NCBI GenBank assembly: GCA_029262235.1
Contig: JAJCZU010000004.1
Coordinates: 897,330-961,329, forward strand
Source of the DNA: Candidatus Eiseniibacteriota bacterium
GTDB lineage: Bacteria; Orphanbacterota; Orphanbacteria; Orphanbacterales; Orphanbacteraceae
DNA: 64,000 bases
Direction: 5' to 3'
Shown: positions 1 through 64,000 of the stretch, piece after piece
How positions within the stretch are numbered: position 1 is the first letter of the stretch
Layout: every line of letters begins with the position of its first letter
Notes under the pieces: generated by a model
Databases searched by the model: none
What the model was told of the DNA's origin: nothing
What the model saw: the letters and a program-made list of their open reading frames with translations, nothing else
Translations under genes and position numbers: made by a program

Positions 1-345
1 TTTCAAATTGTAGACCATCACGATCGATTTCCCGGCGAGGTCTTCGGGCTCGTAGTGCTCGGCGATGCCCGCCACGATCTGGCGCTCCTCGTCGCCCACT
101 TCGAGCTCGAGCCGGAGCAGGCGGTCGGCGCCTTCGACTTTCTCGGCAAGCTTGATCTTCGCGGTGCGGAGCTCGACCTTCGCGAAATCGTCGTATTTGA
201 TGCGCTTGATCTCGACCACGCCTTCGGCAGCACCCTCGGCCGCGCCCGCCTCAGCCGCTTTCGCTTCGCCAGCCGCCTCTTTGGGTACCGTCCCGGGGCT
301 CTCCGCGCCCTCTTTCCCGGCCCTGCTGTCCGTTTCCTCGTTCAT
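1..345 (-). CDS. Standalone MetRS C-terminal-type tRNA-binding OB-fold protein (partial, cut by window start)
   Basis: The 115 residues visible begin with an Ala/Glu-rich tail of about 45 residues and then run into [31 protein letters not shown], which matches the tRNA-binding OB fold found at the C-terminus of methionyl-tRNA synthetase and in CsaA/EMAPII-like proteins. In the family this domain increases tRNA affinity of the synthetase or acts in trans. The ATG at 345 is preceded by GGGAGG, and a divergent gene starts about 130 bases upstream, so the domain seems to be a separate short protein and not the tail of a full MetRS. The reading frame is still open at base 1; roughly 30-40 residues should be missing by comparison with the family. 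No catalytic MetRS domain is in view, so the alternative of a CsaA-like chaperone cannot be excluded. Confidence 0.75.
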
Positions 346-476
346 TCCCGATGCCTCCCGGGGGCGCTCCGGCGCCCTGTTCGTGTGACGGAAAAGTGTA
401 GCATGCCGCCTACTGTACCCCCGGACCGATTTTGGGGTAACCTAGTCGCGTGACAGGACTGAAGGAAGGAGCCTCG

Positions 477-2456
477 ATGGCAAAGAGACGAAAAATGATC
501 GCGGAAGATCTGTTCCGCATTCAGGTGCCGCAGACCGTAGACGTTTCCCCGGACGGCGAACAGATCGTCTACACGGTAAAGAAGACGCACGGCGCGAAGA
601 ATACTTACTCCCACGACATTTATCGTGCGAAGCGCACGGGCGGCAGCCGGCGCGCGATGACGCACGGCAAGTCGAACGATACGGACCCGATCTGGTCTCC
701 CGATGGCAAGCGCGTGGCGTTTCTTTCGGACCGCACGGACGACATTACGAACATCTGGACGATCCCGGTCGACGGCGGCGAGCCGAAGCAGCTCACGAAG
801 CTGAAGGGCGGACCCGTGATGGGTCTCTCATGGTCGCCCGACGGCAAGTCGCTGCTGTTTCTGCATCGCGACGTGCCGAAGAAGGATCCGAAAAAGGCGA
901 AGCGTGAAGCCAGCTTCAAACACATCACGCGTCTTTATCACAAGCTCGACGGCATGGGCTGGTACGGCGAAGCGCGCTGGAACCTGTATGTCGCGTCGTT
1001 CCCTTCAGGCAAAGTGTCGGCTCTTACGACCGGCGACCGCGACGTGACGGAAGCGTGCTGGGCGCCCGACGGCAAACGTATCGCGTTTCTGCAGAACGGC
1101 CACGACGATCCCGATCGCCATATTTTCCATGCCGACATTTACGTGTGCGGCCGCGACGGCAAGCGCGCGAAGAAGATCACGAGCAAAACGGGGCTTCGCC
1201 AGTCGCTGGCCTGGTCGCTCGACGGGAAGCAGCTCTACTTCTGCGGCAACTATATGAAAGCCGGCGAGTGGATTCAGCACACGGTGCCCGTGCGCAAGAT
1301 CGCGGCTTCGGGGGGCGCGGAGAAACTCATTACGCCTGGCGTCAAGAACTGGACGATGAACATGGTCGTTACCGACACGATCAGCGGCTTCGGCGGCCCC
1401 ACGCTCGTCTATCGCGACGGAAGCGAAGAGCGCATCGCATACTTCCAGGACGAAGAAGGCGCGTGCCGGATCTACAGCGCGTCGGGTAACGGCGGCGACG
1501 AACGGCTCGAGTTCGGCGGCAACGTAAACATTGCCGCGTTTCACGGATCGCAGGACGGGCGCGCGGCGGCAATCGCGGCCGAGATCATGACCGCCGGCGA
1601 CCTCTATTCGTTTACGCTCGACGGCTCGGGCGAAACGAAGCGCAATACGAAGCTGAACGACGCTCTTTTCCAGTCGCTCGATCTCGTCGAGCCCGAAGAG
1701 ATCCGCGTCAAAAACGGCAGCACGAAAGTACAGGCGTGGATTTACAAGCCACCGCGTATGCGGAAGGGCGCGAAGTATCCGTGCGTAATCGAAGTGCACG
1801 GCGGCCCGATGTGCCAGTACGGCTACACGTTCTTTCACGAGATGCATCTTCTCGCGGCGCAGGGCTATGTGGTGATCGCCACGAACCCGCGCGGCTCGAG
1901 CGGCCAGGGCCTCAAGTACATGAACTGCATCGAAGGGAACTGGGGCAAGCTCGACTACGCGGACTGCATGGCGGCGGTCGATACGATGGTGCGCAAACCG
2001 TACGTCGACGGCAAACGCCTCGGCATTCTCGGCGGATCGTACGGCGGCTTCATGACGATCTGGGCCGTCGGCCACACGAACCGGTTCAAAGCCGGCGTGA
2101 CGCAGCGCGCGCTGGGCAACTGGTACACGCAGTTCGGTTCGAGCGATTTCGGCTGGGAAGATCAGTACGAAATGGGGGGCCTTCCGTGGGACCGTCCGCT
2201 TCACTATCTCAAGAAGTCGCCGAACTTCTACGTGAATGACATCAAGACGCCGCTTCTGATCGTGCACAGCGAACAGGATCATCGCTGCCCGATTTCGCAG
2301 GCCGAAGAGCTCTTCACGTCGCTCAAAGTGCTCGGAAGAACGACCGAACTCGTCCGCTTCGAAGGCGAGTCGCACGGCCTTTCGCGCGGCGGCAAACCGC
2401 AGAACCGGCTCGAACGGCTGAATCGCATCGTCGGCTGGTTCGCGCGTTACTTATAA
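477..2456 (+). CDS. S9 family prolyl oligopeptidase / acylaminoacyl-peptidase-like serine peptidase
   Basis: This 659-residue protein has repeated beta-propeller blades in its N-terminal two thirds (several D-x-x-x-I-W-x-S/P-D-G-K signatures such as DPIWSPDGKRVAFLSDR) and a C-terminal alpha/beta-hydrolase domain. The nucleophile elbow GGSYGGF places Ser521, HSEQDHRCP gives Asp601 and GESHGLS gives His633, the triad order of the S9 family. Such enzymes cleave peptides small enough to enter through the propeller. No signal peptide is visible, which suggests a cytoplasmic enzyme. I chose ATG 477 because AAGGAAGGAG lies directly upstream; a GTG 27 bases earlier would place that ribosome site inside the gene. 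It is transcribed divergently from the tRNA-binding protein and is followed after 68 bases by the TPR-zincin gene. The subtype within S9 is not certain. Confidence 0.92.
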   Translation: MAKRRKMIAEDLFRIQVPQTVDVSPDGEQIVYTVKKTHGAKNTYSHDIYRAKRTGGSRRAMTHGKSNDTDPIWSPDGKRVAFLSDRTDDITNIWTIPVDGGEPKQLTKLKGGPVMGLSWSPDGKSLLFLHRDVPKKDPKKAKREASFKHITRLYHKLDGMGWYGEARWNLYVASFPSGKVSALTTGDRDVTEACWAPDGKRIAFLQNGHDDPDRHIFHADIYVCGRDGKRAKKITSKTGLRQSLAWSLDGKQLYFCGNYMKAGEWIQHTVPVRKIAASGGAEKLITPGVKNWTMNMVVTDTISGFGGPTLVYRDGSEERIAYFQDEEGACRIYSASGNGGDERLEFGGNVNIAAFHGSQDGRAAAIAAEIMTAGDLYSFTLDGSGETKRNTKLNDALFQSLDLVEPEEIRVKNGSTKVQAWIYKPPRMRKGAKYPCVIEVHGGPMCQYGYTFFHEMHLLAAQGYVVIATNPRGSSGQGLKYMNCIEGNWGKLDYADCMAAVDTMVRKPYVDGKRLGILGGSYGGFMTIWAVGHTNRFKAGVTQRALGNWYTQFGSSDFGWEDQYEMGGLPWDRPLHYLKKSPNFYVNDIKTPLLIVHSEQDHRCPISQAEELFTSLKVLGRTTELVRFEGESHGLSRGGKPQNRLERLNRIVGWFARYL

Positions 2457-2524
2457 TAGAGAGCCCGTTAGTAGACAGCCCGCAATAAGACCCGACAGAA
2501 GCCCGACGGGCGGAACAGGAACGA

Positions 2525-3331
2525 ATGGCGAAGCCTTACGAAGACTGGTTGCATGAAATCGAGGAGCCTTTCGAGGCGGAAGATTTCGAAAAGGCGCTCG
2601 ACCTGATCGATCAGGCCATCGAAGAGTACCCCGACGACTCCGAGCTGTACGCGCTTCGGGGAGACGCCGAGTGGGCGCTCGACGATGTAATCTCCGCGCA
2701 GGAGTCGTATCAGGAGGCCGTGCGCATCGAGCCGAACTCGAGCGAGTTCCTCGGCGCGCTTTCGCGCATTCATTTCGCGCTGTGTGATTTCTTCGGGGCG
2801 ACGCGCTTCGCGAAGGAGGCGCTCAAGTACGACGGCAGTGCCGAGGCGCTCGACGTGCTGAGCCGCCTGGCCGAGCGCGCGGGCCGCGTGTCGGAAGCCG
2901 ACAAGCTCGCGCTGCGCGCGCATCAGATCGACGACGAAACGTTCTCCCTGCCGTTCCGCATGGGAGAAGAGGAGTTTCGCGAAGCGGTGAACGAAGCGAT
3001 CGACGCGCTTCCCGACCGGTTCCTGCTGGCGGTGCGCGACGGGAATGTAGCCATCCTCGTTGAGCCGTTTCCGCAGGAGGAGATCCTGATCGAGGAGACG
3101 CCGCCGTTCGACCCGACGATTCTGGGACTCTACCGCGGTGTGCCGCTTCCCGAGCGGGAGGCGGGCGACCCCGGACTCCCTGACGTTATTCATATTTTTC
3201 AGCACAACATCGAACGCGTGGCGATGAACCGCGATGATCTCGTGCGCGAAATCACGATTACGGTCTATCATGAGCTCGGCCATTTTTTCGGACTCGACGA
3301 AGACGAACTCGCCGATCTCGACCTGGCCTGA
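2525..3331 (+). CDS. TPR protein with C-terminal zincin-like (HExxH) metallopeptidase domain
   Basis: The first ~140 residues are helical TPR-like repeats (for example ALDLIDQAIEEYPDDSELYA). The C-terminal ~110 residues match the small Zincin_1/MMP-family metallopeptidases, ending in a strand and helix with HELGHFFGLDED: His249, Glu250, His253 and Asp258 form a plausible HExxHxxGxxD zinc site. Typical members of this family are about 120 residues and stand alone; here the domain is joined to a TPR region. The protein lacks a signal sequence and is acidic. The gene ends 16 bases before carA, so it is probably the first gene of a carAB transcript, but no functional link to carbamoyl phosphate synthesis is evident. 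Substrate unknown. Confidence 0.82.
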   Translation: MAKPYEDWLHEIEEPFEAEDFEKALDLIDQAIEEYPDDSELYALRGDAEWALDDVISAQESYQEAVRIEPNSSEFLGALSRIHFALCDFFGATRFAKEALKYDGSAEALDVLSRLAERAGRVSEADKLALRAHQIDDETFSLPFRMGEEEFREAVNEAIDALPDRFLLAVRDGNVAILVEPFPQEEILIEETPPFDPTILGLYRGVPLPEREAGDPGLPDVIHIFQHNIERVAMNRDDLVREITITVYHELGHFFGLDEDELADLDLA

Positions 3332-3347
3332 GAAGGGACCATTGCCC

Positions 3348-4442
3348 GTGCAAGCCACGCCCCGCAAGGCCTGGATCTCACTTCGCGACGGCGCGCGCTT
3401 CTCCGGCTTCCTGTTCGGGGCGGAAGTGCCCGTCGCGGGTGAAGTCGTTTTCAATACCGGCATGGTCGGTTACCCGGAAGCGATCACCGATCCTTCGTAT
3501 TACGGTCAGATTCTCGTTCTCACCTATCCGCTCGTCGGGAACTACGGCGTGCCTTCGAACACGCGCGACGCGAATGGGATCCCGCGCCATTTCGAGTCGG
3601 AGCGCATACAGATCCGGGGCCTCGTCACCTCGACCTACAACGGCGAATATCATCACTGGAACGCCGATCGCTCACTCAGCGAGTGGCTCGCGCAGCAGAA
3701 CATCGCGGGCATGCACGGCGTTGACACCCGCGCACTGACGCGGCATCTGCGCGCGCACGGCAGCGTGCCGGGGCGCATCGAAATCGACGGCGAGGCCGCG
3801 CCCGACTGGTACGACCCGGGGAGCGAAAACGTGGTCGCCGCCGTTTCGCGCAAAGAGCCGGTCACGTACGGCGCGGAAACCGGCGACGTACGTATCGCGG
3901 TGATTGACTGCGGCGTGAAGAACAACATTCTGCGCTGTTTATTGAAGCGGGGCGCCTCCGTCACGGTCGTTCCCTGGGACTACGACCTCGCGCGCGTCGA
4001 GTACGACGGGCTGCTGCTCAGCAACGGGCCGGGCGACCCGGAACAGTTGCGCGATCTGGCCACGCGTGTGCGCGGGCTGCTCGAAGCGCCGAAGCCCGTG
4101 TTCGGCATCTGCCTCGGCTGCCAGATCATGGGGCTCGCGGCCGGCGGCAAGACGTTCAAGCTTCTCTTCGGACATCGGGGCCAGAACCAGCCCGTTTCCG
4201 ATCTCATCACCAAGCGCTGGTCGATCACGAGCCAGAATCACGGGTACGCCGTTGATGGCGAGTCGCTCGATCCCGGCTGGGAGACGTGGTTCAAGAACGG
4301 CAACGACGGCACGCTCGAAGGGCTGCGCGCGAAAGATCGTCCGCACCGCGCCGTACAGTTTCATCCCGAGGCGGTCTGCGGGCCGGTCGACACCGCGTAT
4401 CTGTTCGACGATTTTCTCGCGGAAGTGAGGGCGGGGAAATGA
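3348..4442 (+). CDS. carA: Carbamoyl-phosphate synthase small (glutaminase) subunit
   Basis: CarA hydrolyses glutamine and channels ammonia to CarB for carbamoyl phosphate, used for arginine and pyrimidine synthesis. The 364-residue protein has the N-terminal CarA domain (DGARFSGFLFGA, GEVVFNTGMVGYPEAITDPSY) and a class I glutamine amidotransferase domain with nucleophile Cys255 in FGICLGCQ and His339/Glu341 in QFHPEA. GTG at 3348 is chosen because it follows AGAAGGGA at a suitable distance and starts just before the conserved fold; longer reading frames run back into the previous gene. Several stretches (TSQNHGYAV, GHRGQNQP, LTYPLVGNYGVP) look more like the glutaminase part of eukaryotic CAD than like E. 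coli CarA. It is followed 25 bases later by carB. Confidence 0.97.
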   Translation: MQATPRKAWISLRDGARFSGFLFGAEVPVAGEVVFNTGMVGYPEAITDPSYYGQILVLTYPLVGNYGVPSNTRDANGIPRHFESERIQIRGLVTSTYNGEYHHWNADRSLSEWLAQQNIAGMHGVDTRALTRHLRAHGSVPGRIEIDGEAAPDWYDPGSENVVAAVSRKEPVTYGAETGDVRIAVIDCGVKNNILRCLLKRGASVTVVPWDYDLARVEYDGLLLSNGPGDPEQLRDLATRVRGLLEAPKPVFGICLGCQIMGLAAGGKTFKLLFGHRGQNQPVSDLITKRWSITSQNHGYAVDGESLDPGWETWFKNGNDGTLEGLRAKDRPHRAVQFHPEAVCGPVDTAYLFDDFLAEVRAGK

Positions 4443-4467
4443 GAGCGAAAGTGATGGCGGGAAAATC

Positions 4468-7400
4468 ATGAACGACAATACGCGGCCCGGAAACGAAGGC
4501 GGGGCGACACGGGAGAACCACATGCCCCGCAGGGTATTGCTCCTCGGCTCGGGCGGTCTCACGATCGGCCAGGCCGGGGAATTCGACTACTCCGGCTCGC
4601 AGGCGATCAAGGCGCTCAAAGAAGAAGGCGTGGAGGTCGTTCTCGTCAATCCGAACATCGCCACGATTCAAACTTCCGAAGGCCTCGCCGACAAGATCTA
4701 CTTCCTCCCGCTGACGGCGGATTTCGTGCGCCGCGTGATCGAACGCGAACGCCCCGACGGCATCCTGCTCTCGTTCGGAGGACAAACGGCGCTCAACTGC
4801 GGCGTGGAACTGCACGACTCCGGCGTGCTCGCGAAGCACGGCGTGCGCGTACTCGGCACGCCGATCGAAACAATCGTGCTCACCGAAGATCGCGATCTGT
4901 TCGCGAAGCGTCTGAAAGAGATCGGCGTTCCCGTTGCGGAAAGTCGTGCCGTGGCCACGATCGAGGAAGCGGTCGAAGCGGCGGAGACGATCGGCTTCCC
5001 GATTCTGCTTCGCGCCGCCTATACGCTGGGCGGGCTCGGGTCGAGCTTTGTCGAAAATGCCGGCGAGCTCGTGGAGAAAGCCACCGCCGGATTCGCCTTT
5101 TCGAGCCAGCTCCTCGTCGAACGCTCGCTCCGAGGCTGGAAGGAATTCGAATACGAAGTGGTGCGCGACCGCGACGACAACTGCATCACCGTTTGCAATA
5201 TGGAAAACCTCGACCCGATGGGGATTCATACCGGGGAATCGATCGTGGTCGCCCCGAGCCAGACGCTCTCGAACGACGAATTTCACATGCTGCGCGAAAC
5301 CGCCGTCAGCACGATTCGCAAGCTCGGAGTCGTCGGCGAATGCAATATTCAGTTCGCGATCAATCCCGCGTCCGGCGAGTTCGTCGCAATCGAAGTGAAC
5401 GCGCGCCTTTCGCGAAGCAGCGCGCTCGCGTCGAAAGCCACCGGCTATCCGCTCGCGTTCGTCGCCGCGAAACTCGCCGTAGGCAAAACGCTCCCCGAAA
5501 TCCCGAACTCAGTCACCCGGGCGACCACCGCCTGCTTCGAACCCGCGCTCGATTACGTAGTCGTCAAAGTTCCGCGCTGGGACCTCGGCAAGTTCCGCAA
5601 AGCCGAGCGTGTGATCGGCAGTTCGATGAAGTCGGTCGGCGAAGTCATGGCGATCGGTCGATCGCTCGAAGAGGCGCTCCAGAAAGCCGTGCGCATGGTC
5701 GCTCCCGAACTCGAAGGCGTCTATGGCGACGAGTGGATTCTCGACGACCTCGAAACCGAGCTCTCGAATCCGACCGACCGCCGCCTGCTCGCGATCGCCG
5801 AAGCGCTCCGGCGCGACTGGGAAATCGCGCGCATTCACGAGCTCACCGGCGTCGACCCGTGGTTTCTCTATCGCATTCAGAATGTCGTGCGGCTCGGGCG
5901 CGAACTTTCGCGCTACACGCTGCAGTCGCTCCCCGATCCGCTGCTGCTCGAGACGAAGCGCGCCGGCTACTCCGATCTGCAGATCGCGCGCCTGCTGCTC
6001 GACGGCGTCAAGGGGAACGCCGATCAGGCGGCGCTCAGCGTGCGGCGTCATCGCCTCGATCACGGGATCAGGCCGTACGTAAAACAGATCGACACGACCG
6101 CGGGCGAGTTTCCGGCCGAGACGAACTATTTATACATGACCTATCATGCGCAGGAAGATGACGTGCCTGTCGGCGATGCCAAAGCGAATCGCGAGCGCGG
6201 GGCGAGCGCCGTGATGGTGCTCGGCAGCGGCGCGTACCGCATCGGGTCGTCCGTCGAGTTCGACTGGTGCTGCGTGAACGCCGTGCAGTCGCTCGCGCGC
6301 CAGGGCTACGAAACGATCGTCGTCAATCACAACCCCGAAACCGTGAGCACCGATTACGACGTAGCCGACCGCCTCTACTTCGAAGAGCTTTCGCTCGAAC
6401 GCATTCTCGATATCTGGGAGAAGGAGAACCCGCTCGGCGTCATCGTTTCGATGGGCGGGCAGACGCCGAACAACCTCGCGATTCCGCTCGACCGCGCCGG
6501 CATCAAAGTGCTCGGCACTTCGCCCGCTTCGATCGACCGCGCCGAAGACCGCCACAAGTTTTCGGGCCTGCTTGACGAACTCGGCCTCGACCAGCCGCGC
6601 TGGACCGAAGCCCGCAGCCTCGAAGAGGCGCTCCGTTTCGCGCACGAGGTCGGCTATCCCGTGCTCATCCGCCCGAGCTACGTGCTTTCGGGCGCGGCGA
6701 TGAACGTCGCCTATCGCGACGAAGATCTCGAGTCGTACCTGAAAGAAGCGACGCTTGTTTCTCCCGAACATCCCACCGTTGTCAGCGAGTTCATTTCCGG
6801 CGCGAAGGAGATCGAAGTCGACGCCGTCGCGAACCAGGGCGAAGTGGTCGCCTACGCGATGGGTGAGCATATCGAATACGCCGGCGTGCATTCCGGCGAC
6901 GCCGTGATCGTGCTCCCCGCGCAGCGCGTCTTCATCAGTACGGTGCGGCGCCTGAAGCGCATCGTGCGCGAAATCGCGCGGTCGCTGGCGATCACCGGGC
7001 CGTTCAACGTGCAGTTTCTCGCCAAGAACGACCGCATTCGGATCATCGAATGCAACCTGCGCGCCTCCCGCAGTTTCCCGTTCGCGTCCAAAACCTATCG
7101 CCTGAACTTCGTCGATCTCGCCACGCGCGCCATGATGGGCGAACCGATGCGCGAAGTGAGCCGTTCCCTGTTCGAACTCGACTACGTCGGCGTCAAGGCG
7201 CCCCAGTTTTCGTTCTCCAGGCTCGCCGGCGCCGACCCCGTGCTCGGTGTCGAAATGGCGTCCACCGGCGAAGTCGCCTGCTTCGGCGACGGGCTCGAAG
7301 AAGCGTTCCTCAAATCGTTCCTGTCAGTCGGCTACACGATTCCGAAGCGCGGCGTTCTGCTCTCGACCGGTACAATCAAAGAGAAAACGCGCCTGCTCCC

Positions 7401-7770
7401 CGCGGTCAAAAGCTTCGCGGCGCTCGGCCTCGATCTCTACGCGACCGGAGGCACGGCCGACTTCCTGAAGGCGAACGGTGTCGAGGCGACCTGGATTCCG
7501 TGGCCGCTCGATGAAGCCTCGCCCAACGCACTCGACCTCATTGCCTCCGGCGATGTCGACCTCGTCGTCAACATTCCGAAGTCGATCGAGCAGGACGAAC
7601 TCACGAACGACTATCTCATCCGGCGCCAGGCCGTCGACCGCGGCGTGCCCCTTCTCGTGAACGCCGAGACCGCCGCGCTCTTCGCGATCTCGATCGAGAT
7701 GCTGACGCTCGACGATCTCAAAGTGCGCGCCTGGGACGACTACGTGCCGGCGACCGATGGAGCGGAGTAG
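4468..7770 (+). CDS. carB: Carbamoyl-phosphate synthase large subunit
   Basis: CarB makes carbamoyl phosphate from bicarbonate, ammonia and two ATP. The 1100-residue protein shows the expected duplicated carboxyphosphate and carbamate halves (each opening with a GSG..IG motif: GSGGLTIGQAGEFDYSGSQA and LGSGAYRIGSSVEFDWC), an oligomerisation region between them, and a C-terminal MGS-like allosteric domain (about residues 955-1085, LYATGGTADFLKANG). Length matches the family (E. coli about 1070). The N-terminal signature with GSGGLTIGQAGEFDYSG, NIATIQTS and FGGQTALNCGVEL is the form known from eukaryotic CAD and some bacteria. ATG 4468 has a GGCGGGA upstream, but an internal ATG at 4522 (MPRRVLLLGSGG) with GGGAGA upstream starts exactly at the conserved fold and is an equally good start. 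No pyrB or pyrC is adjacent. Confidence 0.97.
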   Translation: MNDNTRPGNEGGATRENHMPRRVLLLGSGGLTIGQAGEFDYSGSQAIKALKEEGVEVVLVNPNIATIQTSEGLADKIYFLPLTADFVRRVIERERPDGILLSFGGQTALNCGVELHDSGVLAKHGVRVLGTPIETIVLTEDRDLFAKRLKEIGVPVAESRAVATIEEAVEAAETIGFPILLRAAYTLGGLGSSFVENAGELVEKATAGFAFSSQLLVERSLRGWKEFEYEVVRDRDDNCITVCNMENLDPMGIHTGESIVVAPSQTLSNDEFHMLRETAVSTIRKLGVVGECNIQFAINPASGEFVAIEVNARLSRSSALASKATGYPLAFVAAKLAVGKTLPEIPNSVTRATTACFEPALDYVVVKVPRWDLGKFRKAERVIGSSMKSVGEVMAIGRSLEEALQKAVRMVAPELEGVYGDEWILDDLETELSNPTDRRLLAIAEALRRDWEIARIHELTGVDPWFLYRIQNVVRLGRELSRYTLQSLPDPLLLETKRAGYSDLQIARLLLDGVKGNADQAALSVRRHRLDHGIRPYVKQIDTTAGEFPAETNYLYMTYHAQEDDVPVGDAKANRERGASAVMVLGSGAYRIGSSVEFDWCCVNAVQSLARQGYETIVVNHNPETVSTDYDVADRLYFEELSLERILDIWEKENPLGVIVSMGGQTPNNLAIPLDRAGIKVLGTSPASIDRAEDRHKFSGLLDELGLDQPRWTEARSLEEALRFAHEVGYPVLIRPSYVLSGAAMNVAYRDEDLESYLKEATLVSPEHPTVVSEFISGAKEIEVDAVANQGEVVAYAMGEHIEYAGVHSGDAVIVLPAQRVFISTVRRLKRIVREIARSLAITGPFNVQFLAKNDRIRIIECNLRASRSFPFASKTYRLNFVDLATRAMMGEPMREVSRSLFELDYVGVKAPQFSFSRLAGADPVLGVEMASTGEVACFGDGLEEAFLKSFLSVGYTIPKRGVLLSTGTIKEKTRLLPAVKSFAALGLDLYATGGTADFLKANGVEATWIPWPLDEASPNALDLIASGDVDLVVNIPKSIEQDELTNDYLIRRQAVDRGVPLLVNAETAALFAISIEMLTLDDLKVRAWDDYVPATDGAE

Positions 7771-7862
7771 GGAAGAGGTTCGCTCGCAGCTGTTGTCGCT
7801 GTCATCGCCGTTGCCGTCGAAACTTCGCTGCTGAATCGCGCTGCCGTTGTGTCTGCCGGCTT

Positions 7863-9029
7863 TCACACGCGGGCCGGCGCGGGGAGGCCCCTCCTGTCGG
7901 CCTCAACCCGGTTATGGGCTCCGCAGAGAAGACGCAGGTTTTCCGGCACGTGCTTCCCGCCGAGCGCGAAGGGCCTGATGTGGTCGATCTGCAGATGGCG
8001 GGTGGCGTCACATCGAGTGCCGTCGGCCGCAATGAACGTGCATCGAAAACCGTCACGCACGAAAATCTCATCCCGAACAGGCGCCGGGATGTAGCGGGAG
8101 CGACCTTTCCGGCGCCCGAACCCATTTCCACGAGCGTTCCCCGCACGCTTGCCCGTGCCCGTCTTCTGCACGTTGCCCGTACCTTGCCCGCTCTTTCGCC
8201 TTTCCCGGCGTTCTTGTCTTCCGGCCGGATCATGGCGATCGAGATACTCACGAAGCATCCGGCCGAAGACGGATTCCAGAGTCGAGCTTCCCGGCGCTAT
8301 CTTTCTTGCCCTCTCGAGCATCGCCATTGCATCCTGATCGATAGAGAATCGCAGTTCGAATCGAGTGCCGCGCAAGGAAGCCGTGGCTTTGCGTGCGGGA
8401 CGAGTGGTCGGGTTTTTACCGCCGCGGCGAAGGTAAATTTCTGGTCGGTTGCCTGTACTGTTACGATTCGCGGGTCGGTTGGGCGATTTTTCTGCGCCGG
8501 GCGGTCTGCTGGAATCCCCACCGCCCGAAACCCCCAGGCTCGGAGAGCGAGCCGGTTCGTTCCCGATCATGCGGTCTTCGGAAGGCTTTTCGAAAGCAAC
8601 CGGCGTGATCCGTTCGCGCACTCTCTTCCGCGGCTTGAGGCACGCGACGATCGCTTCCACTTCCCGCCGCGATTTCCCCGAGGCCCCTTTCAACAGGGCG
8701 AATCGATTGGATGGAGTCAGGACGGTCGAGAGCACACAGACCGTGCTCAGGTTGAGGCGGCCATCAGCAATCATCCCGCGAATCTCGGGGCATTTCACCA
8801 TGGTCCGTGCCGTGCAGATCCGCCTTCCTGCAGCAGACTCCGAGTAACGGAGCCTGGAGACGCAATAGCTGTGAAGGGACCGGAACCCCAAGTCCAGATG
8901 AATGTCCCGTCGGTCCATTTCGGCGAGTTGATCGAGAATCTCAATCGATACCGATCGTTCTCTCTGGGCCGACTCTTCGATCGAATCGACCAGCTCCTTG
9001 TCGGTCAGACTGGAAAATAGCTTGCGCAT
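7863..9029 (-). CDS. HNH endonuclease domain protein
   Basis: The N-terminal half (about residues 1-130) is a helical region (LTDKELVDSIEESAQRERS, LGFRSLHSYCVSRLRYSES) of the kind found before HNH domains in DUF222-like proteins. A low-complexity Arg/Gly/Lys linker follows, with near-repeats of GTGN/GKRAGN, and the protein ends with an HNH nuclease (PAPVRDEIFVRDGFRC..HLQIDHIRPFALGG..NLRLLCGAHNRVEADRRG). The residues DH..P..LGG..N..LC..HN match the metal-binding beta-beta-alpha core. Target unknown; relatives are often multicopy in environmental genomes and some are mobile. ATG 9029 is preferred to 9035 because AAGGA sits eight bases upstream. The gene converges on carB, leaving 92 bases between stops. 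Confidence 0.85.
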   Translation of the reverse strand: MRKLFSSLTDKELVDSIEESAQRERSVSIEILDQLAEMDRRDIHLDLGFRSLHSYCVSRLRYSESAAGRRICTARTMVKCPEIRGMIADGRLNLSTVCVLSTVLTPSNRFALLKGASGKSRREVEAIVACLKPRKRVRERITPVAFEKPSEDRMIGNEPARSPSLGVSGGGDSSRPPGAEKSPNRPANRNSTGNRPEIYLRRGGKNPTTRPARKATASLRGTRFELRFSIDQDAMAMLERARKIAPGSSTLESVFGRMLREYLDRHDPAGRQERRERRKSGQGTGNVQKTGTGKRAGNARGNGFGRRKGRSRYIPAPVRDEIFVRDGFRCTFIAADGTRCDATRHLQIDHIRPFALGGKHVPENLRLLCGAHNRVEADRRGLPAPARV

Positions 9030-9480
9030 GATCATGATCCTTCATTGTTAAACGGACAGCCCCCGTTCATGCATGAAGTATACACTCTGTTCTTCCGGGC
9101 TCGACAGAGCCTCGACGAGACGAAGAAGTCAGTCTGCTGAATGCCGAGATCAAAAACTGAGTATTGTGATCGTCAGCCACGCAGAGCGCGCGCTGAGTTC
9201 GTTTCCCGCGTGGAGCACGGTCACCGTAAATTTGTGCTGGAAGAATTGTGTCAATGCATTTCTTGAAAAATAGTGCTACTGGCACGACGACAAAGAACAA
9301 AGTGGGGGTCAGTTCATATTCGGAACCGCACCGCACACCGACACGCCCGGCCCCCGCACTTGGCATTTGGCCGGGAAGCGCTGACGAAGGGGAGCACAAG
9401 CGGCCCGGACCACAAACGATCCACCTCACGGTGGTTCTCCGCAGCAAAAAGTTCTACACTCTGCATGTAAGGAGAATGCC
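9030..9480. other. Intergenic region with repeat remnants
   Basis: No credible gene lies here; the open frames have no family resemblance and poor codon use. The region is more AT-rich than its neighbours up to about 9320. It holds a segment at about 9298-9330 (AAAGTGGGGGTCAGTTCATA) that resembles sequence commonly found beside REP-associated or decayed transposase loci, a stretch at 9352-9372 that reads on the minus strand as GGCCAAATGCCAAGTGCGG and resembles the core of the palindromic element described near 44-52 kb, and a 30-base segment (9389-9418) that recurs at 15193-15222. The ribosome site of sufE (AAGGAGA) is at its right end. Confidence 0.5.
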
Positions 9481-9957
9481 GTGCCGACACCCGTGCAGGC
9501 CGCGAACGAACTTGCCGAAAACTTCGAACTCCTGGGCGACTGGGAGGAGAGGTACGCGTATATCATCGATCTCGGCAAGAAGCTCGCGCCGTTTCCTGAA
9601 GAGGCGAAGATCGACGACAACCGCATCTGGGGCTGCCAGAGCCGTGTGTGGCTGATCGCGCGCCGCAAGGAGGGCGCTGACACCGGCCCGGGCACCGGCC
9701 CGAGCAGCCGCGATGCGGGCGGCGACATTCTCGAATTCAAAGCCGACAGCGACGCGTTCATCGTAAAGGGGCTGCTGTCGCTGCTGACAAAGGTCTACAA
9801 CAACCAGGATCCGCGCGCGATCCTCTCGTTTCCGATCGAGGAGCTGTTCGAGCGTATCGGGCTCGTGAAGCACCTGAGCCCGACCCGCAGCAACGGCTTG
9901 CACGAGGTCGTGAAGCGGATCCGCGCGATCGCAGCGGAACACGATGCCGCGCACTGA
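9481..9957 (+). CDS. sufE: SufE-like cysteine desulfuration protein
   Basis: SufE accepts sulfane sulfur from the cysteine desulfurase SufS and passes it to the Fe-S cluster scaffold. The protein of 158 residues shows the family fold: an N-terminal helix, WEERYAYIIDLGKKL, then IWGCQSRVWL with acceptor Cys52 in the usual GCQS..W context, and the C-terminal SPTRSNGLHEVVKRIRAIA. A 15-20 residue Gly/Pro/Thr insertion (about residues 66-82) interrupts the usual compact fold. The start is GTG at 9481, supported by AAGGAGA five bases upstream. No sufS or sufBCD genes are adjacent. The gene end overlaps the next gene by 14 bases, suggesting joint transcription. Confidence 0.93.
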   Translation: MPTPVQAANELAENFELLGDWEERYAYIIDLGKKLAPFPEEAKIDDNRIWGCQSRVWLIARRKEGADTGPGTGPSSRDAGGDILEFKADSDAFIVKGLLSLLTKVYNNQDPRAILSFPIEELFERIGLVKHLSPTRSNGLHEVVKRIRAIAAEHDAAH

Positions 9958-11983
9958 GGGCGAGCGGAATCTCGGTCAGGTGACGCTCGGTCTCGCCGCG
10001 CTCCTGTTTCTCCTTCTTTCGATCACACCGATTACGAACAACGACACATGGATGCACGTGGTCAAGGGGCGCTGGATCGTCGAGAACATGGCGTATCCGG
10101 ACGCGGATCCGTTTTCGTTCATGACAGGCGGGCGCTCGGATACCGCCGCGGACTGGCTGGGCGGCGTGGTGCTGGCGCTGGTCGATCGGGTCGGCGGCGC
10201 GAACGGCCTGATTCTGCTGAAGACGATCGTGCTCGCCGCCGCGTTCCTGCTCATCGCACGTATGACGCGCCGCCGGCTCGAGTTGCGGGATGTTTCCGCA
10301 GGCGCACGCGACGCCGATTCAGGCCCGCGCGACGCCGGCCTGGTGGCGCTTGCATCCTCTCTCGGGCTGGCGCTCATCGTGGCGCATGTGCGTTTTCTCG
10401 AACGTCCCGAGATGTTTTCGTTTCTGTTTTTGGCTTTCTTCCTCGACCGGCTCGACCGCGCCACGGATCTCCGCTCGCTCGCGCTCACGCTGATCCCGGC
10501 GCAATGGCTCTGGACGCAGACGCACGGTTCGTTCGTTCTGGGTTACGCGCTCGTCGGGCTCTGGTTCGCGTTTCGCCGCACTACATGGAGTTCTGTCGGC
10601 TCGGCCGCGCGCGCCTGTCTTTTTTTCATCGCGCTCGTTGCCGTCTCCGCGATTCATCCCGAAGGTCCGCGTGTCATTCTGTTCCCGTTCACGCATCTTG
10701 CGCCGCAGGAAATGGAGGGCCTTTCGAACTTCGAGTGGGAGCCGCTCTTTTCCGGCGGCGTGGCGACCTGGTCGACGGCGACGCTTGCGCTTTGTCTCCA
10801 GGCGATCGTGCTCGTGATGGGGGCTGCCACGCTCGTGCGCCGCGGGCGGATGCAGGCGTGGGAGGCGGGTGTGCTCGCGCTTCTATTACTGCTCGCGCTT
10901 CGTCACCATCGAAACGGCGCGCTCTTCGCGCTTGCTGCGATTCCGGGCGTCGCGCTCACGATTCGCGGCGTGCTGGCGAGGGGCGGTGGTGGGGGTGGCG
11001 ATGGCGATGACGATGGTAAGGGTGATGGCGATGCCCCCGCGCGCTCCTTCGCGCGCACGCTCTCCGGTCTCATCCCCCTCGCGATCGCGGCGCTGCTCGT
11101 GGCGGCGTGCGCATCGACCGCGGTGCGCGGCTGGCCGATCACGAAAGACGCGTGGAAGAGGCCGGGGTTCGGGATCGCGCGCACGGCCCCGGTGGCCGGC
11201 ATGAACTTCATGCGCGACGCGGAGATCAAGGGGCGCGGTTTTACGGCGTACACGTTTGCGTCGTACGCGCTCTACGCACAGTATCCCGAAGTGACGGTCT
11301 TCATCGACAGTCGCAATCGTTCGATCTACCCGCCGGAAGTCTATCGCGAGTATCAGTCGGCGCGGACAGACAAGGTGCGCGCGCTGACGCTGCTCGGTAA
11401 GTACGATATCGACTTTGCGTGGATTCCGTTCGACGCGCGCACGCTGCAGTCGCCGATGGCGGGCGTGGCGGAGTATCTGCGTCGCGAAGATCGCTGGGCG
11501 CTGGTGCACATCGACGACAACTCGCTGCTCTATGTGCGTGAGGGGGGCGCGAACGACGCGCTGATTCACGAGGCGCCGCGCGATCCGAACAGCGCGCATG
11601 GGATTCGGTTGCAGCTCGGTGAGCGAGCGGGCGGGGCGAAGTATTCGCCGTATCGTGCGATCGATCCGCTCGGCTATCGGCAGGGTTTGCTGGACGGGAG
11701 GCCGGACAAGGAGCGCGCGGCGTTCGATCGCGAGACGAAGCGGCTCATGGGGCACGATCCGGAGTCGCGCGTGGCGCTCCTGCTGCGTGCCGAGGCCCTG
11801 ATCGCGGGCGGATTTCCCGTGAAGGCGATCGTGCCGCTCGACAAGCTGCTCGCGCTCGACCCGGAACACCCGTACGGGTTGCTGAATCGCGCGTCGCTCG
11901 CCCGCACCGCGGGCGACTTCGATCTCGAAGAGGAACTCGTCGCGCGCTTCAAGAGGCTCTACCCGGGCAAACTACCGGACTAG
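9944..11983 (+). CDS. Polytopic membrane protein with C-terminal TPR-like region (GT-C-like, function unknown)
   Basis: The 679-residue protein starts with a membrane segment (LGLAALLFLLLSITPI) followed by TNNDTWMHVVKGRWIVENM and DADPFSF, an arrangement seen in bacterial GT-C-like membrane proteins in which the first periplasmic loop carries acidic catalytic residues. Eight to ten further hydrophobic segments extend to about residue 395. A low-complexity Gly/Asp stretch (around residues 347-362, GGGGGDGDDDGKGDGDA) is encoded by GGCGAT-type repeats. After the last membrane segment comes a soluble domain with TYTFASYALYAQYPEVTVFID, and a TPR-like pair near the C-terminus (VPLDKLLALDPEHPYGLLNRASLA). 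The ATG overlaps sufE by 14 bases, and the stop overlaps the convergent HPF-like gene by 12 bases. Sugar transfer is only a suggestion from the topology. Confidence 0.75.
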   Translation: MPRTEGERNLGQVTLGLAALLFLLLSITPITNNDTWMHVVKGRWIVENMAYPDADPFSFMTGGRSDTAADWLGGVVLALVDRVGGANGLILLKTIVLAAAFLLIARMTRRRLELRDVSAGARDADSGPRDAGLVALASSLGLALIVAHVRFLERPEMFSFLFLAFFLDRLDRATDLRSLALTLIPAQWLWTQTHGSFVLGYALVGLWFAFRRTTWSSVGSAARACLFFIALVAVSAIHPEGPRVILFPFTHLAPQEMEGLSNFEWEPLFSGGVATWSTATLALCLQAIVLVMGAATLVRRGRMQAWEAGVLALLLLLALRHHRNGALFALAAIPGVALTIRGVLARGGGGGGDGDDDGKGDGDAPARSFARTLSGLIPLAIAALLVAACASTAVRGWPITKDAWKRPGFGIARTAPVAGMNFMRDAEIKGRGFTAYTFASYALYAQYPEVTVFIDSRNRSIYPPEVYREYQSARTDKVRALTLLGKYDIDFAWIPFDARTLQSPMAGVAEYLRREDRWALVHIDDNSLLYVREGGANDALIHEAPRDPNSAHGIRLQLGERAGGAKYSPYRAIDPLGYRQGLLDGRPDKERAAFDRETKRLMGHDPESRVALLLRAEALIAGGFPVKAIVPLDKLLALDPEHPYGLLNRASLARTAGDFDLEEELVARFKRLYPGKLPD

Positions 11984-12382
11984 CTTGTCGCCGTCGGTGT
12001 CGTTGCCCGCGTTCGTACTGGCGGTCGTGCTCGAAGCCGTACCCGTACCATTCCCCGCGTCCGCATTTTCGCTCGCCTTCACGAGCTTCGCCTCAGGCGT
12101 TGCGGGCGCTTTACGCGTCGGCACGATCTTCGCGATCTCCTGCGCGGCCATATGCGCGGCGTCGAGCCAGTTCTCGCCCCATCCCGACGCGTACGCGGCG
12201 ATGTTGCCGACCAGCGTGGCCTGCACGTCGCACTGAATGCGGTCGGCCGACTTCGAGAAGCGAACACCCATCCAGATCACCTGGCCGACAGCGCTCCCGA
12301 GCACCTGATTGAACTGCGTCTGGATCGTGGCGTCGGACTGCGGGCGAAGCGTCAGATTCGAGGCTGTGATGCGGAACTGCAC
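11972..12382 (-). CDS. HPF/YfiA-like (ribosome-hibernation-type fold) small protein, divergent
   Basis: The first ~90 residues (MQFRITASNLTLRPQSDATIQTQF..IQCDVQATLVGNIAAYASGWGENWLDAAHMAAQEI) have the length and beta-alpha-beta-beta-beta-alpha pattern of the sigma-54 modulation/HPF family, including the final strand followed by a helix with DAAHMAAQEIAK. The conserved basic patch of true HPF is weak, so binding to ribosomes is not assured. The remaining ~45 residues are a Ala/Thr/Ser/Asn-rich disordered tail. The start is GTG at 12382 with GGGAGGAAT eight bases upstream. It is downstream of sixA by 82 bases on the same strand and converges on the preceding membrane-protein gene, overlapping it by 12 bases. 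Assignment is tentative. Confidence 0.55.
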   Translation of the reverse strand: MQFRITASNLTLRPQSDATIQTQFNQVLGSAVGQVIWMGVRFSKSADRIQCDVQATLVGNIAAYASGWGENWLDAAHMAAQEIAKIVPTRKAPATPEAKLVKASENADAGNGTGTASSTTASTNAGNDTDGDKLVR

Positions 12383-12464
12383 GAGATTCCTCCCTGGTTC
12401 GAACGATCGATGAGAAACACCTTCTATCGTTTCTATCGGCCGTTCGGGAGGAGATTGGGAGGGT

Positions 12465-12911
12465 CTAAAGCAGCTTCGGGTGGAATTCTTCGTCGATTTC
12501 CCAGTCGAATTCGCCCTTTGTGAGCGTGGTGGCGGCGGCGGTCTCGAACGCGGGAGTGTCCTGGACGCCGGTCAGATGGAAGAGCAGGTTCGAAATGTGG
12601 GGCATATGCCCGATGATCGCAACGGACACGGTGGCGCGGTTGATCTCGAGCGCGATCTGGTTGACGTCGTCGGAGGGCAGGAGGCCAGCCACGTGCTGCA
12701 CGATGGCGCTGTGGCCGATCCGGGCGGCCAGGATCCCGGCGGTCTGGGACGCGCGCAGCTTGCCGCTGTGCAGAATGAGCTGCACTTCATAGCCGGCCTC
12801 GAAGAGCTGGTATGCGACGTTTTCGGCCTGTTTCAGACCGATCTTCGACAGCTCTTTTTCGCCGGAAGGGCCGGGGCTCGCATGGCCGTGTCGCATCAGA
12901 ATGAGTGCCAT
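12465..12911 (-). CDS. sixA: SixA-type histidine phosphatase (phosphoglycerate mutase superfamily)
   Basis: SixA removes phosphate from phosphohistidine in proteins. The 148-residue protein is the right size for SixA and starts with ALILMRHGHAS, where the RHG motif supplies the nucleophilic His8; LILHSGKLRASQTAGIL carries the second conserved Arg, and IIGHMPHISNL the second catalytic His. The rest of the protein is a single compact domain. ATG 12911 follows GGGAGACAGG. The gene starts 13 bases after the pckA stop, so the two are probably co-transcribed. No phosphotransfer histidine protein is near, and its partner is not evident. Confidence 0.85.
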   Translation of the reverse strand: MALILMRHGHASPGPSGEKELSKIGLKQAENVAYQLFEAGYEVQLILHSGKLRASQTAGILAARIGHSAIVQHVAGLLPSDDVNQIALEINRATVSVAIIGHMPHISNLLFHLTGVQDTPAFETAAATTLTKGEFDWEIDEEFHPKLL

Positions 12912-12924
12912 CGCCTGTCTCCCG

Positions 12925-14700
12925 TCAGCCCGCGATTACTTTGACGATCGCGGGATCGACATCGAAACTCTCGAGAAACGCTTTGCGCTCCGACTTCATG
13001 CGCTTTACCCAGTCGCGATAAAGATCGCTCTTGCCGTTCTTCTCGAAGAAGAGCGCGGGGTTCAGAATCTCCGCAGGCACTTTTTCGAGCAGTTCGGCGT
13101 TCTCGGGCGCGTCGACATCCACGATGTCGTAACCGTAGTCGGGGTCTTTCTTCCACTTCGCATGATCGGTCAGCAGCGCTTCGAGCATCGCGGACGAATG
13201 CCGGATCTTCACCTTGAGCGCCCGCCCGGCGTCGACATCCTTCTGATCGCCGCCGATGTACCCGGTGTTCATCATCCACATGTCCGTTGCGCCCATGCCG
13301 GCGGCGAGTTCCTTGAAGCGCACGGCCTGGAGGCCGAACGCGCGCGGAAAGAACGGCTGCGTGAACGGCGAACGCGTTTTGCCGCGCTCCTTGCCCGCGG
13401 CCGACGTCTTGGTGGTTTCGCCGAGCATGAAGTAGCCGGCAGCCTGCTCGGGCGAGGTGAAGCGCACAATGCCGGGCGTGGCCGCGTCGGGCCCTTCGTC
13501 GCGATTCAGAATACCCATCGACTGGATCGGCGGAATGTTGTGAAGGTCGGCCGCGTCTTCGATCGCGCGCATCGGAATGATCGAGCGCCCGTTCTGCGAC
13601 CATTGCACGAAGTCCCAGCCGTCTTTTGTGATGCCGTCGTCGACCACGTCGTCGTACGAAACTTCACCCTTGATATATTTGTCGACGTTGGCCGCATTCG
13701 CCCCGGTCTGAATCAGGATGTCGCGGGTGCGACCGACTTCGGCCGGCGTCAGCTTCGTCTTGAAGAAATCGTACTTGCCCGCTTCGTCCACGTAGACGTT
13801 TTCGACCCACGCGGTCGGGTCGAGCGTGCCGCGATAGATCACGGGTTCCGTATCGTCGGTCAGTCCCTGCGTCTTCGCGAAGCAGCCGTTCTCGGTGATC
13901 GAACAGCCGCCGCCCGGCCAGAGCACGACCATGTCGTCCTGGATCGGCTGCGTCAGTTCGCCCTGCTTCGAAAACGTGGTCGTGGTTTTGCCGGTGCCCG
14001 ACAGGCCCATGACCGTCATCGTGAGATGGTCGGCGCCCTTTGTTACGGCCTTGGCGCCCGCGTGCAGAACGAGCCCGCCCTTTTCGTAGACGTAGTCGTT
14101 CAGCATGCGGAGCGCGGCCTTCTTGCTTTCGCCGAAGTAGTCGGGACCCATGATGTAGCTCGTGGCGTTCTCGAGGTCGACCAGGATCGCCTGCTCGCCC
14201 GGCATCCCTTTCGCGAAACAGTCGGGCGTGTAGACGACGCGCAGGATCGGGTCGAAGTCTTTCGCGAGCTGTTCCGGCGTTTCGACGTCCTCGCGCGGGA
14301 ACGTCAGGACCTGCTGCATCGCGGCGATGTTCGCGCCTTCGAGCGTGTAGAACCATTCCGTGGCGAATGCATGCTCCCCGATCCCGATGTACCCCTGAAT
14401 CGAGATCAGCTGCCCCTTCTCCTTGATGTACTTCGTTTGGAGTTCAATCAACTCGCGCCCTCTTGCCGGGTCGAGCAGATTGCCGGAGAAATTGGCCTTC
14501 TCGGACTCGGGGTAGAGGAGGTAGGTGTACTGGGCCATGCGGGCCTTGTTGCGCGAGATCTTGCAGATGTTGCCGTGGGCGGTCTCGATGACCGACGGCG
14601 TATGTTCGAGGGTCAGCTTGCGAAGCTCGTCCTGGGTCGGGTTCGCGATTACTTTCACGGGATACGGCGCAGGGCCTCCCGCGGGCTTTTGCATCGCCAT
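12925..14700 (-). CDS. pckA: Phosphoenolpyruvate carboxykinase (ATP type, long form)
   Basis: PckA converts oxaloacetate and ATP to phosphoenolpyruvate, CO2 and ADP, the entry step of gluconeogenesis. The P-loop GLSGTGKTT (residues 232-240) and the preceding YFGESKKAALRMLNDY follow the ATP-dependent family (E. coli YFGGEIKK...GLSGTGKTT) and not the GTP enzyme. QDDMVVLWPGGG carries the metal and ATP-binding acidic residues. At 591 residues it is about 50 longer than E. coli PckA, and the C-terminal region (MMNTGYIGGDQKDVDAG) departs from the usual NTGW motif, so it belongs to a divergent long subgroup. A 531-base intergenic region with two inverted repeats lies upstream; sixA follows 13 bases downstream. 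Confidence 0.93.
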   Translation of the reverse strand: MAMQKPAGGPAPYPVKVIANPTQDELRKLTLEHTPSVIETAHGNICKISRNKARMAQYTYLLYPESEKANFSGNLLDPARGRELIELQTKYIKEKGQLISIQGYIGIGEHAFATEWFYTLEGANIAAMQQVLTFPREDVETPEQLAKDFDPILRVVYTPDCFAKGMPGEQAILVDLENATSYIMGPDYFGESKKAALRMLNDYVYEKGGLVLHAGAKAVTKGADHLTMTVMGLSGTGKTTTTFSKQGELTQPIQDDMVVLWPGGGCSITENGCFAKTQGLTDDTEPVIYRGTLDPTAWVENVYVDEAGKYDFFKTKLTPAEVGRTRDILIQTGANAANVDKYIKGEVSYDDVVDDGITKDGWDFVQWSQNGRSIIPMRAIEDAADLHNIPPIQSMGILNRDEGPDAATPGIVRFTSPEQAAGYFMLGETTKTSAAGKERGKTRSPFTQPFFPRAFGLQAVRFKELAAGMGATDMWMMNTGYIGGDQKDVDAGRALKVKIRHSSAMLEALLTDHAKWKKDPDYGYDIVDVDAPENAELLEKVPAEILNPALFFEKNGKSDLYRDWVKRMKSERKAFLESFDVDPAIVKVIAG

Positions 14701-14821
14701 GTATGTCCTCCCAAAAGGGGCGAGGGGTCACCCGCCCGGAGTTTCTGCCATTTAAATCATGAAATGGACTATCCAGTGTATAGGGGGTGACGGGAGAGGG
14801 GCAAGGGTGTTCTGGGAGGAG

Positions 14822-15025
14822 TGTCGCCGGCTTGGTTCGTCGCGCCCGGCATGCGCGGCTTCGGGATCCCTGGCTGACCGCCTTTGAAAAGGGAGGCGGA
14901 AGTGGTGCATCGGCTGGTGGCTTCTGTTTCCGCCATGTGAGGGTGGTGTCGGTGCGCCGAAGGCGGCCAGCTCAAGGTTGGTCTCCCTCGCCGCGCATAC
15001 CGGGCGCGACGAACGGCCGGCGACA
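14822..15025. repeat. 204-base inverted repeat with 36-38 base arms
   Basis: The left arm (14822-14859) and the reverse complement of the right arm (14990-15025) share TGTCGCCGGC, then TTCGTCGCGCCCGG, then ATGCGCGGC, differing by a 2-base indel and about three substitutions. Nested shorter pairings lie inside: GCTGACCGCCTTTG with CGAAGGCGGCCAGC, and GGCGGAA with TTCCGCC. Together they could form one long branched hairpin. No coding frame explains it. Confidence 0.8.
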
Positions 15026-15114
15026 TACAAGGAGGAGAGGAGCGGAAGGAAGGGAAGGAGGCGGAGCGGAGATCGGTAGAATCGCCGGCTCGCTTCCGTT
15101 CTTCCACTCCTTAA

Positions 15115-15224
15115 AACGTATGCAATCCGGGCCGCGATGGGCTTCCCGCAGGCGTGCGAGGAACGGCCGTTACGCCACGACGAGCGCGCCGAGGGGAGTC
15201 CAAGCGGCCCGGACTACATACGTT
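15115..15224. repeat. 110-base inverted repeat with 21-base arms
   Basis: Left arm 15115-15135 and the reverse complement of right arm 15204-15224 agree at 19 of 21 positions (AACGTATG, then TCCGGGCCGC around two transitions). The spacer is 68 bases. The right arm is part of a 30-base segment found again at 9389-9418. It lies just downstream of the M3-like peptidase gene and could act as its transcript end, but no U-run follows. Confidence 0.75.
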
Positions 15225-15231
15225 CCGACCC

Positions 15232-16959
15232 CTATCCCCCCAGGATCGACTGCACGAACTGCAGGCGCTTTTCGATGTCGCGCGCGAGCGGCTCGTACGA
15301 GAGCTTGTCGTAGTCGAGCATCTGCGCGACTTCATCCCCGTAGAGTTTGTTCGCGGGGGCGAACCAGTTGCTCAGCATGTACGCGCCGGCTTCGGGCGAA
15401 CGCCACCACGGATCGCCGAACTTCGCCGAGAGCCCTTCGTGCATCTGCTTGGCAAGTGCGTAGGAGCGGGCGTAGTCGGCCGAGTAGAAGAACGGGTCGA
15501 CGTCGGTGCGGAACCGCAGGGCCTCTTCGTCGGTCATCTCGAATCCGTACGCTTTCGAGAAGAGCTGGCGATAGACTTCCTGCATGTTGTCGCCGGCGTT
15601 GCCGTCGTACTGCCCTTCGTAAATCGCGGGGTCGCCGCCGTGGAGTACGGTTTCGTAGACGAGCTTGGCGCCGGCGTAGCGCCGGGTGTAGTAAATGTCC
15701 CAGAAGGCGCGGTTCTGCACGAGACGCGCGATCTCCTCGTCGGTCATGAGCGGCACCTTCTGGCCGGCGGGGACGAAGCGATTGTAGTCGCGCACGAATT
15801 CGCGATACCACTTGAGCCAGTCGGGGTCGCCCCAGAGCCCTTCGTAGAGACCGGAGTACGCTTCGGTGACGGTGTTGTTGCCGAGCTGCTGGAACTCCCA
15901 GACATCGGTGGTCGCGTTCGCGAAGTGAACGGCGTGGCCGCCTTCGTGAAAGAACGTGTCGAAGTCGGGGACGCCGCCGGAGGGCTTGACGGAGAAGCGC
16001 ACGTCGTCGGGGACCGAAATGGGATAGCAGACGGCGCGCGAGTCTTTGCCGGGGCGCTTCGTGTCGTCGACGTGAATCGGCTTGCCCGACACGCCGTTCA
16101 TCGTGAGCCCGATGTTGGCGAGAAAGCCGCGGAACGCGGGCATCGCGAGCTCTTCGGGGAAGTACTTGTTGAACTCGCTGACCTGGGCGAGGCGACCGAT
16201 GTCGGAGCGGCGCACTTCGGTCGGCTCTTTCCCGAGTACGGCGCGGGCTTCGCGGGCGAAGAGATCCATGTAGAGCGCGTCGGTCTCTTCGATGAACGCG
16301 GACGACATTGCAATGAGCTCTTTCAGATTTACGTTGCGCGCCTGTTCGCTGATCGCGACGTAGGAATCGAAGCCGAGAGCGGCCACGAGTTCGTGTTCTT
16401 CTTTCGTCTTGCGCTCGTGAATGGGGTTCAGCACTTCGGCCCAGAACCGCGCCGTCGCAGCCTGGATCTTCTCGCGCTTTGCCGGGTCGGGTTCGTTGTC
16501 GACCATGCCGTCGAGATCACGATAGGCAACTTCGCCCGGCACGCCGTCGATCGTCACCCTGCCCGTCGTTTCGGCGTCGGAGATTTCGTCGTCGTACTTC
16601 GCGGTGCGAAGTGCGATGTGCTCGCCGATCAGATAATTGCGCAGAAATTCGAGCGCACGTTTTTCGTCGCCCGTTGCGGTCGCGATTCCCTTCTCCACAG
16701 TGGCAATCGACTCGCGCGAGAAGAGATCTTCATGGCCTTTGTACGTCTTGCCGAGGATCGATCGCTCGCCGAACGTGTTCGAGTACCACGACAGCATGGC
16801 CTGCACTTCGAGCAGCGAGGATGCCTGGTCGCGGATTTCGGCGATCGTGAGGCCTGCGTCCTTCGGCTGGGCTGCGCATCCGATCGCGACGGCGCCCGTG
16901 ATCACCATAATGAGTGCGGCGGCGATGAGCCCGCGGCCGCGTTGCAGAATCCCGTTCAT
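15232..16959 (-). CDS. M3-like zinc metallopeptidase, predicted lipoprotein
   Basis: The 575-residue protein begins with a lipoprotein signal peptide (LIAAALIMVITGAVAIGC, lipid Cys28), so it should be anchored on the periplasmic side of a membrane. The catalytic motif is FFHEGGHAVHF with His338, Glu339 and His342; the downstream TEAYSGLYEGLW probably gives the third zinc-ligand Glu, as in thimet/oligoendopeptidase-type M3 enzymes. The flanking helical domain (about residues 40-300) fits the same family. ATG 16959 is chosen because AGAGGAG is ten bases upstream and it begins the signal peptide; a longer frame to 17145 is repetitive Arg/Ser sequence. The family cleaves oligopeptides; the natural substrate is unknown. 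Confidence 0.85.
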   Translation of the reverse strand: MNGILQRGRGLIAAALIMVITGAVAIGCAAQPKDAGLTIAEIRDQASSLLEVQAMLSWYSNTFGERSILGKTYKGHEDLFSRESIATVEKGIATATGDEKRALEFLRNYLIGEHIALRTAKYDDEISDAETTGRVTIDGVPGEVAYRDLDGMVDNEPDPAKREKIQAATARFWAEVLNPIHERKTKEEHELVAALGFDSYVAISEQARNVNLKELIAMSSAFIEETDALYMDLFAREARAVLGKEPTEVRRSDIGRLAQVSEFNKYFPEELAMPAFRGFLANIGLTMNGVSGKPIHVDDTKRPGKDSRAVCYPISVPDDVRFSVKPSGGVPDFDTFFHEGGHAVHFANATTDVWEFQQLGNNTVTEAYSGLYEGLWGDPDWLKWYREFVRDYNRFVPAGQKVPLMTDEEIARLVQNRAFWDIYYTRRYAGAKLVYETVLHGGDPAIYEGQYDGNAGDNMQEVYRQLFSKAYGFEMTDEEALRFRTDVDPFFYSADYARSYALAKQMHEGLSAKFGDPWWRSPEAGAYMLSNWFAPANKLYGDEVAQMLDYDKLSYEPLARDIEKRLQFVQSILGG

Positions 16960-17168
16960 TGCTATTCGCTCCTCTCGGTATCGGCGTGAGCCTGTGCCTG
17001 CACGCCGGAGAATCCTAGCATTCGTATTTGAGGGAAGCGTATCGGGTTCGGGATGGGCGGGCAAGAGGGAAGGCGAGGCGGGAGAGTGTGAGCGGAAGTG
17101 TGAACGGGAGCGGGAGCGGGAGCGGCGCTGGGCCGCCCCCGGCAAGCTCGGGAGGCGTCATGAGAGGC

Positions 17169-17948
17169 TTAGTGCACGGTATCGGGCAGAGCGGGCTCGA
17201 ACGCGGGGCTCCGCTCCCAGACGCCGAAGGGGCGATGCTTCGGCCGCGGTTCTTCACGATTCGGTTCGGTGCGATCGGGCTTCATACTGAGGGAATCGGA
17301 GGCGATCTCCCGGGCGGACTCGGAAGCCACGGGTGCACTGTACCGTTCCCAGTCTGTCGTAGCGCCCTCGGCCAGGGCGGTGATTGCGAGCTGTGTTCCC
17401 CATGTCAGCCAGAGCGTTGATAGGGCGTCGTCCGTCAGGGGGGAGTAGGCAAGGCCGCCTCCGACGAGGCTCAGTGCAGAAACGCCGGCATCGACCGCGA
17501 AACTGCCGCGGGCGCGGTTCCCGGCGTGCGCGCCGAGTGCCGTGCCGATAATCTCCCCGGTAAGAAAGCCGAGCACCATTCCACCAGACAGGCAGATGTA
17601 GTAGCAGTTCTTCGGTGGATCGATAGCCGCGCCGACGGCCGACCCACCGATCGCGCCGAACACGCCGAGGATGGCGCCACCGACGAACGAGACGGGAAAA
17701 GCCTGGCTGGCGTTGTGCGGGAAACCGACCTTGCGGGGTCGGGGCTTTGTATCGGCCGTCTCCCAGACGCCGAACGGTACGCGGGGATCCTTGTCGTCCC
17801 TCCAGATCAGTTCATAATCGATCGGATCTCGAATGATTTGCTTTTCCGATCGGTCAAGTGCGGAAGCAGACTGGGGCGAGAACATCATCGGGAGCAGGAA
17901 TACGGTACGTTTGCGCGGTCTCAGCTGGGCAAGGCGGGTGCTGGGCAT
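17169..17948 (-). CDS. Hypothetical membrane-associated protein with glycine-zipper-like segments
   Basis: I do not recognise this 259-residue protein. After a possible signal or anchor near residues 14-30 (VFLLPMMFSPQSASA) and a polar stretch with DPRVPFGVWETAD, residues ~85-150 contain small-residue-rich hydrophobic segments (FVGGAILGVFGAIGGSAVGAAI, MVLGFLTGEIIGTALGAHAG) with glycine-zipper spacing, and a third near residue 165. The phrase PFGVWE appears twice, near residue 60 and again near residue 240. The C-terminal 50 residues are polar and repetitive. It follows the ATP-grasp gene by about 100 bases on the same strand. Coding status rests on length, codon use and a ribosome site GGGAGGATCGCC before ATG 17948. 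Confidence 0.6.
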   Translation of the reverse strand: MPSTRLAQLRPRKRTVFLLPMMFSPQSASALDRSEKQIIRDPIDYELIWRDDKDPRVPFGVWETADTKPRPRKVGFPHNASQAFPVSFVGGAILGVFGAIGGSAVGAAIDPPKNCYYICLSGGMVLGFLTGEIIGTALGAHAGNRARGSFAVDAGVSALSLVGGGLAYSPLTDDALSTLWLTWGTQLAITALAEGATTDWERYSAPVASESAREIASDSLSMKPDRTEPNREEPRPKHRPFGVWERSPAFEPALPDTVH

Positions 17949-18051
17949 GGCGATCCTCCCATGGCTTCTGTTTCGCGAGTCAGGCAGCTATCGGTACTTA
18001 CGCGACGGAGGGAGAAGAAGTTTCGGGAGGGCGGGAGTGTATGGGAGCGGC

Positions 18052-18915
18052 TCAGCCCAGCTTCGTCTCGATCGCGTCGGCAAAGCGCTCGAGGGCGCCG
18101 TCGCCGTATTGGAGATAGAGGGCGGGTTCGATGAGTTCGAGCTCGATGAGCTTCGCTTGCCCGTCTTCCTGCACGAGGTCGACGCGGGCGTAAAGCAGAT
18201 CGCCGTCGACGTTCCCGAGGATCTTCGCGCAGAGCGCGCGTTCTTCGGTCGTGATTTCGTGACGGGTGTGATGGGCGTCGAACTCTTCCTGCGAGCGCCA
18301 GTCGCCGGGCTTCGGGATTTTACGCAGCGCGTGGCTCGGCTCGCCGTCGATGCAGATGATCGAGATCTCGCCCTCGGTCGCGATCGTGTCGAGAAACGGC
18401 TGCACGATGACGTCGCCTTCGCGAATCAGCTTGTCGAACAGGCGCTGGCCGGGTGCTCGATCTTCGGCACCCCGGATCCAGAGCGAGTCGCGCGCCCCGG
18501 CGCCGACGGCGCGTTTCAGGACGGCGCGTTCCCATCCGCGCTCTTCGAGAAACGCGGGGAGGTCGAGGGCGTTGCCGCGCGCGACGTAGTGCGAAGTGAC
18601 GATCGGGATGCCGTGCGACGCGAGTTCGCGCAGATATTTCTTGTGCGTGTTCCAGCGAATGACGTCGAGTTCATTCCAGAGCGCCGCGCGCTTCGATACG
18701 TGCTCGCACCACTCGAGAAATTCGTCAGCCCGCGCGTCGTAGTCCCACGTCGAACGAATGATCACGAGGTCGCACGCGCTCCAGTCGATTTGCGCGTCGT
18801 CCCAGATGGTCGGGTACACTTCATGCCCGCGCGACTCGAGTTCTTCCGCGAGAAGCCGTTCGTCTTCCTGCCAGTCGGGCAGGTCCCTGTATGTCACGAG
18901 TGCGATCGTTGCCAA
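18052..18915 (-). CDS. ATP-grasp family protein (RimK/DcsG-like), substrate unknown
   Basis: The 287-residue protein has the three-part layout of short ATP-grasp enzymes: an N-terminal Rossmann-like pre-ATP domain (IALVTYRDLPDWQEDERLLAEEL, DLVIIRSTWDY), a central part with KKYLRELASHGIPIVTSHYV and AVLKRAVGAGARDSLWI, and a C-terminal segment DLLYARVDLVQEDG..LIELELIEPALYL, in which the Asp and Glu residues would bind Mg-ATP. Members ligate amino acids or carboxylates (for example in ribosomal protein or antibiotic modification). Length and the RSTWDY motif match uncharacterised members related to cycloserine-type ATP-grasp proteins. It starts 46 bases after the kinase gene on the same strand and is probably co-transcribed. 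Confidence 0.82.
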   Translation of the reverse strand: MATIALVTYRDLPDWQEDERLLAEELESRGHEVYPTIWDDAQIDWSACDLVIIRSTWDYDARADEFLEWCEHVSKRAALWNELDVIRWNTHKKYLRELASHGIPIVTSHYVARGNALDLPAFLEERGWERAVLKRAVGAGARDSLWIRGAEDRAPGQRLFDKLIREGDVIVQPFLDTIATEGEISIICIDGEPSHALRKIPKPGDWRSQEEFDAHHTRHEITTEERALCAKILGNVDGDLLYARVDLVQEDGQAKLIELELIEPALYLQYGDGALERFADAIETKLG

Positions 18916-18961
18916 TTCGTATCCCTTAAATCGTTAAGTAACGGTCTGTATGAGGAACGAT

Positions 18962-20545
18962 TTACAATCTGACCAGCAGGTCGGGGACGTTTTTCGTCCA
19001 CCAGGCGTGCGCGTCGTCGCCGTTCCAGGGGCGCAGGGCAGGAACGGCGCGCAGTTCACGCGCGAGCGCCGACGCGGTCTGCGGACGGTCGGCCGGGTTC
19101 TTTGCGAGGCACTGTAATATGATGCGGTCGAGTGCGGCCGGGATCTCGAGTTCGGTGCGCTGCGACGGCGGCGTGGGAGCCGTTTTCACATGTTCGGCGA
19201 CCATCATCATCGGCGAGTCGGCATCGAACACGAGCTGTCCCGTGATCAGCCAGTACGCGACGCATCCGAGCCCGTAGATATCCGCGCGCCCGTCGACTTC
19301 GCCGGCCGCCGCCATTTCGGGCGGCAGGAATGCCGGCGTCCCCGTCGCAAGCCCTTCCATCGTCAGCGTCGGCGTGTTCTCGTCACTCCCCGCATCGCCC
19401 TTCACCTTGACGAGCCCGAAGTCGAGCACCTTCACGTGATCGACGTCACGCCCGTACGCGCACGTGAACAGATTCGCGGGCTTGATGTCGCGATGCACGA
19501 GCCCTTTGGCGTGCGCTTCGTCGAGCGAGTGACACGCCTGCAGCAGAAAGTGCACGGCGCGCTCTGCGGGCACCGGCCCGAACCGCGAAACGAGCGTGGC
19601 GAGGTCGAGCCCGTGCAGCAGCTCCATGACATAGTAGAATGCGCCCTGCTTCGTGGTGCCGAAGTCGTAGAGCACGATCGAATGCGGCGACTGCAGTGCG
19701 GCGGTCGCCTGCGCTTCGCGCTCGAAGCGCCCGATCACGCGTTTGCCGGCGTCGGAATCGGTCGCGCCGAGCGCTTCGGTGCGAATCAGCTTGACCGCCG
19801 CGGGCCGCGCGAGCATCGCATGTTTCGCTTCCCACACTTCGCCCATCCCGCCCTTTCCGATCAAGCTCTGGAGCTGATAGCTGCCGAGTTCGCGCGCTTC
19901 CTGCAGCTTCTGACTCATGCGATAGAAGACCTGGGCCCAGAAGAGCACGAGGAACACGGCGGTCACGGTAGGGAAGAAGCGGGATGCGATCTGGTCCGTT
20001 GTCGGTATGTATTCGATACCGCGCTGAATATTCACCCAGAGTGAAAGCGGGTCCATCAGCGCGGTCATGATCGTGGCGAGCTTCGTACGCCCCCACGAGT
20101 TCGGTACGATCATCGGAAAGAGAAGCAACCAGACCGAAACCGGCGACCAGCCGGGAAGCATCGAGTCCTGCGGCCACGGCACACGATACACGGCCATGCC
20201 GATCAGAAATCCGCAGATGATCTCGTACGGGATCGCGAGGTTCAGAAGGGTGTCGTCCGAGAGAATGGAGCGCCGGGAAAGCCAGAACATGACGGCCGAA
20301 AGGATCGTCATCGGAATCATGACTCCCCACTCGTAAAACCCCATCGGCATTCCGATGATGCGGTGGTTCACAAAGAGGATGATCCAGCCGAGGAAGATCG
20401 TGACGAGGGCGAAAGTCCCGAGACGGTGGGCCGACTCGTGCTTCACGTCGTCCGGCAGATGATACCGGACGGCCTTCAGTTTGTTTCGGAATGAAGTGTC
20501 GCGCGGGTCCGGAGTCGGCCTGCGTACGAAAACGGTTTCTTGCAT
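18962..20545 (-). CDS. Membrane-anchored Ser/Thr protein kinase (PknB-like) with N-terminal membrane domain
   Basis: Residues 1-215 carry about five hydrophobic segments (near 43-60, 73-90, 101-120, 133-150 and 190-208). Residues 221-500 form a Hanks-type kinase domain: glycine loop GKGGMGEV (230-237), ATP-binding Lys252 in AAVKLIR, HRDIKPAN with catalytic Asp353, DFG at 375-377 and the activation-loop end GTPAFLPPEMA. All key residues are present, so it should be active. Having the membrane region before the kinase is the reverse of PASTA kinases. The gene starts 14 bases after the phosphatase gene and precedes the ATP-grasp gene, forming a likely kinase-phosphatase signalling operon. Confidence 0.9.
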   Translation of the reverse strand: MQETVFVRRPTPDPRDTSFRNKLKAVRYHLPDDVKHESAHRLGTFALVTIFLGWIILFVNHRIIGMPMGFYEWGVMIPMTILSAVMFWLSRRSILSDDTLLNLAIPYEIICGFLIGMAVYRVPWPQDSMLPGWSPVSVWLLLFPMIVPNSWGRTKLATIMTALMDPLSLWVNIQRGIEYIPTTDQIASRFFPTVTAVFLVLFWAQVFYRMSQKLQEARELGSYQLQSLIGKGGMGEVWEAKHAMLARPAAVKLIRTEALGATDSDAGKRVIGRFEREAQATAALQSPHSIVLYDFGTTKQGAFYYVMELLHGLDLATLVSRFGPVPAERAVHFLLQACHSLDEAHAKGLVHRDIKPANLFTCAYGRDVDHVKVLDFGLVKVKGDAGSDENTPTLTMEGLATGTPAFLPPEMAAAGEVDGRADIYGLGCVAYWLITGQLVFDADSPMMMVAEHVKTAPTPPSQRTELEIPAALDRIILQCLAKNPADRPQTASALARELRAVPALRPWNGDDAHAWWTKNVPDLLVRL

Positions 20546-20559
20546 GAATCCCGCCGGAT

Positions 20560-23061
20560 TTAGGACGAAGCCACACGGGCCGCGATGATCGCGATGTCGT
20601 CGAGCTGGGCGATTCGCCCCTGAAATCCGGTGACCGACTCGAAGAGTGCGCTTATGATCGCGTCCAGGTTCTTGCGATTGTAACGGCTCAGGACGTCGAT
20701 GACACGCTCTTCTCCATATTCTTCGTCGCGGTGATTCGTGGCTTCGAGCAGGCCGTCCGTGAACGCCACAACGAGATCGCGCGGGCCGAGGTCGACGCGG
20801 CGCTGCTCGTATACCGCGTCGGGCATGATGCCGAGCGGAAGCCCCGTCGAGTCGAGCGTTTCGATGCGGCCGTCGCCCCGCACGAGCACGGCGCCCGGAT
20901 GCCCGGCGCTCGCGTACCAGAGTTTGCGTCCGTCGGCGGAAACGCGCGCGAGAAAATGCGTCACGAACTCGCTGGGCCTTCCGGCGGCGGCGAGATTGCG
21001 GTTCAGCTGCGACAGGATGTGCGCCGGGTCGGGCACGGAGAGTTCGCCGCTGTGCAGATGATAGTGAATGCTTGACATGCGAAGCGCTGCGGCGTACCCG
21101 TGACCGGCGACATCGGCCACGGTGAATAGAACGGAGCCGTCGCGCAGCTCAAAGTAGTCGTAATAGTCGCCCCCGCACTCCTGCATGCTGTGACAGACGC
21201 CCGTGATTTCGAGATCGTCGTTCCGGAGTTTGCGCGAAGGGAAGAGCGAGCGTTGCATGTCGCGCGCTTTGTTGAGCTCTTCTTTGATGTCGGCCAGGAT
21301 CGTGGCCTTCTGCCGGTTCCGACTGTGCAGCAGTGCGAACGCGATGCTGCCGCCGAGCAGAACGGTCAGCATCGTCGCGATCGGAATCCAGTTCTCGCGC
21401 GCGGCGTGTCCGGCGCGGCTCAGGAAGTACGGCACCGACCGGATCGAGTAATGCCGCTCCTCGTTCCACACCTCCGAGAAGTAGATCGGCGCGCGCGCGG
21501 TTTCGTTGCGGACAACGATATCCCAGCGGGTATTCGTCCCGTTCTGCAGAAAGCGGATGCAGCGCGTGGGTTCTGTCGAAGCGGCGGTCCAGACCGTGTC
21601 GCCCATGCGAATCCAGTCGTCGTCGACGAAACGGTACGGCACCGCGCCGATTCCGAACCCCGCCCAGTCTTCGGGCGAGCCGTTGCGCGCCGTGACGCAC
21701 AGTTCGTGCTCGGTGTCCCAGGCGTCCCCGTCTTCGTCGCCGATGCTCGCCATCTCGAACCGTTCGTTCGAAGGGGGCACGGGCTCCACCCAGTCGCCGT
21801 CCCATACGAGGAAGAAGTGCTCGAGGCGAAGCGCCCAGCGATGCGAGAGATTGCGGAGTCCGAGCACGGACGCGTTACCGTTCAGCGAGAAGCGCGACGA
21901 CCAGTTGCCTGGACGCGAGAGCGTACCGAGAAACGCGAGGCGCTCGTCTTCGTGCGCGCGCATTTCGTAGAGCGGCACGTCGTCGGGGAACGTGATCTCT
22001 TCCCACTCATCCGCGTGCGTGACTTTCTCGCCGTCGGTCAAGATAAGGTGATGCGTGCGGAAGCCGACCGAGGCGTCGCGACCGGCTTCGAGTATGGCGT
22101 CGAGCGGGCCGCCCGCTTTGAGAATGTCGTTCGAAGCCACTACGGTCAGCCGCATCGGAATGTCGGGCGACCACGGGTTCGGCACCACGCAATCGAGAAT
22201 CGACCCTTCCAGCGTGCGTCCGTCGCCAAACGCGAAACCGTCGCTCGTCACGCGCGTTCCCATCCGCGTCAGCGCCTCGGCCAGCCATCGATTTTCGGAC
22301 GGCGCGCCGACGAGCCACACGGGCGAGTAACGGATTTCGGCCTCCGTAATTTCGTCCGGGGCGGAAGCGTATGTGTTGGGAGATCCGCCCGAGTCGAGCA
22401 GGCGGGGGAGCGATGCGGAAAGTCCTTCGGGAAGTACGAGGCTCCAGCCGCCGCGTCCGCGCGCAAAACGGTCGGCGAGCGCGAAGCTTCCGTCGAACGA
22501 GCGCTGGCCGACCAGGACCGGGATCAGGCCGCGTCCGAACCAGTCGACACGCGCGCTGCGCGAAGTCGTGGCAGGCACCGCGACGATCGCTTCGGACGTG
22601 GCGCCGCCGCCCGCGGGAAGGGAGACGACCGCCCCGTCGACGCGCACGGACACGATCACTTCATAGATGCCGCCAGGGGACCCCGCCGTAACCTCGAATC
22701 CCAGATAGTGCACGCCCGACAGTACGCGGATTTCTTCGCGAGCGAAGAGGCCGGATCCGACCATCGGTTGGACCGCGAGAACCTCGCGAGGTGCGATTTC
22801 CGTCGCTTCCCAGACAAGCAGCGTGTCGCCGCGGGCGCCGTCGATCCGATGCACTTCGATGTCCGCGATTCCGCCGGTCGAATGCACCGAAACGCGCGTT
22901 CCCGAGCCGGGCGTGAGTGCGAACCGGCCGCTGTGACGAGACGTTTCGGACGAAAGCGGCTGCAGCTCCTCCGGCACGCGCACAGCGCCTGCCGGGGCCG
23001 TGAACAGCGCAAATACGGCCAGAAAGAGCGAAATCAGACTGCATCTTCGAACGATTCGCAC
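20560..23061 (-). CDS. PP2C/SpoIIE-type phosphatase with large extracytoplasmic sensor region
   Basis: The 833-residue protein has a signal peptide (SLISLFLAVFALFTAPAGA), about 530 residues predicted outside the cytoplasm, one membrane segment near residues 556-576 (WIPIATMLTVLLGGSIAFAL), a short helical linker and a C-terminal SpoIIE/RsbU phosphatase domain from about residue 600. Family residues are visible in DMQRSLFPS, CGGDYYDYFELRDGSVLFTVADVAGHGYAAALRMS and VAFTDGLLEATN, where the Asp residues bind the two metals. Such enzymes dephosphorylate Ser/Thr on proteins, often anti-sigma antagonists. The external region contains beta-rich segments I cannot assign. The neighbouring kinase, 14 bases downstream, is the obvious counterpart, though that pairing is inferred. 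Confidence 0.88.
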   Translation of the reverse strand: MRIVRRCSLISLFLAVFALFTAPAGAVRVPEELQPLSSETSRHSGRFALTPGSGTRVSVHSTGGIADIEVHRIDGARGDTLLVWEATEIAPREVLAVQPMVGSGLFAREEIRVLSGVHYLGFEVTAGSPGGIYEVIVSVRVDGAVVSLPAGGGATSEAIVAVPATTSRSARVDWFGRGLIPVLVGQRSFDGSFALADRFARGRGGWSLVLPEGLSASLPRLLDSGGSPNTYASAPDEITEAEIRYSPVWLVGAPSENRWLAEALTRMGTRVTSDGFAFGDGRTLEGSILDCVVPNPWSPDIPMRLTVVASNDILKAGGPLDAILEAGRDASVGFRTHHLILTDGEKVTHADEWEEITFPDDVPLYEMRAHEDERLAFLGTLSRPGNWSSRFSLNGNASVLGLRNLSHRWALRLEHFFLVWDGDWVEPVPPSNERFEMASIGDEDGDAWDTEHELCVTARNGSPEDWAGFGIGAVPYRFVDDDWIRMGDTVWTAASTEPTRCIRFLQNGTNTRWDIVVRNETARAPIYFSEVWNEERHYSIRSVPYFLSRAGHAARENWIPIATMLTVLLGGSIAFALLHSRNRQKATILADIKEELNKARDMQRSLFPSRKLRNDDLEITGVCHSMQECGGDYYDYFELRDGSVLFTVADVAGHGYAAALRMSSIHYHLHSGELSVPDPAHILSQLNRNLAAAGRPSEFVTHFLARVSADGRKLWYASAGHPGAVLVRGDGRIETLDSTGLPLGIMPDAVYEQRRVDLGPRDLVVAFTDGLLEATNHRDEEYGEERVIDVLSRYNRKNLDAIISALFESVTGFQGRIAQLDDIAIIAARVASS

Positions 23062-23187
23062 GGGCAGATTCTAGCTTTCGGGGTATGGGGCGATTTTCGA
23101 GTCGGCTCTTCACTATAAGAGACGGTCGAATCGCCTTCCGCGATCAAAAGTTTCGAAGCAAAATGCGCGCGCGCGAATGCCTCGGGA

Positions 23188-23829
23188 TCAGAGCGTGACG
23201 TGGACCCGGACCGCCCACGCCTCGATATCCTGCTCCTGGCCGACGTCCACGGGCACGTCACCGATCATGAAATTATCTTCGAGCACGCCGTTCAGGTCGA
23301 ACTCGTAGCGCAGTTCGGGCGCGATGCTGATGCCGGTGGCAGGGAGCGTGAACTCGATGCCCGCTCCCACGGCGCCCATCATGATGCTCGATTTGAAATT
23401 GTCCTCGAAGTCGCTGCTGCTCGTCGTGTTGAAACGGAACTCGGGCCCGGCCACGATGTACGGCGAAACGACACCAAGCGGAATGCGATAGAGAAAGTCG
23501 ACCGGGATCGCGAAGAACGTCACGTCGAAGCTGTCGTCGAAGTCGATGTTCGCAGCCTCCGCGAGACCTTCGTAGAGCGGGCCGGCATTGACCCACAGCA
23601 GGCCGGGTCGAATCGCGATCGGACCGGCCGTGATCTGGACGAAGCCCCCGATCGCATAGCCGGTTTTGCTTTCGTACGTCGTTTCCGTATCGCCGAGTTC
23701 GATATCGCTGAGGTCAGAGAACGAAAATCCTCCGGTCGCCCCGATTTTCACGATGGCGTCGGCGTTTGCGGGGAAAAGCGCGCAGCCCGCTACGAGCGCC
23801 GCCAATCCTGTCTTTATGAATCGATTCAC
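23188..23829 (-). CDS. Outer-membrane beta-barrel protein (OmpA/OmpW-like small barrel)
   Basis: The 213-residue protein starts with a signal peptide (FIKTGLAALVAGCALFPANADA) and continues with alternating amphipathic beta strands typical of an eight-stranded barrel of the porin_13/OMP_b-brl class (VKIGATGGFSFSDLSD, YAIGGFVQITAGPIAIRPGLLWV, VVSPYIVAGPEFRFNTTSS, ISIAPELRYEFDLNGVLE). It ends with AVRVHVTL, an alternating strand that could serve as the barrel-assembly signal. GTG 23829 follows GGAGGA at good spacing. No pathway link to its neighbours is evident. Confidence 0.8.
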   Translation of the reverse strand: MNRFIKTGLAALVAGCALFPANADAIVKIGATGGFSFSDLSDIELGDTETTYESKTGYAIGGFVQITAGPIAIRPGLLWVNAGPLYEGLAEAANIDFDDSFDVTFFAIPVDFLYRIPLGVVSPYIVAGPEFRFNTTSSSDFEDNFKSSIMMGAVGAGIEFTLPATGISIAPELRYEFDLNGVLEDNFMIGDVPVDVGQEQDIEAWAVRVHVTL

Positions 23830-23930
23830 AATGCCTATCCTCCGGGTCCCTGGTCGTTGAATGTATTGATGACAGGCGGTTCGCTATCACTACGTACGAA
23901 CCCGCCGGGTCGTTTCCGGTTCGTGTCATT

Positions 23931-24134
23931 CTAGCAAGATTTCTCGTGCCCCGCGCAGAGAGTGACGGGAAGGGTCGGATACTTGCGAAAACGCGGGTCC
24001 GTGCGCGACAGGGCGCAGAGCAGAAAGCGCGATCCACGGTCGCTTTCGATCACGCGGGCGTGCACGCAGCGCGCGCAGAGACCGGCGCGGCGCTCTTCGT
24101 CCGCGTCTGGATGCCGATTGTCCTGTTCGCCCAT
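23931..24134 (-). CDS. Small conserved cysteine-rich protein, possible zinc binder
   Basis: This 67-residue protein has a compact pattern I recognise as recurring among conserved bacterial hypotheticals: GLCARCVHARVIESDRGSRFLLCALSRTDPRF.KYPTLPV..C. The four cysteines (CxxC, then one after RGSRF and one near the C-terminus) could form a zinc site. ATG 24134 is preferred because GGGAGAGA lies just upstream and the longer frame adds only nine residues. It is transcribed divergently from the Nramp-like gene, 74 bases away. Function unknown. Confidence 0.65.
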   Translation of the reverse strand: MGEQDNRHPDADEERRAGLCARCVHARVIESDRGSRFLLCALSRTDPRFRKYPTLPVTLCAGHEKSC

Positions 24135-24208
24135 ACGCTCTCTCCCTGCCCGGCCGGGCACTCTCCCGTGGAAGCGCTATCGTAGCAGGTCCTGCTATAA
24201 TCGCGCGC

Positions 24209-25492
24209 ATGAGCCGTGGAAGACTGCTTTCGAGAATCGGTCCGGGGATCGCGGTGGCGGCCACGGGCGTCGGCGCGGGCGATATCGTGAGCGCCGCCGT
24301 CGCGGGGTCGCGGTTCGGGCTTGTTGTCGTCTGGGCGGCGCTTCTCGGCGCGCTGCTCAAATTCATACTGGCCGAGGGCGTGGCGCGCTGGCAGCTGGCG
24401 ACCGGCACGACGATCCTCGAAGGCTGGATCACGCGGCTCGCCCGCCCGGTCCGCATCTATTTCCTCATCTATATGATCATCTGGTCGTTCGTGGTCGGCG
24501 GCGCGCTCATTTCCGCATGCGGGCTTGCCGCGCACGCGCTTGCGCCCGGCGTTTCGTATATCGCGTGGGGATGGATTCATTCGCTCGTGGCCGTCGTCTT
24601 CGTCTGGTTCGGGCGCTACACGCTGTTCGAAAACGCGATGAAGCTGTTCGTCGGCATGATGTTCGTCGGCATCGTGGCAAGCTTCGCGCAGGCGGGAGTG
24701 CCGATCGGCGAACTGATGCGCGGCCTCACCGTGCCCCGCGTTCCCAGCGGATCGATCGGACTGCTGCTCGCTGTGATCGGCGGTGTCGGGGGCACGATTA
24801 CGCTGCTCTCGTACAGTTACTGGCTGCGCGAGAAGGGATGGAACGAGGCGCGGCATCTGCCGTTCGCTCGGCTCGACCTCGGGCTGGCGTATCTCGTAAC
24901 CGGGATCTTCGGCGTGGCGACCATTTCGCTTGCGGCCGTCACTCTCTTTGCCGCCGGCATCGAAGTCGAGGGCCGGAACGCGGCGCTCCGCATGGCGGAA
25001 ATGCTCGGCGAACGCGGCGGCATGGCCTCGCGGCTCTTTCTGATCGGCTTCTGGGGTGCGGTGGCCAGCAGTCTTGTCGGCGTGTGGCAGTCGGTACCGT
25101 ATCTCTACACGGAATACGTGCGCCTCGCGCGCGGCGGCGACGTGTTCGCCGCGCAGAAATCGCGATCGGCGCGTGCGCGCAGCGGAGGCCCGGGCGGCAC
25201 GCCGGTCGACCCGACACGCACGGTGCACTATCGCGTCTATCTTCTCTACCTCGCGATCCCGCCGATCGCACTTCTCTACATGGCAAAACCGGTGTGGCTC
25301 GTCATTCTCTATGCGGTCGTCGGATCGTTCTTCATGCCGTTCCTCGCGGGTACCCTTCTTTACATGCTGAATCGCCGGGAGTGGATGGGGACGCACAGGA
25401 ACGGGATCCCGGCGAACGCGGGGCTCGCTTTCGCGCTCGGGCTCTTTGCGTATCTCGCGATCGCCGAAATCGTGAAGAGGGTCGGTTCGTGA
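24209..25492 (+). CDS. Nramp-family-like metal ion transporter lacking the canonical metal-site motifs
   Basis: The 427-residue protein has about eleven hydrophobic segments and the general Nramp fold sequence (GPGIAVAATGVGAGDIVSAAVAGSRFG, ILEGWITRLARPVRIYF, LFVGMMFVGIVASFAQAG). In canonical Nramp proteins the first membrane helix carries DPGN and the sixth MPH; here the positions read GVGAGD and GGVGGTITLLSYSYWLREKG. The Asp/Asn and Met metal ligands are therefore absent, as in Nramp-related subgroups whose transport of Mn or Fe is doubtful. ATG 24209 lacks a strong ribosome site but begins the conserved region. It is joined to the next gene by a GTGA overlap, which implies translational coupling. 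Confidence 0.85.
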   Translation: MSRGRLLSRIGPGIAVAATGVGAGDIVSAAVAGSRFGLVVVWAALLGALLKFILAEGVARWQLATGTTILEGWITRLARPVRIYFLIYMIIWSFVVGGALISACGLAAHALAPGVSYIAWGWIHSLVAVVFVWFGRYTLFENAMKLFVGMMFVGIVASFAQAGVPIGELMRGLTVPRVPSGSIGLLLAVIGGVGGTITLLSYSYWLREKGWNEARHLPFARLDLGLAYLVTGIFGVATISLAAVTLFAAGIEVEGRNAALRMAEMLGERGGMASRLFLIGFWGAVASSLVGVWQSVPYLYTEYVRLARGGDVFAAQKSRSARARSGGPGGTPVDPTRTVHYRVYLLYLAIPPIALLYMAKPVWLVILYAVVGSFFMPFLAGTLLYMLNRREWMGTHRNGIPANAGLAFALGLFAYLAIAEIVKRVGS

Positions 25493-26853
25493 GCCGGCGG
25501 GGCGAGGACCGGCAGAGGACGGGTACTCGGCGCACGGACGCGGGGCGCGCGGACGCGGGGCGCTCGGACGGGCCGCCGCGATTTCTGGTCGACGGCATGC
25601 TCGCGCGCCTGGCGCGATGGTTGCGCGCGGCGGGGTTTGACGCACAGTACGCGGATGGGACAGATCCGCGCACGCAGGTCGTGCAGGCGATGCGCGCCGA
25701 CCGGATTGTCGTGACGCGGAACCGCCGGTTTCCGCGAGCGCCGGGAGCGCGCCAGATCGTGCTCGAGTCAAAAACGCTCGAACATCAAATGGTGGAACTG
25801 CTGCGGCATTTCCCGGGCCTGAATCCGCTGGCAAGTCCGTTCTCACGGTGTACCGGCTGCAATGAACCGGTAGCGCCGAGCGAGCCCCCGACTCCGGCGC
25901 CGGCGGGAATCGAGGGCCCGTTCACGCGCTGCCCGGGATGCGGCCGCTACTACTGGCGCGGCAGTCACTACGACCGTATGCACGCGAAGCTCGTGCGCGT
26001 GGCACGCGTGCTCGAAGAAAGCCGTGTGCGCGAGGCGGCGGGAGATCCGCCCCCGATCACGCGCGACGAGTTCGACGAGTTCCTGCGCGAAGCGCTCGTA
26101 CTGCTCGGCCTTTCGTGGCGCGGGTACCGGCGCGTGCGCTGGGGATTTCGCACGCGGCTCCGCAATCGACTGCGCGAACTCGGCCTGCTCCGCCTGCGTG
26201 ACTACATGGTTCTCGTGCGAAAGAATCCGGTCGAGCGCGAACGGCTGGGTGCGCAGCTGGCCGTCACGATTTCGCGCTTCTTTCGCGATCGCGGTTTCTG
26301 GTTCCGGTTCGCGGACGATCTGTTCCCGGTGCTCGAGCTGCTTGCGAATGGCGGCCCGGTGCGCGTCTGGTCGCTCGGCTGCGCGTCGGGCGAGGAGCCG
26401 TACACGCTGCGCATCGTCTGGCGTGAGTCGGGACGGCGTGAAGAGGCTCTCTCGGTCGTGGCCACGGATCTGCGCCCGGTCTGTCTCGAGCGCGCGGCGC
26501 GGCGCCTGTATCCCGAAAGCGCCGTGCACAATGTTCCGGCCGTGCTCCGGTCGCGCTATCTGCACGAACGGAACGGGACGTTTCTGCTCGACGAGGAAAT
26601 CGCGCGCGGCGTGCAGTTCGAACGGTTCGACTGGCGGAGCGAAAAGGGCTGGCCGGTCGGCGACTTTCACTGGGTCCTCGCGCGAAACGGCATCTTCACG
26701 TACGACGACGAACCGCATGCGCTCGCGAAACTCGCCCGCATCGAACGAGCGCTCGTTCCCGGCGGCTATCTCTGGATCGGGGGGAATGAACGCCTGCCCG
26801 GCGCAGCGCAGGCGCGCTGGACGAAGGTGGCGCCCAGCCTCTATCGGAAGTAA
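25489..26853 (+). CDS. Fusion of Mut7-C PIN-like RNase domain with CheR-type methyltransferase
   Basis: The 454-residue protein has two joined families. Residues ~31-165 match Mut7-C: RFLVDGMLARLARWLRAAGFD with putative metal ligand Asp35, followed by a zinc ribbon with Cys121, Cys124, Cys148 and Cys151 and the signature YYWRGSHYDRM. The usual TRD motif reads TRN (Asn78), so one nuclease acid is missing. Residues ~195-454 match CheR: ISRFFRDRGFWF, the SAM loop VWSLGCASGEEPYTL (Gly297 on), VATDLRP, and RNGIFTYDDE in place of RNVLIYFD. GTG 25489 overlaps the Nramp stop; the first 28 residues are a tandem Arg/Asp/Gly repeat. No chemotaxis genes are near, so the methyl target is unknown. Confidence 0.82.
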   Translation: MSRRGEDRQRTGTRRTDAGRADAGRSDGPPRFLVDGMLARLARWLRAAGFDAQYADGTDPRTQVVQAMRADRIVVTRNRRFPRAPGARQIVLESKTLEHQMVELLRHFPGLNPLASPFSRCTGCNEPVAPSEPPTPAPAGIEGPFTRCPGCGRYYWRGSHYDRMHAKLVRVARVLEESRVREAAGDPPPITRDEFDEFLREALVLLGLSWRGYRRVRWGFRTRLRNRLRELGLLRLRDYMVLVRKNPVERERLGAQLAVTISRFFRDRGFWFRFADDLFPVLELLANGGPVRVWSLGCASGEEPYTLRIVWRESGRREEALSVVATDLRPVCLERAARRLYPESAVHNVPAVLRSRYLHERNGTFLLDEEIARGVQFERFDWRSEKGWPVGDFHWVLARNGIFTYDDEPHALAKLARIERALVPGGYLWIGGNERLPGAAQARWTKVAPSLYRK

Positions 26854-26904
26854 CATGGGCACTGCAATCATGTCTGCGGCGCGGGCGCGCCGAGGGGAGC
26901 GTGC

Positions 26905-27285
26905 ATGGTAATCGGACTCGGACTCGACCTCATCGAACTCGGCCGCGTGCGTGACGTATACGATCGCTTCGGCGAGCGATTTCTGCAGCGCATCTTTCGC
27001 CAGAGCGAGATCGACTACTGCTTCGCGAAGAGCGATCCGGTCCCTTCGCTGGCCGGCCGCTTCGCCGTGAAAGAGGCCGCGATGAAAGCGCTCGGCACGG
27101 GATACTCGCGCGGTGTCTGGTTTCGCGATATCGAGGTCGTGCGCCCGCCCGGTTCGCCCCCCGCGATCCGTTTTCACGGCGGCGCGAAAGCACGCGCGGA
27201 GTCGATGGGCGTCACACGCGCACTCTGCACGATCACGCACGAGCGCAACATGGGCGCCGCGGTCGTCATCTTCGAAGGAGAGTAA
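26905..27285 (+). CDS. acpS: Holo-[acyl-carrier-protein] synthase
   Basis: AcpS transfers the phosphopantetheine arm from CoA to apo-ACP. The 126-residue protein is the typical length and has GLGLDLIELGRVRDVYDRFGERFLQRIF, with the magnesium-binding Asp8, and the second signature LAGRFAVKEAAMKALGTG with the Glu ligand and Lys. The C-terminal strand ITHERNMGAAVVIFE replaces the usual SHE..YA.A.V. ATG 26905 is preceded by GGGGAG. It lies 51 bases after the fusion gene and 3 bases before kbl. Confidence 0.95.
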   Translation: MVIGLGLDLIELGRVRDVYDRFGERFLQRIFRQSEIDYCFAKSDPVPSLAGRFAVKEAAMKALGTGYSRGVWFRDIEVVRPPGSPPAIRFHGGAKARAESMGVTRALCTITHERNMGAAVVIFEGE

Positions 27286-27288
27286 TCC

Positions 27289-28503
27289 ATGGCCTATACG
27301 AAAAAGATGCAGGATCAGCTTGCGGGCACGCTTCTAGAAACGCGCGAGGCCGGTCTCTATAAAGACGAACGCTGGATTCTGAGCGAGCAGGACGTCGAGA
27401 TCGAAGTCGAGTATCCGCGGGGCGCCAAGCCGCAGAAGGTGCTGAACTTCTGCGCGAACAACTACCTCGGCTACTCGAGTCATCCCGAAGTGATCGCGGC
27501 GGCCCACAAGGGACTCGACGAACGAGGCTTCGGAATGAGCAGCGTGCGTTTCATCTGCGGCACGCAGGATGTGCACACGGAACTCGAAGAAAAGATGGCC
27601 GCGTTCCTCGGCAAGGAGTCGGCGATTCTGCTCGCGTCCTGTTTCGACGCCAATGCCGCGATTTTCGAAGTGCTGTTCGGGCCTGAAGACGCGCTCGTCT
27701 GCGACCGGCTCATTCATGCGAGTCTGATCGACGGAATTCGTCTCTGCAAAGCGCAGAAGGCGATCTACGCGAACGCGGATATGAGCGACCTGCGCGAGAA
27801 ACTCGCGGAGCTTCGCCCGAAGGCCCGGAACCTCGCGATCGTGACGGACTCGGTGTTTTCGATGGACGGCATCATGGCGCCGCTCGACAGGATCGCGGAA
27901 CTCGCCGACGAGTTCGACGCGATGATCATTACGGACGAATGTCATTCGTCGGGTTTTCTCGGGAAGACCGGGCGCGGCGTGCACGAGCATTACAATGTCA
28001 TGGATCGCGTGGACGTGATCACAACCACGCTCGGGAAGGGGCTCGGCGGCGCGGCGGGGGGGATCATCGCCGGCCCGCGCGAGGTGATCGAAATGCTGCG
28101 CAATCGAGGCAGGCCGTATCTCTTCTCGAACGCGGTGCCGCCTACTATTGTATATGGTGCGCTCAAGGTGATCGAACTGCTGACCGCGTCGACGGACCGG
28201 CGCGATCAACTGGAAGCGAATGCGAAGTCGTTCCGATCGCAGATGGAGGCTGCCGGTTTCGATCTCGTGCCGGGCGAAACACCGATCGTGCCCGTCATGC
28301 TCGGTGACGCGAAGCTCGCGTCGAAGATGGCGACCGACCTGCTGGCCGAAGGAATCTATGTAATCGGGTTCAGTTTCCCGGTAGTGCCGAAGGGACAGGC
28401 ACGCATTCGTGTCCAGCTGTCCGCGGCGCATACCGAGGAACACATCGCGAAGGCCGTGAAGGCTTTCACGGTGGTTGGCCGCAAGCTGGGCGTAATCTCG
28501 TAG
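27289..28503 (+). CDS. kbl: Glycine C-acetyltransferase (2-amino-3-ketobutyrate CoA ligase)
   Basis: Kbl is a PLP-dependent alpha-oxoamine synthase that splits 2-amino-3-oxobutyrate with CoA to glycine and acetyl-CoA, the second step of threonine degradation. The 404-residue length matches E. coli Kbl (398). Motifs seen: NFCANNYLGYSSHPEVIAAA, the substrate region FGMSSVRFICGTQDVHTELE, ITDECHSSGFLGKTGRGV with the PLP-binding Asp/His, and TTTLGKGLGGAAGG with the Schiff-base Lys. The ribosome site GAAGGAG precedes ATG 27289, three bases after the acpS stop. No threonine dehydrogenase gene is adjacent. Confidence 0.95.
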   Translation: MAYTKKMQDQLAGTLLETREAGLYKDERWILSEQDVEIEVEYPRGAKPQKVLNFCANNYLGYSSHPEVIAAAHKGLDERGFGMSSVRFICGTQDVHTELEEKMAAFLGKESAILLASCFDANAAIFEVLFGPEDALVCDRLIHASLIDGIRLCKAQKAIYANADMSDLREKLAELRPKARNLAIVTDSVFSMDGIMAPLDRIAELADEFDAMIITDECHSSGFLGKTGRGVHEHYNVMDRVDVITTTLGKGLGGAAGGIIAGPREVIEMLRNRGRPYLFSNAVPPTIVYGALKVIELLTASTDRRDQLEANAKSFRSQMEAAGFDLVPGETPIVPVMLGDAKLASKMATDLLAEGIYVIGFSFPVVPKGQARIRVQLSAAHTEEHIAKAVKAFTVVGRKLGVIS

Positions 28504-28578
28504 CCTGACCCCGAACGGATACCAAGTATCCGATAACTCCACTCTCCGACCGGACGCATGTTCTGTCAAGGGGGGCGC

Positions 28579-30264
28579 ATGTTCGGACTTCCGCGCATTG
28601 TCGTGGTTCTGCTTGCTGTCTACTTCGCGTTCTTTGCCTGGCACAGCCTGGGAGTCGCCCGTCAGTTTTCGCCTGATTCCATGAACTACGTCGATGTGGC
28701 CCGCCATCTCCGGGCCGGTGACGGTATCGTCCAGACGACGATCGGTTTCAACGAAGCGTGGATCGATCCCGCCGCGGAAGCCCCGGTCCCGTTCGTAGCG
28801 CAGCCGCCCCTCTATCCGCTTGCGGTTGCGGCCCTGACATCGGTCGGCGCGATCACCGGTATGACCGAGGAGGACGCCGCACTTCTTCTGCCTGCGCTCT
28901 GCTACTTTGTCACGCTGATCGCCGGTGCCGTTTTCGTCCGTCGATTGTCGAGTGGGGCCGCGGGACTCTTCGCGCTCGGAATTCTTGTTATCCATTATCC
29001 GCTGGCTGAGCTGTCACGATACGCGCTCACCGAGAGTATGGGGCTCGCATTCGTTCTTGTTTCGCTTGCGCTGCTTGTGAGGCCCCGCACAGGCGCGTCG
29101 ATTGCCGCCGCGTTTGCGAGCGGGTTGACTGCGGGACTTGCGTTCGCCACACGATATGCGCTCGCGCCGTTTGCCGTCGTCGGTCTGGCAGTGCTTGCGA
29201 TCCGGCCCCGGCCGCCGGCGCATCAGGAGAGCACGACCGCTCGGCCCGGCCGGTTCGCTCGTGCCGCGCTCTCCCCGGGCGCGATCCGCGCTCTGATCGC
29301 CTATTCGATCGGCGCCTCCGTTCCCGTGGCCGGCGTTCTCGCGCACAACATCGCCGCGACCGGCTCGCTCGGACCACCGAAGCCGGCGGCCTTCAGTCAC
29401 TGGTATGAAGGCGCGGGCCAGTTCTTCGTTTCCCTCGTTCCGTGGCTCGCGGATCCCGAACGCATCCCTCTCTTCTCACAGGCGCTCGTGCTCGGAATCA
29501 TCGCCGCTATTCTCGTTCGATTTGCGAAGAAACGCGCGGCACTTGCCGGCGGCAGTGAACGCCCGGCACAGCGTGACGGCAGCACATCCCCTTCCGTGCA
29601 CCGGTCCATCACTCTGCTGATCAGCAGCATCGCTGTTTATGGGATCGCACTCGTCGTTGTCGGCGCGACCGTGCGCACTACGGGGATCGATCCGCGTCTC
29701 GCACTTCCGGCCGCTGTTCTCCTGCTGCTGCTGGTTGCGATCGTATTCGTCGAGGAGGCGAAGCTCACGATGAGAGCCGCCACGCGCATTGCAAGCGGCT
29801 TCCTGCTGATCGCGATCCTGGGGACCGGGGTCAGCATCGCCCGGGGCACGACCGGTGCCTTCGACGGTTCCATCACTTCTGAGCGACGAGAGCAGATGGC
29901 CTGGATCGAAGCGAATGCCATGCCGGGTGACTGGATTGTCGGTGAGGACGCCGTCGATTTCGCGTTCGCAATGCGTCGAACCCGGCTGTTCTCGTACTCC
30001 GAGTATCCGTTCACGCATCGATTGACGCGCGAAACGTTCGACGCGATTGCGGCCCGCGTCGCGGGAAGTGGAGACCTCTATCTGGTGCTACGCGGCCACC
30101 GGGGCCTGGATGAGGAAGACTGGCAGTGGGGCTACGGGGAATTCATCGCGGAACTGTCAAATGGCGAAGAAGCTCGTCATCCAGACCTGCAACGAGTCTT
30201 TCGCGGCGAAAGCGGGGATTCGATCTTCAAGTTTGCCGGTCAGCCGAAACGTACGACGCGGTAG
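28579..30264 (+). CDS. GT39/PMT-like polytopic membrane protein (putative glycosyltransferase)
   Basis: The 561-residue protein has a first membrane helix (IVVVLLAVYFAFFAWHS) followed by FSPDSMNYVDVARHLRAGDG, the DS/DxxxY loop with an acidic residue that is typical of dolichyl-phosphate-mannose-type GT-C enzymes. About ten more membrane helices follow to residue 430, then a soluble C-terminal domain (MAWIEANAMPGDWIVGEDAVDFAFAMRRTRLFSYSEYPF). ATG 28579 is chosen because AAGGGGGG lies directly upstream. A perfect seven-base stem (28516-28532) lies in the spacer after kbl. The 3' end overlaps the tyrS 3' end on the other strand by 25 bases. The donor and acceptor are unknown. Confidence 0.75.
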   Translation: MFGLPRIVVVLLAVYFAFFAWHSLGVARQFSPDSMNYVDVARHLRAGDGIVQTTIGFNEAWIDPAAEAPVPFVAQPPLYPLAVAALTSVGAITGMTEEDAALLLPALCYFVTLIAGAVFVRRLSSGAAGLFALGILVIHYPLAELSRYALTESMGLAFVLVSLALLVRPRTGASIAAAFASGLTAGLAFATRYALAPFAVVGLAVLAIRPRPPAHQESTTARPGRFARAALSPGAIRALIAYSIGASVPVAGVLAHNIAATGSLGPPKPAAFSHWYEGAGQFFVSLVPWLADPERIPLFSQALVLGIIAAILVRFAKKRAALAGGSERPAQRDGSTSPSVHRSITLLISSIAVYGIALVVVGATVRTTGIDPRLALPAAVLLLLLVAIVFVEEAKLTMRAATRIASGFLLIAILGTGVSIARGTTGAFDGSITSERREQMAWIEANAMPGDWIVGEDAVDFAFAMRRTRLFSYSEYPFTHRLTRETFDAIAARVAGSGDLYLVLRGHRGLDEEDWQWGYGEFIAELSNGEEARHPDLQRVFRGESGDSIFKFAGQPKRTTR

Positions 30265-31508
30265 TTCTTCTTGCCTGCCCGGATCACGATCGCCGTGTCT
30301 GCTACGAGATCGCCGCGCGTGATCGCGCGATCTTCTTCCTGCACGCGCACGTTGTTCAGATAGATTCCTCCCTCTTTCACGCGCCGGCGCGCGTCGCCCC
30401 GGCTCTTCGCCGTCTCGCTTTCGACGAGCAGATCGACGATGATCTTGCCGTCGTCGAGCCAGGACGGCGCAAGCGTCGCGCTCGGGACATCCGCGAAGAT
30501 GTCGAGCAGCGTTTCTCCGTCCACATCTTCGATCGCCCCTCCGAACATGATCGCGGTCGCCTTCTCCGCGGCGGCAAGCCCGTTCGCGCCGTGCACCATC
30601 TCGGTCGTCACCTGCGCGAGACGTTTCTGCGCCGCGCGCGCGTGCGGCTCGTCTTCCACGCTCTTCTCGAGCGCCGTGATCTCGTCCTGCTCGAGCAGCG
30701 TGAACAGCTTCAGGAACCGCACCACATCGCTGTCCGGCTGGTTCACCCAGTACTGGTAAAACTTGTAAGGGCTCGTGCGTTTCGGGTCGAGCCAGACGTT
30801 CTCACCCTCGGCCGTCTTGCCGAGCTTCTGGCCGGTCGAGTCCGTGATGAGCGGCGTCGTGAGGCCGTACGCCTGCGCGCTCCGCAGCTTGCGAATGAGG
30901 TCGATGCCCGCGGTGATGTTCCCCCACTGATCGCTGCCCCCGATCTGCATCGTGCAGCCGTGCGCGTCGTGCAGATGCAGAAAGTCGTATGACTGCAGCA
31001 GCATGTACGAGAACTCGGTGTACGAGATCCCGACGTCGCTGTTCATGCGCGACTTTACGGATTCTTTCGCGAGCATTTCGCCCAGGCGAAAGTGTTTCCC
31101 GACGTCACGCAGAAAGTCGATGAACGTGATCGGCGCGAACCAGCTCGCGTTGTTGACGAGCAGCGCCTTCCCCGAATCGAAGTCGAGGAAGTGCTCGAAC
31201 TGCGCCTTCTGCTTCGCGACATTCGAGTCGATCGTCTCGGTCGTGAGCAGCACGCGTTCTTTCGACTTGCCCGAAGGGTCGCCGATCATGCCCGTGGCGC
31301 CGCCCATCAGTACGACGGGCGTGTGACCGTGCCGCTGAAAATGCACGAGCGCCATGATGCCGACGAGGTTCCCCACGTGGAGCGAGTCGGCCGTCGGATC
31401 GAAGCCGTCGTACGCCGTAATCCTCTCGTTCGCGAGAATTTTCGGCAGCTCTTCGGATGTCTTGTTCTCTATGAACCCGCGCCAGGCGAGTTCTTCGTAA
31501 AGCGGCAT
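30240..31508 (-). CDS. tyrS: Tyrosyl-tRNA synthetase
   Basis: TyrRS charges tRNA-Tyr. The 422-residue protein has a class I catalytic domain with the HIGH-type motif LHVGN (residues ~44-48), GATGMIGDPSGK, YDFLHLHDAHGCTMQIGGSDQWGNI with tyrosine and ATP contact residues, and the KMSKS equivalent GQKLGKT. Near the C-terminus a S4 RNA-binding domain is visible (SRGDARRRVKEGGIYLNNVRV). Length matches bacterial TyrS (about 420). The gene converges on the GT39-like gene with a 25-base overlap of the 3' ends. Confidence 0.97.
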   Translation of the reverse strand: MPLYEELAWRGFIENKTSEELPKILANERITAYDGFDPTADSLHVGNLVGIMALVHFQRHGHTPVVLMGGATGMIGDPSGKSKERVLLTTETIDSNVAKQKAQFEHFLDFDSGKALLVNNASWFAPITFIDFLRDVGKHFRLGEMLAKESVKSRMNSDVGISYTEFSYMLLQSYDFLHLHDAHGCTMQIGGSDQWGNITAGIDLIRKLRSAQAYGLTTPLITDSTGQKLGKTAEGENVWLDPKRTSPYKFYQYWVNQPDSDVVRFLKLFTLLEQDEITALEKSVEDEPHARAAQKRLAQVTTEMVHGANGLAAAEKATAIMFGGAIEDVDGETLLDIFADVPSATLAPSWLDDGKIIVDLLVESETAKSRGDARRRVKEGGIYLNNVRVQEEDRAITRGDLVADTAIVIRAGKKNYRVVRFG

Positions 31509-31579
31509 GAGATCCGTCTCCCGTTTGTGAGCAAATGAGTCTACCGGGTGGGCGTGGAGGGGGCAAGGGCGCCGATCCG

Positions 31580-32119
31580 CTACTCACGCTCCATGTTCGT
31601 GCAGTCGGCCCAGAGATCCAGGAACGTATTGTAGTCGCTTTCGCTGTGAAGGACGAAATGAACTTCGCGCGGGGACCGATTCTCGCGCAGGTGAGTGAGC
31701 GTTGTCCTGAGCGCGACACGGGAAGCGAGTGCGAAAGGATACCCGAACACGCCGGTCGAAATCGCCGGGAACGCGATCGAGTCGAGACCGTGCGCGTTCG
31801 CCAGGGCGAGCGATCGACTGTAGCAGCGGGCGAGCAGCGCCGGTTCGCCCGAGCGCCCGTCGCGCCAGACGGGGCCTACCGTGTGAATGACGTGTTTCGC
31901 GGGAAGTGAGTAGCCGCGCGTGATCTTCGCGTCGCCGGTCGGGCAGCCGCCAAGCGTTCGGCACTCGGCGAGCAGCTCGGGCCCGGCCGCACGATGGATG
32001 GCGCCGTCGACCCCGCCGCCGCCGAGCAGCGCTTCGTTCGCGGCGTTTACGATGGCGTCGACGGAGAGCGTGGTGATATCAGCGCGCACGATGTGCACGC
32101 GATCGCGAAGCGGCGTCAT
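31580..32119 (-). CDS. Macrodomain protein (O-acetyl-ADP-ribose deacetylase-like)
   Basis: The 179-residue protein is one macrodomain: [46 protein letters not shown], then [24 protein letters not shown], and [12 protein letters not shown] for the phosphate loop. The Asn-Ala-Ala-Asn and [10 protein letters not shown] segments match the deacetylating MacroD/YmdB class that hydrolyses O-acetyl-ADP-ribose and ADP-ribosylated carboxylates. Its ATG shares one base with the TAA of the dihydropyrimidinase gene (TAATG), so translation is coupled to the pyrimidine operon. The longer frame upstream is a shadow of that gene. A role in pyrimidine degradation is not known for the family. Confidence 0.92.
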
Positions 32120-33507
32120 TACGCGCCGTGCGTGGCTTCGCGCGCGAGGCGCTTGCCCCGGCCGACCGTGCCCACGAATTCGCCGTCGCGTACGGCAACT
32201 TCGCCCCGCACGGTGACGACCGAAGGCCGTCCCCCGATCGGGAAGCCTTCGAAGCCGCTGTAGTCCGTGGCGATGTGATGCGTCTTCGCGCTGATCTTCC
32301 CCTCGTAGTTCGGATCGTAGACGACGAGGTCCGCGTCGGCCCCGATCTGAATCGTACCCTTGCGAGGGTAGAGGCCGAAGATTTTCGCGGCCTGCGTGCT
32401 CGCGCAGTCGACGAACGTCTGCAGGTCGAGCCGCCCCTTCTTGACGCCGTTCGTGAACAGCAGATTCACGCGATCTTCGAGCGCCGGGATCCCGTTCGGA
32501 ATCTTCGTGAAGTCGTCCCTGCCCATCGATTTCTGCGCTTCGAAATCGAAAGGCGCGTGATCGGTCGCGAGCGTATGAATGAGCCTGTTCTGGAGCGCGC
32601 GCCAGAGAATGTCCTGGTTGCGCTTGTCGCGGAGCGGCGGCGACATCACGTACTTCGCGCCCTCGAATCCGGGGCGTTCGGCGTACGTCTTGTCGAGGAT
32701 CAGGAACTGGATCAGCGTTTCGACGTAGGCCCGGACGCCGCGTTCCTTCGCGCGGAGCGCCTCGTCGAGCGCCTCCTTGCACGAGAGATGCACGACATAA
32801 ACGCTGGCGTCGGTCATCTCCGCGAACGTCATGAGGTGCCCTGTTCCTTCCGCCTCGACGATCGAAGGACGTGACGCGTGATGAAATTCGGGCCCGGTTT
32901 TGCCGGCCGCCAGCAGATCCTTCTGCAGCTCGAGCACGAGGTCCGCGTTCTCACAGTGCGCCGTCGTGATCGCGCCGAGCGACCGCGCGAGCTTCAGCGT
33001 GTGATACAGCTCCTCGTCCGTAACGCCAAGCGCGCCTTTGTATGCCAGGAACACTTTGAACGACGCGATGCCCTCTTTCTCGACAATGTGCTGGAGCTGC
33101 TCCTTGATGCTGTCGTCATAGCGCGTGACCGCCATGTGATATGTGAAGTCGCAGGCGCTGTTGCCCTCGCTCTTCTCGTTCCACGTATCAAACGCGTCAC
33201 GCGGCTCTTCGTCACGCCCCGGGATGCAGAAGTCGACGAAGCACGTCGTGCCGCCGATCAGCGCGGCTTTGCTCGCGGTGGTGTACGTGTCTTTCGCGTA
33301 CGTCCCCATGAAGGGCAGGTAGATGTGCGTGTGGGGGTCGATGAAGCCGGGGAAGACGTACTGGCCCGACGCGTCTACCGTTTCGTCGCCCGGCTTCGCC
33401 TCGATCTTCGTCGCGATCCGCGAAATCGTTTCGCCTTCGCAGTAGATGTCCGCGCGATAGCGTTCGCTCGGGGTAACGATCTCCCCGTTCTGAATCAGAA
33501 GGCCCAT
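32119..33507 (-). CDS. hydA: Dihydropyrimidinase (D-hydantoinase)
   Basis: The enzyme opens dihydrouracil or dihydrothymine to N-carbamoyl-beta-amino acids, step two of reductive pyrimidine degradation. The 462-residue amidohydrolase has the binuclear metal site: His59 and His61 in DPHTH, the carboxylated Lys151 in [10 protein letters not shown], His184 in TTAHCEN, His240 in VVHLS, and Asp316 in TDHAPF. The length is typical (460-470). Family members also act on hydantoins, so the name D-hydantoinase is equally fitting; the flanking preTA, ureidopropionase and aminotransferase genes favour pyrimidines. It lies 33 bases downstream of mmsA and is coupled to the macrodomain gene. Confidence 0.95.
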
Positions 33508-33540
33508 GAGTCGAATGCTCCTTGTGCGCAGCGCGGGTCG

Positions 33541-35040
33541 CTAATCCTTGTGCCAGATTTCGCCGTCGCCGATGCCGTGCCAGCGCGACGTGACCACTTT
33601 TTCGCGCGTATAGAACAGCACGCCTTCCTTGCCCTGCACGTGCAGGTCGCCGAAGAACGAATAGTCCCATCCCGAGAACGGGAAATAGGCGAGCGGTGCC
33701 GGAACGCCGACATTGATGCCGACCATGCCGGCCTGAATCCGATGTGCGAACTCGCGCGCGAGCTTGCCCGAATTCGTGAAGATGCACGCGCCGTTACCGT
33801 ACGATTGCTTGTTGGCCGTTTCGATCGCGTCGTCGAAGTCTTCGAAGCGCATCACGTTCAGCACGGGCCCGAACGTTTCCGTTTCGCAGATCTTCATGCC
33901 GTGCTTCACCTTGTCGACGATCGTCGGCCCGAGGTAGAAGCCGTTCGGCTGCGAGTCGACGCGCATGTTGCGGCCGTCGACCAGCAGTTCCGCGCCTTCT
34001 TTCACGCCTTCGTCGAGAATCTTGATGATGCGGTCGCGATGTTCGGGGTTGATCACGCCGCCCATCTTGGCCGTTTTATCGCGGTCGGTCGGGCCGAGCT
34101 TGAGCGCGCGCGTGGCGTCGGCAAGCGGCGGAAGATAGCGGTCGGCCATGTCGCCGACAACAACGGCCGTCGAGGCCGCCATGCAGCGCTGGCCCGCGCA
34201 ACCGAACGCCCCGTCGATCATGCCCTCCACGGCTTTCGGCAGGTCGGCGTCGGGCATCACGAACACGAAGTTCTTCGCGCCGCCCGCGGCCTGCACGCGC
34301 TTGCCGTTCTGCGTGCCCGTTTCGAAGATGTATTTCGCGACCGGGCTCGAGCCTACGAACGAAATCGCCCGCACGAGCGGATGCGTCAGGATCGCGTCGA
34401 CGCACTCACGCCCGCCGTGCACGATGTTCAAGACCCCCTTCGGCATGCCCGCTTCGATCAGCAGTTCAATCAGGCGAATCGACGTAAGCGGCACCTTCTC
34501 GCTCGGCTTCAGTACGAACGTGTTGCCGCACGCGATCGCCATCGGGTACATCCACATCGGCACGAGCGCCGGGAAGTTGTACGGGCAGATGCCGGCGCAG
34601 ACGCCGATCGGCTGGCGAATCGTATGGCAGTCGATGCCCGACGCGATGTTCTCGAGCATGTCGCCCTTCAGCAGCTCGGTGATCGCGCACGCGTATTCGA
34701 CGACCTCGATGCCGCGCCGAATGTCGCCGCGTGACTCGGTCATCGTCTTGCCGTGCTCACGCGTAATGCTCTCGGCGAGCGCCTCGAAGTTGTCTTCGAG
34801 CAGCATCTTGTAGCGGAACAGCACCTGAATGCGCTGCACGGGCGGCGTCTCTTTCCAGGTCTGAAACGCTTCGTGCGCGGACTGCACCGCCGCGTCGACT
34901 TCGTCCTTGCCGCACATCGGCGTGTGCGCGATCACTTCGCCCGTTGACGGGTTGTGCACGGGAAGCGTCTTCCCGGTCTTCACCTCGCGCCACTCGTTCC
35001 CTACGAGAATGGGGCAGGGCATGATAGTCGTTGTACCCAT
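33541..35040 (-). CDS. mmsA: CoA-acylating (methyl)malonate-semialdehyde dehydrogenase
   Basis: MmsA oxidises malonate semialdehyde or methylmalonate semialdehyde with NAD and CoA to acetyl-CoA or propionyl-CoA and CO2. The 499-residue aldehyde dehydrogenase has the catalytic Cys286 in AGQRCMA. In the place of the usual general-base Glu the sequence reads GGAKNFVFVMPDAD with Asn, the hallmark of the CoA-dependent MMSDH branch. The motif GICPYNFPALVPMWMYP is also characteristic of this branch. In the operon it would consume the semialdehyde made by the aminotransferase from beta-alanine or beta-aminoisobutyrate. It lies 20 bases downstream of preA. Confidence 0.95.
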   Translation of the reverse strand: MGTTTIMPCPILVGNEWREVKTGKTLPVHNPSTGEVIAHTPMCGKDEVDAAVQSAHEAFQTWKETPPVQRIQVLFRYKMLLEDNFEALAESITREHGKTMTESRGDIRRGIEVVEYACAITELLKGDMLENIASGIDCHTIRQPIGVCAGICPYNFPALVPMWMYPMAIACGNTFVLKPSEKVPLTSIRLIELLIEAGMPKGVLNIVHGGRECVDAILTHPLVRAISFVGSSPVAKYIFETGTQNGKRVQAAGGAKNFVFVMPDADLPKAVEGMIDGAFGCAGQRCMAASTAVVVGDMADRYLPPLADATRALKLGPTDRDKTAKMGGVINPEHRDRIIKILDEGVKEGAELLVDGRNMRVDSQPNGFYLGPTIVDKVKHGMKICETETFGPVLNVMRFEDFDDAIETANKQSYGNGACIFTNSGKLAREFAHRIQAGMVGINVGVPAPLAYFPFSGWDYSFFGDLHVQGKEGVLFYTREKVVTSRWHGIGDGEIWHKD

Positions 35041-35060
35041 GAGTTCGAATCTCCTTCAGA

Positions 35061-36371
35061 TCAAGGATGGGCGGGAATGGGATCCATGTCGCCGTCGGCG
35101 ACGCGCTGCTGATATTCCTTCCAGCTCATCGGTTGTTTTTCGCTTTTCAGTTCGACCATGTCGATGCAGTTGTCGACCGGGCAGACGAGCGAGCAGAGAT
35201 TGCAGCCGACGCAATCCACTTCGCGCACCTGAGGGATGAATTTTTCGGGGACGCGCCCGGGTCCGAGGCCGTAGCCCGCGGGATCGATCAAGTCGATGCA
35301 TTGATGCGCGCCGTCTTCGCACGCCACGTAACACAAGTTGCAGCCGATGCATTTGTTGTAGTCGATGCGCGCCACGCGCTTGTAATTCAGGTTGAGGTTC
35401 TGCCAGTCGCCTACGTTCGGCACCGCGCGCCCGATCATGTCGTTGACGGACGAGAAGCCTTGCGCGTCGAGATAATCGCTGAGGCCCTCTTTCATGTCTT
35501 CGACGATGCGAAATCCGTAGTGCATGATTGCCGTGCACACCTGGAGCGATGTCGAGCCGAGCGCGAGAAATTCGGCCGCGTCGCGCCAGTTCCCGATGCC
35601 GCCGATCCCCGAGATCGGGAGGTCGAAGCCGGGGTCGGCCGCGCACTCGTGCAGCATGTTGAGCGCGATGGGTTTCACCGCCGGGCCGCAGTAGCCGCCG
35701 TGCGTGCTCCTGCCGTCGACGAGCGGTTCGGGCGCGAATGTTTCGAGGTTTACCTGCGTGATGCTGTTGATCGTGTTGATGAGAGAGATCGCGTCGGCGC
35801 CGGCGTTCTTCGCGGCGCGCGCGGCGTGTTTCACGCTCGTGATGTTCGGCGTGAGCTTCACGATGACCGGGATCTCGGCGACTTCCATCACCCAGCCCAC
35901 GATCGTTTCGATCACTTCGGGGTTCTGGCCGACGGCGCTTCCCATGCCGCGCTCGCACATGCCGTGCGGGCAGCCGAAGTTGAGTTCCACGGCGTCCGAT
36001 CCGCAGTCGGTCGAGCGCTTCATATAGTCGTGCCAGTTTTCGCGCGTGTCGGTCATGAGTGACGCGACGACGACGCGGTCGGGCCACCGGCGCTTCACTT
36101 CGGCAATTTCGTCGAAGTTCGTTTCGGGTGCGCGGTCCGAGATCAGTTCGATGTTGTTGAAGCCGGCGATGCGCGTGTTGCCGAGATGCATGGCCGAGTA
36201 GCGAGACGCCGTGTTCACGATCGGTTCGCCGATCGTCTTCCATACCACGCCGCCCCAGCCCGCTTCGAACGCGCGGTTCGCCTGATAGCCCGTGTTGGCG
36301 GGCGGACCCGACGCGACCCAGAACGGATTCGGGGACCGGATCCCGGCGAAATTGATGGAAAGATCAGCCAT
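35061..36371 (-). CDS. preA: NAD-dependent dihydropyrimidine dehydrogenase, PreA (FMN/Fe-S) subunit
   Basis: PreA reduces uracil and thymine to the dihydro forms with electrons from PreT. The 436-residue protein has a dihydroorotate-dehydrogenase-like TIM barrel that binds FMN (NPFWVASGPPANTGYQANRAFEAGWGG, VELNFGCPHGMCERGMG, SGIGGIGNWRDAAEF) and a C-terminal ferredoxin part with two 4Fe-4S motifs, CIGCNLCYVAC and CVGCNLCSLVC..NC. The active-site loop NCPHGM has the Cys used for proton transfer in the family. Length matches E. coli PreA (411). The start overlaps the preT stop by eight bases. Confidence 0.96.
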   Translation of the reverse strand: MADLSINFAGIRSPNPFWVASGPPANTGYQANRAFEAGWGGVVWKTIGEPIVNTASRYSAMHLGNTRIAGFNNIELISDRAPETNFDEIAEVKRRWPDRVVVASLMTDTRENWHDYMKRSTDCGSDAVELNFGCPHGMCERGMGSAVGQNPEVIETIVGWVMEVAEIPVIVKLTPNITSVKHAARAAKNAGADAISLINTINSITQVNLETFAPEPLVDGRSTHGGYCGPAVKPIALNMLHECAADPGFDLPISGIGGIGNWRDAAEFLALGSTSLQVCTAIMHYGFRIVEDMKEGLSDYLDAQGFSSVNDMIGRAVPNVGDWQNLNLNYKRVARIDYNKCIGCNLCYVACEDGAHQCIDLIDPAGYGLGPGRVPEKFIPQVREVDCVGCNLCSLVCPVDNCIDMVELKSEKQPMSWKEYQQRVADGDMDPIPAHP

Positions 36372-37833
36372 TCGATGCTTCTCCCGCGCGAAAGGCGCGT
36401 TCGAGTTCCACTACGCGGACGGGCTTGTCGATACCGGCGCCGGTAGCGCCGTCCGGGGTGCCGAGGCGCGTCGTCTGTACGAGCTTCTCGGGCGCTTCGC
36501 CGGTGAAGCTGGCGTGCATGGCCGCCGCCGCACGCTTCCCCTCGGCAACCGCGTCCACGACTTCGCTGCCGCCGTTCGCCGCGTCGCCTCCCGCATAAAT
36601 ACTGCCGTGTTTCGTAATGCCCGTCGCGAAGTCGCGCTCGATCGAGCCACGCTTGTCGATCGTGATGCCGGGGAAGATCTTCGCGATCACGTCCCCGAGC
36701 TTCTGCTGGCCGAGCGCCTTGATCACCATGTCGAACGGTACGTCGAACTCACTCCCCGCGACGTTCTGCGGGCGCCCGTTCGCGTCCGGTTCCGTGCGAA
36801 CCATGCGCAGTCCCTCGAGGCCGCCGGCCTTCGAGCCGAGGACTTCGACCGGCTGCGTGTGAAACAGAAATTCGACGCCGTCGGTCTTCGCGAGTTCGTA
36901 TTCGTATTCGAACGCAGGCATGTCCTCGGGGCCGCGGCGATAGACGATCGTGACGCGGTTCGCGCCGAGACGCTTCGCCTGCGTGGCCGCGTCGATCGCG
37001 GTGTTCCCGCAGCCGATCACGGCGACATGGTCGCCAACGGCCACTTCGTCGAGCGGGTTCATGCGCAGCTCTTCGATGAACGCGAGCGCCTCGACCACGC
37101 CGGGGAGGTCTTCGCCCGGGATGCCGAGCGAGTACGTCGCCCCGAGGCCGATCGCGAGAAAGACCGCGTCGTAGCAGTTCAGAATTTCGTCCCCGGGCAC
37201 GTCTTTCCCCACTTCGGTGCCCGTCAGAATCTCGACGCCGAGGCTCTGCACGAGGCGCACTTCCGCAAGTGCGACCGCAGGCTTCATCTTGTAGTACGCG
37301 ATGCCGTATGTGTTCAGGCCGCCTGCCTTCTGGTGGCGTTCGTAGATCACGGCCTCGTGCCCGAGCTGGGCGAGTTCCGCCGCGCAGCTGAGGCCCGCAG
37401 GCCCGCCACCGATGATGGCAACGCGCTTCCCCGACTTCTTCGCGGGGGCGTGGAGCAGCGGGAGCGCGCTTTCGTAGGCGTGGTCCGTCGCGTAGCGCTG
37501 CAGTCGCCCGATCTTGATCGGCGTCTCGTCGCGGTCGAGCAGCACGCACGCGCCTTCGCAGAGCACTTCGGTCGGGCAGACACGCGCGCAGCTTGCGCCC
37601 AGCACATTCGCGCGCAGGATCGTGCGCGCCGCGCCGGTCACGTTGTCGTTTGCGATTTTCTTGATGAAGCCGGGAATGTCGATGCCGGTCGGGCACGAAT
37701 GAATGCAGGGCGCGTCGAAGCAGTAGAGGCAGCGGTCGGCCTCGACCGTCGCTTCCTGCGGACGGTATGCGGGCTCGAGTTCGGCCATGTTCCGTTCGGC
37801 GGCCCGCTCACTGAGTTTCGGTTTGATCGCCAT
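36364..37833 (-). CDS. preT: NAD-dependent dihydropyrimidine dehydrogenase, PreT (FAD) subunit
   Basis: PreT takes electrons from NADH and passes them to PreA. The 489-residue protein resembles the GltD family: N-terminal cysteine motifs for Fe-S clusters (CLYCFDAPCIHSCPTGIDIP, ASCARVCPTEVLCEGACV), an FAD-binding GGGPAGLSCAAELA near residue 146, and the NAD-binding VIGCGNTAIDAATQAKRLGA near residue 270. The C-terminal GSIYAGGDAANGGSEVVDAVAEGK closes the FAD domain. Length is somewhat more than E. coli PreT (412). It ends eight bases inside preA and begins 11 bases after the aminotransferase stop. Confidence 0.95.
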   Translation of the reverse strand: MAIKPKLSERAAERNMAELEPAYRPQEATVEADRCLYCFDAPCIHSCPTGIDIPGFIKKIANDNVTGAARTILRANVLGASCARVCPTEVLCEGACVLLDRDETPIKIGRLQRYATDHAYESALPLLHAPAKKSGKRVAIIGGGPAGLSCAAELAQLGHEAVIYERHQKAGGLNTYGIAYYKMKPAVALAEVRLVQSLGVEILTGTEVGKDVPGDEILNCYDAVFLAIGLGATYSLGIPGEDLPGVVEALAFIEELRMNPLDEVAVGDHVAVIGCGNTAIDAATQAKRLGANRVTIVYRRGPEDMPAFEYEYELAKTDGVEFLFHTQPVEVLGSKAGGLEGLRMVRTEPDANGRPQNVAGSEFDVPFDMVIKALGQQKLGDVIAKIFPGITIDKRGSIERDFATGITKHGSIYAGGDAANGGSEVVDAVAEGKRAAAAMHASFTGEAPEKLVQTTRLGTPDGATGAGIDKPVRVVELERAFRAGEASNG

Positions 37834-37844
37834 GCCCTACCTTA

Positions 37845-39194
37845 TCATATTTCCGAAATGGCAGCGTCCAGGCAGTCGACCAGGAAGTCGGCGTCTTCAA
37901 TCGTCATGCACATCGGCGGTTTGATCCGAATGATGTTGCCGCGAAGCCCGCCCTTGCCCATCAACAGTCCCATTTCTTTCACGCGCTCGAGAATCTTCAC
38001 GGTCTCTTCGGACGCCGGCGCTTTCGTCTCGCGGTCCTTCACGAATTCGATGCCGAGCATGAGACCGGAGCCGCGCGCGTCGCCGATCAGGTCGTGTTTG
38101 CCCATGAGCTCGCAGACGCGCTTCAGAATGTGGTCGCCGACCTTCTTCGCGTTCTGCATGAGCTTTTCGTCGTGGATCACGTCGAGCACGGCTTTGCCTG
38201 CCGCACACGAAACGGGGTTTCCGCCGAACGTATTGAAGTGAATGCGCGACGTGAGCGCCTGCGCGATTTCAGGCTTTGTGACGACGGCCGCGATCGGGGC
38301 TCCGTTCCCCATGCTCTTCGCCATGACGACGATGTCGGGCGTTACGTTGTACTTCTGGAAGCCCCAGAAGTGCGTGCCCGTGCGGCCGAACCCGGCCTGC
38401 ACTTCGTCGGCGATGCATACGCCGCCGGAAGCGCGCACTTTTTCATAAACGCGCGGCAGGTAATCCTCAGGGTAGACCGTGACGCCGCCGACGCCCTGAA
38501 TCGTCTCGGCGATGAACGCCGCGATCTGGCCCGGCGTTGCCATGTCGATGAGCTGCGCGACGTCATCCGCGTACTTCCTGCCCGCTTCTTTGTCGTCGCG
38601 TCCGAACGGGCCGCGATACGTGTCGGGAACGATCGCGTGATGCACGCCGAATCCCTGCGGCAGATTGTACTTCCAGGTCCCGTGCGCCGTGAGCCCCATC
38701 GCGGTCGTGACACCGCCGTGATACGCGTTTCGGAGCGCCACGATGTCATAGTTCCCGGTGTAGAGACGCGCCATCGTAAGCGCGAGATCGTTCGCTTCAC
38801 TCCCCGAGTTCACGATGTACGCTACCGAGAGTTCGTCCGGCAGCGTGTCGGTCAGCGCCTTCGCGTACTCGGCGATGTTCGGATGCAGATAGATCGTGGT
38901 GGCGTGCTGCAGCGTGTCGAGCTGGTCCTTCATCGCCTTGTTGACGCGCGGGTGACAATGGCCGACGCCCACCGTCGCGATTCCGCCGAGCCCGTCGAGA
39001 TAGCGCTTGCCCGTGTGATCGTACAGGTACTGCATATGCCCTTCGACGATCATGATCGGCTTGGCGTACATCGTGAGCAGCGACGGCGTCAGATGTTTTT
39101 TGCGAAGCGCCATCACCTCGTCGAACGAGGGGCCTTCGTATTTCTTCGCCTTGTGCGCGGTCGCCGGAAGCTGCGGTTGATTCGTGGTGTGCAT
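37845..39194 (-). CDS. Class III aminotransferase, probable beta-alanine / beta-aminoisobutyrate transaminase (AGXT2-like)
   Basis: The 449-residue PLP enzyme has the class III signatures VNSGSEANDLALTMARLYTG, the PLP-stacking region ALRNAYHGG, ADEVQAGFGRTG with the PLP-binding Asp, and DIVVMAKSMGNGAPIAAV with the Schiff-base Lys. The sequence resembles AGXT2 and the fungal Pyd4 group, which transfer the amino group of beta-alanine or (R)-3-amino-2-methylpropanoate to pyruvate or glyoxylate. Between the dehydrogenase and preT genes this would yield malonate semialdehyde or methylmalonate semialdehyde, the substrate of MmsA. AGGAG precedes ATG 39194. Exact amino acceptor is not readable from sequence. 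Confidence 0.9.
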   Translation of the reverse strand: MHTTNQPQLPATAHKAKKYEGPSFDEVMALRKKHLTPSLLTMYAKPIMIVEGHMQYLYDHTGKRYLDGLGGIATVGVGHCHPRVNKAMKDQLDTLQHATTIYLHPNIAEYAKALTDTLPDELSVAYIVNSGSEANDLALTMARLYTGNYDIVALRNAYHGGVTTAMGLTAHGTWKYNLPQGFGVHHAIVPDTYRGPFGRDDKEAGRKYADDVAQLIDMATPGQIAAFIAETIQGVGGVTVYPEDYLPRVYEKVRASGGVCIADEVQAGFGRTGTHFWGFQKYNVTPDIVVMAKSMGNGAPIAAVVTKPEIAQALTSRIHFNTFGGNPVSCAAGKAVLDVIHDEKLMQNAKKVGDHILKRVCELMGKHDLIGDARGSGLMLGIEFVKDRETKAPASEETVKILERVKEMGLLMGKGGLRGNIIRIKPPMCMTIEDADFLVDCLDAAISEI

Positions 39195-39241
39195 CGTTCG
39201 TCTCCTATTGTAAGGACCGGTGCTCGTGTGAGTGCCGGGGT

Positions 39242-39259
39242 CGCTCCTTAATGGGAGCG
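39242..39259. terminator. Small hairpin between permease and aminotransferase genes
   Basis: CGCTCC (39242-39247) pairs with GGAGCG (39254-39259) across a six-base loop. It lies in the 80-base gap between the permease stop and the aminotransferase start. No U-run follows in the gene direction, so it may be an attenuating or RNA-stabilising stem and not a full terminator. Confidence 0.3.
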
Positions 39260-39274
39260 TGTTGTATTTCCGAT

Positions 39275-40786
39275 TCAGGCGCGGCTAGCGTGGCCGCGCA
39301 TCAGGGCCCAGTAGATCGCAAACGCCAGCGAGAACCCGAGAAACCACGCGTACTGATAAAGCGTGGCGAAAATCGCCGGCGCCTCGATCAGGCCGATCGT
39401 GCCGAGGAAGCCCGGGACGTTCGGGGCGATCGCGACCACGAGCGCGATGATCGCGGCCGGGTTCCAGCCGCCACTATAATGATACGCGAAAGTGCCGCCG
39501 GGCTCATAAAGATCCGCCAGTTTCAGATTCGTTCTGCGAATGACGAAGTAGTCGCAGATCAAAATGCCGCCGATGGGGCCGAGAAGGGCCGAATAACCGA
39601 TGAGCCACGTGAAGATGTAGCCGCCCGGGTCCGCGACGAGCTTCCACGGCATCATGAGAATCCCGACGATCCCGGTCAGCACGCAGCCGAGGCGCATGTC
39701 GATCAGTTTCGGTGCGAGGTTCGAGAACGACGCGGCGGGGGAGACCACGTTCGCGGCCATGTTGGTCGTGAGAGTGGCGATTCCGAGCGCGAACATCGAT
39801 ACGAGCATGACGCCGACGCTGTCGAAGCGCGCGAGAAGGGCGACAGGGTCCCAGATCGCTTCGCCGAAGATGACGACCGTGGCCGACGTAACGGCGACGC
39901 CGATAAACGCGTAAAACGGCATCGTGGTATTCAGGCCGAGCACCTGCCCGAGCACCTGGTCGCGCTGCGTGCGCACTTCGCGCGTGAAGTCGGGGATGTT
40001 GAGCGAAAGCGTGGCCCAGAAACCGACCATGGCCGTAAGGCTCGGGAAGAACACGGCCCAGAATTCGCCCGATGTTTTGAACTGCGACGGTTGCGAGAGC
40101 ATCGGCCCGAACCCGTCGGCTTTGACGTACGCCCATGCGAGAAGCGCGAGCCCGAGGCCGAGCAGCAGCGGCGCGCCCCAGTTTTCAACGGCTTTGATGC
40201 TGTCCATGCCGCGCCATACGAAGAGTCCGACGTTCAGCGCCCAGAACGCGAGAAAGCAGATGAACTGCGCGAGGTTGACTTCGATATGCTGGCCCGAAAG
40301 CAGGCCGAGCACGGGGCTGCTGCTGAGGCCGGGGGCGGCGAGCAGCGCGAGGCTGTAGATGGCCGAACCGCCGATCCACGTCTGGATGCCGAACCAGCCG
40401 CACGCGACGATCGCGCGCAGGATCGACGCCGCGTTCGCGCCGACCACGCCGAACGACGCGCGGGCGAACACCGGGAACGAGATCCCGTACTTCGTGCCGG
40501 CGTGCGCGTTCAGAATCATAGGCACGACCACGATCATGTTGCCGAGAAAGACGGTCAGGATCGCCTGCCACCAGTTCATGCCGCCGCCGATCAGGCTCGA
40601 GGCGAGCATGTACGTCGGTATGCACACGGACATGCCGATCCAGAGTGCGGCGATGTTCCACATGCCCCACTTGCGGGCGCTTGACGAGACGGGCGCGAGG
40701 TCGTCGTTATAGAGCGGACTCTTTCTGATCCGGGCTGTTACGTCCGGGGGAAGATCCGCATGAATGGCGTCCGCAGCCCCGGTCAA
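39275..40786 (-). CDS. NCS1-family permease (uracil/allantoin/hydantoin type)
   Basis: The protein has twelve hydrophobic segments and NCS1 signatures: YNDDLAPV..RKWGMWNIAALWIGM near the start, IPTYMLASSLIGGGMNWW, KYGISFPVFARASFGVVGANAASILRAIVACGWFG, SLNIPDFTREV and PAASFSNLAPK. Relatives carry uracil, allantoin or hydantoins with sodium or protons. In this operon uracil, thymine or the dihydro forms are the probable cargo. The start is uncertain: TTG 40786 overlaps the ureidopropionase stop as TTGA and leaves a normal-length N-terminus (503 residues), while ATG 40840 inside that gene gives 18 more residues. A much longer open frame extends upstream but is a shadow of the neighbour. Confidence 0.9.
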   Translation of the reverse strand: MTGAADAIHADLPPDVTARIRKSPLYNDDLAPVSSSARKWGMWNIAALWIGMSVCIPTYMLASSLIGGGMNWWQAILTVFLGNMIVVVPMILNAHAGTKYGISFPVFARASFGVVGANAASILRAIVACGWFGIQTWIGGSAIYSLALLAAPGLSSSPVLGLLSGQHIEVNLAQFICFLAFWALNVGLFVWRGMDSIKAVENWGAPLLLGLGLALLAWAYVKADGFGPMLSQPSQFKTSGEFWAVFFPSLTAMVGFWATLSLNIPDFTREVRTQRDQVLGQVLGLNTTMPFYAFIGVAVTSATVVIFGEAIWDPVALLARFDSVGVMLVSMFALGIATLTTNMAANVVSPAASFSNLAPKLIDMRLGCVLTGIVGILMMPWKLVADPGGYIFTWLIGYSALLGPIGGILICDYFVIRRTNLKLADLYEPGGTFAYHYSGGWNPAAIIALVVAIAPNVPGFLGTIGLIEAPAIFATLYQYAWFLGFSLAFAIYWALMRGHASRA

Positions 40787-41652
40787 GGCCTGACCAGCGC
40801 TTCGTAGGAGTCGGGTCGGCGATCGCGAAAGAACTGCCATACATTGCGCACTTCCGTGATCTGGTCCATGTCGAGATCGGCCACGATCACTTCGTCCTTG
40901 TCGCGGCTCCCCTCTGCGATGAACTGGCCGCGCGGGTCGCAGAAGTACGACTGCCCGTAGAACTCGCCGATCTTCCACGGCTCTTCCATGCCGACGCGAT
41001 TGATCGCACCGACGAAGTACGCGTTGGCGACAGCGTGCGCCGGCTGCTCGAGCTTCCAGAGATATTCGGAGAGGCCGGCGACCGTCGCGCTCGGATTGAA
41101 CACGATCTCCGCGCCGTTCAGCGCCAGTGCGCGCGCGCCTTCGGGGAAGTGGCGGTCGTAACAGATGTAAACGCCCACTTTGCCCACGGCCGTTTCGAAT
41201 ACCGGGTAGCCCATGTTGCCGGGACGGAAGTAGAACTTCTCCCAGAAGCCGGGCGCGCAATGCGGAATGTGGTTCTTGCGATATTTACCAAGGTAGGTGC
41301 CGTCCGCGTCGATCACGGCCGCGGTATTATAATAGATACCCGGCAGGTCGACTTCGTAGATCGGGACCACGATCACCATGCCGAGGCGCTTCGCCGTTTC
41401 GCACATGAGCTGCGTTGTCGGGCCGTCCGGAATCTGCTCCGTGATGTCGTACCAGCGCGCTTCCTGCTCCGCGCAGAAATACGGCCCGTAGAACAGCTCC
41501 TGCAGACAAAGCACCTGCACGCCCTTCGCCGCGGCCTCTTCGATCAGGCCCATGTGCTTTTCGATCATCGCCTTCTTGATCTTGTCCGGCGACTCGGTCC
41601 CACCGTGCGTTACGGTCGTCTGAATCAGTCCCCCTCGAACCACTCGTGCCAT
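40783..41652 (-). CDS. Beta-ureidopropionase (N-carbamoyl-beta-alanine amidohydrolase), nitrilase family
   Basis: The enzyme hydrolyses N-carbamoyl-beta-alanine or N-carbamoyl-beta-aminoisobutyrate to the amino acid, CO2 and ammonia. The 289-residue protein has the nitrilase triad Glu52 (LQELFYGPYF), Lys126 (YRKNHIP) and Cys164 (YICYDRHFPEGAR), and resembles the plant and bacterial beta-ureidopropionase group more than aliphatic nitrilases. AAGGGG precedes ATG 41652. It is the first gene of the leftward pyrimidine cluster, so the 154-base gap upstream should carry the operon promoter; a TTGACA sits at about 41681-41676 on the minus strand, without a clear -10 at the right distance. Confidence 0.93.
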   Translation of the reverse strand: MARVVRGGLIQTTVTHGGTESPDKIKKAMIEKHMGLIEEAAAKGVQVLCLQELFYGPYFCAEQEARWYDITEQIPDGPTTQLMCETAKRLGMVIVVPIYEVDLPGIYYNTAAVIDADGTYLGKYRKNHIPHCAPGFWEKFYFRPGNMGYPVFETAVGKVGVYICYDRHFPEGARALALNGAEIVFNPSATVAGLSEYLWKLEQPAHAVANAYFVGAINRVGMEEPWKIGEFYGQSYFCDPRGQFIAEGSRDKDEVIVADLDMDQITEVRNVWQFFRDRRPDSYEALVRP

Positions 41653-41754
41653 TGAAAACCCCTTAAGTGATTAGCGTGTCAAGCGATAACGGTATTAACG
41701 TTTCATGGTAGCGCGGAACGGGGGATTCGCCAAGAGAAAGGGAAGGGGGAAGTG

Positions 41755-41760
41755 TATACT
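41755..41760 (+). promoter_or_regulatory. Candidate -10 box for the following secreted-protein gene
   Basis: TATACT preceded by TG (AGTGTATACT) lies 47 bases before ATG 41807, in the short divergent spacer. No clear -35 box is present 16-18 bases upstream, so this is only a possibility. Confidence 0.3.
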
Positions 41761-41806
41761 GAACGAGACTCCAGGAGACAGAAGCCCTGATACTGAAGGA
41801 GTGACT

Positions 41807-42421
41807 ATGAAGACTTGCCAGCAAATTCCGACAATTCTCACCCTCATGCTCACACTGCTGGTACCGGCGGCCGCCGACAGTGACATGGTTACCGTCGAAA
41901 TCAATTTCGTCGTCTCCGACTGGTGCCCCGGCAAGCTGTTTTATTTTGGATGTATCGACAACCCGGAACTGATCCCGCCTCCCACTGACCCTGTGATCGG
42001 CAGCGCCTCGGCGCAGTACGATCCGGCTCTCGTGAATCCCGTCGGGACCACGCAATTCCCGGATCAGCCGCTTCTAACCCTCGACCTCACGATCGACGGA
42101 TACGCCCATCCCCCGGGCGACGGATTCGCAGCTCTCAAGTTCGTGGACGGGGAACTGGAGGAGATGTATATCGCCGGACTGATCGAGACGGGGGGCGATA
42201 TCCCCGTGGCGGAGGAACACGACTACGTGTTCATATTCTATGTTGACAGCAATACCTCCCTCTACCATGTCTACACGTCCGAGAATTACAGTCCCGACAA
42301 CTCGATCGGATTCCTCGGCGGATTTCGGTCCGAGACGGAAGAGATCGAGTTCGTGATCAACGGGGAACCTCTTGCAACCGAGCAGTCGTCATGGGGAGAA
42401 ATCAAACAACTGTTCCGCTGA
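41807..42421 (+). CDS. Hypothetical secreted protein
   Basis: I do not recognise the family. The 204-residue protein has a signal peptide (TILTLMLTLLVPAAAD, cleavage near residue 24), followed by a Cys-containing segment (VSDWCPGKLFYFGCIDN) and an acidic, beta-rich domain (LTIDGYAHPPGDGFAALKFVDGELEEMYIAGLIE, HDYVFIFYVDSNTSLYHVYTSE). The two cysteines could form a disulfide. ATG 41807 is supported by GAAGGA and by the start of the signal peptide; the longer frame upstream has no such features. Codon use is less GC-biased than in neighbouring genes, which may indicate recent arrival or weak selection. It ends one base before the stop of the convergent membrane-protein gene. Confidence 0.7.
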   Translation: MKTCQQIPTILTLMLTLLVPAAADSDMVTVEINFVVSDWCPGKLFYFGCIDNPELIPPPTDPVIGSASAQYDPALVNPVGTTQFPDQPLLTLDLTIDGYAHPPGDGFAALKFVDGELEEMYIAGLIETGGDIPVAEEHDYVFIFYVDSNTSLYHVYTSENYSPDNSIGFLGGFRSETEEIEFVINGEPLATEQSSWGEIKQLFR

Positions 42422-42422
42422 A

Positions 42423-44438
42423 TCACTCCACCGCGAACAGCGCCACGCGATCGTCTTCATAGTACGGCGCCCCGCACCACTCCTCGAGCACGCGCCGGTA
42501 CTGCTGCATGCGGTTGTGCGGGATGGAGCCCGTCACGGTCGTGTACTTCCAGTACCATTGCCCGCCGTCGGATTCTTCCGGCCACGTCATCCCGGGCGGC
42601 GCGTGCCGCGTTTCATTCGCGTCGAAATCCTTGTGCAGCACGATGTCGCCGATCCCGAGCGCCGCAAATCGCGCGCGCGGATCCATGGCGGGCGGCGGGC
42701 CGAGGCGCAGGTCCTTGCCCTTCTCGGTAATCCATTCGAAGAACTCACCTTCTTCGCGAATCTTCCCGAATGTCGGCGGCGGAATCGAAACGTACCCCGA
42801 AACGAGCGGGCGTTCGTGCAGCGTCTGGTACCACATGTAAATCGTGGCCTGCGATCCGAGAAAGAGCGGCACGTCGAGAACGGCGCCCGTGTGCTTGCGC
42901 GCCAGCAATCGATCGGTCCACGCGGGCGTCCCCCATGGCATCGTCGAGATCGGCGGCGGGCAGTATTCGAATACGAGCACGGCCGCGAGCGCGACTGCTC
43001 CCGCGCGCGGGGCAAGCCCGGAGCGTCGCCAGAGCGCGGCGAAGCCGGCTGCAACGAGCGGCGCGAGAAACAGAATCGCGGGGATCAGAAAGCGGTTCGG
43101 CACGCGCAGAAAACGGAGCACCGGAATCTGCTGCAGAATCGCGTACGGAAGAGGAACGCCCGTCTCTTCGCCGATCGAAAACTGCAGTTTCGGCCCGAGC
43201 GCCAGAATCAGGAACCCGGTCCCCATCACGAAAAAGAAGCGTCGCTCGAACCGAGTGAAGCCGCGTGCGGGCGCGCCGTCGTTCGGTGGCGCACCTGGCT
43301 TCTCGCGCATCACGAGCCCGAGCACCGCGAGCGCCACCATCGCGAAACCGAGATACGCCGTTGCGCCGCGCGGGAGATGCTCGTAGTCCGGATTCCCCGC
43401 GCGCACGCGTTCCCCGAACACGGGGTGGAAGACGCTCGGCGAGACAATCGTTTCGATGCTGGCCGAGTGATTCGGCCGGATCGTCTTGTACTGAAACGCG
43501 CCGCTCTCGCCACGCGCCGCAAGCGCCGGCAGCAGAATCGGCGCGATCAGTATCAAAAACAGCCCGATATGACGCACGTACATCGCGAAGAGATGAGCTC
43601 GGGAAGGCGAGGCTCCTGATTCCCCTCGCCCCTCGTCCTGGCTCGACGGCCAATGGGCCTCGGGGCTCGGGGAACCCGGATCCTCGCCCTTTCCGGGCTC
43701 CGGACCCGCGCTTTCGAGGGCAGGCGTCGGGGTCTCTCCGGGCCCGCTCGGCCTCCGTAGTTGGCCAGTTTGGCCAGGACGAGCGGGTCCGGAGAGGCCT
43801 CGACGTCTGCCACCAAGAATCAGCACCACGAGCGAGCTAAGAATCAGCGCGTGCATCATGTACGTCCAGCACGCGTAGGTTTGGATCGCGAGAAAGACGG
43901 ACGCAATGATCACCTGCTTGATTGACGGCGCTCGCACGAGCCGTATCAGCGCGAGCAGATAGAACGGCAGAAACTGATGCGACGTCAGGTTCAGGTGTGA
44001 ATAGATCTGGTCGAGATGATGGGGAAAAAACGCGTAGGCGAAGCCGGCCAGAAACGCGGCGCCGCGATGATTCGTGAGCTCCATTGCAAGCAGATACATG
44101 CCCCACGCGGCGAGCGGAAACGCGAGAAAGAGCGCAAGGCCGAGAAGCGTGACCGGCGAGAGATGTCCGAACGGCACGGCCCAGATCGTGTTCGCGAGCG
44201 AAAGCGTATGAAACGAGAGATCCGCGCCCCACGGATGCAGCAGGTCCATCGTGTAGAACGGCGTGCGCCCGAGTTCGGTGATCGCCTTTTTCACCCACCA
44301 GAAATTCCAGAGATTCTGAAACGTGTCGACGCGCGGCCCGGGGAGAGCGCGACCGATTTGCGCGCTGAACGGCAGAAGCACCACGAAGGAGAGGGCTGAA
44401 TAGAAGAGAGGGACGAGGCGATCGAAACGGCGCATCAT
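42423..44438 (-). CDS. GT-C-like / YfhO-like polytopic membrane protein carrying an in-frame double palindromic insert
   Basis: The 671-residue protein begins with a membrane helix (LVPLFYSALSFVVLLPFSA) and the loop LPGPRVDTFQNLWNFWWVKKAI, then about ten further helices and a soluble C-terminal domain (LDVPLFLGSQATIYMWYQTLHERPLVSGY) as in other bacterial sugar-transfer or YfhO-like membrane proteins. Residues ~205-280 (Gly/Pro/Ser/Glu-rich, GLSGPARPGQTGQLRRPSG and EAHWPSSQDEGRGES) interrupt the hydrophobic core; at DNA level they consist of two palindromic elements in opposite orientation, described separately. The frame is intact across both. The start ATG 44438 (or 44435) lies just left of a third copy. 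Enzyme activity is not established. Confidence 0.75.
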   Translation of the reverse strand: MMRRFDRLVPLFYSALSFVVLLPFSAQIGRALPGPRVDTFQNLWNFWWVKKAITELGRTPFYTMDLLHPWGADLSFHTLSLANTIWAVPFGHLSPVTLLGLALFLAFPLAAWGMYLLAMELTNHRGAAFLAGFAYAFFPHHLDQIYSHLNLTSHQFLPFYLLALIRLVRAPSIKQVIIASVFLAIQTYACWTYMMHALILSSLVVLILGGRRRGLSGPARPGQTGQLRRPSGPGETPTPALESAGPEPGKGEDPGSPSPEAHWPSSQDEGRGESGASPSRAHLFAMYVRHIGLFLILIAPILLPALAARGESGAFQYKTIRPNHSASIETIVSPSVFHPVFGERVRAGNPDYEHLPRGATAYLGFAMVALAVLGLVMREKPGAPPNDGAPARGFTRFERRFFFVMGTGFLILALGPKLQFSIGEETGVPLPYAILQQIPVLRFLRVPNRFLIPAILFLAPLVAAGFAALWRRSGLAPRAGAVALAAVLVFEYCPPPISTMPWGTPAWTDRLLARKHTGAVLDVPLFLGSQATIYMWYQTLHERPLVSGYVSIPPPTFGKIREEGEFFEWITEKGKDLRLGPPPAMDPRARFAALGIGDIVLHKDFDANETRHAPPGMTWPEESDGGQWYWKYTTVTGSIPHNRMQQYRRVLEEWCGAPYYEDDRVALFAVE
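43606..43688 (+). repeat. Palindromic element, copy C (inside a coding gene)
   Basis: Arms GGCGAGG (43606-43612) and CCTCGCC (43682-43688) bound an imperfect palindrome whose left half matches the reverse complement of its right half over about 25 positions (GGCGAGG, TCC, TTCCCC, GCCCC in common). The core carries CTGG and GGCCAATGGGCC, a degenerate form of the tip seen in the other copies. It reads through in frame in the membrane-protein gene on the opposite strand. Confidence 0.75.
43719..43811 (-). repeat. Palindromic element, copy D (inside a coding gene, opposite orientation)
   Basis: Left arm from 43719 (GGCAGGCGTCGGGG, CTCTCCGG) pairs with the right arm ending at 43811 (CGACGTCTGCC). 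On the minus strand its core reads CCCGCTCGTCCTGGCCAAAC, then TGGCCAACTACGGAGG, close to copy A (CCCGCTCGGCTGGCCAAATG). It is only 30 bases from copy C and also stays in frame with the host gene. Confidence 0.75.
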
Positions 44439-44451
44439 GCGGTCGCCTGGT

Positions 44452-44573
44452 CGGTCGGATCGGGAATGTCGGACTCGGAACCGGATTCCCTCCGCCCCTC
44501 GGTCTGGCCAAATGGCCACCGCGGAGACCTCGGGGCTCCGGGAATCGGTTCCGTCGTCCGACTCGCCCGACCG
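44452..44573 (+). repeat. Palindromic element, copy B (intergenic)
   Basis: Outer ends CGGTCGG (44452-44458) and CCGACCG (44567-44573) are complementary, as are GTCGGAC and GTCCGAC, and GGAACCG with CGGTTCC, further in. The tip is TGGCCAAATGGCCA at 44505-44518, flanked by CCCCTCGG and CCTCGGGG. It occupies most of the gap between the aminotransferase stop and the start of the membrane-protein gene and may affect transcription between them. Confidence 0.85.
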
Positions 44574-44601
44574 ATGATGGGGAAGCGGGAGTTCTCCACT
44601 A

Positions 44602-45702
44602 CTATCCTTGCCCCCGCGCCCGCCAGGCGGTCAGCGCGTTCGTGAGCGCCGCGAGTCCGCCGCGCAAAGTTTCTTCGTCGCATCCGTATCCGACGCGAAA
44701 GCCGCCGGGCATCTGGAAGAAGCGTCCGGGAACGACGCAGACCGAATGCTCCACGCGCGCGTACTCGAGGAAGGCGTCGGCGTTTCCGCCCGCATCCGCG
44801 AGCCGCACGAACGCCGTGATGCCCGCGTCGGGCTCGGTCCACGCGAAGCCGGCGGTCGCGTTCACCCACTCCTTCACGACCGCGCGATTGCTGGTGCTCC
44901 GTTCGATCGCGCGGGCCTGCCACTGGCTCCGGCGCTCGATCGCGGCCGCCGTGAAGCGCACGGCCGGGCCGCTCAGATTTCCGATCGTATAGTCGTAAAG
45001 GGGTGCGGCGCGCGCGATGATCTCTTTGCTCGCAAGCATCCAGCCGGCCCGCAGGCGCGGAAATCCGTGCACTTTGGTCAGGCTCGCGACCGAAATCAGG
45101 CGTTCTCCGTGCCGCAGCGCATGAATGGGCGGATCAGACGGCACGAAGTCCATGTACACCTCGTCGATGAGCATGTGAATGCCGCGCGCTTCGGCAAATG
45201 CGCCGAGCTTGTCACGATCCTGCATGCTGAGACGTATACCCGACGGATTGTGAGGATCGCTGAGAACGACGAGTTTGACGCCGGGCCCGCAGGCAGCCGC
45301 GAGCGCATCATGATCGAGCGCGAAATCGCCGGCTAGCGGGCGCTGGAAGCGCGTCACCCGCGCGCCGAGAAAGCGCGGGATTCCGAACAGCGGTTCGTAC
45401 GCGGGCTCTTCGACGAGCACGGTGTCACCGGGCTCGATCACGGCGGCGCACGCGAGAAAAACACCGAAAGTGGTGCCGTTGACGGGAAGCACGTTTTCTC
45501 CGGATAGTCCGTAGGTGCGCGCGAGAAGCGCCTGCAATGTGGAAGACCCCCACATCAAGTTGTCGTGCGGGAGATGATCGCCCGGCGCCACGCCGAGTTC
45601 CGCGAGCGGGATTTCGGGCATCCCTGAAAGCGTCAGGTCGTAGCGAAAGGTGCGATCGAGTTCGCGAAACCAGCGGAGGTAGGCGATGTTCGGAAGGTTC
45701 AC
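44602..45702 (-). CDS. PLP-dependent aminotransferase, class I/II
   Basis: The 366-residue protein has a fold-type I PLP core: GTTFGVFLACAAVIEPGDTVLVEEPAYEPL, VVLSDPHNPSG, MLIDEVYMDFV with the PLP-binding Asp and Tyr, and SVASLTKVHGFPRLRAGWML with the Schiff-base Lys. The length and PHNPSG motif fit the aspartate/aromatic aminotransferase superfamily; the substrate cannot be read from sequence. Start GTG 45702 is chosen because GGAGGA is seven bases upstream and the fold begins there; the longer frame adds Cys-rich sequence with no homology. It stands alone, divergent from the envelope gene cluster. Confidence 0.88.
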   Translation of the reverse strand: MNLPNIAYLRWFRELDRTFRYDLTLSGMPEIPLAELGVAPGDHLPHDNLMWGSSTLQALLARTYGLSGENVLPVNGTTFGVFLACAAVIEPGDTVLVEEPAYEPLFGIPRFLGARVTRFQRPLAGDFALDHDALAAACGPGVKLVVLSDPHNPSGIRLSMQDRDKLGAFAEARGIHMLIDEVYMDFVPSDPPIHALRHGERLISVASLTKVHGFPRLRAGWMLASKEIIARAAPLYDYTIGNLSGPAVRFTAAAIERRSQWQARAIERSTSNRAVVKEWVNATAGFAWTEPDAGITAFVRLADAGGNADAFLEYARVEHSVCVVPGRFFQMPGGFRVGYGCDEETLRGGLAALTNALTAWRARGQG

Positions 45703-45775
45703 GCGGCGTCCTCCATTGTAAGAGACCCTGTTACAGTAGCAACAGCCCCTCGGCCGGACAAGTGAACATGAGTGC

Positions 45776-45804
45776 TTGACCGCACTTACGGCCGCCGGTA
45801 CCAT
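45776..45804 (+). promoter_or_regulatory. Sigma-70-like promoter before the envelope gene cluster
   Basis: TTGACC (45776-45781) and TACCAT (45799-45804) are separated by 17 bases. Transcription would start around 45811, only a few bases before ATG 45814, which itself has no Shine-Dalgarno sequence. This would give a leaderless or nearly leaderless message for the first gene of the cluster. Confidence 0.4.
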
Positions 45805-45813
45805 CATTTGACC

Positions 45814-46302
45814 ATGAGTTCCGATACCAGTCTTCCATGGAATGACGGGGTCTCCCGCGAGACGCCGGACCGGACCGAAGCGCGCTCCACGGAGCTGCTC
45901 GCCTGGTCATATCATCCTGCCGGCGAGAATCCGGCGCAGGCCGTCCTTGTGGCGCTTTTTGCCGTGCTGGTGCCTGCGGCGATACTCTGGATGTTCGGAG
46001 ACCTGTTTCTGACCGGCCTCGCGGCGGTCATTTTCCTCGTTTCGCTCGCGCACTACTTCGTCCCCACGAAGGTGCGTCTGACGACCGAGGGAATCGAGCT
46101 CAGACGGTTCTGGGGGCGTCAGTTCCGCCCGTGGAGCCAGTTCCGGCGCTATGAATGTGATCGTACGCATTTTCGCGTGTGTACACTGAGCCGGCGTTCG
46201 CGTCTCGACCAGTTTCGCGGGCTTCTCGCCCGCTTCCCCGCCGACCGGGAGGCTGTGATTCACATCCTCCAGAATCAGATCAACACTCCTGAGAAGCGGT
46301 AG
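45814..46302 (+). CDS. Two-helix membrane protein with PH-like domain
   Basis: The 162-residue protein has a polar N-terminus, two adjacent membrane helices (AVLVALFAVLVPAAILWMF, LFLTGLAAVIFLVSLAHYF) and then a segment with the strand pattern of bacterial PH-like domains: KVRLTTEGIELRRFWGRQFRPWSQFRRYECD.. ending in LLARFPADREAVIHIL. This arrangement (helix hairpin, then bPH strands and helix) is common in small membrane proteins of unknown role. ATG 45814 is chosen since it follows the predicted promoter; an upstream TTG would overlap the -35 box. It begins the seven-gene plus-strand cluster and is five bases from the next gene. Confidence 0.7.
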   Translation: MSSDTSLPWNDGVSRETPDRTEARSTELLAWSYHPAGENPAQAVLVALFAVLVPAAILWMFGDLFLTGLAAVIFLVSLAHYFVPTKVRLTTEGIELRRFWGRQFRPWSQFRRYECDRTHFRVCTLSRRSRLDQFRGLLARFPADREAVIHILQNQINTPEKR

Positions 46303-46307
46303 AAAAT

Positions 46308-46727
46308 ATGCGGCGAAATCCATTTGCAACCCTCACGCCTCCTCATGCGCCCGAGACGTACGCTTCGAAGGACGAGGAGATGATCGACGCGATTGCAAAC
46401 CGGGTCGTGCAGCTCGGCATGGCCGTTCCCGCCGTACTTTTCATCGAAATGGGAAAACCACTCTCTTATATAAGCAGCCAGACGATGGTGTTCTTCGCGC
46501 CGATCGCGACCTCGCTCTTCCCGGGCGAAGGGTACGACCGGATGTCGCGCCTTCTCGAGGATCGCGACAACGTGGAACGCCTCATGATGAGAATCGAAGA
46601 ACTCGAAGACGAGCACCAGACCAGAATTCGTAATAACAAGAAGAAGCGAAAAGCGTCTCAGAAGCCGAAACGGGGCCTGTTTGGCCTGTTCCGGTCGAAA
46701 GAGCGCGATTCGCAGGGCGATTCCTAG
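46308..46727 (+). CDS. Small conserved protein of unknown function (E-x-x-K-P-L-S motif)
   Basis: The 139-residue protein contains a core I recognise as recurring in conserved bacterial hypotheticals: VVQLGMAVPAVLFIEMGKPLSYISSQTMVFFAPIATSLF, followed by YDRMSRLLEDRDNVERLMMRIEEL. The hydrophobic part may touch the membrane without crossing it. The C-terminus is a Lys/Arg-rich tail (NNKKKRKASQKPKRGLFGLFRSKERD) that could bind acidic lipids or RNA. It lies five bases after the previous gene and 13 before the Fn3-DUF6754-like gene, so it belongs to the same transcript. Function unknown. Confidence 0.7.
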   Translation: MRRNPFATLTPPHAPETYASKDEEMIDAIANRVVQLGMAVPAVLFIEMGKPLSYISSQTMVFFAPIATSLFPGEGYDRMSRLLEDRDNVERLMMRIEELEDEHQTRIRNNKKKRKASQKPKRGLFGLFRSKERDSQGDS

Positions 46728-46740
46728 AAAAGGAGTTTCC

Positions 46741-47961
46741 GTGAAGAAAAAAAGGCTATGGCTGAGCGCGATCGCGCTGCTTGTTCCGCTCCTCGCCGTA
46801 CCGGCGATGGCGCAGGACGATGCGGGCGGGGTGCAGGAGGCCGTGCAACAGGTAGTAGACCGACCACCAGCTGCGGTGACCGGACTGGCGTCGAACGACG
46901 CGCCGAACGACGCGGGGAGGCTCCTCATCGTCACGTTCGAGCGATCGGCCGACGACGGTGAAGGCGAAAACGACGTGGCAGCGTACGAGATCTACCGGGG
47001 CGACAGCCTGATCTCGACGATCAGTCCGTCGGACGTGCTGGAACGGACGATCACGTACAGCGATAACTCGCCGCTGATTCAGAACGGCGTGATCTACAAG
47101 TATCGCGTCGTGACTGTCGACTCCGCGGGGAATCGATCCGAAGCGCGCGCGGACGGCGCGATGGCGAGCGGCCAGTGGTTCCACACCGGTCGTGTCAACA
47201 TGCTGGTGTCGATCATTCTCATTTCGGCGTTCATTCTGTACTTCATTCGCAAAGCGCAAAGTGGAGCCGAGATTTATCTGCGGCCGGTCGCGGGACTGAA
47301 GGCGTTCGACGAAGCCGTGGGGCGCGCGACCGAAATGGGCAAGCCGGTGCTTTACGTGCCGGGCATCATGGATCTCGATCAGGTGGAAACGGTCGCCGGG
47401 ATCATCATTCTCGGCTACGTGTCGAAGATGACGGCGCGCTACGAAACGGAGCTCGAAGTTCCGGTGTCGCGCTCGCTCGTCATGTCGAACGCGCGCGAAG
47501 TGTGCAAGTCGTCGTATCTCTCCGAAGGGCGCCCGGAGCTCTTCAAGGACGACATGGTTCACTATCTCACCGATGACCAGTTCGCTTACGCGGCCGGCGT
47601 CGACGGGATCATGCTTCGCAAGAAACCGGCCGCCTGTTTCTATCAGGGTAAGTTCTACGCCGAATCGCTGATCCTGGCTGAAACGGGGAACTCGATCGGC
47701 GCCATTCAGATTGCGGGAACTGCTTCACCGACGCAGCTTCCGTTCTTTATTACTGCGTGCGACTACACGCTGATCGGGGAAGAATTCTTCGCCGCCAGCG
47801 CGTATCTCTCGCAGGATCCGAAACTCGTCGGGAGTCTCAAAGGCCAGGACTGGGGGAAGGCGATGATCATGCTGATCATCATCGTCGGCACGATTGTCGA
47901 AACCCTGCACGCCCTGGGTATCGTTCCCTTCACCATGATCCACCTGCTGGAAGCCGGGTAA
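46741..47961 (+). CDS. Fibronectin type III and DUF6754-like membrane protein
   Basis: The 406-residue protein has a signal peptide (LSAIALLVPLLAVPAMAQ), an Fn3-like domain (residues ~45-135: PAAVTGLASNDAP.., VAAYEIYRG, YKYRVVTVDSAGNRSE), a membrane helix near 158-175 (VNMLVSIILISAFILYFI), then a soluble alpha/beta domain (YLRPVAGLKAFDEAVGRATEMGKPVLYVPG.., TARYETELEVPVSRSLVMSNAREVCKSSYLSEGRPELF) and a last helix near 380-400. I take the cytoplasmic region to be the DUF6754 family; role unknown. GTG 46741 follows AAAAGGAG. Its location among polytopic membrane genes suggests a complex spanning the inner membrane. Confidence 0.75.
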   Translation: MKKKRLWLSAIALLVPLLAVPAMAQDDAGGVQEAVQQVVDRPPAAVTGLASNDAPNDAGRLLIVTFERSADDGEGENDVAAYEIYRGDSLISTISPSDVLERTITYSDNSPLIQNGVIYKYRVVTVDSAGNRSEARADGAMASGQWFHTGRVNMLVSIILISAFILYFIRKAQSGAEIYLRPVAGLKAFDEAVGRATEMGKPVLYVPGIMDLDQVETVAGIIILGYVSKMTARYETELEVPVSRSLVMSNAREVCKSSYLSEGRPELFKDDMVHYLTDDQFAYAAGVDGIMLRKKPAACFYQGKFYAESLILAETGNSIGAIQIAGTASPTQLPFFITACDYTLIGEEFFAASAYLSQDPKLVGSLKGQDWGKAMIMLIIIVGTIVETLHALGIVPFTMIHLLEAG

Positions 47962-47973
47962 AGGAGGGCAACG

Positions 47974-48663
47974 ATGTTCTGGAAAACACAAATACCTGTT
48001 TTCATTGTGTTCGTAGTAGGAATGCTGACGCTGCTCCAGTGGTTCATTCCGCATTATCCGCTGAATCAGATTCAGGTGCACATGACGCAGTGGTTCGACA
48101 TCATTGCGGTGTTCGCCATTGTGCTCGGCGGGCTGAACCTTCTCAAACTGCAGTTCGCGAAGATCACGGCGCGTCAGAAAGACTGGCAGTACGCGCTGGT
48201 CACGATCGTGAGCTTCTTCGTGATGCTGGTCTTCGGCTTCACGCGGATGGGGCTTTCGCCGGACGACGGCGTGCGGCTCGGATCGCATCTGCAGCAGGAA
48301 GGCAGCAATTTTCACTGGATGTTCTTCAACGTGTTTACGCCGCTTTCGTCGACGATGTTCGCGCTTCTGGCGTTCTTCGTCGCGTCGGCTTCGTACCGCG
48401 CGTTTCGTATTCGTAACGCGGAAGCGACGCTTCTGCTCGTCGCCGGGATCATTCTGATGCTGGGGCGCGTGCCGATCGGTCATCTGCTGACCGCATGGGC
48501 GCCGTCTTATCTTCAGCTGCCGGCGATTCAGGAATGGATCTACTCCGTTCCGAACCTCGCGGGGGCGCGTGCCATCATGATCGGGATCGGTCTCGGCATG
48601 GTCGCCACGTCGCTTCGTTTCATCCTCGGAATCGAGAAGAGCTTCCTCGGGGGGGATGAATAA
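47974..48663 (+). CDS. Six-helix inner-membrane protein of the envelope cluster
   Basis: The 229-residue protein is nearly all membrane: helices near residues 8-26, 40-58, 70-88, 112-135, 149-166 and 200-220. Between the third and fourth lies a conserved-looking polar loop (TRMGLSPDDGVRLGSHLQQEGSNFHWMFFN), and between the fifth and sixth another (PIGHLLTAWAPSYLQLPAIQEWIYSVPN). I do not recognise the family. AAAGGAGG precedes ATG 47974, 12 bases after the DUF6754-like gene; its TAA shares one base with the next ATG (TAATG), so the two products are probably made in fixed ratio. Confidence 0.72.
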   Translation: MFWKTQIPVFIVFVVGMLTLLQWFIPHYPLNQIQVHMTQWFDIIAVFAIVLGGLNLLKLQFAKITARQKDWQYALVTIVSFFVMLVFGFTRMGLSPDDGVRLGSHLQQEGSNFHWMFFNVFTPLSSTMFALLAFFVASASYRAFRIRNAEATLLLVAGIILMLGRVPIGHLLTAWAPSYLQLPAIQEWIYSVPNLAGARAIMIGIGLGMVATSLRFILGIEKSFLGGDE

Positions 48664-49490
48664 TGAAATTCTGGGAATTCATCGGCAGCCTCGATCGCCG
48701 GATCATCTTCCTGATCATCGGGCTCGCCGTCTTCATTCCGCTGCTCGCGCCGCTCAAGTTGCCGGTCATTACGACGCCGACGACTGAAGACGTGTACAAC
48801 GCGATCGACTCGCTCGAAGCGGGCTCGAAAGTGCTCGTTTCGTTCGAATACGGGCCGAGTACGCAGCCTGAAATCGAACCGATGGCAATTGCTCTCGCAC
48901 GACACCTGTTTCGCAAGAAGTGCGAAGTGGTCGGCATGGCGCTCTGGCCGGACGGTCAGTTCATGTCGACACTGGTGTTCGATCGCATCGCCGACAAGGA
49001 GTTCGGCCTCACATGGGGCAAGGAATACGTGAACCTCGGCTTCCGGCCGGGGGGCGAAGCGGTCATCAAGGGGATCGCGCGCGAGTTTCGCGCGAACTAC
49101 ACCCAGGATGTCCGCGGGAACTCAGTGAACGATCTGCCGATCATGGAAGGCGTTTACTCGGTGAAGGACTTCGACTTCATCTTCAGTCTGTCGGCCGGTT
49201 ATCCCGGCACGGTGGAGTGGGTGCTCTACGCGGCTGATCCGTACAAGATCCCGATGTCATCGGGCACCACGGCCATTCAGGTGAACGAAGTCATTCCGTA
49301 CGTGAAGGGCGGCCAGATCTACGGGATCCTGGCCGGGATGTCCGGCGCGGCGGAATACGAAACGCTCATCGCAACGCCGGACGACGCGACCAAGTTCATG
49401 GACGCGCAGTCGATCGCGCATCTGCTGATCGTAGTGTTCATCGTTGTAGGAAACATTTCCTACATCGTCCAACGACGTAAACAGAACTAG
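48663..49490 (+). CDS. Membrane-anchored alpha/beta protein of the envelope cluster
   Basis: The 275-residue protein has one membrane helix near the N-terminus (IIFLIIGLAVFIPLLAPL) and one at the C-terminus (IAHLLIVVFIVVGNISYIV). Between them lies a domain of about 200 residues with alternating strands and helices (EDVYNAIDSLEAGSKVLVSFEYG, EPMAIALARHLFRKKCEVVGMALW, VYSVKDFDFIFSLSAGYPGTVEWVLYAAD, GILAGMSGAAEYETLI). With both helices crossing once, the domain would face the periplasm while both ends stay in the cytoplasm. The family is not one I can name. Translation is coupled to the previous gene; the next gene starts 15 bases later behind GGGAGGAGG. Confidence 0.72.
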   Translation: MKFWEFIGSLDRRIIFLIIGLAVFIPLLAPLKLPVITTPTTEDVYNAIDSLEAGSKVLVSFEYGPSTQPEIEPMAIALARHLFRKKCEVVGMALWPDGQFMSTLVFDRIADKEFGLTWGKEYVNLGFRPGGEAVIKGIAREFRANYTQDVRGNSVNDLPIMEGVYSVKDFDFIFSLSAGYPGTVEWVLYAADPYKIPMSSGTTAIQVNEVIPYVKGGQIYGILAGMSGAAEYETLIATPDDATKFMDAQSIAHLLIVVFIVVGNISYIVQRRKQN

Positions 49491-49505
49491 GGAGGAGGAA
49501 AAAGC

Positions 49506-50330
49506 ATGTCGAGAGACGTTTGGATTCTGGTCTCCCTGGGGCTCGTCGCCGCGCTGACGGCGGTGACCATCGGGTTTATCTCGTGGGGAGTCAGCAATCA
49601 CGCCATCGGATTCGGATTCTGGATCGGGTCGCTCCTGACCCTCGGAATCTTTTCGTACCTGTACAAGGACAACGCGTTTTACAAGTTCTCCGAGCATCTG
49701 TTCGTCGGAGTGTCCGCATCGTACTGGATCGCGACCTATTACTGGACGCAGATCGATACGAACCTGTGGGGGCGCCTTTTCCCGGCGCAGTTCCCGCATG
49801 CGGGGCATCAGCAGAACCTGTTCTACGTGATTCCGCTGATCCTCGGGCTCTTCATGCTTGCGCGCATGATTCCGTCGATCGGGTGGATCTCGCGCTGGTC
49901 GCTGGCATTCATTGTCGGTCTCTACGCGGGGCTGCGGCTTTACGGGTTTTTACAGTCGAACATCATGGAACAGACGCGCGATTCGCTTCGCCCGCTCTAC
50001 ATTCCAGGCTCGTTCGTCGACTCGCTCAACAATACATTGATCGTGGTGGGCGTCATCTGCGCGCTGCTCTACTTCTTCTTCTCGAGGGAGCACACAGGCG
50101 CGTTCGGGGTCGCTTCTCGTGTCGGGATCTTCTTCCTGATGATTTCGTTCGGCGCTTCGTTCGGGTTTGCGGTCATGGGGCGTATTTCGCTTCTGATCGG
50201 GCGCTTCAATTACCTGATCCAGGCAAGCGACGCCAGTACGGGGTACGCTTCGGCGGTGGTGACCGCCGGCATGGTCCTGTTGCTCGGAATCGGGGCTTTG
50301 CGAAGTCGAGGCGATACGCAGGAAGCGTAA
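49506..50330 (+). CDS. Eight-helix inner-membrane protein of the envelope cluster
   Basis: The 274-residue protein has about eight membrane helices: 5-27, 33-53, 68-83, 106-123, 132-150, 176-193, 206-230 and 245-263. Polar loops are short apart from one at residues ~84-104 (TQIDTNLWGRLFPAQFPHAGHQ) and one near 155-172 (NIMEQTRDSLRPLYIPGSFVDSLNN). I do not recognise the family. A strong ribosome site, GGGAGGAGG, precedes ATG 49506. With 47974-48663 and 48663-49490 it makes up the membrane part of the cluster; the following barrel gene begins 85 bases later, with its own ribosome site. Confidence 0.72.
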   Translation: MSRDVWILVSLGLVAALTAVTIGFISWGVSNHAIGFGFWIGSLLTLGIFSYLYKDNAFYKFSEHLFVGVSASYWIATYYWTQIDTNLWGRLFPAQFPHAGHQQNLFYVIPLILGLFMLARMIPSIGWISRWSLAFIVGLYAGLRLYGFLQSNIMEQTRDSLRPLYIPGSFVDSLNNTLIVVGVICALLYFFFSREHTGAFGVASRVGIFFLMISFGASFGFAVMGRISLLIGRFNYLIQASDASTGYASAVVTAGMVLLLGIGALRSRGDTQEA

Positions 50331-50414
50331 GCTGATTCGTTGATTCTACAGGGCCCGGTCTTCCGTGCGCGCAGCGCGGCGGCCGGGTCCTTTCTCATTG
50401 GAGGAGGGGATCTG

Positions 50415-51629
50415 ATGCGAAACGGAATGAAGAGTGTGGCGATGATGGCGATTGCGTTCGCCGTGATGGTGATCGTGCTGGCGGCGCTCGTGCCCGGCGC
50501 GGCGATGGCGAGCGACGCGCGCATCGCGGCGATGGGCGGGAACCCGCTCATCATGAAAGACGACTACAACATCTGGCTCTTCCCGAACGAGACGATCGAC
50601 CACGCGAACCTCGCGATCGCGGGGTGGGGCGGAAGCGCGACGAGCGCGATCCTGCGCCCGCGCAATTTCGGCGCGATCTCGGGCGGCGAGTACGGCGGAA
50701 CGCTCTTTCGCGTGACCGACAATCACGCCGTGGGGCTGTTCATCGACGGGCGCGAAGAATTTGCCGCGGGGTATCCGCAGTCGGCTGACCAGAAGCTCGA
50801 CCTCTTCTGGGGCGGGCGATTCAGTGAGCGTTTTTCCGCGGGGCTTCACTTCGGTCGCGCGGCGTCGAAGAATGTCGAGGCGGCGAAGACGGGGGACGTG
50901 CAGCATGAAGAGAGCCGTGTGGCGCGGAGCGCGATCGACGCCGGGATCGAGATCGGGTGCACGGAATCCGTGGCCGCCGAGATCGGCGTTTCGACCTGGT
51001 TCACGAGCTGGGACGAGTTCTTCGACGACACGGATCTGAACGGGCGCGAGGCTGACGGCTACCTGTTGACCGCCGTGCGAACGCGCGTGATCTGGGCGAA
51101 GGAGCGCAATACGCAACTCATTCCGTACTTCGATTTCATTCGCGACAAACAGGCGTGGAACGAGATTGCGGACGGCGAAATCTCGCGCATGGACGAAACG
51201 GTCACGTCGCAGGTGAACGTCGGGATCGGCGTCAATCATCGCCCGAGCAAGAGCCTGCTTCTTGTAGGCAGCGTCGACGCCGCGTTCTACTCGAAAGAGG
51301 TGAAGTTCACCGAGACGGGAAGCCCCGAGCAGGTCGTGACCGACGACAAAATCGACAACATCCCGAGCGTCGCGATGGGGTTCGAGTATCGCGCGATGAA
51401 AGCACTGATATTGCGCGCCGGCGCGCAGAAGCGCATTTTCGACCGCGACCTGAACGGCGCGATCGCGACCGGAACGGCGTTCGCCTACAACATCGGCGCG
51501 GGGCTCAAAGTGAAAGACCTGCTGCTCGACTTCGTGGTCGATACGGAGTTCGCAAGGCGCGGCCCGTACTTCATCAGCGGCTCGGGCGGGGATTTCGCAA
51601 CGCTGGTAACAGGGACTCTTCCGTTTTAG
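50415..51629 (+). CDS. Predicted outer-membrane beta-barrel protein of the envelope cluster
   Basis: The 404-residue protein has a signal peptide (VAMMAIAFAVMVIVLAALVPGAAMA) and then repeated amphipathic strands up to a terminal strand ending in LVTGTLPF, with the C-terminal Phe typical for barrels. The start of the mature part, SDARIAAMGGNPLIMKDDYNIWLFPNE, resembles the N-terminal segment of other outer-membrane proteins of FadL-like or PorV-like size. ATG 50415 follows GGAGGAGGGG. It closes the cluster, so the group could reach from cytoplasm to outer membrane. A palindromic element lies directly downstream. Confidence 0.75.
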   Translation: MRNGMKSVAMMAIAFAVMVIVLAALVPGAAMASDARIAAMGGNPLIMKDDYNIWLFPNETIDHANLAIAGWGGSATSAILRPRNFGAISGGEYGGTLFRVTDNHAVGLFIDGREEFAAGYPQSADQKLDLFWGGRFSERFSAGLHFGRAASKNVEAAKTGDVQHEESRVARSAIDAGIEIGCTESVAAEIGVSTWFTSWDEFFDDTDLNGREADGYLLTAVRTRVIWAKERNTQLIPYFDFIRDKQAWNEIADGEISRMDETVTSQVNVGIGVNHRPSKSLLLVGSVDAAFYSKEVKFTETGSPEQVVTDDKIDNIPSVAMGFEYRAMKALILRAGAQKRIFDRDLNGAIATGTAFAYNIGAGLKVKDLLLDFVVDTEFARRGPYFISGSGGDFATLVTGTLPF

Positions 51630-51635
51630 GAATGA

Positions 51636-51766
51636 AGAACGGAGCAGAGCAGGAGAAGAACCCGTTACGTATTCCCTCGACCCGCTCGGCTGGCCAAATG
51701 GCCAAGTACGGAGCCTCGCGGGATCCGGGAACACGCAACGGGTTCTTTCTCTGCCCTGTTTCGTTT
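51636..51766 (+). repeat. Palindromic element, copy A (intergenic)
   Basis: The 36-base left arm (51641-51676) matches the reverse complement of the right arm (51727-51762) at 28 of 36 positions, and all eight differences are A/G transitions. The inner region forms a second stem and the tip TGGCCAAATGGCCA is at 51691-51704. It sits between two convergent genes (the barrel gene and GT4), so it could terminate both transcripts. Confidence 0.88.
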
Positions 51767-51871
51767 TGAGGGTGTGGGGGGGAGGAAGAGGCGGACGGAA
51801 AAGACTTAGGAAGTAAGAACTTGGAGAACTGATCCGTTCGCAGGCGACATGCGTAGACGCGCGCGGGTCGG

Positions 51872-53008
51872 TCACTTCCTCTCGGCAAGTACATCCTCGT
51901 AGAGTTTCAGGACGCGATCGGTGCGGTGGGTGCGGTCGTAGTGTTGCGCGACGCGGGCGCGGGCGGCTGATCCGAAGCGGGCGGCGCGGGCAGGGTCCGT
52001 AAGCACTTCGACCACTGCGTTGGCGAAACCTGCGGCATCATTCACATCATAGAGAAGTCCGGTTTCGCCGTGCACGACGAGTTCGGGGAACGCGCCGCTG
52101 CGTGCGGCGACGACGGGAAGGCCGGCGGCCATCCCTTCGAGCACCACATTGCCGAGGGACTCGGACTCGGACGGCGCGACGAGCAGGGTGCAATGCGAGA
52201 GCACGGCCGGGACGTCGTCACGAAAGCCGAGTTTGTGGACGCGGTCTTCGAGCCCGGCGGCCGTAATCATCGCATCGAGATCGGCTGCGTATTCCTCTTC
52301 ACCATCAGACACAGAACCGATCAACGCGAACTGAGTCTCGGGCGCGCGCTCCAGAATGGCGGGCGCGGCTTCGATCAGTTTCGTGTGGCCCTTGCCGCGC
52401 GAGATGCGTCCGAGCAGCGCCACGACGGGAGTGCCCGCGTCCCACGGTACAGTGCGGGCGGTGGCTTCGCGTGATGCGGGTGTTACGTCGTAGAGTGCCA
52501 GGTCGACGCCGTTCGGAATAACGACGATGCGCTCAGCGGGGACCGGGAAACGCTTCACGAGGTTCGCTTTCACGACTTCCGAGATGGCAATCACGCGGTC
52601 GAGCGAACGGTAAAGAAGCTGGTGCGCGGGGTCCTTCTTGTCGACGGATGATTGCATGCGCTGCGTATAGATGAGCCCCGGGCGCTGTTTCGCGGCGCGC
52701 GCGGCGGGTACGATCGTCCAGAGGTCGCGGCCGAGTTCGAGATGTACGATATCGATCCTGTGCTCGTCGAGAAGAGAGCGCACTTGTCTGATCGCGCCGA
52801 TGTCGACGTAGCGCCCGCGGAGACACGGGACGACGCGACAGAGTGCGCGCGCTTCGGCTTCTACTTTCGTGCCGGCGGCGCAGAGTAACCAGACGTCGTG
52901 CCCGCGTTCGCGAAGCGCGCGGGCGGAGTGCACGCTCTGCATCTCGAGCCCGCCCCATGAAGGGGAAGAGCATGCGATGGCGATGCGGAGAGGACGGTCG
53001 GCGGTCAC
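51872..53008 (-). CDS. Glycosyltransferase family 4
   Basis: The 378-residue protein has the GT-B layout: an N-terminal acceptor domain (RIAIACSSPSWGGLEMQSVHSARALRERGHDV) and a C-terminal donor domain with VVALLGRISRGKGHTKLIEAAP, LGFRDDVPAVLSHCTLLVAPSESESLGNVVLEGMAAGLPVVAARSGAFPELV. The E-x7-E motif of retaining GT4 enzymes is in SESESLGNVVLE. GTG 53008 overlaps the GT2 stop as GTGA. It is the last gene of the glycan operon, and probably adds a sugar to the lipopolysaccharide core or another surface glycan; donor unknown. Confidence 0.9.
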   Translation of the reverse strand: MTADRPLRIAIACSSPSWGGLEMQSVHSARALRERGHDVWLLCAAGTKVEAEARALCRVVPCLRGRYVDIGAIRQVRSLLDEHRIDIVHLELGRDLWTIVPAARAAKQRPGLIYTQRMQSSVDKKDPAHQLLYRSLDRVIAISEVVKANLVKRFPVPAERIVVIPNGVDLALYDVTPASREATARTVPWDAGTPVVALLGRISRGKGHTKLIEAAPAILERAPETQFALIGSVSDGEEEYAADLDAMITAAGLEDRVHKLGFRDDVPAVLSHCTLLVAPSESESLGNVVLEGMAAGLPVVAARSGAFPELVVHGETGLLYDVNDAAGFANAVVEVLTDPARAARFGSAARARVAQHYDRTHRTDRVLKLYEDVLAERK

Positions 53009-53793
53009 GAGGGCGTCTCGTCCGCTTCGTCGTGACGCTGCCGCGCCTTGGCGTACTTGAGCGTCGTGTGCGCGGCGGAGAGAAACGAGATCACGAGCCC
53101 GCGCCAGCCGTCGAGAATCCCGCGACGAATGAAGTAGATCTTGATAAACGTGGACGGCGGCCGAATGATCAGATTCCAGATCGACCGGCCCGCGCCGGCC
53201 TTCACGAGATCGTCCGCGCCGTGATCGGTGAGCCGATCGATCGTGCGCAGGTGATCGGTCAAAGTTCGAAACGAATAATGAATGAGCGGCGACTGCAGTT
53301 CGCTGACAGGGCCATCGACGGTCATGCCTTCGTGCACGGTGCCGCCGGTCCACCGCCCGCGCTCTTTCTGATACAGGCGCAGCTTGCGGTCGGGCCACCA
53401 GGCGTGCTTTACGAATGCGCCGGCGTACCATGTGCGGCGCGGGATCGTGTAGCCGGCGGGGGCGCCATTCGGTGCGACTTCCTGCGCCAGTGCGCGTTCG
53501 ATCTCGGCGCGCAGTTCCGGCGTTACGCGCTCGTCGGCGTCGATGTTCAGAATCCAGGGCCCGGCGGCGTTGTCGCTGGCGTGCTGCTTCTGCTCGGTAA
53601 AGCCCGTGAATGCGCGCTGCTCGACGAGGGCGCCGAGTTCGTGCGCGATTTCAATCGTGCGGTCGCTCGAGAACGAGTCGACGACGATGATCTCGTCCGC
53701 CCACGCGACCGACTCGATGCACTCGCGAATCTCGGCTTCTTCATTCTTCGTGATAATCGTAACGCTGATCTTCGGGCGGGTGTTTGCGTTCAT
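53005..53793 (-). CDS. Glycosyltransferase family 2 (WaaE/KdtX-like)
   Basis: The 262-residue protein is a GT-A enzyme: ISVTIITKNEEAEIRECIESVAWADEIIVVDSFSSDRT at the N-terminus, the DxD-type metal site in ILNIDADERV near residue 88, and TWYAGAFVKHAWWPDRKLRLYQKERGRWTGG, which is characteristic of the WaaE/lipopolysaccharide-core beta-1,4-glucosyltransferase group. The C-terminal part has one amphipathic or membrane-near helix (IKIYFIRRGILDGWRGLVISFLSA). ATG 53793 overlaps the upstream gene's stop by four bases (ATGA). Position within two GT9 genes and GT4 fits core oligosaccharide assembly. Confidence 0.92.
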   Translation of the reverse strand: MNANTRPKISVTIITKNEEAEIRECIESVAWADEIIVVDSFSSDRTIEIAHELGALVEQRAFTGFTEQKQHASDNAAGPWILNIDADERVTPELRAEIERALAQEVAPNGAPAGYTIPRRTWYAGAFVKHAWWPDRKLRLYQKERGRWTGGTVHEGMTVDGPVSELQSPLIHYSFRTLTDHLRTIDRLTDHGADDLVKAGAGRSIWNLIIRPPSTFIKIYFIRRGILDGWRGLVISFLSAAHTTLKYAKARQRHDEADETPS

Positions 53794-54992
53794 CGCGCGC
53801 CTCCCGCGCCGGATTCGCGACCGCTGTCGTGTGTGCCACGCGCATCGTGCGCATCGTGCTCGTCCGGCGCGTCATCCGCGACATGGAGCGCGATCGACGC
53901 CGCGAACAACTCGCCGGGCGAGAGCAGGCTCATACACGGGTGGTGCGGGCAGCGCTCTTCGAGGCAGCGAATACGCGCCGGGCACGAAACGTCGGGCTCG
54001 GGCGCGGCGGCGCCGATGCCCGGCAGCGGCCGCGGTCCCCAGCGTCCGGCGCGCTGCGACGGGAGCGGCGGATACGGGGCCGACACGGGTACGCCGAGAG
54101 CGGCCGCAGCGTGAAGCGGCCCGGTACTCGGCGCGAGAAAGTGATCAAACTGGGCAAGTATCCCCAGAAACGTGCGGAAGTCGTGATTGCCGGCGAGGGA
54201 GACGGCGACCGGCTGGGAGCGTTTGCCGGTACCGCTCGATGTGCCCGGCTTGCCGGAATCCTGTGCCAGGCCAGATGCCAGACCGCGCGCCATCCGCTCG
54301 GCGCCTGCGCGTTCGGATTCGCTTCCCGTGATCGCGACGGCGAATCCCGCATCGCGAAACAGGCGGGCGGTTTCGAGAAAACGATCGTCGCCCCATGCGA
54401 GTACGGAGCCGCCTGAGCCGGGGTGCAGTCCGAGCAGCATGGCGGGACGTTCACCGCCGAACGTCTCGCACACGATCACGAGTCCGCGCGCGCGTTCTTC
54501 GTCCGTAATGCGAATCTTCGGCGCCGGGATGTCGCCGCCCGCCCCCGCGCGCCCGCCGGTCACGAGCGCGGCGAAGTCCGCGTCCCACTCGGCCTGATGG
54601 CGCGTGCCGCGCGATCGCGCCTGGCGCACGCCGCGGTTCAGAAAGAAGAACGACGACGTCCGCGCGAGCGGGCCGGTGCGATACGGAATCCCGGCTTGCA
54701 AAACGCGCATTCCGGCTTCGACGCTCGGGTTCAGCAGAATCACCGCGTCGAACGCGCGCGACCGAAGCGCAGATGATGACGCCTCTTCGCTCTTCCAGAT
54801 CAGCACGGTGTCGACGTCCTCGTTCCCTTCGAGAACGGGCGCGACGTAAGCGGGCACTACCACAGTCACTTCGCACTCGGGCGACGCGCTCTTGATCGCC
54901 GCAAGCAGCGGCGTCGACAGAATCATGTCGCCGATGCGGTCTGTCCGCACAACGAGCACGCGCTTTGCGTCGATCGGCCGGGGCGAACTCAA
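53790..54992 (-). CDS. Glycosyltransferase family 9 (ADP-heptosyltransferase-like)
   Basis: The 400-residue protein matches GT9: KRVLVVRTDRIGDMILSTPLLAAIKSASPECEVTVVV at the N-terminus, LGLHPGSGGSVLAWGDDRFLETARLF, and FDHFLAPSTGPLHAAAALGVP, where the ligand site for the nucleotide sugar lies. A low-complexity insert (residues ~262-285) and a His/Asp-rich tail (DDAPDEHDAHDARGTHDSGRE) are unusual for the family. TTG 54992 is the likely start: AAAGGGGAG lies five bases upstream and the codon overlaps the upstream stop (TTGA). The C-terminal Cys-rich stretch (CPARIRCLEERCPHHPCM) resembles the cysteine pattern seen in GT9 relatives. Confidence 0.88.
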   Translation of the reverse strand: MSSPRPIDAKRVLVVRTDRIGDMILSTPLLAAIKSASPECEVTVVVPAYVAPVLEGNEDVDTVLIWKSEEASSSALRSRAFDAVILLNPSVEAGMRVLQAGIPYRTGPLARTSSFFFLNRGVRQARSRGTRHQAEWDADFAALVTGGRAGAGGDIPAPKIRITDEERARGLVIVCETFGGERPAMLLGLHPGSGGSVLAWGDDRFLETARLFRDAGFAVAITGSESERAGAERMARGLASGLAQDSGKPGTSSGTGKRSQPVAVSLAGNHDFRTFLGILAQFDHFLAPSTGPLHAAAALGVPVSAPYPPLPSQRAGRWGPRPLPGIGAAAPEPDVSCPARIRCLEERCPHHPCMSLLSPGELFAASIALHVADDAPDEHDAHDARGTHDSGRESGAGGAR

Positions 54993-56029
54993 ACGCGCTC
55001 CCCTTTGTGCTTGATCGCGCCGAGATCTTCGGCCGCCTCGACTACGCGCTCGGCGCTGATGCCGGGCATGCAGATCCAGTTCCCTTTCGGGCATTCGTCG
55101 TGGCCGTGGTCGGCGCAGGGGGCGCACGGCGCATCGCTTGTCAGAACGCGGACGAGATTGTCGAAGCGGAACTGCTCGGGCCCGGTGGGTCCGAAGAGCG
55201 CGACAGCGGGTGTGCGTGTGGCGCGCGCCATGTGCAGCGTGCCGGAATCGTTCCCGATGAAGAGCGATGCTTTGGCGAGCAGCGCGGCGACTTCGGGGAG
55301 CGAGGTCGTGCCGGTCCAGTCGTGTGCGCCGCCCTTTTCGTGCGCGATGCGTCCGGCGTCCTTGTCGCCGGGGCCGCCGACGGCGATCGCGTCGAAGCCG
55401 TGCTCGCGCAGTTGCGTCGCGGCTTCCGCGAATCGCTCGGCAGGCCAGCGCTTCGTGGCCCACGCGCTCCCGACCGCGAGCACCGCGAACGGGAGCTTCT
55501 CCTTGCGCTCATCGAGGCGCGCCGCGATCTTTTTCTCCGTTTCTGGCGACCAGTGCAGCTCGGGGGTTTCGTTCTCTTCGAAAATATCGAGCGGCTCGAG
55601 CAGGCGCAGCTTTCTACGAATGAACGTCCCTTCCCATCGCGAGTACGGGACGATGTCCGTGTAGAAGTAGCGGCACTGCGCATGATCGAAGCCGATGCGT
55701 CGATGCGCTCCGGTGCGCCATGCGAGCAGCCCCGAGCGCACGGAACGATGCGGCGCGATCACGAGATCGTACTTCGCCGCGCGCAGCCGCGCCGAAAGCT
55801 TCAGGAAAGGGCCGACGCCGCGGTCGGCGCCCTTCTTGTCGTACACGATCACTTCATTCAGGTGCGGGTTGTGCTCGATGATGCCGGCGCCGCGCGGCGC
55901 GGTCACGAGCGTGATGCGTGACTCGGGCGCATGCACGCGGAGAGCGCGGATGAGCGGCGTGGTGAGCACCATGTCGCCCACGAATCCGGTCTGAATCAGC
56001 AGAATATTGTGATAGGGGCGTGTAGCCAT
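54989..56029 (-). CDS. Glycosyltransferase family 9 (WaaF-like heptosyltransferase)
   Basis: The 346-residue protein is the typical WaaF size. It shows NILLIQTGFVGDMVLTTPLIRALRVHAPES, AVLAVGSAWATKRWPAERFAEAATQL, KASLFIGNDSGTLHMARATRTPAVALFGPTGPEQF, and a C-terminal Cys cluster (APCADHGHDECPKGNWICM) as found in heptosyltransferase II. WaaF adds the second heptose to the lipopolysaccharide inner core from ADP-heptose. The ATG shares one base with the stop of the upstream GT39 gene (TAATG). Exact position of the sugar added cannot be read from sequence. Confidence 0.92.
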   Translation of the reverse strand: MATRPYHNILLIQTGFVGDMVLTTPLIRALRVHAPESRITLVTAPRGAGIIEHNPHLNEVIVYDKKGADRGVGPFLKLSARLRAAKYDLVIAPHRSVRSGLLAWRTGAHRRIGFDHAQCRYFYTDIVPYSRWEGTFIRRKLRLLEPLDIFEENETPELHWSPETEKKIAARLDERKEKLPFAVLAVGSAWATKRWPAERFAEAATQLREHGFDAIAVGGPGDKDAGRIAHEKGGAHDWTGTTSLPEVAALLAKASLFIGNDSGTLHMARATRTPAVALFGPTGPEQFRFDNLVRVLTSDAPCAPCADHGHDECPKGNWICMPGISAERVVEAAEDLGAIKHKGERV

Positions 56030-58038
56030 TACCGGTTCCCCTCGGATCGTATGCCTTCGGCTTCGTTCGTGCCCGGTTCGTATTTCTCGGCGTTCCTCTG
56101 CTCCTGCAGCGAATAAATCGCCTTGAGCTGCGCTTTCGCGGCAGCGTTTCCGGGCTCGAGCGCCAGGATCGTCTCGATCTCACGCGCGGCTTCATCATAC
56201 GCGCCCTGAGCGATCAGGTTCTCGGCACGATGTGCGCGCGCTTTGACGAACGCGGGGTCGAGCGAAATGGCGCGGTCGAATGCGGCCATTGACGGACCGA
56301 TCGCGCCCAGATTGCGGAGCGCGAGGCCCTGGTTCACGAGGTACGTCGCCCGCGGCCAGAGCGCGGCCGCCCGCTCATACGCGCGGGCCGCTTCGGAGTA
56401 GTTCTCGCCCCGGTAGTGGACGCTGCCGAGCGTTGCCCACGCCTCATAATACGTCGAATCGATCGTAATTGCCTCGTTCAGGTCGCGGAGCGCCTCGTCC
56501 GTGCGCCCGGCGTCGCGCTCGATCAGGGCCCGGTTATGCAGCGCGAGCGGGTACCAGTTGTTGCCGGCGGCCACGCGTCCGTACGCTTCGAGCGCTTCAT
56601 CGGCCCGCCCCGATTTCTGCGCTGCCCAGCCCACGTTGAACCATGACTGCGATTCGTCTGTCACGGCGCCGAGCGGGTTCCATTCGGCCAGAAGCAGCAC
56701 GGCGACGAAAATGCTTCCCACGCGAACAAGCCGCGCACGGTCGCTGCGAATCGCCTGGACGATCGCAAGCAGGCCGAGGGAGGAGAAGGGAAGCAGAAAC
56801 GGTACGACGGGGAGACGGTAGCGCGCGTTCACGAAGAAGATGACGATGCTGAGCGCATAGAAGCCGGCGAAGAGCAGCGTGAGAGAGCGCGCGTTCGTGA
56901 AGCGGCCGGCGCTCTTTCGCTTTCCGTGGTCGGTTCGATTCGACTGGTTGTCGCCGCGCGGCTGCCCGGCACCCGCGAACACTCCCACGACCGCCAGTGC
57001 GAGCACGATCCCGAAGTTCGCGAAGAGCGGCCACTTGAGAAACGGCGATCGCGCGCGGTAAAAGTTCGGATCTTTGACGTTCGGCATCTCGTAGCCCGAA
57101 ACCAGCTGCACGCACTTGCGCGCCGTGAGGGCGAGAAACGCGCCCGGGCTCTTCATGACGAAGTCGCGCCCTTTCGCGAAATAGTGCCCGCTCACTTCGG
57201 CGGGCGAGAGCGGGCGCCCGGCTTCGATTTCCGCGAGCGCTTCCACTTTCTCGAACGTCCACTGGCGCATGCGCGGGAACGTCGAGTCGCGCCCCGTCGC
57301 CTCGGCGTTGTTCCCGATGTAGAAGTTGATCCCGCCGGTGCTCGAGACCCAGATCCAGTCGCCCGACTGCCTGTAGTTGTGGCCGGCAACGGGGAGCACG
57401 ATCAGAATACCGGCTGCGGCGACGGCGAGCGCGTGGGCGATCTTGCGCTGCATGACGGCTGTCGTGAGCGCGACGAGCGCGAGAACGAGCAGGCCGTTCG
57501 GCCGCGTGATCGCCGAGAGGCCGAGAAACGCGCCGGCGGCGCCCGCGTGGATCAGGCCGTTCGTACCGCGTTCGTCCGAGGCGCGCAGCCAGAAGAGCAG
57601 GCCGGCGAGCAGAAGCGGGATCACGAGCGGTTCGACGAGCCATTCGCCCGCGAAGTAAACGAACGGCCAGTAAAGGGCGTAGAGAACGCCGGCGAGTAAT
57701 CCGGTGGCCGTGTTGCCCGCGGCCCCGCCTCCGAGCCGCCTCCCGAGAAGAAACACGAGCGGCGCGCCGGTCGCCTCGATCGCCATCTGGAGCGCATGCA
57801 GTACCGTGAGGTTGCCGGCCGTGATCTTGTAGAGCGCGCCGAGCACGATGGGGTAGAGTGGTCCGAACGGGAGTGCGCCGTCGGGGAGCCCGCCGCCGGA
57901 CGCCCAGCGGCCCGCGGCCGCGAGATACACCGCGCTGTCGACCATCGGGTACGCGAAGAGCGGGTCGCCGGCATGCGCGGCCAGATACGCGAGCCTGACG
58001 CCGAGCGCGAGCACATAGATAATGAGGAGAAGCGGCAT
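56029..58038 (-). CDS. GT39-type membrane glycosyltransferase with C-terminal TPR domain
   Basis: The 669-residue protein starts with a helix (LLLIIYVLALGVRLAYLAAH) followed by FAYPMVDSAVYLAAAGRWASGGG, the PMT/ArnT-like loop with an Asp before the second helix. About ten helices follow to residue ~445, with an external loop containing DWIWVSSTGGINFYIGNNAEATGRD. Residues ~480-655 are TPR repeats (EALEAYGRVAAGNNWYPLALHNRALIERDAGRTDEAL..). Lipid-linked sugar transfer is the usual reaction. ATG 58038 has only a weak ribosome site; a GTG nine bases earlier is possible. It is the first gene of the five-gene glycan operon, and its upstream gap is shared with the divergent sulfatase gene. Confidence 0.82.
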   Translation of the reverse strand: MPLLLIIYVLALGVRLAYLAAHAGDPLFAYPMVDSAVYLAAAGRWASGGGLPDGALPFGPLYPIVLGALYKITAGNLTVLHALQMAIEATGAPLVFLLGRRLGGGAAGNTATGLLAGVLYALYWPFVYFAGEWLVEPLVIPLLLAGLLFWLRASDERGTNGLIHAGAAGAFLGLSAITRPNGLLVLALVALTTAVMQRKIAHALAVAAAGILIVLPVAGHNYRQSGDWIWVSSTGGINFYIGNNAEATGRDSTFPRMRQWTFEKVEALAEIEAGRPLSPAEVSGHYFAKGRDFVMKSPGAFLALTARKCVQLVSGYEMPNVKDPNFYRARSPFLKWPLFANFGIVLALAVVGVFAGAGQPRGDNQSNRTDHGKRKSAGRFTNARSLTLLFAGFYALSIVIFFVNARYRLPVVPFLLPFSSLGLLAIVQAIRSDRARLVRVGSIFVAVLLLAEWNPLGAVTDESQSWFNVGWAAQKSGRADEALEAYGRVAAGNNWYPLALHNRALIERDAGRTDEALRDLNEAITIDSTYYEAWATLGSVHYRGENYSEAARAYERAAALWPRATYLVNQGLALRNLGAIGPSMAAFDRAISLDPAFVKARAHRAENLIAQGAYDEAAREIETILALEPGNAAAKAQLKAIYSLQEQRNAEKYEPGTNEAEGIRSEGNR

Positions 58039-58101
58039 GCGATTCACGAGCCCCGGGAGAAGAGAGTCACGAACTCGGGTGTGCCCCGGGAATTGGTTTG
58101 A

Positions 58102-58129
58102 GGTAATCGGAACAACTATGTTACCGATT
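58102..58129. promoter_or_regulatory. Inverted-repeat operator candidate in a divergent intergenic region
   Basis: AATCGG (58105-58110) pairs with CCGATT (58124-58129), and AAC with GTT inside it; GGTAA (58102-58106) also pairs with TTACC (58121-58125). It is in the 99-base gap between the leftward glycan operon and the rightward sulfatase gene, and is AT-richer than its surroundings, as expected for a shared control region. Confidence 0.35.
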
Positions 58130-58137
58130 GTATTGTA

Positions 58138-59520
58138 ATGCTTTGCAATCGCGCCGTCATTTCGTTCCTGTTTGCCCCGCTCGCGCTGCTGGCGGGGCTC
58201 GCGGCGTTTGCCGGCTGCGGGCGGCAGGGCGCGGGGGACGCGGCTCCGGCCCGGAACGCGATCGTGCTGCTGATCGACACGTGCCGCTTCGACGAAATCG
58301 GCCGCAGAACCGCGCAGGGCCGCGTAACGCCTCAAATCGATCAATTCGTGGAGCGTGGGGCCACGCGTTTTCAGGCAGCGACCGCGCATGCCCCCTGGAC
58401 GCTCCCTTCGGTGACTTCGCTTCTGACGTCCGCCTATCCCACCGTGCACGGCGCTGTTGGGCTCTATCCCAATTTTTCGAAGCTGCGCGATGCCGTGCCG
58501 ACCGGCGCGGAGCACTTGCAGGGCCATGGTTTCGAAACCGGCGCTTTCGTGAACTGCGCGTTTCTCGATCCGGCGCTCGGCCTCGATCGCGGTTTCGACG
58601 CCTACGACTACGTCCCCGCTTCGAATCGCAAGCTGCGCCGTGCCCCCGAAACGCTCGATCAGGCGCTCACGTGGATCGACGAACGCGACGGGCGCTACTT
58701 CCTGTTCGTGCATCTTTTTGACGCGCACATGGACTTCGACCCGCCGGAACCGTTTCTGACGCAGTTCCTGACGGACATGCCGCGCCCGGCGGAACCGCCG
58801 TTCGGCGACGTGGCCCGCTGGCGAACGGAAGCGCCGACGGCCGAGATGGCGGCATTTGCGCGCGCGCTCTATCGTGCGGAGATCGCGGCGGTGGACGCGG
58901 CGATCGGCGAGTTCCTGATCGCGCTCGAGCAGCGCGGCGCGCTCGCGAATACGGCAGTGGTGCTGACGTCGGATCACGGCGAGGAGTTCTGGGACCACGG
59001 CAACTTCGAGCACGGCCATTCGCTCTATGACGAACTGCTTCATGTACCGCTGATCGTGCATGCCCCGGGGCACGAATGGGAGTCCGAGATCCATGCGCGC
59101 GTCGGGCTCGTCGATGTGCTGCCGACACTTTGTGAACTGCTCGGCGTCCCCGCGAACGAATCGTTCGAAGGCGAGTCGCTCGTCCCCGTCGCGCGCGGCG
59201 GGGAGCCGCAGTCCCCGTACCGCTTCGCCGAGTCCGTGCTCTACGGCTACGAGAAGAAAGCCGCGATGGACGCACGCTTCAAGTATCTCTATCAGGACAA
59301 GGATCGCGTGAGCCTCATGTACGACCTCGTGGCCGACCCGCTCGAACGGCAGTCGATCGCCGTCAGCGATTCGACGCGCCGCCAGGAGCTCGCCGGTGAG
59401 CTGCTGCAGTGGTTTCAGCGCAGCCTGAAGCGCACGGAAGGGTCGCAGCGCGGCGAGGAAGTCGTCGACATGGAAGAAGATGTGATGAAGAAGCTGCGCA
59501 GCCTGGGCTATGTGAATTGA
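58138..59520 (+). CDS. Sulfatase / alkaline-phosphatase superfamily lipoprotein
   Basis: The 460-residue protein has a lipoprotein signal (FAPLALLAGLAAFAGC, lipid Cys near residue 27), then AIVLLIDTCRFDEIG with the first metal Asp, TAHAPWTLPSVTSLLTSAYPTVHG at the nucleophile site, and VVLTSDHGEEFWDHGNFEHGHSLYDELLHVPLIVHAP with the other metal ligands. Sulfatases carry C/S-x-P-x-R here; this protein has A-P-W-T-L-P-S, so it lacks the formylglycine site and is likely a phosphoesterase or phosphoglycerol/phosphoethanolamine-transferase-like member with Thr as nucleophile. ATG 58138 lacks a ribosome site. It is divergent from the glycan operon, so modification of surface glycan is possible. Confidence 0.85.
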   Translation: MLCNRAVISFLFAPLALLAGLAAFAGCGRQGAGDAAPARNAIVLLIDTCRFDEIGRRTAQGRVTPQIDQFVERGATRFQAATAHAPWTLPSVTSLLTSAYPTVHGAVGLYPNFSKLRDAVPTGAEHLQGHGFETGAFVNCAFLDPALGLDRGFDAYDYVPASNRKLRRAPETLDQALTWIDERDGRYFLFVHLFDAHMDFDPPEPFLTQFLTDMPRPAEPPFGDVARWRTEAPTAEMAAFARALYRAEIAAVDAAIGEFLIALEQRGALANTAVVLTSDHGEEFWDHGNFEHGHSLYDELLHVPLIVHAPGHEWESEIHARVGLVDVLPTLCELLGVPANESFEGESLVPVARGGEPQSPYRFAESVLYGYEKKAAMDARFKYLYQDKDRVSLMYDLVADPLERQSIAVSDSTRRQELAGELLQWFQRSLKRTEGSQRGEEVVDMEEDVMKKLRSLGYVN

Positions 59521-59575
59521 GAGGGGCGCGATCCGGCTATCGATTTTCATCGATCCAGCCCAACCGCTCCCCTCT
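59520..59575. terminator. Compound hairpin between convergent genes
   Basis: AGAGGGG (from 59520) pairs with CCCCTCT (to 59575), enclosing a second stem ATCGAT-TTTC-ATCGAT. It lies exactly between the sulfatase stop and the end of the convergent propeller gene, consistent with a two-way terminator, though neither side has a long U-run. Confidence 0.55.
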
Positions 59576-59578
59576 GCA

Positions 59579-60790
59579 CTATCGCATATGTACGATTCGC
59601 TGCGTAGTCAGTGAACGGGCCGACCGCGCGCGCAGGAAGTAAACACCGCTCGCCAGGTTCGATGCGAGGATCAGTTCACGCGGCGCCATGGTGCCCGGTC
59701 CATCCCAGACTGTCATGACTTCGCGGCCCCGAATATCGACGAGCGTGAGCCGGACACGTTCGGGCACGGGCGCGCCGAACGAGATCGTGGTTCTGCCGCG
59801 AAACGGATTCGGCGCAACCTGCATCGTGAGCCCTTCGGCGCGCTCGGGGCTGCCCGCGGCGACACCGGTCGTTGCTCCCGCCGTAACGTGCAGCACACGC
59901 TTCTGGATTCTCTGGCTTACGAACATATCGCCGGCGGCGTTGAATGCCACGTCCTGGGCGTCCGAGTCCGGCCCCGTCAGTATGGGCGTCTCTACTTTTG
60001 TTACCGGGTCGACGATAACGAGCTGGTCCGGGCGTGACACGACAATCCCGTCGAACGGCCCGCCGGCAGGCCCGACGGCGACGGCAATACCCGTCGCAAA
60101 AACGGAATCGACAAGGACGCCGTTTCTGTCGTACTTCGAAATCGTGGTCCCGCTCGTAACGTAGAGATCCGAACCGTCGATCGCGATCCAGCCGTTCCCG
60201 ACTCCATCGATCAGTTTGAGCCAGGTCGCCGCGCCGGGATCATAGGCGCAGATACTTCCGCTGGCTCCGTAGTTCACCACGTAGAGGCGGCCGGAGTCGT
60301 CCTGCGCGAATTCGGCAATATTGGCGAGGCAGCTGTCCAGTGTGACGACGGTTGCCGGTTGACACCCTCCGAATTTGCCGATGTATCCCTGGACAGTCGT
60401 GCCGAGCTGGCCCCCGACCAGCACGTCACCCGCGTCCGCAAGGATCCCGTCGATGTCGACAAAGACGGCATCGGGGTCGTCGGCATTGTCGTTGCACACA
60501 TTCACGGATGAGTCGGCAGGGTCGATGCGCCAGATATCGGCCGGACCGTACGGAGGATTGTTGTCGTTGAAGTTGCCCACGTAGAGCTGGTCGCTCGCGT
60601 CGAATGAGATACCGCCGGGCCAGGTCGGGAATGTGGCGTAGACATGGAGTTCGCCGCCGTGAACGACATTGGGGAGCGCGAGGACTTCTGTGTGGAACGA
60701 GAGCAGCAGAAACACTGCAGAGAGCAGAATACCGGTCGCGGTGGCGCGTCCCGTCTCATGGCGAGTGGTCATCGGGGTGGGTGGGATCAT
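59579..60790 (-). CDS. Secreted propeller-like protein with C-terminal FlgD-Ig/type-A sorting-like domain
   Basis: The 403-residue protein has a signal peptide (ATGILLSAVFLLLSFHTEVLA), a body of NHL/SMP-30-like propeller repeats (GGISFDASDQLYVGNFND, IAEFAQDDSGRLYVVNYG, AQDVAFNAAGDMFVSQRIQ), and a C-terminal ~75-residue domain: MQVAPNPFRGRTTISFGAPVPERVRLTLVDIRGREV.. ending LASGVYFLRARSARSLTTQRIVHMR. This last domain matches the FlgD-Ig or type A sorting domains of FCB-group secreted proteins, used for export or anchoring. AAAGGG precedes ATG 60790. Ligand unknown. The gene is convergent with the sulfatase and separated by the hairpin at 59520-59575. Confidence 0.8.
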   Translation of the reverse strand: MIPPTPMTTRHETGRATATGILLSAVFLLLSFHTEVLALPNVVHGGELHVYATFPTWPGGISFDASDQLYVGNFNDNNPPYGPADIWRIDPADSSVNVCNDNADDPDAVFVDIDGILADAGDVLVGGQLGTTVQGYIGKFGGCQPATVVTLDSCLANIAEFAQDDSGRLYVVNYGASGSICAYDPGAATWLKLIDGVGNGWIAIDGSDLYVTSGTTISKYDRNGVLVDSVFATGIAVAVGPAGGPFDGIVVSRPDQLVIVDPVTKVETPILTGPDSDAQDVAFNAAGDMFVSQRIQKRVLHVTAGATTGVAAGSPERAEGLTMQVAPNPFRGRTTISFGAPVPERVRLTLVDIRGREVMTVWDGPGTMAPRELILASNLASGVYFLRARSARSLTTQRIVHMR

Positions 60791-60970
60791 GTATGGCCCT
60801 TTCTGCGACTGAGATGATCGTGCGAAACCGTTGAAAGGGTCGTTTTGTGTGAGACGCAGATCTCCCGCTGATCGTTGGAAATACGAATGGATCTTGCTGC
60901 GCCGGAGCCGCGTTTCCATTACCCTGTTCATACGGGATCAGCCTCAGGAGCGATGCTCCAGGAGGTCTGC

Positions 60971-61453
60971 ATGTCCGAATATACGGCCCGCGTCAGCTGG
61001 GCTCGTTCCGAATCCGAAACCTACATCGACAACAAGTTCAGCCGCGGTCACACGTGGTCGTTCGACGGCGGCTTGACCGTGCCGGCGAGCGCGTCCCCCC
61101 AGGTCGTACGCCCGCCGTTTTCCGTCGAGAAAGCGGTCGATCCCGAAGAGGCACTGATCGCCTCGCTCTCCAGTTGCCATATGCTCTATTTTCTGGCGTT
61201 CGCGGCAAAGGAGAAGTTCGTCGTGGACGAGTACATCGATGACGCCACGGGCACCATGGACAAGAACGCGGAAGGGCGATTCTGCATGACGAAAATTACG
61301 CTTCGGCCCATGGTGCACTTTGCGGGCGACTCTTTGCCGACGCAAAGCGAGATCCAGGCACTTCACGACAAGTCGCACCGGAACTGCATTATTGCGAACT
61401 CGCTCAAATCGGAAATCGTTGTCGAATTTGCGGGGTCGAACGCTACGGTGTAA
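60971..61453 (+). CDS. OsmC/Ohr-family protein
   Basis: OsmC-like proteins reduce organic hydroperoxides with a redox cysteine pair. The 160-residue protein has the family's DPEEALIASLSSCHMLYFLAFAAKE with peroxidatic Cys69 and HRNCIIANSLKSEI with resolving Cys139. The middle helix and strands (EGRFCMTKITLRPMVHFAG) also fit. Length is slightly over the usual 140-150. ATG 60971 follows CAGGAGGT. It overlaps the convergent lipoprotein gene by 11 bases at the 3' end. OsmC rather than Ohr is suggested by the SSCHM motif. Confidence 0.9.
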   Translation: MSEYTARVSWARSESETYIDNKFSRGHTWSFDGGLTVPASASPQVVRPPFSVEKAVDPEEALIASLSSCHMLYFLAFAAKEKFVVDEYIDDATGTMDKNAEGRFCMTKITLRPMVHFAGDSLPTQSEIQALHDKSHRNCIIANSLKSEIVVEFAGSNATV

Positions 61454-62144
61454 GGGGGCGGAGTTCCACGATCCTGCAATGGATCTGCACTTCCTGTTTC
61501 GCGGGGCTGTATCGAAACGCGGCGCCGTCGCCGTACGCGAACGGAACGACTTCGAACACGCCTTCGAACAGAGCGCCCGCGGGCGCGGCCGCGAGCCGTT
61601 CTGTCACGCCGGATTCCGTGCGGTCTGATGCGGCCACGCCGACGAGATGATCCAGGTCCGTGTGATAGCGGAACGTAAGCGCGGGCATCGCGGACGCCTC
61701 GAGCGAATATAGTCTTCCCGGCGCGGAGTCCCCGCGCGCGAGAACGAGTTCGCCGGGAGCATCGGCGCGTCGCGTGAATCGCGTGCCCGCGTCGCTCGCC
61801 AGCAGGGTTCCCGGGCTGTAGTGATCATCGAGCATCGCGAACGCTTCGGCGCGCATCTCCCGCACGCAGACCGCGCACGATTCCGCGACGCTCTTTCCAA
61901 GAAGCGCGAGCGCTTCAGTCGGGAGGTCGCCGAGCGAAACGGTGGATGCCGGCCCCGGCTGCCTTTTGAAGGCGCCCTCTGCATCATTCGTTGCACTCCC
62001 CGGCGCCTTGCGCGTTTCGTTCGCCTCGCTCGATGCGCGATCGATCGCGGCTGCTTTGGCGCCGTTCTCCGTCGAGGAACACGCTGCCGCGACAAGCAGA
62101 ACGAACACGCCCGCCGCCTTCAATAGCTCCTGCCCGCGCGCCAT
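61443..62144 (-). CDS. Hypothetical lipoprotein with a CxxC motif, paired with the DUF4105 protein
   Basis: The 233-residue protein has a lipoprotein signal (LLKAAGVFVLLVAAACSS, lipid Cys near residue 22) and a disordered Ala/Glu/Thr region to about residue 60. A domain of unknown family follows, with KSVAESCAVCVREMRAEAFAMLDDHYSPGTLLA, RLYSLEASAMPALTFRYHTDLDHLVGVAAS and a final HCRIVELRPLTP. The CxxC and a last Cys could bind a metal or form a disulfide. It starts one base after the DUF4105 gene stop and is surely co-transcribed with it. ATG 62144 begins the signal sequence; the frame upstream of it is a shadow of the DUF4105 gene. Confidence 0.65.
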   Translation of the reverse strand: MARGQELLKAAGVFVLLVAAACSSTENGAKAAAIDRASSEANETRKAPGSATNDAEGAFKRQPGPASTVSLGDLPTEALALLGKSVAESCAVCVREMRAEAFAMLDDHYSPGTLLASDAGTRFTRRADAPGELVLARGDSAPGRLYSLEASAMPALTFRYHTDLDHLVGVAASDRTESGVTERLAAAPAGALFEGVFEVVPFAYGDGAAFRYSPAKQEVQIHCRIVELRPLTP

Positions 62145-62145
62145 T

Positions 62146-64000
62146 CTAGAAGAACGCATTGATACGTACCGTCGTTTCCAGCCGCGAAACATCGCGCGCC
62201 TCCGTTTGCGATACCGTGAGTGACAGGTTCGTGTTCGCGCCCGTTGCGACGCTCTGCCCCACGCTTGCCGAGAAGAGATTGTCGTCGTCCCCGAGACCGT
62301 GATAGACGTCGCGTACGAGCGCATGCAGTTTCCATCGGTCGGTCACGTTTCGCAGCATCCCGATCGAGCCCCCGGCGCCCGCGGAATAGCTGTGGTCGAG
62401 CGCGCCGCCCACGTGAAAATCCGTTTCGAACATCAAATACCAGATTCCCATGAGCCTGTTCTCCCATGCGTAGCCGAAACCGGGATTCAGTCCGTACACG
62501 ATATGCTCTTTGCCGCTGGCCGCGGTCCTGCGAAGAAACCCCGTCCCGATCTTCCAGGAGGTGTGCTGGAAAAAATCGTCGCGCGGCGCAATCGAAACGA
62601 TGTCGATCACGTCGATCGATTCCAGTTCGAACTCTTCGCTCCGGAAATAGTACCGCAGCGCGAAATCGAAGAACACGATCTCGGACCCCGATTTGTAGCC
62701 GCTTTCGTTGTCGAGCAGCTCATGATAGGCGGGGCGGAGCCGAATCTCCTGAAACGGCCTGTCGTCATCTTCGCCGTATCCGACGCCGAGCCGGTTCGAG
62801 CGATGTCCTTCGTCGGGACGCCCGGGCGCGGGAATCGAATCGCGCGCTTCGTTCGGATCCGCGAGATCGCTGCGCGTCTTGAGCGTGCTTAAGAAACGAT
62901 GCCGGTACACGTCCCGCTCCATTTCCTTCTTCGCGTTCCTGTACTGCAGATACTCCCCGGCGAGGTCGAGCGTCGTGATCTTGTCGCGCAGCGGAATCGG
63001 GCGTTCCGCGAGTTCGGCCGGCTCCCTCTCACCGTCGGCGATCGCCAGCGCGTCCTTTCTTAAAGACCCCGGCAAGAGCGAGGCGAGATGTTTGATCTTC
63101 GTCGACTTGGACGGCCTGTAGATCACGTCGGTCACGAGGCCGCTGTTTCGAATGCTCCGGATCGTCTCGAGCGGAATCACCCACTTGCCGCATTCGTCCG
63201 TGAGGCGCAGGCCCGGCCGCGCGGCGTCGAGCAGAAACAGCAGATCGAACGAGCAGTTTTCGCTGAAGAAGAAATAGTCGGACCCGATCTCTTCGAGTTC
63301 GTACACGTGCATGATGAGACGGCGCACTTCCTCATGCGAGAGGTCGAGCGGATACTCCCAGATGTCGCGGTCGTTCACGTCGCTGTACTCCTGCAGCTTC
63401 GCGTAGTACGGCAGAATCGAAAAGTAGCCGGGGTAGAGGCCGAACAGCCCCTTCACGATATAGAGCGGGCCGAACGTTTCGTCCGTGAACGCCGAATAAT
63501 TGACCGCATATGCCAGCAGTTTGCTCCGCGACGCGCTTTCGATCGTCAGAAGCGTGTGCCCGTACATCGACGCGGGGCTGTTCATGTGAGACGTGGGAAA
63601 GATCAGCGTGGCCGCTTCGGGCTGAATGTCGCTCATGAGCGTCTCGAACGGCTCACACCGCGCGTAGGGAAGCCGGGATTCGTCGATCGCCAGCTGCTCC
63701 TTCAGCCACTCGAACCGCAGCACGAACCGGCACACGGGGTGCTTCTCGCCCTCCGCGGGCGGGCCCTGGAAGAACGAGCGCAGCGTCGCTTCGAGTTCGG
63801 CTGCGGGATCGTGCTTGCCGTTCTCGGCCGCGAAAAAGGCCGCGTCGTCCACGAGGCTGCGCGTTCCGAACAGCCCCTTCTTATAATGAAGGATCGTGTG
63901 CCAGTAGGGATCACGCGCGAGCTCGGCTCGGCTCGCCTCATCGATCAGAAAAGCGAGATAGGAGTCGTCCTGCGCGTGCGCGGGCGGGGGAAGAAGAAGG
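62146..64000 (-). CDS. DUF4105 (Lnb N-terminal-like) periplasmic/outer-membrane protein, partial
   Basis: The frame runs off the right edge; 617 residues are visible. The first visible residues (LLLPPPAHAQDD) look like the end of a signal peptide, so little is missing. The N-terminal half matches DUF4105/Lnb-type proteins: YWHTILHYKKGLFG, MNSPASMYGHTLLTIESAS, LAYAVNYSA, and the cysteine motif SENCSFDLLFLLDAARPGL, features of a papain-like fold with Cys and His. The C-terminal half contains amphipathic strands suggestive of a small barrel (IVFFDFALRYYFRSEEFELESIDVIDIVSIAP, MGIWYLMFETDFHVGGALDHSY, ending VRINAFF). Substrate unknown. The lipoprotein gene follows after one base. Confidence 0.8.
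   Translation of the reverse strand, partial: LLLPPPAHAQDDSYLAFLIDEASRAELARDPYWHTILHYKKGLFGTRSLVDDAAFFAAENGKHDPAAELEATLRSFFQGPPAEGEKHPVCRFVLRFEWLKEQLAIDESRLPYARCEPFETLMSDIQPEAATLIFPTSHMNSPASMYGHTLLTIESASRSKLLAYAVNYSAFTDETFGPLYIVKGLFGLYPGYFSILPYYAKLQEYSDVNDRDIWEYPLDLSHEEVRRLIMHVYELEEIGSDYFFFSENCSFDLLFLLDAARPGLRLTDECGKWVIPLETIRSIRNSGLVTDVIYRPSKSTKIKHLASLLPGSLRKDALAIADGEREPAELAERPIPLRDKITTLDLAGEYLQYRNAKKEMERDVYRHRFLSTLKTRSDLADPNEARDSIPAPGRPDEGHRSNRLGVGYGEDDDRPFQEIRLRPAYHELLDNESGYKSGSEIVFFDFALRYYFRSEEFELESIDVIDIVSIAPRDDFFQHTSWKIGTGFLRRTAASGKEHIVYGLNPGFGYAWENRLMGIWYLMFETDFHVGGALDHSYSAGAGGSIGMLRNVTDRWKLHALVRDVYHGLGDDDNLFSASVGQSVATGANTNLSLTVSQTEARDVSRLETTVRINAFF

Follow-up and report, generated by a model that had tools for sequence, protein, structure and literature searches.

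A single open frame encodes a genuine two-domain protein, in which a Mut7-C domain with its zinc ribbon is joined to a complete CheR-like methyltransferase. The gene lies in a window of 64,000 nucleotides (the whole stretch of DNA analysed) and is shared by all the genomes that we examined of its bacterial family, a little-known and uncultured one. The CheR half does not belong with the CheR of chemotaxis; it groups with mostly free-standing CheR-like proteins, called orphans here, that share its catalytic residues and its altered catalytic loop. Tentatively, and with rather less than even confidence, we read the protein as an orphan CheR-like methyltransferase that Mut7-C would tether to RNA or to a ribonucleoprotein (RNP), where it would methylate a carboxylate on an associated protein. 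The component domains are known; for their fused architecture, no description was found in the open-licence literature searched.

A fused frame kept within one family

The preliminary description of this DNA, made from the letters alone, had proposed a Mut7-C domain and zinc ribbon joined to a full CheR methyltransferase, and the analysis bears this out. Both domains lie far above their Pfam cut-offs (107.7 bits against 23.3 for Mut7-C; 109.6 bits against 27 for CheR, matched over residues 262-440 at E 1.7e-31), and the four cysteines of the ribbon are present. The CheR half is there in its whole length: residues 193-454 of the model align with residues 2-255 of B. subtilis CheR (5ftw) at Z 26.7, while Pfam CheR_N stayed below its cut-off in the Pfam scan of the protein. 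The N-terminal 29 residues are unconserved in the family and modelled with low confidence. The frame opens at a GTG whose first bases, read as GTGA, also hold the stop codon of the Nramp-family gene before it, an overlap of four bases (table 1).

Table 1. Features of the fusion gene and its co-oriented neighbours (positions in the window).
Feature	Positions	Strand	Basis or remark
Nramp-family transporter gene	24209..25492	+	Pfam Nramp, E 1.5e-34; overlaps fusion start by 4 bases
Mut7-C-CheR fusion gene	25489..26853	+	single open frame, 454 aa; GTG start at 25489, stop at 26853
Mut7-C domain, residues 30-167	25576..25989	+	Pfam PF01927, E 7.1e-31; conserved columns
Asp35 of Mut7-C	25591-25593	+	
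TRN motif of Mut7-C, residues 76-78	25714-25722	+	
Zinc ribbon, C121-x2-C124 ... C148-x2-C151	25849..25941	+	alignment; Cys invariant in 30/30 standalone and 6/6 fusion rows
Predicted linker helix, residues 160-183	25966..26037	+	AlphaFold2 model, mean pLDDT 88.2
CheR-like methyltransferase, residues 191-454 (all-alpha N domain and SAM domain)	26059..26850	+	Pfam PF01739; fold matches: 5ftw, 1af7
Arg266, counterpart of E. coli CheR Arg98	26284..26286	+	7/7 fusion, 56/56 orphan, 20/20 and 8/8 other CheR rows
Catalytic loop RNGIFTY, residues 399-405, ending in Tyr405 (E. coli Tyr235)	26683..26703	+	alignment; the loop of chemotaxis CheR is shorter by one residue
acpS, holo-ACP synthase	26905..27285	+	Pfam ACPS; downstream of fusion in 6/7 genomes

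The genome that carries the window (G000) measures 4.47 Mb on 11 contigs and is 95.5% complete; this protein is the sole CheR and the sole Mut7-C in it. The fusion occurs in all seven family genomes examined, at full length in six; in G006 it is broken, with the start of Mut7-C and the CheR half at the ends of two contigs. Two possible refutations had been named, namely an assembly error and relatives with separate genes and a stop near codon 180. Both are ruled out: the fused frame recurs in six family genomes from separate assemblies, and none of these intact copies shows split genes or such a stop. Moreover, dN/dS between G000 and G001 is 0.087 in Mut7-C (138 codons) and 0.15 in CheR (264 codons), and thus both halves are maintained as protein by purifying selection.

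The suggested search for the two-domain architecture found it in the family and, among the matches listed, nowhere else. That is, a profile of the fusion run on 386 genomes ranked the fusions first and gave, among the matches listed, no match spanning both domains in the 379 genomes outside the family. A contig scan of 78 CheR loci likewise placed both domains together in family members alone. No plasmid among 72,556 records carried the fusion with 80% query coverage in one place, and viral contigs gave no match in a single weak scan with the Mut7-C part only. Weak Mut7-C matches near two free-standing CheR genes (L064 and L087) covered some 54 profile positions with no zinc ribbon, and were judged to be a different short PIN-like protein. 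In the trees, the fusion rows stay together in both halves (Mut7-C, 6/6, SH-aLRT 99; CheR, 7/7, SH-aLRT 100). As each half forms a single clade, the trees fit one fusion event, in which the domains would have been joined in the ancestor of the family.

The surroundings of the gene vary. An Nramp-like gene lies upstream of the fusion in four of the seven family genomes; no Nramp match was found upstream in G004, in G006 or in the 676 bases visible in G003. The gene tyrS, the only RNA-related neighbour, is near the fusion in four of the seven. None of Nramp, acpS and tyrS points to a substrate. Nramp-family transporters carry a DPGN motif; the upstream protein reads GVGAGD at this site (NCBIfam match Nramp_1, 182 bits), and its metal specificity may differ. 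Two genes at 20560-23829 are divergent to the Nramp-fusion pair, one for a SpoIIE-type phosphatase of 833 aa and the other for a small beta-barrel protein of the outer membrane; G005 keeps both beside the fusion, and G002 keeps the barrel.

A CheR-like clade probably outside chemotaxis

By fold, the methyltransferase half is close to chemotaxis CheR. Its best solved relatives are chemotaxis enzymes (5ftw, E 2.8e-19), and in a structure comparison of the model CheR folds reach Z 24.5-26.7, against at most 14.2 for other methyltransferases. With the CheR glutamate methyltransferases of E. coli, B. subtilis (5ftw) and Salmonella (1af7) it shares fold, length, SAM motif and equivalents of Arg98, Asp154, Glu129 and Tyr235, and the catalytic Arg, Tyr, Glu and Asp are all retained in 7/7 fusions.

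To place this half, a CheR tree was built from 91 rows: 7 fusions (including the CheR half alone of G006, which is excluded from the Mut7-C rows), 56 orphans, a chemotaxis group of 20 and 8 large multi-domain proteins, assumed from their size to be of the CheB-CheR type. The 78 loci of the contig scan were 4 fusions and 74 others, of which 56 were used as orphans, 8 were the large proteins and 10 partial ones were left out. These orphans were retrieved with motifs of the fusion family, and the set is biased towards it. Within the chemotaxis group, E. coli CheR, L042 and L043 come from genomes with other chemotaxis genes, and the remaining 17 were assigned to it from similarity and tree position alone. 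A branch with SH-aLRT 100 parts the 7 fusions and 56 orphans from E. coli CheR, the 19 other CheR and the 8 large proteins.

The same division is visible in the sequences. Counted from the Asn that corresponds to E. coli Asn231 up to the Tyr235 equivalent, the segment has 6 residues in 63/63 clade members and 5 in 28/28 others, and helix alpha2, on the recognition side, carries a two-residue insertion in 7/7 fusions and 38/56 orphans, and in 0/28 others. Arg98 and Tyr235 are catalytic residues in E. coli CheR; their equivalents, Arg266 and Tyr405, are retained in every one of the 63 clade members. Given these residues together with the loop and helix insertions, the enzyme should be active with an altered substrate side. 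What sets the fusion apart from chemotaxis CheR is its own clade, a one-residue loop insertion, a two-residue alpha2 insertion and the N-terminal Mut7-C. The orphans have the same clade and the same 6-residue loop, whereas a domain scan of their frames detected no Mut7-C. They are distributed over Thermodesulfobacteriota, Bacteroidota, Balneolota, Alphaproteobacteria, Acidobacteriota, Gemmatimonadota and others; the culturable Desulfosarcina alkanivorans carries one, at L078. No description of a separate non-chemotaxis CheR clade with this loop signature was found in the open-licence literature searched.

Genome content agrees with the tree. The preliminary description had noted a CheR with no chemotaxis gene near it, and this local observation now extends to whole genomes: the MCP, CheB and CheW families are absent from five of the seven family genomes and present in G002 and G003. 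Each of these two carries a second CheR, on the chemotaxis side of the tree, and in G002 this second CheR shares one contig with CheB, MCP and CheW. Because these families are absent from five genomes and a separate CheR is present in the other two, the fusion is very probably not a chemoreceptor methyltransferase. It has the fold and the catalytic residues of a chemotaxis CheR, but neither the tree grouping nor the co-occurrence with MCP, CheB and CheW. An ordinary chemoreceptor-methylating CheR whose N-terminal domain is incidental would explain that fold and those residues; we consider it very improbable and reject it on genome content, tree placement and loop signature. Among the orphans, a survey of 40 of the 74 non-fusion loci found 15/40 genomes with no MCP match and 17/40 with none over the cut-off, many of these genomes being MAGs of unstated completeness.

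Two further arrangements were seen among the orphans. In five loci (L061, L064, L069, L079 and L087, at about 7490-8005), mostly from Thermodesulfobacteriota/delta, the start of the orphan cheR overlaps the end of an ogt-like gene (O6-methylguanine-DNA methyltransferase, assigned by Pfam in 2/5 loci and by BLAST cluster in the rest), which suggests translational coupling. In L066 (5595-6962), an orphan CheR from Hyphomicrobiales has DUF2267 fused at its C-terminus, another unexplained fusion of the clade.

A conserved Mut7-C core

The Mut7-C half was compared, in six fusion rows, with the best 30 standalone loci among all matches. All columns invariant in the 30 standalone domains are retained in the fusions (Asp35, the four Cys, a Trp and a His among them), as are nearly all conserved columns. 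The spacer between the Cys pairs is shorter in the fusions than in standalone Mut7-C. Set against the standalone prokaryotic Mut7-C and Ubl-Mut7-C fusions described in PMC1779556, the invariant Asp, Gly, Gln, four Cys, Trp and His are common to both; the partner here is a methyltransferase, the Cys-pair spacer is shorter, and half of the fusions read TRN or TIN.

This last motif had been taken as a sign that the RNase part may bind RNA without cutting, TRN lacking one acidic residue of TRD. Asp35 and TRN are present as claimed, and the acidic residue used to recognize PIN-type RNases is absent from our protein. As evidence of lost cutting, the motif is weak. The fusions read TRN in G000 and G001, TIN in G002 and TRD in G003, G004 and G005, and the third residue in the 30 standalone domains is D (20), N (4), R (3), S (2) or H (1). 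Since loss of Asp at this place is common, TRN says little about the fusion alone. It is quite improbable that Mut7-C is an active nuclease, with a CheR half that regulates it or marks its products. Asp35 is invariant, and PMC1779556 placed Mut7-C with the PIN RNases and reported that the two have a catalytic pattern in common, but a third of the standalone domains and half of the fusion rows have a non-Asp residue at the third place, and when RNA degradation was assayed, the C-terminal domains of worm and human, on their own, were used as negative controls (PMC11347159).

The PIN-like, RNase-like character given to the domain in the preliminary description is better seen as a family label. 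The solved Mut7-C fold resembles TOPRIM, with no significant PIN match reported in PMC11347159. The proposed RNA-binding role, in turn, agrees with that work: EXD3 and MUT-7 constructs without Mut7-C bound RNA six- to eightfold more weakly, a contribution to binding in either protein. On their own, the MUT-7 and EXD3 C-terminal domains bound RNA weakly, and in C. elegans an insertion in Mut7-C binds the protein MUT-8 (PMC11347159). Our Mut7-C profile matches the C. elegans MUT-7 C-terminal domain (8q66) at E 1.1e-5. In both that protein and EXD3, as in the fusion, Mut7-C accompanies a catalytic domain, which is an exoribonuclease in those two and a methyltransferase in the fusion.

Other measures of this half are less clear. 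The model of Mut7-C alone, built from 4 sequences, has a pLDDT of 77.5; its best fold match has Z 4.2, none has E <= 0.001, and the MUT-7 domain is not among the matches listed. PDB matches of one profile (A3) to zinc fingers were judged to be Cys-pattern matches. The net charge of the fused Mut7-C ranges from 0 to +10 in six fusions, against a median of +6 in the 30 standalone domains. Long standalone Mut7-C matches occur in 20/40 orphan-CheR genomes against 36/109 (Fisher p 0.085, kinship uncontrolled); the enrichment is not clear, and we do not claim it.

Readings of the function and what they mean

The reading that we favour, still short of even confidence, joins the two halves. Mut7-C would serve as an RNA-binding arm that brings the enzyme to RNA or an RNP, and the CheR half would methylate a carboxylate on a protein held there. 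Delivery to RNA is suggested by analogy with MUT-7, in which Mut7-C gives the catalytic domain an additional hold on RNA, and a protein carboxylate is favoured as acceptor because of the chemistry of characterized CheR. Against this reading, the sequence indicates no RNA or protein substrate, the charge of Mut7-C is mixed, separate orphan CheR and Mut7-C genes do not co-occur significantly, and the Nramp and acpS neighbours offer no RNA-methylation context. The weak RNA binding of the isolated C-terminal domains (PMC11347159) also counts against it.

Protein carboxyl methylation could also proceed with Mut7-C as a protein-binding or structural module rather than an RNA arm. This is a rather unlikely reading, though it draws on the MUT-8 contact of the worm domain (PMC11347159), on the remodelling in the fusions of the Cys-pair spacer, a site of variable insertions in animals, and on the mixed charge; yet the conserved core, tied to RNA binding by the animal data, is fully kept. 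Less probable still is an orphan CheR fold turned to methylate RNA itself, with Mut7-C binding the substrate. Mut7-C is an RNA-binding-type domain (PMC11347159), which speaks for this. So do the catalytic loop altered throughout the clade and the insertion in the recognition-side helix. On the other side, the residues of CheR carboxyl chemistry, Arg266 and Tyr405, are retained throughout, and no member of the CheR family is known to modify nucleic acids. A metabolic O-methyltransferase whose substrate is a small carboxylate or a metal-related compound, with a possible link to the Nramp transporter encoded in the same orientation, seems improbable. The Nramp gene upstream in four genomes (overlapping in G000) and the small-molecule methyltransferases among the Foldseek matches fit it, but those matches are weaker than CheR, as the Z-scores above show, and the upstream Nramp match fails in three genomes.

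CheR-fold methyltransferases thus include a separate, widespread lineage with its own loop signature, often in genomes with no detected chemoreceptors, and the annotation of this orphan clade as chemotaxis CheR is probably wrong. For Mut7-C, an ancient domain, the methyltransferase is a second type of enzyme partner besides exonucleases. The fusion is one member of the orphan clade whose partner points to RNA, and it makes the substrate question of non-chemotaxis CheR testable. It suggests methylation outside chemotaxis, possibly of RNA or of RNA-bound proteins; the preliminary description had thought a methyltransferase directed to RNA or to a ribosome-associated protein conceivable. Speculatively, and on balance doubtfully, bacteria would employ a CheR-type enzyme for a purpose other than signalling: directed to RNA, it would methylate protein carboxyls (or RNA) where Mut7-C positions it on a specific RNA or RNP, and the orphan clade would represent an unrecognized class of non-chemotaxis methylation.

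Follow-up and report, generated by a model that had tools for sequence, protein, structure and literature searches.

The window analysed here, a stretch of 64,000 nucleotides at positions 897330-961329 of its contig, comes from a genome of 4.47 Mb that is 95.5% complete. On its reverse strand lies a gene for a multi-pass membrane protein (42423-44438), recognised from its open frame and translation and from orthologues in the genomes G001, G002, G003 and G005; searches of Pfam and NCBIfam with the 671-residue protein gave no matches. As a preliminary description of this DNA had stated, the frame runs uninterrupted for 671 codons, from the ATG at 44438 to the stop at 42423, and passes through two palindromic hairpins whose positions and opposite orientations were recovered by covariance-model matches. 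Hairpin C spans 43596-43699 on the forward strand with a conserved core at 43613-43682 (model R2, 78.9 bits; DNA fold z = -2.95), and its outer arms are complementary, scoring 11.5 where the arms of other copies average 7.8. Hairpin D spans 43718-43812 on the reverse strand with a conserved core at 43732-43799 (model R1, 78.3 bits; DNA fold z = -10.5). Folded as DNA, none of 200 dinucleotide shuffles of either hairpin folded as well as the real sequence. The two had been taken for copies of one element 30 bases apart; instead they are members of two related families, and they are separated by about 19 bases when measured between hairpin ends and by 49 bases when measured between cores.

Other hairpins lie elsewhere in the window. 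A third occupies the short gap upstream of the membrane-protein gene (44449-44584, forward strand, core 44482-44547; 61 bits with R1, 51.8 bits with R2, z = -4.61), and in the alignment it is likewise missing from G001. An intergenic D-type copy, site 36 of our catalogue, lies at 51669-51733 on the forward strand (R1, 70.3 bits), its outer arms reaching past these coordinates, and a weak, probably degenerate D-like copy is intergenic at 9332-9396 on the reverse strand (R1, 25.8 bits). Two divergent, related intergenic hairpins of the CCGGGCCGCTTG... type, probably old copies, were also seen at 9319-9432 and 15121-15228.

The segment inserted into the membrane-protein gene consists of the two hairpins and the short spacer between them (43606-43802, reverse strand; roughly residues 214-277), and it is missing from the G001 DNA and from all orthologous proteins. 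At the orthologous locus of G001, C and D are both missing while the DNA to either side of them aligns, and the encoded protein, 91% identical, has 618 amino acids against 671 here. An alignment of orthologues, which had been proposed as a check, covered the same genus (G001) and three sister genera, and it placed a clean gap at the palindromes in all of them: G001, G002, G003 and G005 carry a short loop in place of the G/P/S/E-rich stretch, and so do homologues that are more distant. An insertion is thus borne out, although its expected size of about 70 residues was too large, the net gain over the G001 orthologue being 53 residues and the alignment gap 59. The predicted structure of the membrane protein is of low confidence (mean pLDDT 43), too poor for placing the loop.

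In-frame copies were found at four sites in three genes, the three sites beyond the membrane-protein gene lying in a gene for an M6-peptidase-like protein and, twice, in one for a DnaE-type polymerase. At site 10, two C copies lie near the N-terminus of the M6-like protein, which is of T9SS type; in G001 the first is missing and the position of the second holds divergent sequence. Sites 3 and 4 both fall within a single DnaE-type gene of 1440 codons, where the two inserts total more than 300 residues, and neither insert is present in the versions of this paralogue (64-73% identical) encoded by four sister genomes. Since the own genome has another DnaE gene of normal length (open frame, 1162 residues), the interrupted gene is an additional copy that we call DnaE2-like, its exact type not being proven; its translation contains PDLDIDI and KIDLLG, which we take to be catalytic-site motifs. 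The peptide encoded by C recurs as SPEAHWPSSQDEGRGESG in the membrane protein, SPEPHWPSSQREGRRESG in the M6-like protein and SPEPHWPVRQGEGRRGSG in DnaE, being read in identical orientation and frame in the three genes, while the two D readings in DnaE share a frame that differs from the one used in the membrane-protein gene. The likeness once drawn between the C and D peptides of the membrane protein is weak, and it is the C peptide, present in three proteins, that recurs. Several G001 sequences (on C756, C26, C193 and others), some in long open frames, resemble residues 1089-1172 of the second DnaE insert, and in that sister species, too, a repeat of a different type may be carried in frame.

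It could be argued that the membrane-protein gene is a pseudogene, or that its open frame is a chance product of high G+C, and the consensus frames of the repeats are indeed mostly open: in any given frame 69-97% of copies lack a stop, so that an open frame alone is not evidence of coding. The evidence for coding, as read from the sequences, lies instead in the frame-preserving length of the inserts, low dN/dS and intact flanks. At each of the four in-gene sites the insert has a length that keeps the frame, the reading runs without a stop through the 671 codons of the membrane-protein gene and through at least 628 and 1440 codons of the other two hosts, and both ends of the membrane protein align to its orthologues. 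Outside the inserts, purifying selection on the host genes continues (dN/dS 0.09-0.19), with values of 0.087 for the membrane protein and 0.107 for the M6-like protein, each against G001, and 0.187 for DnaE against G005. Decay or chance is on this evidence very improbable as an account of the gene.

Within the own genome, the C-D segment has matches at 46 places. The catalogue of copies rests on searches of seven genomes of the phylum with two covariance models, R1 for D and R2 for C, each built from an alignment of its type; after hits were merged, it listed about 93 copies for the own genome, spread over 60 sites, and 21 of the 60 carried at least two, oriented alike or oppositely, an organisation like that of REP/BIME. 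The same search found about 7 copies in the sister species G001, the one same-genus genome compared and a draft that is 82% complete in 830 contigs, and no convincing copies in five other genomes of the phylum (G002-G006), a borderline match of R1 in G003 (E = 0.007) showing no hairpin of such kind. The exact core pattern occurs at 27 sites in the own genome, at none in six other members of the phylum and at none in the reversed control; a scan of 84,980 species, the own genome left out, gave a single, unrelated match in Streptomyces, and two scans of viral contigs found nothing. Few copies are common to the two species even though the flanking genes are common, and many of the intergenic sites are, in comparison with G001, rearranged rather than cleanly empty, so that gain and loss are not readable at each of them. 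Two arrays of five D copies are arranged alike, their elements running D+ D+ D- D- D- (G000 C7:123721-124515 and C8:381181-381949), and a D pair that closes one contig (G000 C3:631728-631948) has a near-identical counterpart opening a different contig (C6:81-299), which probably reflects an assembly break at the repeat.

Each copy consists of a conserved tip of about 66 nt set on an outer stem whose sequence is locus-specific yet complementary. Within the core, 11 of 19 base pairs of D and 7 of 23 of C have changed on both sides, figures equalled in none of 500 shuffles for either. Roughly 20-40 bp of further stem lie beyond the core, where almost every locus has a sequence of its own, and arms from the same locus pair with a mean score of 11.8 against 6.3 for arms from different loci, 67 of the 93 copies lying above the 95th percentile of cross-locus pairing. 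Among 32 D copies with non-redundant arms, some 18 positions have column pairs that are complementary well above shuffled arms. Sub-families have parts of their outer arms in common, and it therefore seems that the arms diverged stepwise with pairing kept, whether by selection on the hairpin or by template-switch correction. A search of Rfam gave no family at threshold, all matches being sub-threshold and microRNA-shaped, and a known RNA family was rejected as the identity of the hairpins.

Further hairpin types were observed alongside C and D. A third type has a core of about 110 nt (CCCTGTCG...CCTCCAATGGGGCTC) on stems that are equally locus-specific (L114-L132 in G001, L153-L156 in the own genome), and the C type resembles a truncated version of it. 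A fourth type (GGGTCCTGTCGCGC...GGCGCGCCACCC) has short locus-specific arms (L003, L106 and L148 in the own genome; L112, L157, L167 and L176 in G001), and sites 12, 29 and 54 carry this fourth type in G001 and D or C in the own genome, as if tips had been exchanged.

We interpret these repeats as non-autonomous, REP/RPE/MITE-like mobile hairpins that multiplied mainly in this species and of which a few, lying within genes, are tolerated, a reading to which we give a probability of about 0.82. The hairpin would be spread by machinery acting in trans, and under a selective filter copies would persist downstream of genes and, in rare cases, within protein loops. Copies within genes may be kept where the length of the insert preserves the frame, helped by a core with few stops in any frame; the peptide, rich in G, P, S, E and R, would then be translated, probably as a flexible loop that the protein tolerates, and the insert would be close to neutral. 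A RAYT (Y1) transposase was rejected as the mobiliser: the 95.5% complete genome has no match to PF01797, while 5 of 14 control genomes do. Across the sites, no clear or consistent target-site duplication was found; at site 32 (L030, around 1430-1640) the inserted segment lies just past a stop codon between TSD-like GCTCGC flanks, which other sites lack.

The hairpins might instead be primarily functional RNA or DNA elements, such as terminators or mRNA stabilisers, whose structure is under selection and whose in-gene copies are by-products. Copies lie mostly at the 3' ends of genes: 24 sites are convergent, 23 co-directional and 7 divergent intergenic, as classified with a simple codon-usage gene caller that misfiled a few in-gene sites (for example site 3 as divergent and site 10 as co-directional). 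The preference for convergent over divergent regions (24 against 7) suits such a function, as do the covariation of the outer stems in the 32 non-redundant D copies, far above that of shuffled arms, and the conservation of the core in the face of an interspecies synonymous divergence of about 0.55-0.63. Avoidance of promoters alone, however, would produce the same 3'-end bias, the hairpins fall into no Rfam family at threshold, and hardly any copies are common with the sister species though the flanking genes are, which is not as expected for conserved regulatory elements. We regard selected function as the primary nature of the hairpins as rather unlikely; a role in termination or mRNA stabilisation for the intergenic copies, judged from their placement, is possible.

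A different account concerns the stems, which might arise by snap-back synthesis, the host flank being copied back in inverted form when a core inserts. It would explain why stems are locus-specific yet complementary in 67 of 93 copies, and at site 14 the host flank in G001 does show complementarity to the arm on the other side (p = 0.0007), albeit partly through low complexity. At nearly all other single-copy sites, however, complementarity between G001 flank and arm was no better than for random sequence; site 54 does score (p = 0.005), though the arms there are those of a different hairpin that G001 already carries, and the outer arms usually start within the inserted segment. For the in-gene copies, where the idea initially looked appealing, tests on the arms alone gave mixed results, and at multi-copy sites the flank test compared arms across the whole group and is uninformative there. 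Copying of host flank as a general source of stems is thus mostly unsupported, the G001-flank test having failed at most sites, and we hold the snap-back account to be improbable. Insertion into pre-existing palindromes was also rejected, since the G001 flanks at empty sites are mostly not palindromic.

Among known systems, the Rickettsia palindromic elements (RPE) are hairpins of about 100-150 bp, found between and within genes, where they are in frame and encode tolerated peptide inserts (PMC2229807, PMC10969869). The mobile hairpins described here are like them in being dispersed, in-frame hairpins in conserved genes, at four sites in three genes whose orthologues lack the inserts; they differ in being G+C-rich, conserved in sequence at the tip only and set on locus-specific, covarying stems, in an unrelated and lineage-restricted host. 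The comparison with RPE is one of description, not of sequence, and we do not claim membership. GTAG/CGTC REPs are numerous and often paired, are found for the most part at 3' ends, where neighbouring genes converge or run in the same direction, and in several lineages are intragenic, with genes of replication and repair, DnaE2 among them, as hosts (PMC3733652); their published 3'-end pattern agrees with the site contexts found here. Cores of about 66 nt on long stems nevertheless differ from REPs of 20-40 bp, the aligned cores have no GTAG end and the genome no Y1 (RAYT) transposase, and the end tag, 8-9 bp stem and CCA-like tail of CGTC-type REPs were not found, CGTC occurring in part of the copies only (CTCGTCC alternating with CTCGACC and CTCGGCC) and inside the hairpin. 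ERIC, Correia/NEMIS and YPAL are MITE-like stem-loop repeats of 100-170 bp whose open frames are sometimes fused to genes (PMC2229807); most have fixed terminal inverted repeats and TSDs, whereas the outer arms here vary between almost all loci. In Volvox mtDNA, hairpins have spread and lie nested within each other (PMC2670323), and palindromes of Nematomorpha show concerted change of both arms within coding sequence (PMC6649704); both belong to organelle genomes and differ in sequence, and the Nematomorpha repeats are conserved coding sequence, not inserts.

In-frame palindromes have therefore been published before, and the premise of the preliminary description that they are established for Rickettsia only is outdated, because intragenic REPs (PMC3733652) and gene fusions of ERIC, Correia and YPAL (PMC2229807) had already been described. 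Its suggestion that a lineage other than Rickettsia carries dispersed palindromes in frame is supported, and what differs here is the large hairpin of conserved tip and variable stem, the host lineage, and the absence of a RAYT. These features might even mark a class of mobile DNA whose hairpins are recognised by shape, with only the tip conserved in sequence, long stems free to co-change and spread independent of RAYT, a generalisation that we offer tentatively and consider less probable than its opposite. The finding adds a distant lineage to those in which selfish hairpins get written into proteins, and it independently repeats the reported tendency of such repeats to lie within genes of replication and repair like DnaE2 (PMC3733652), one of two DnaE-type genes being interrupted and the other of usual length. 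With a design of conserved tip and variable stem, and with the REP transposase missing, the mode of spread of these hairpins becomes a testable question.
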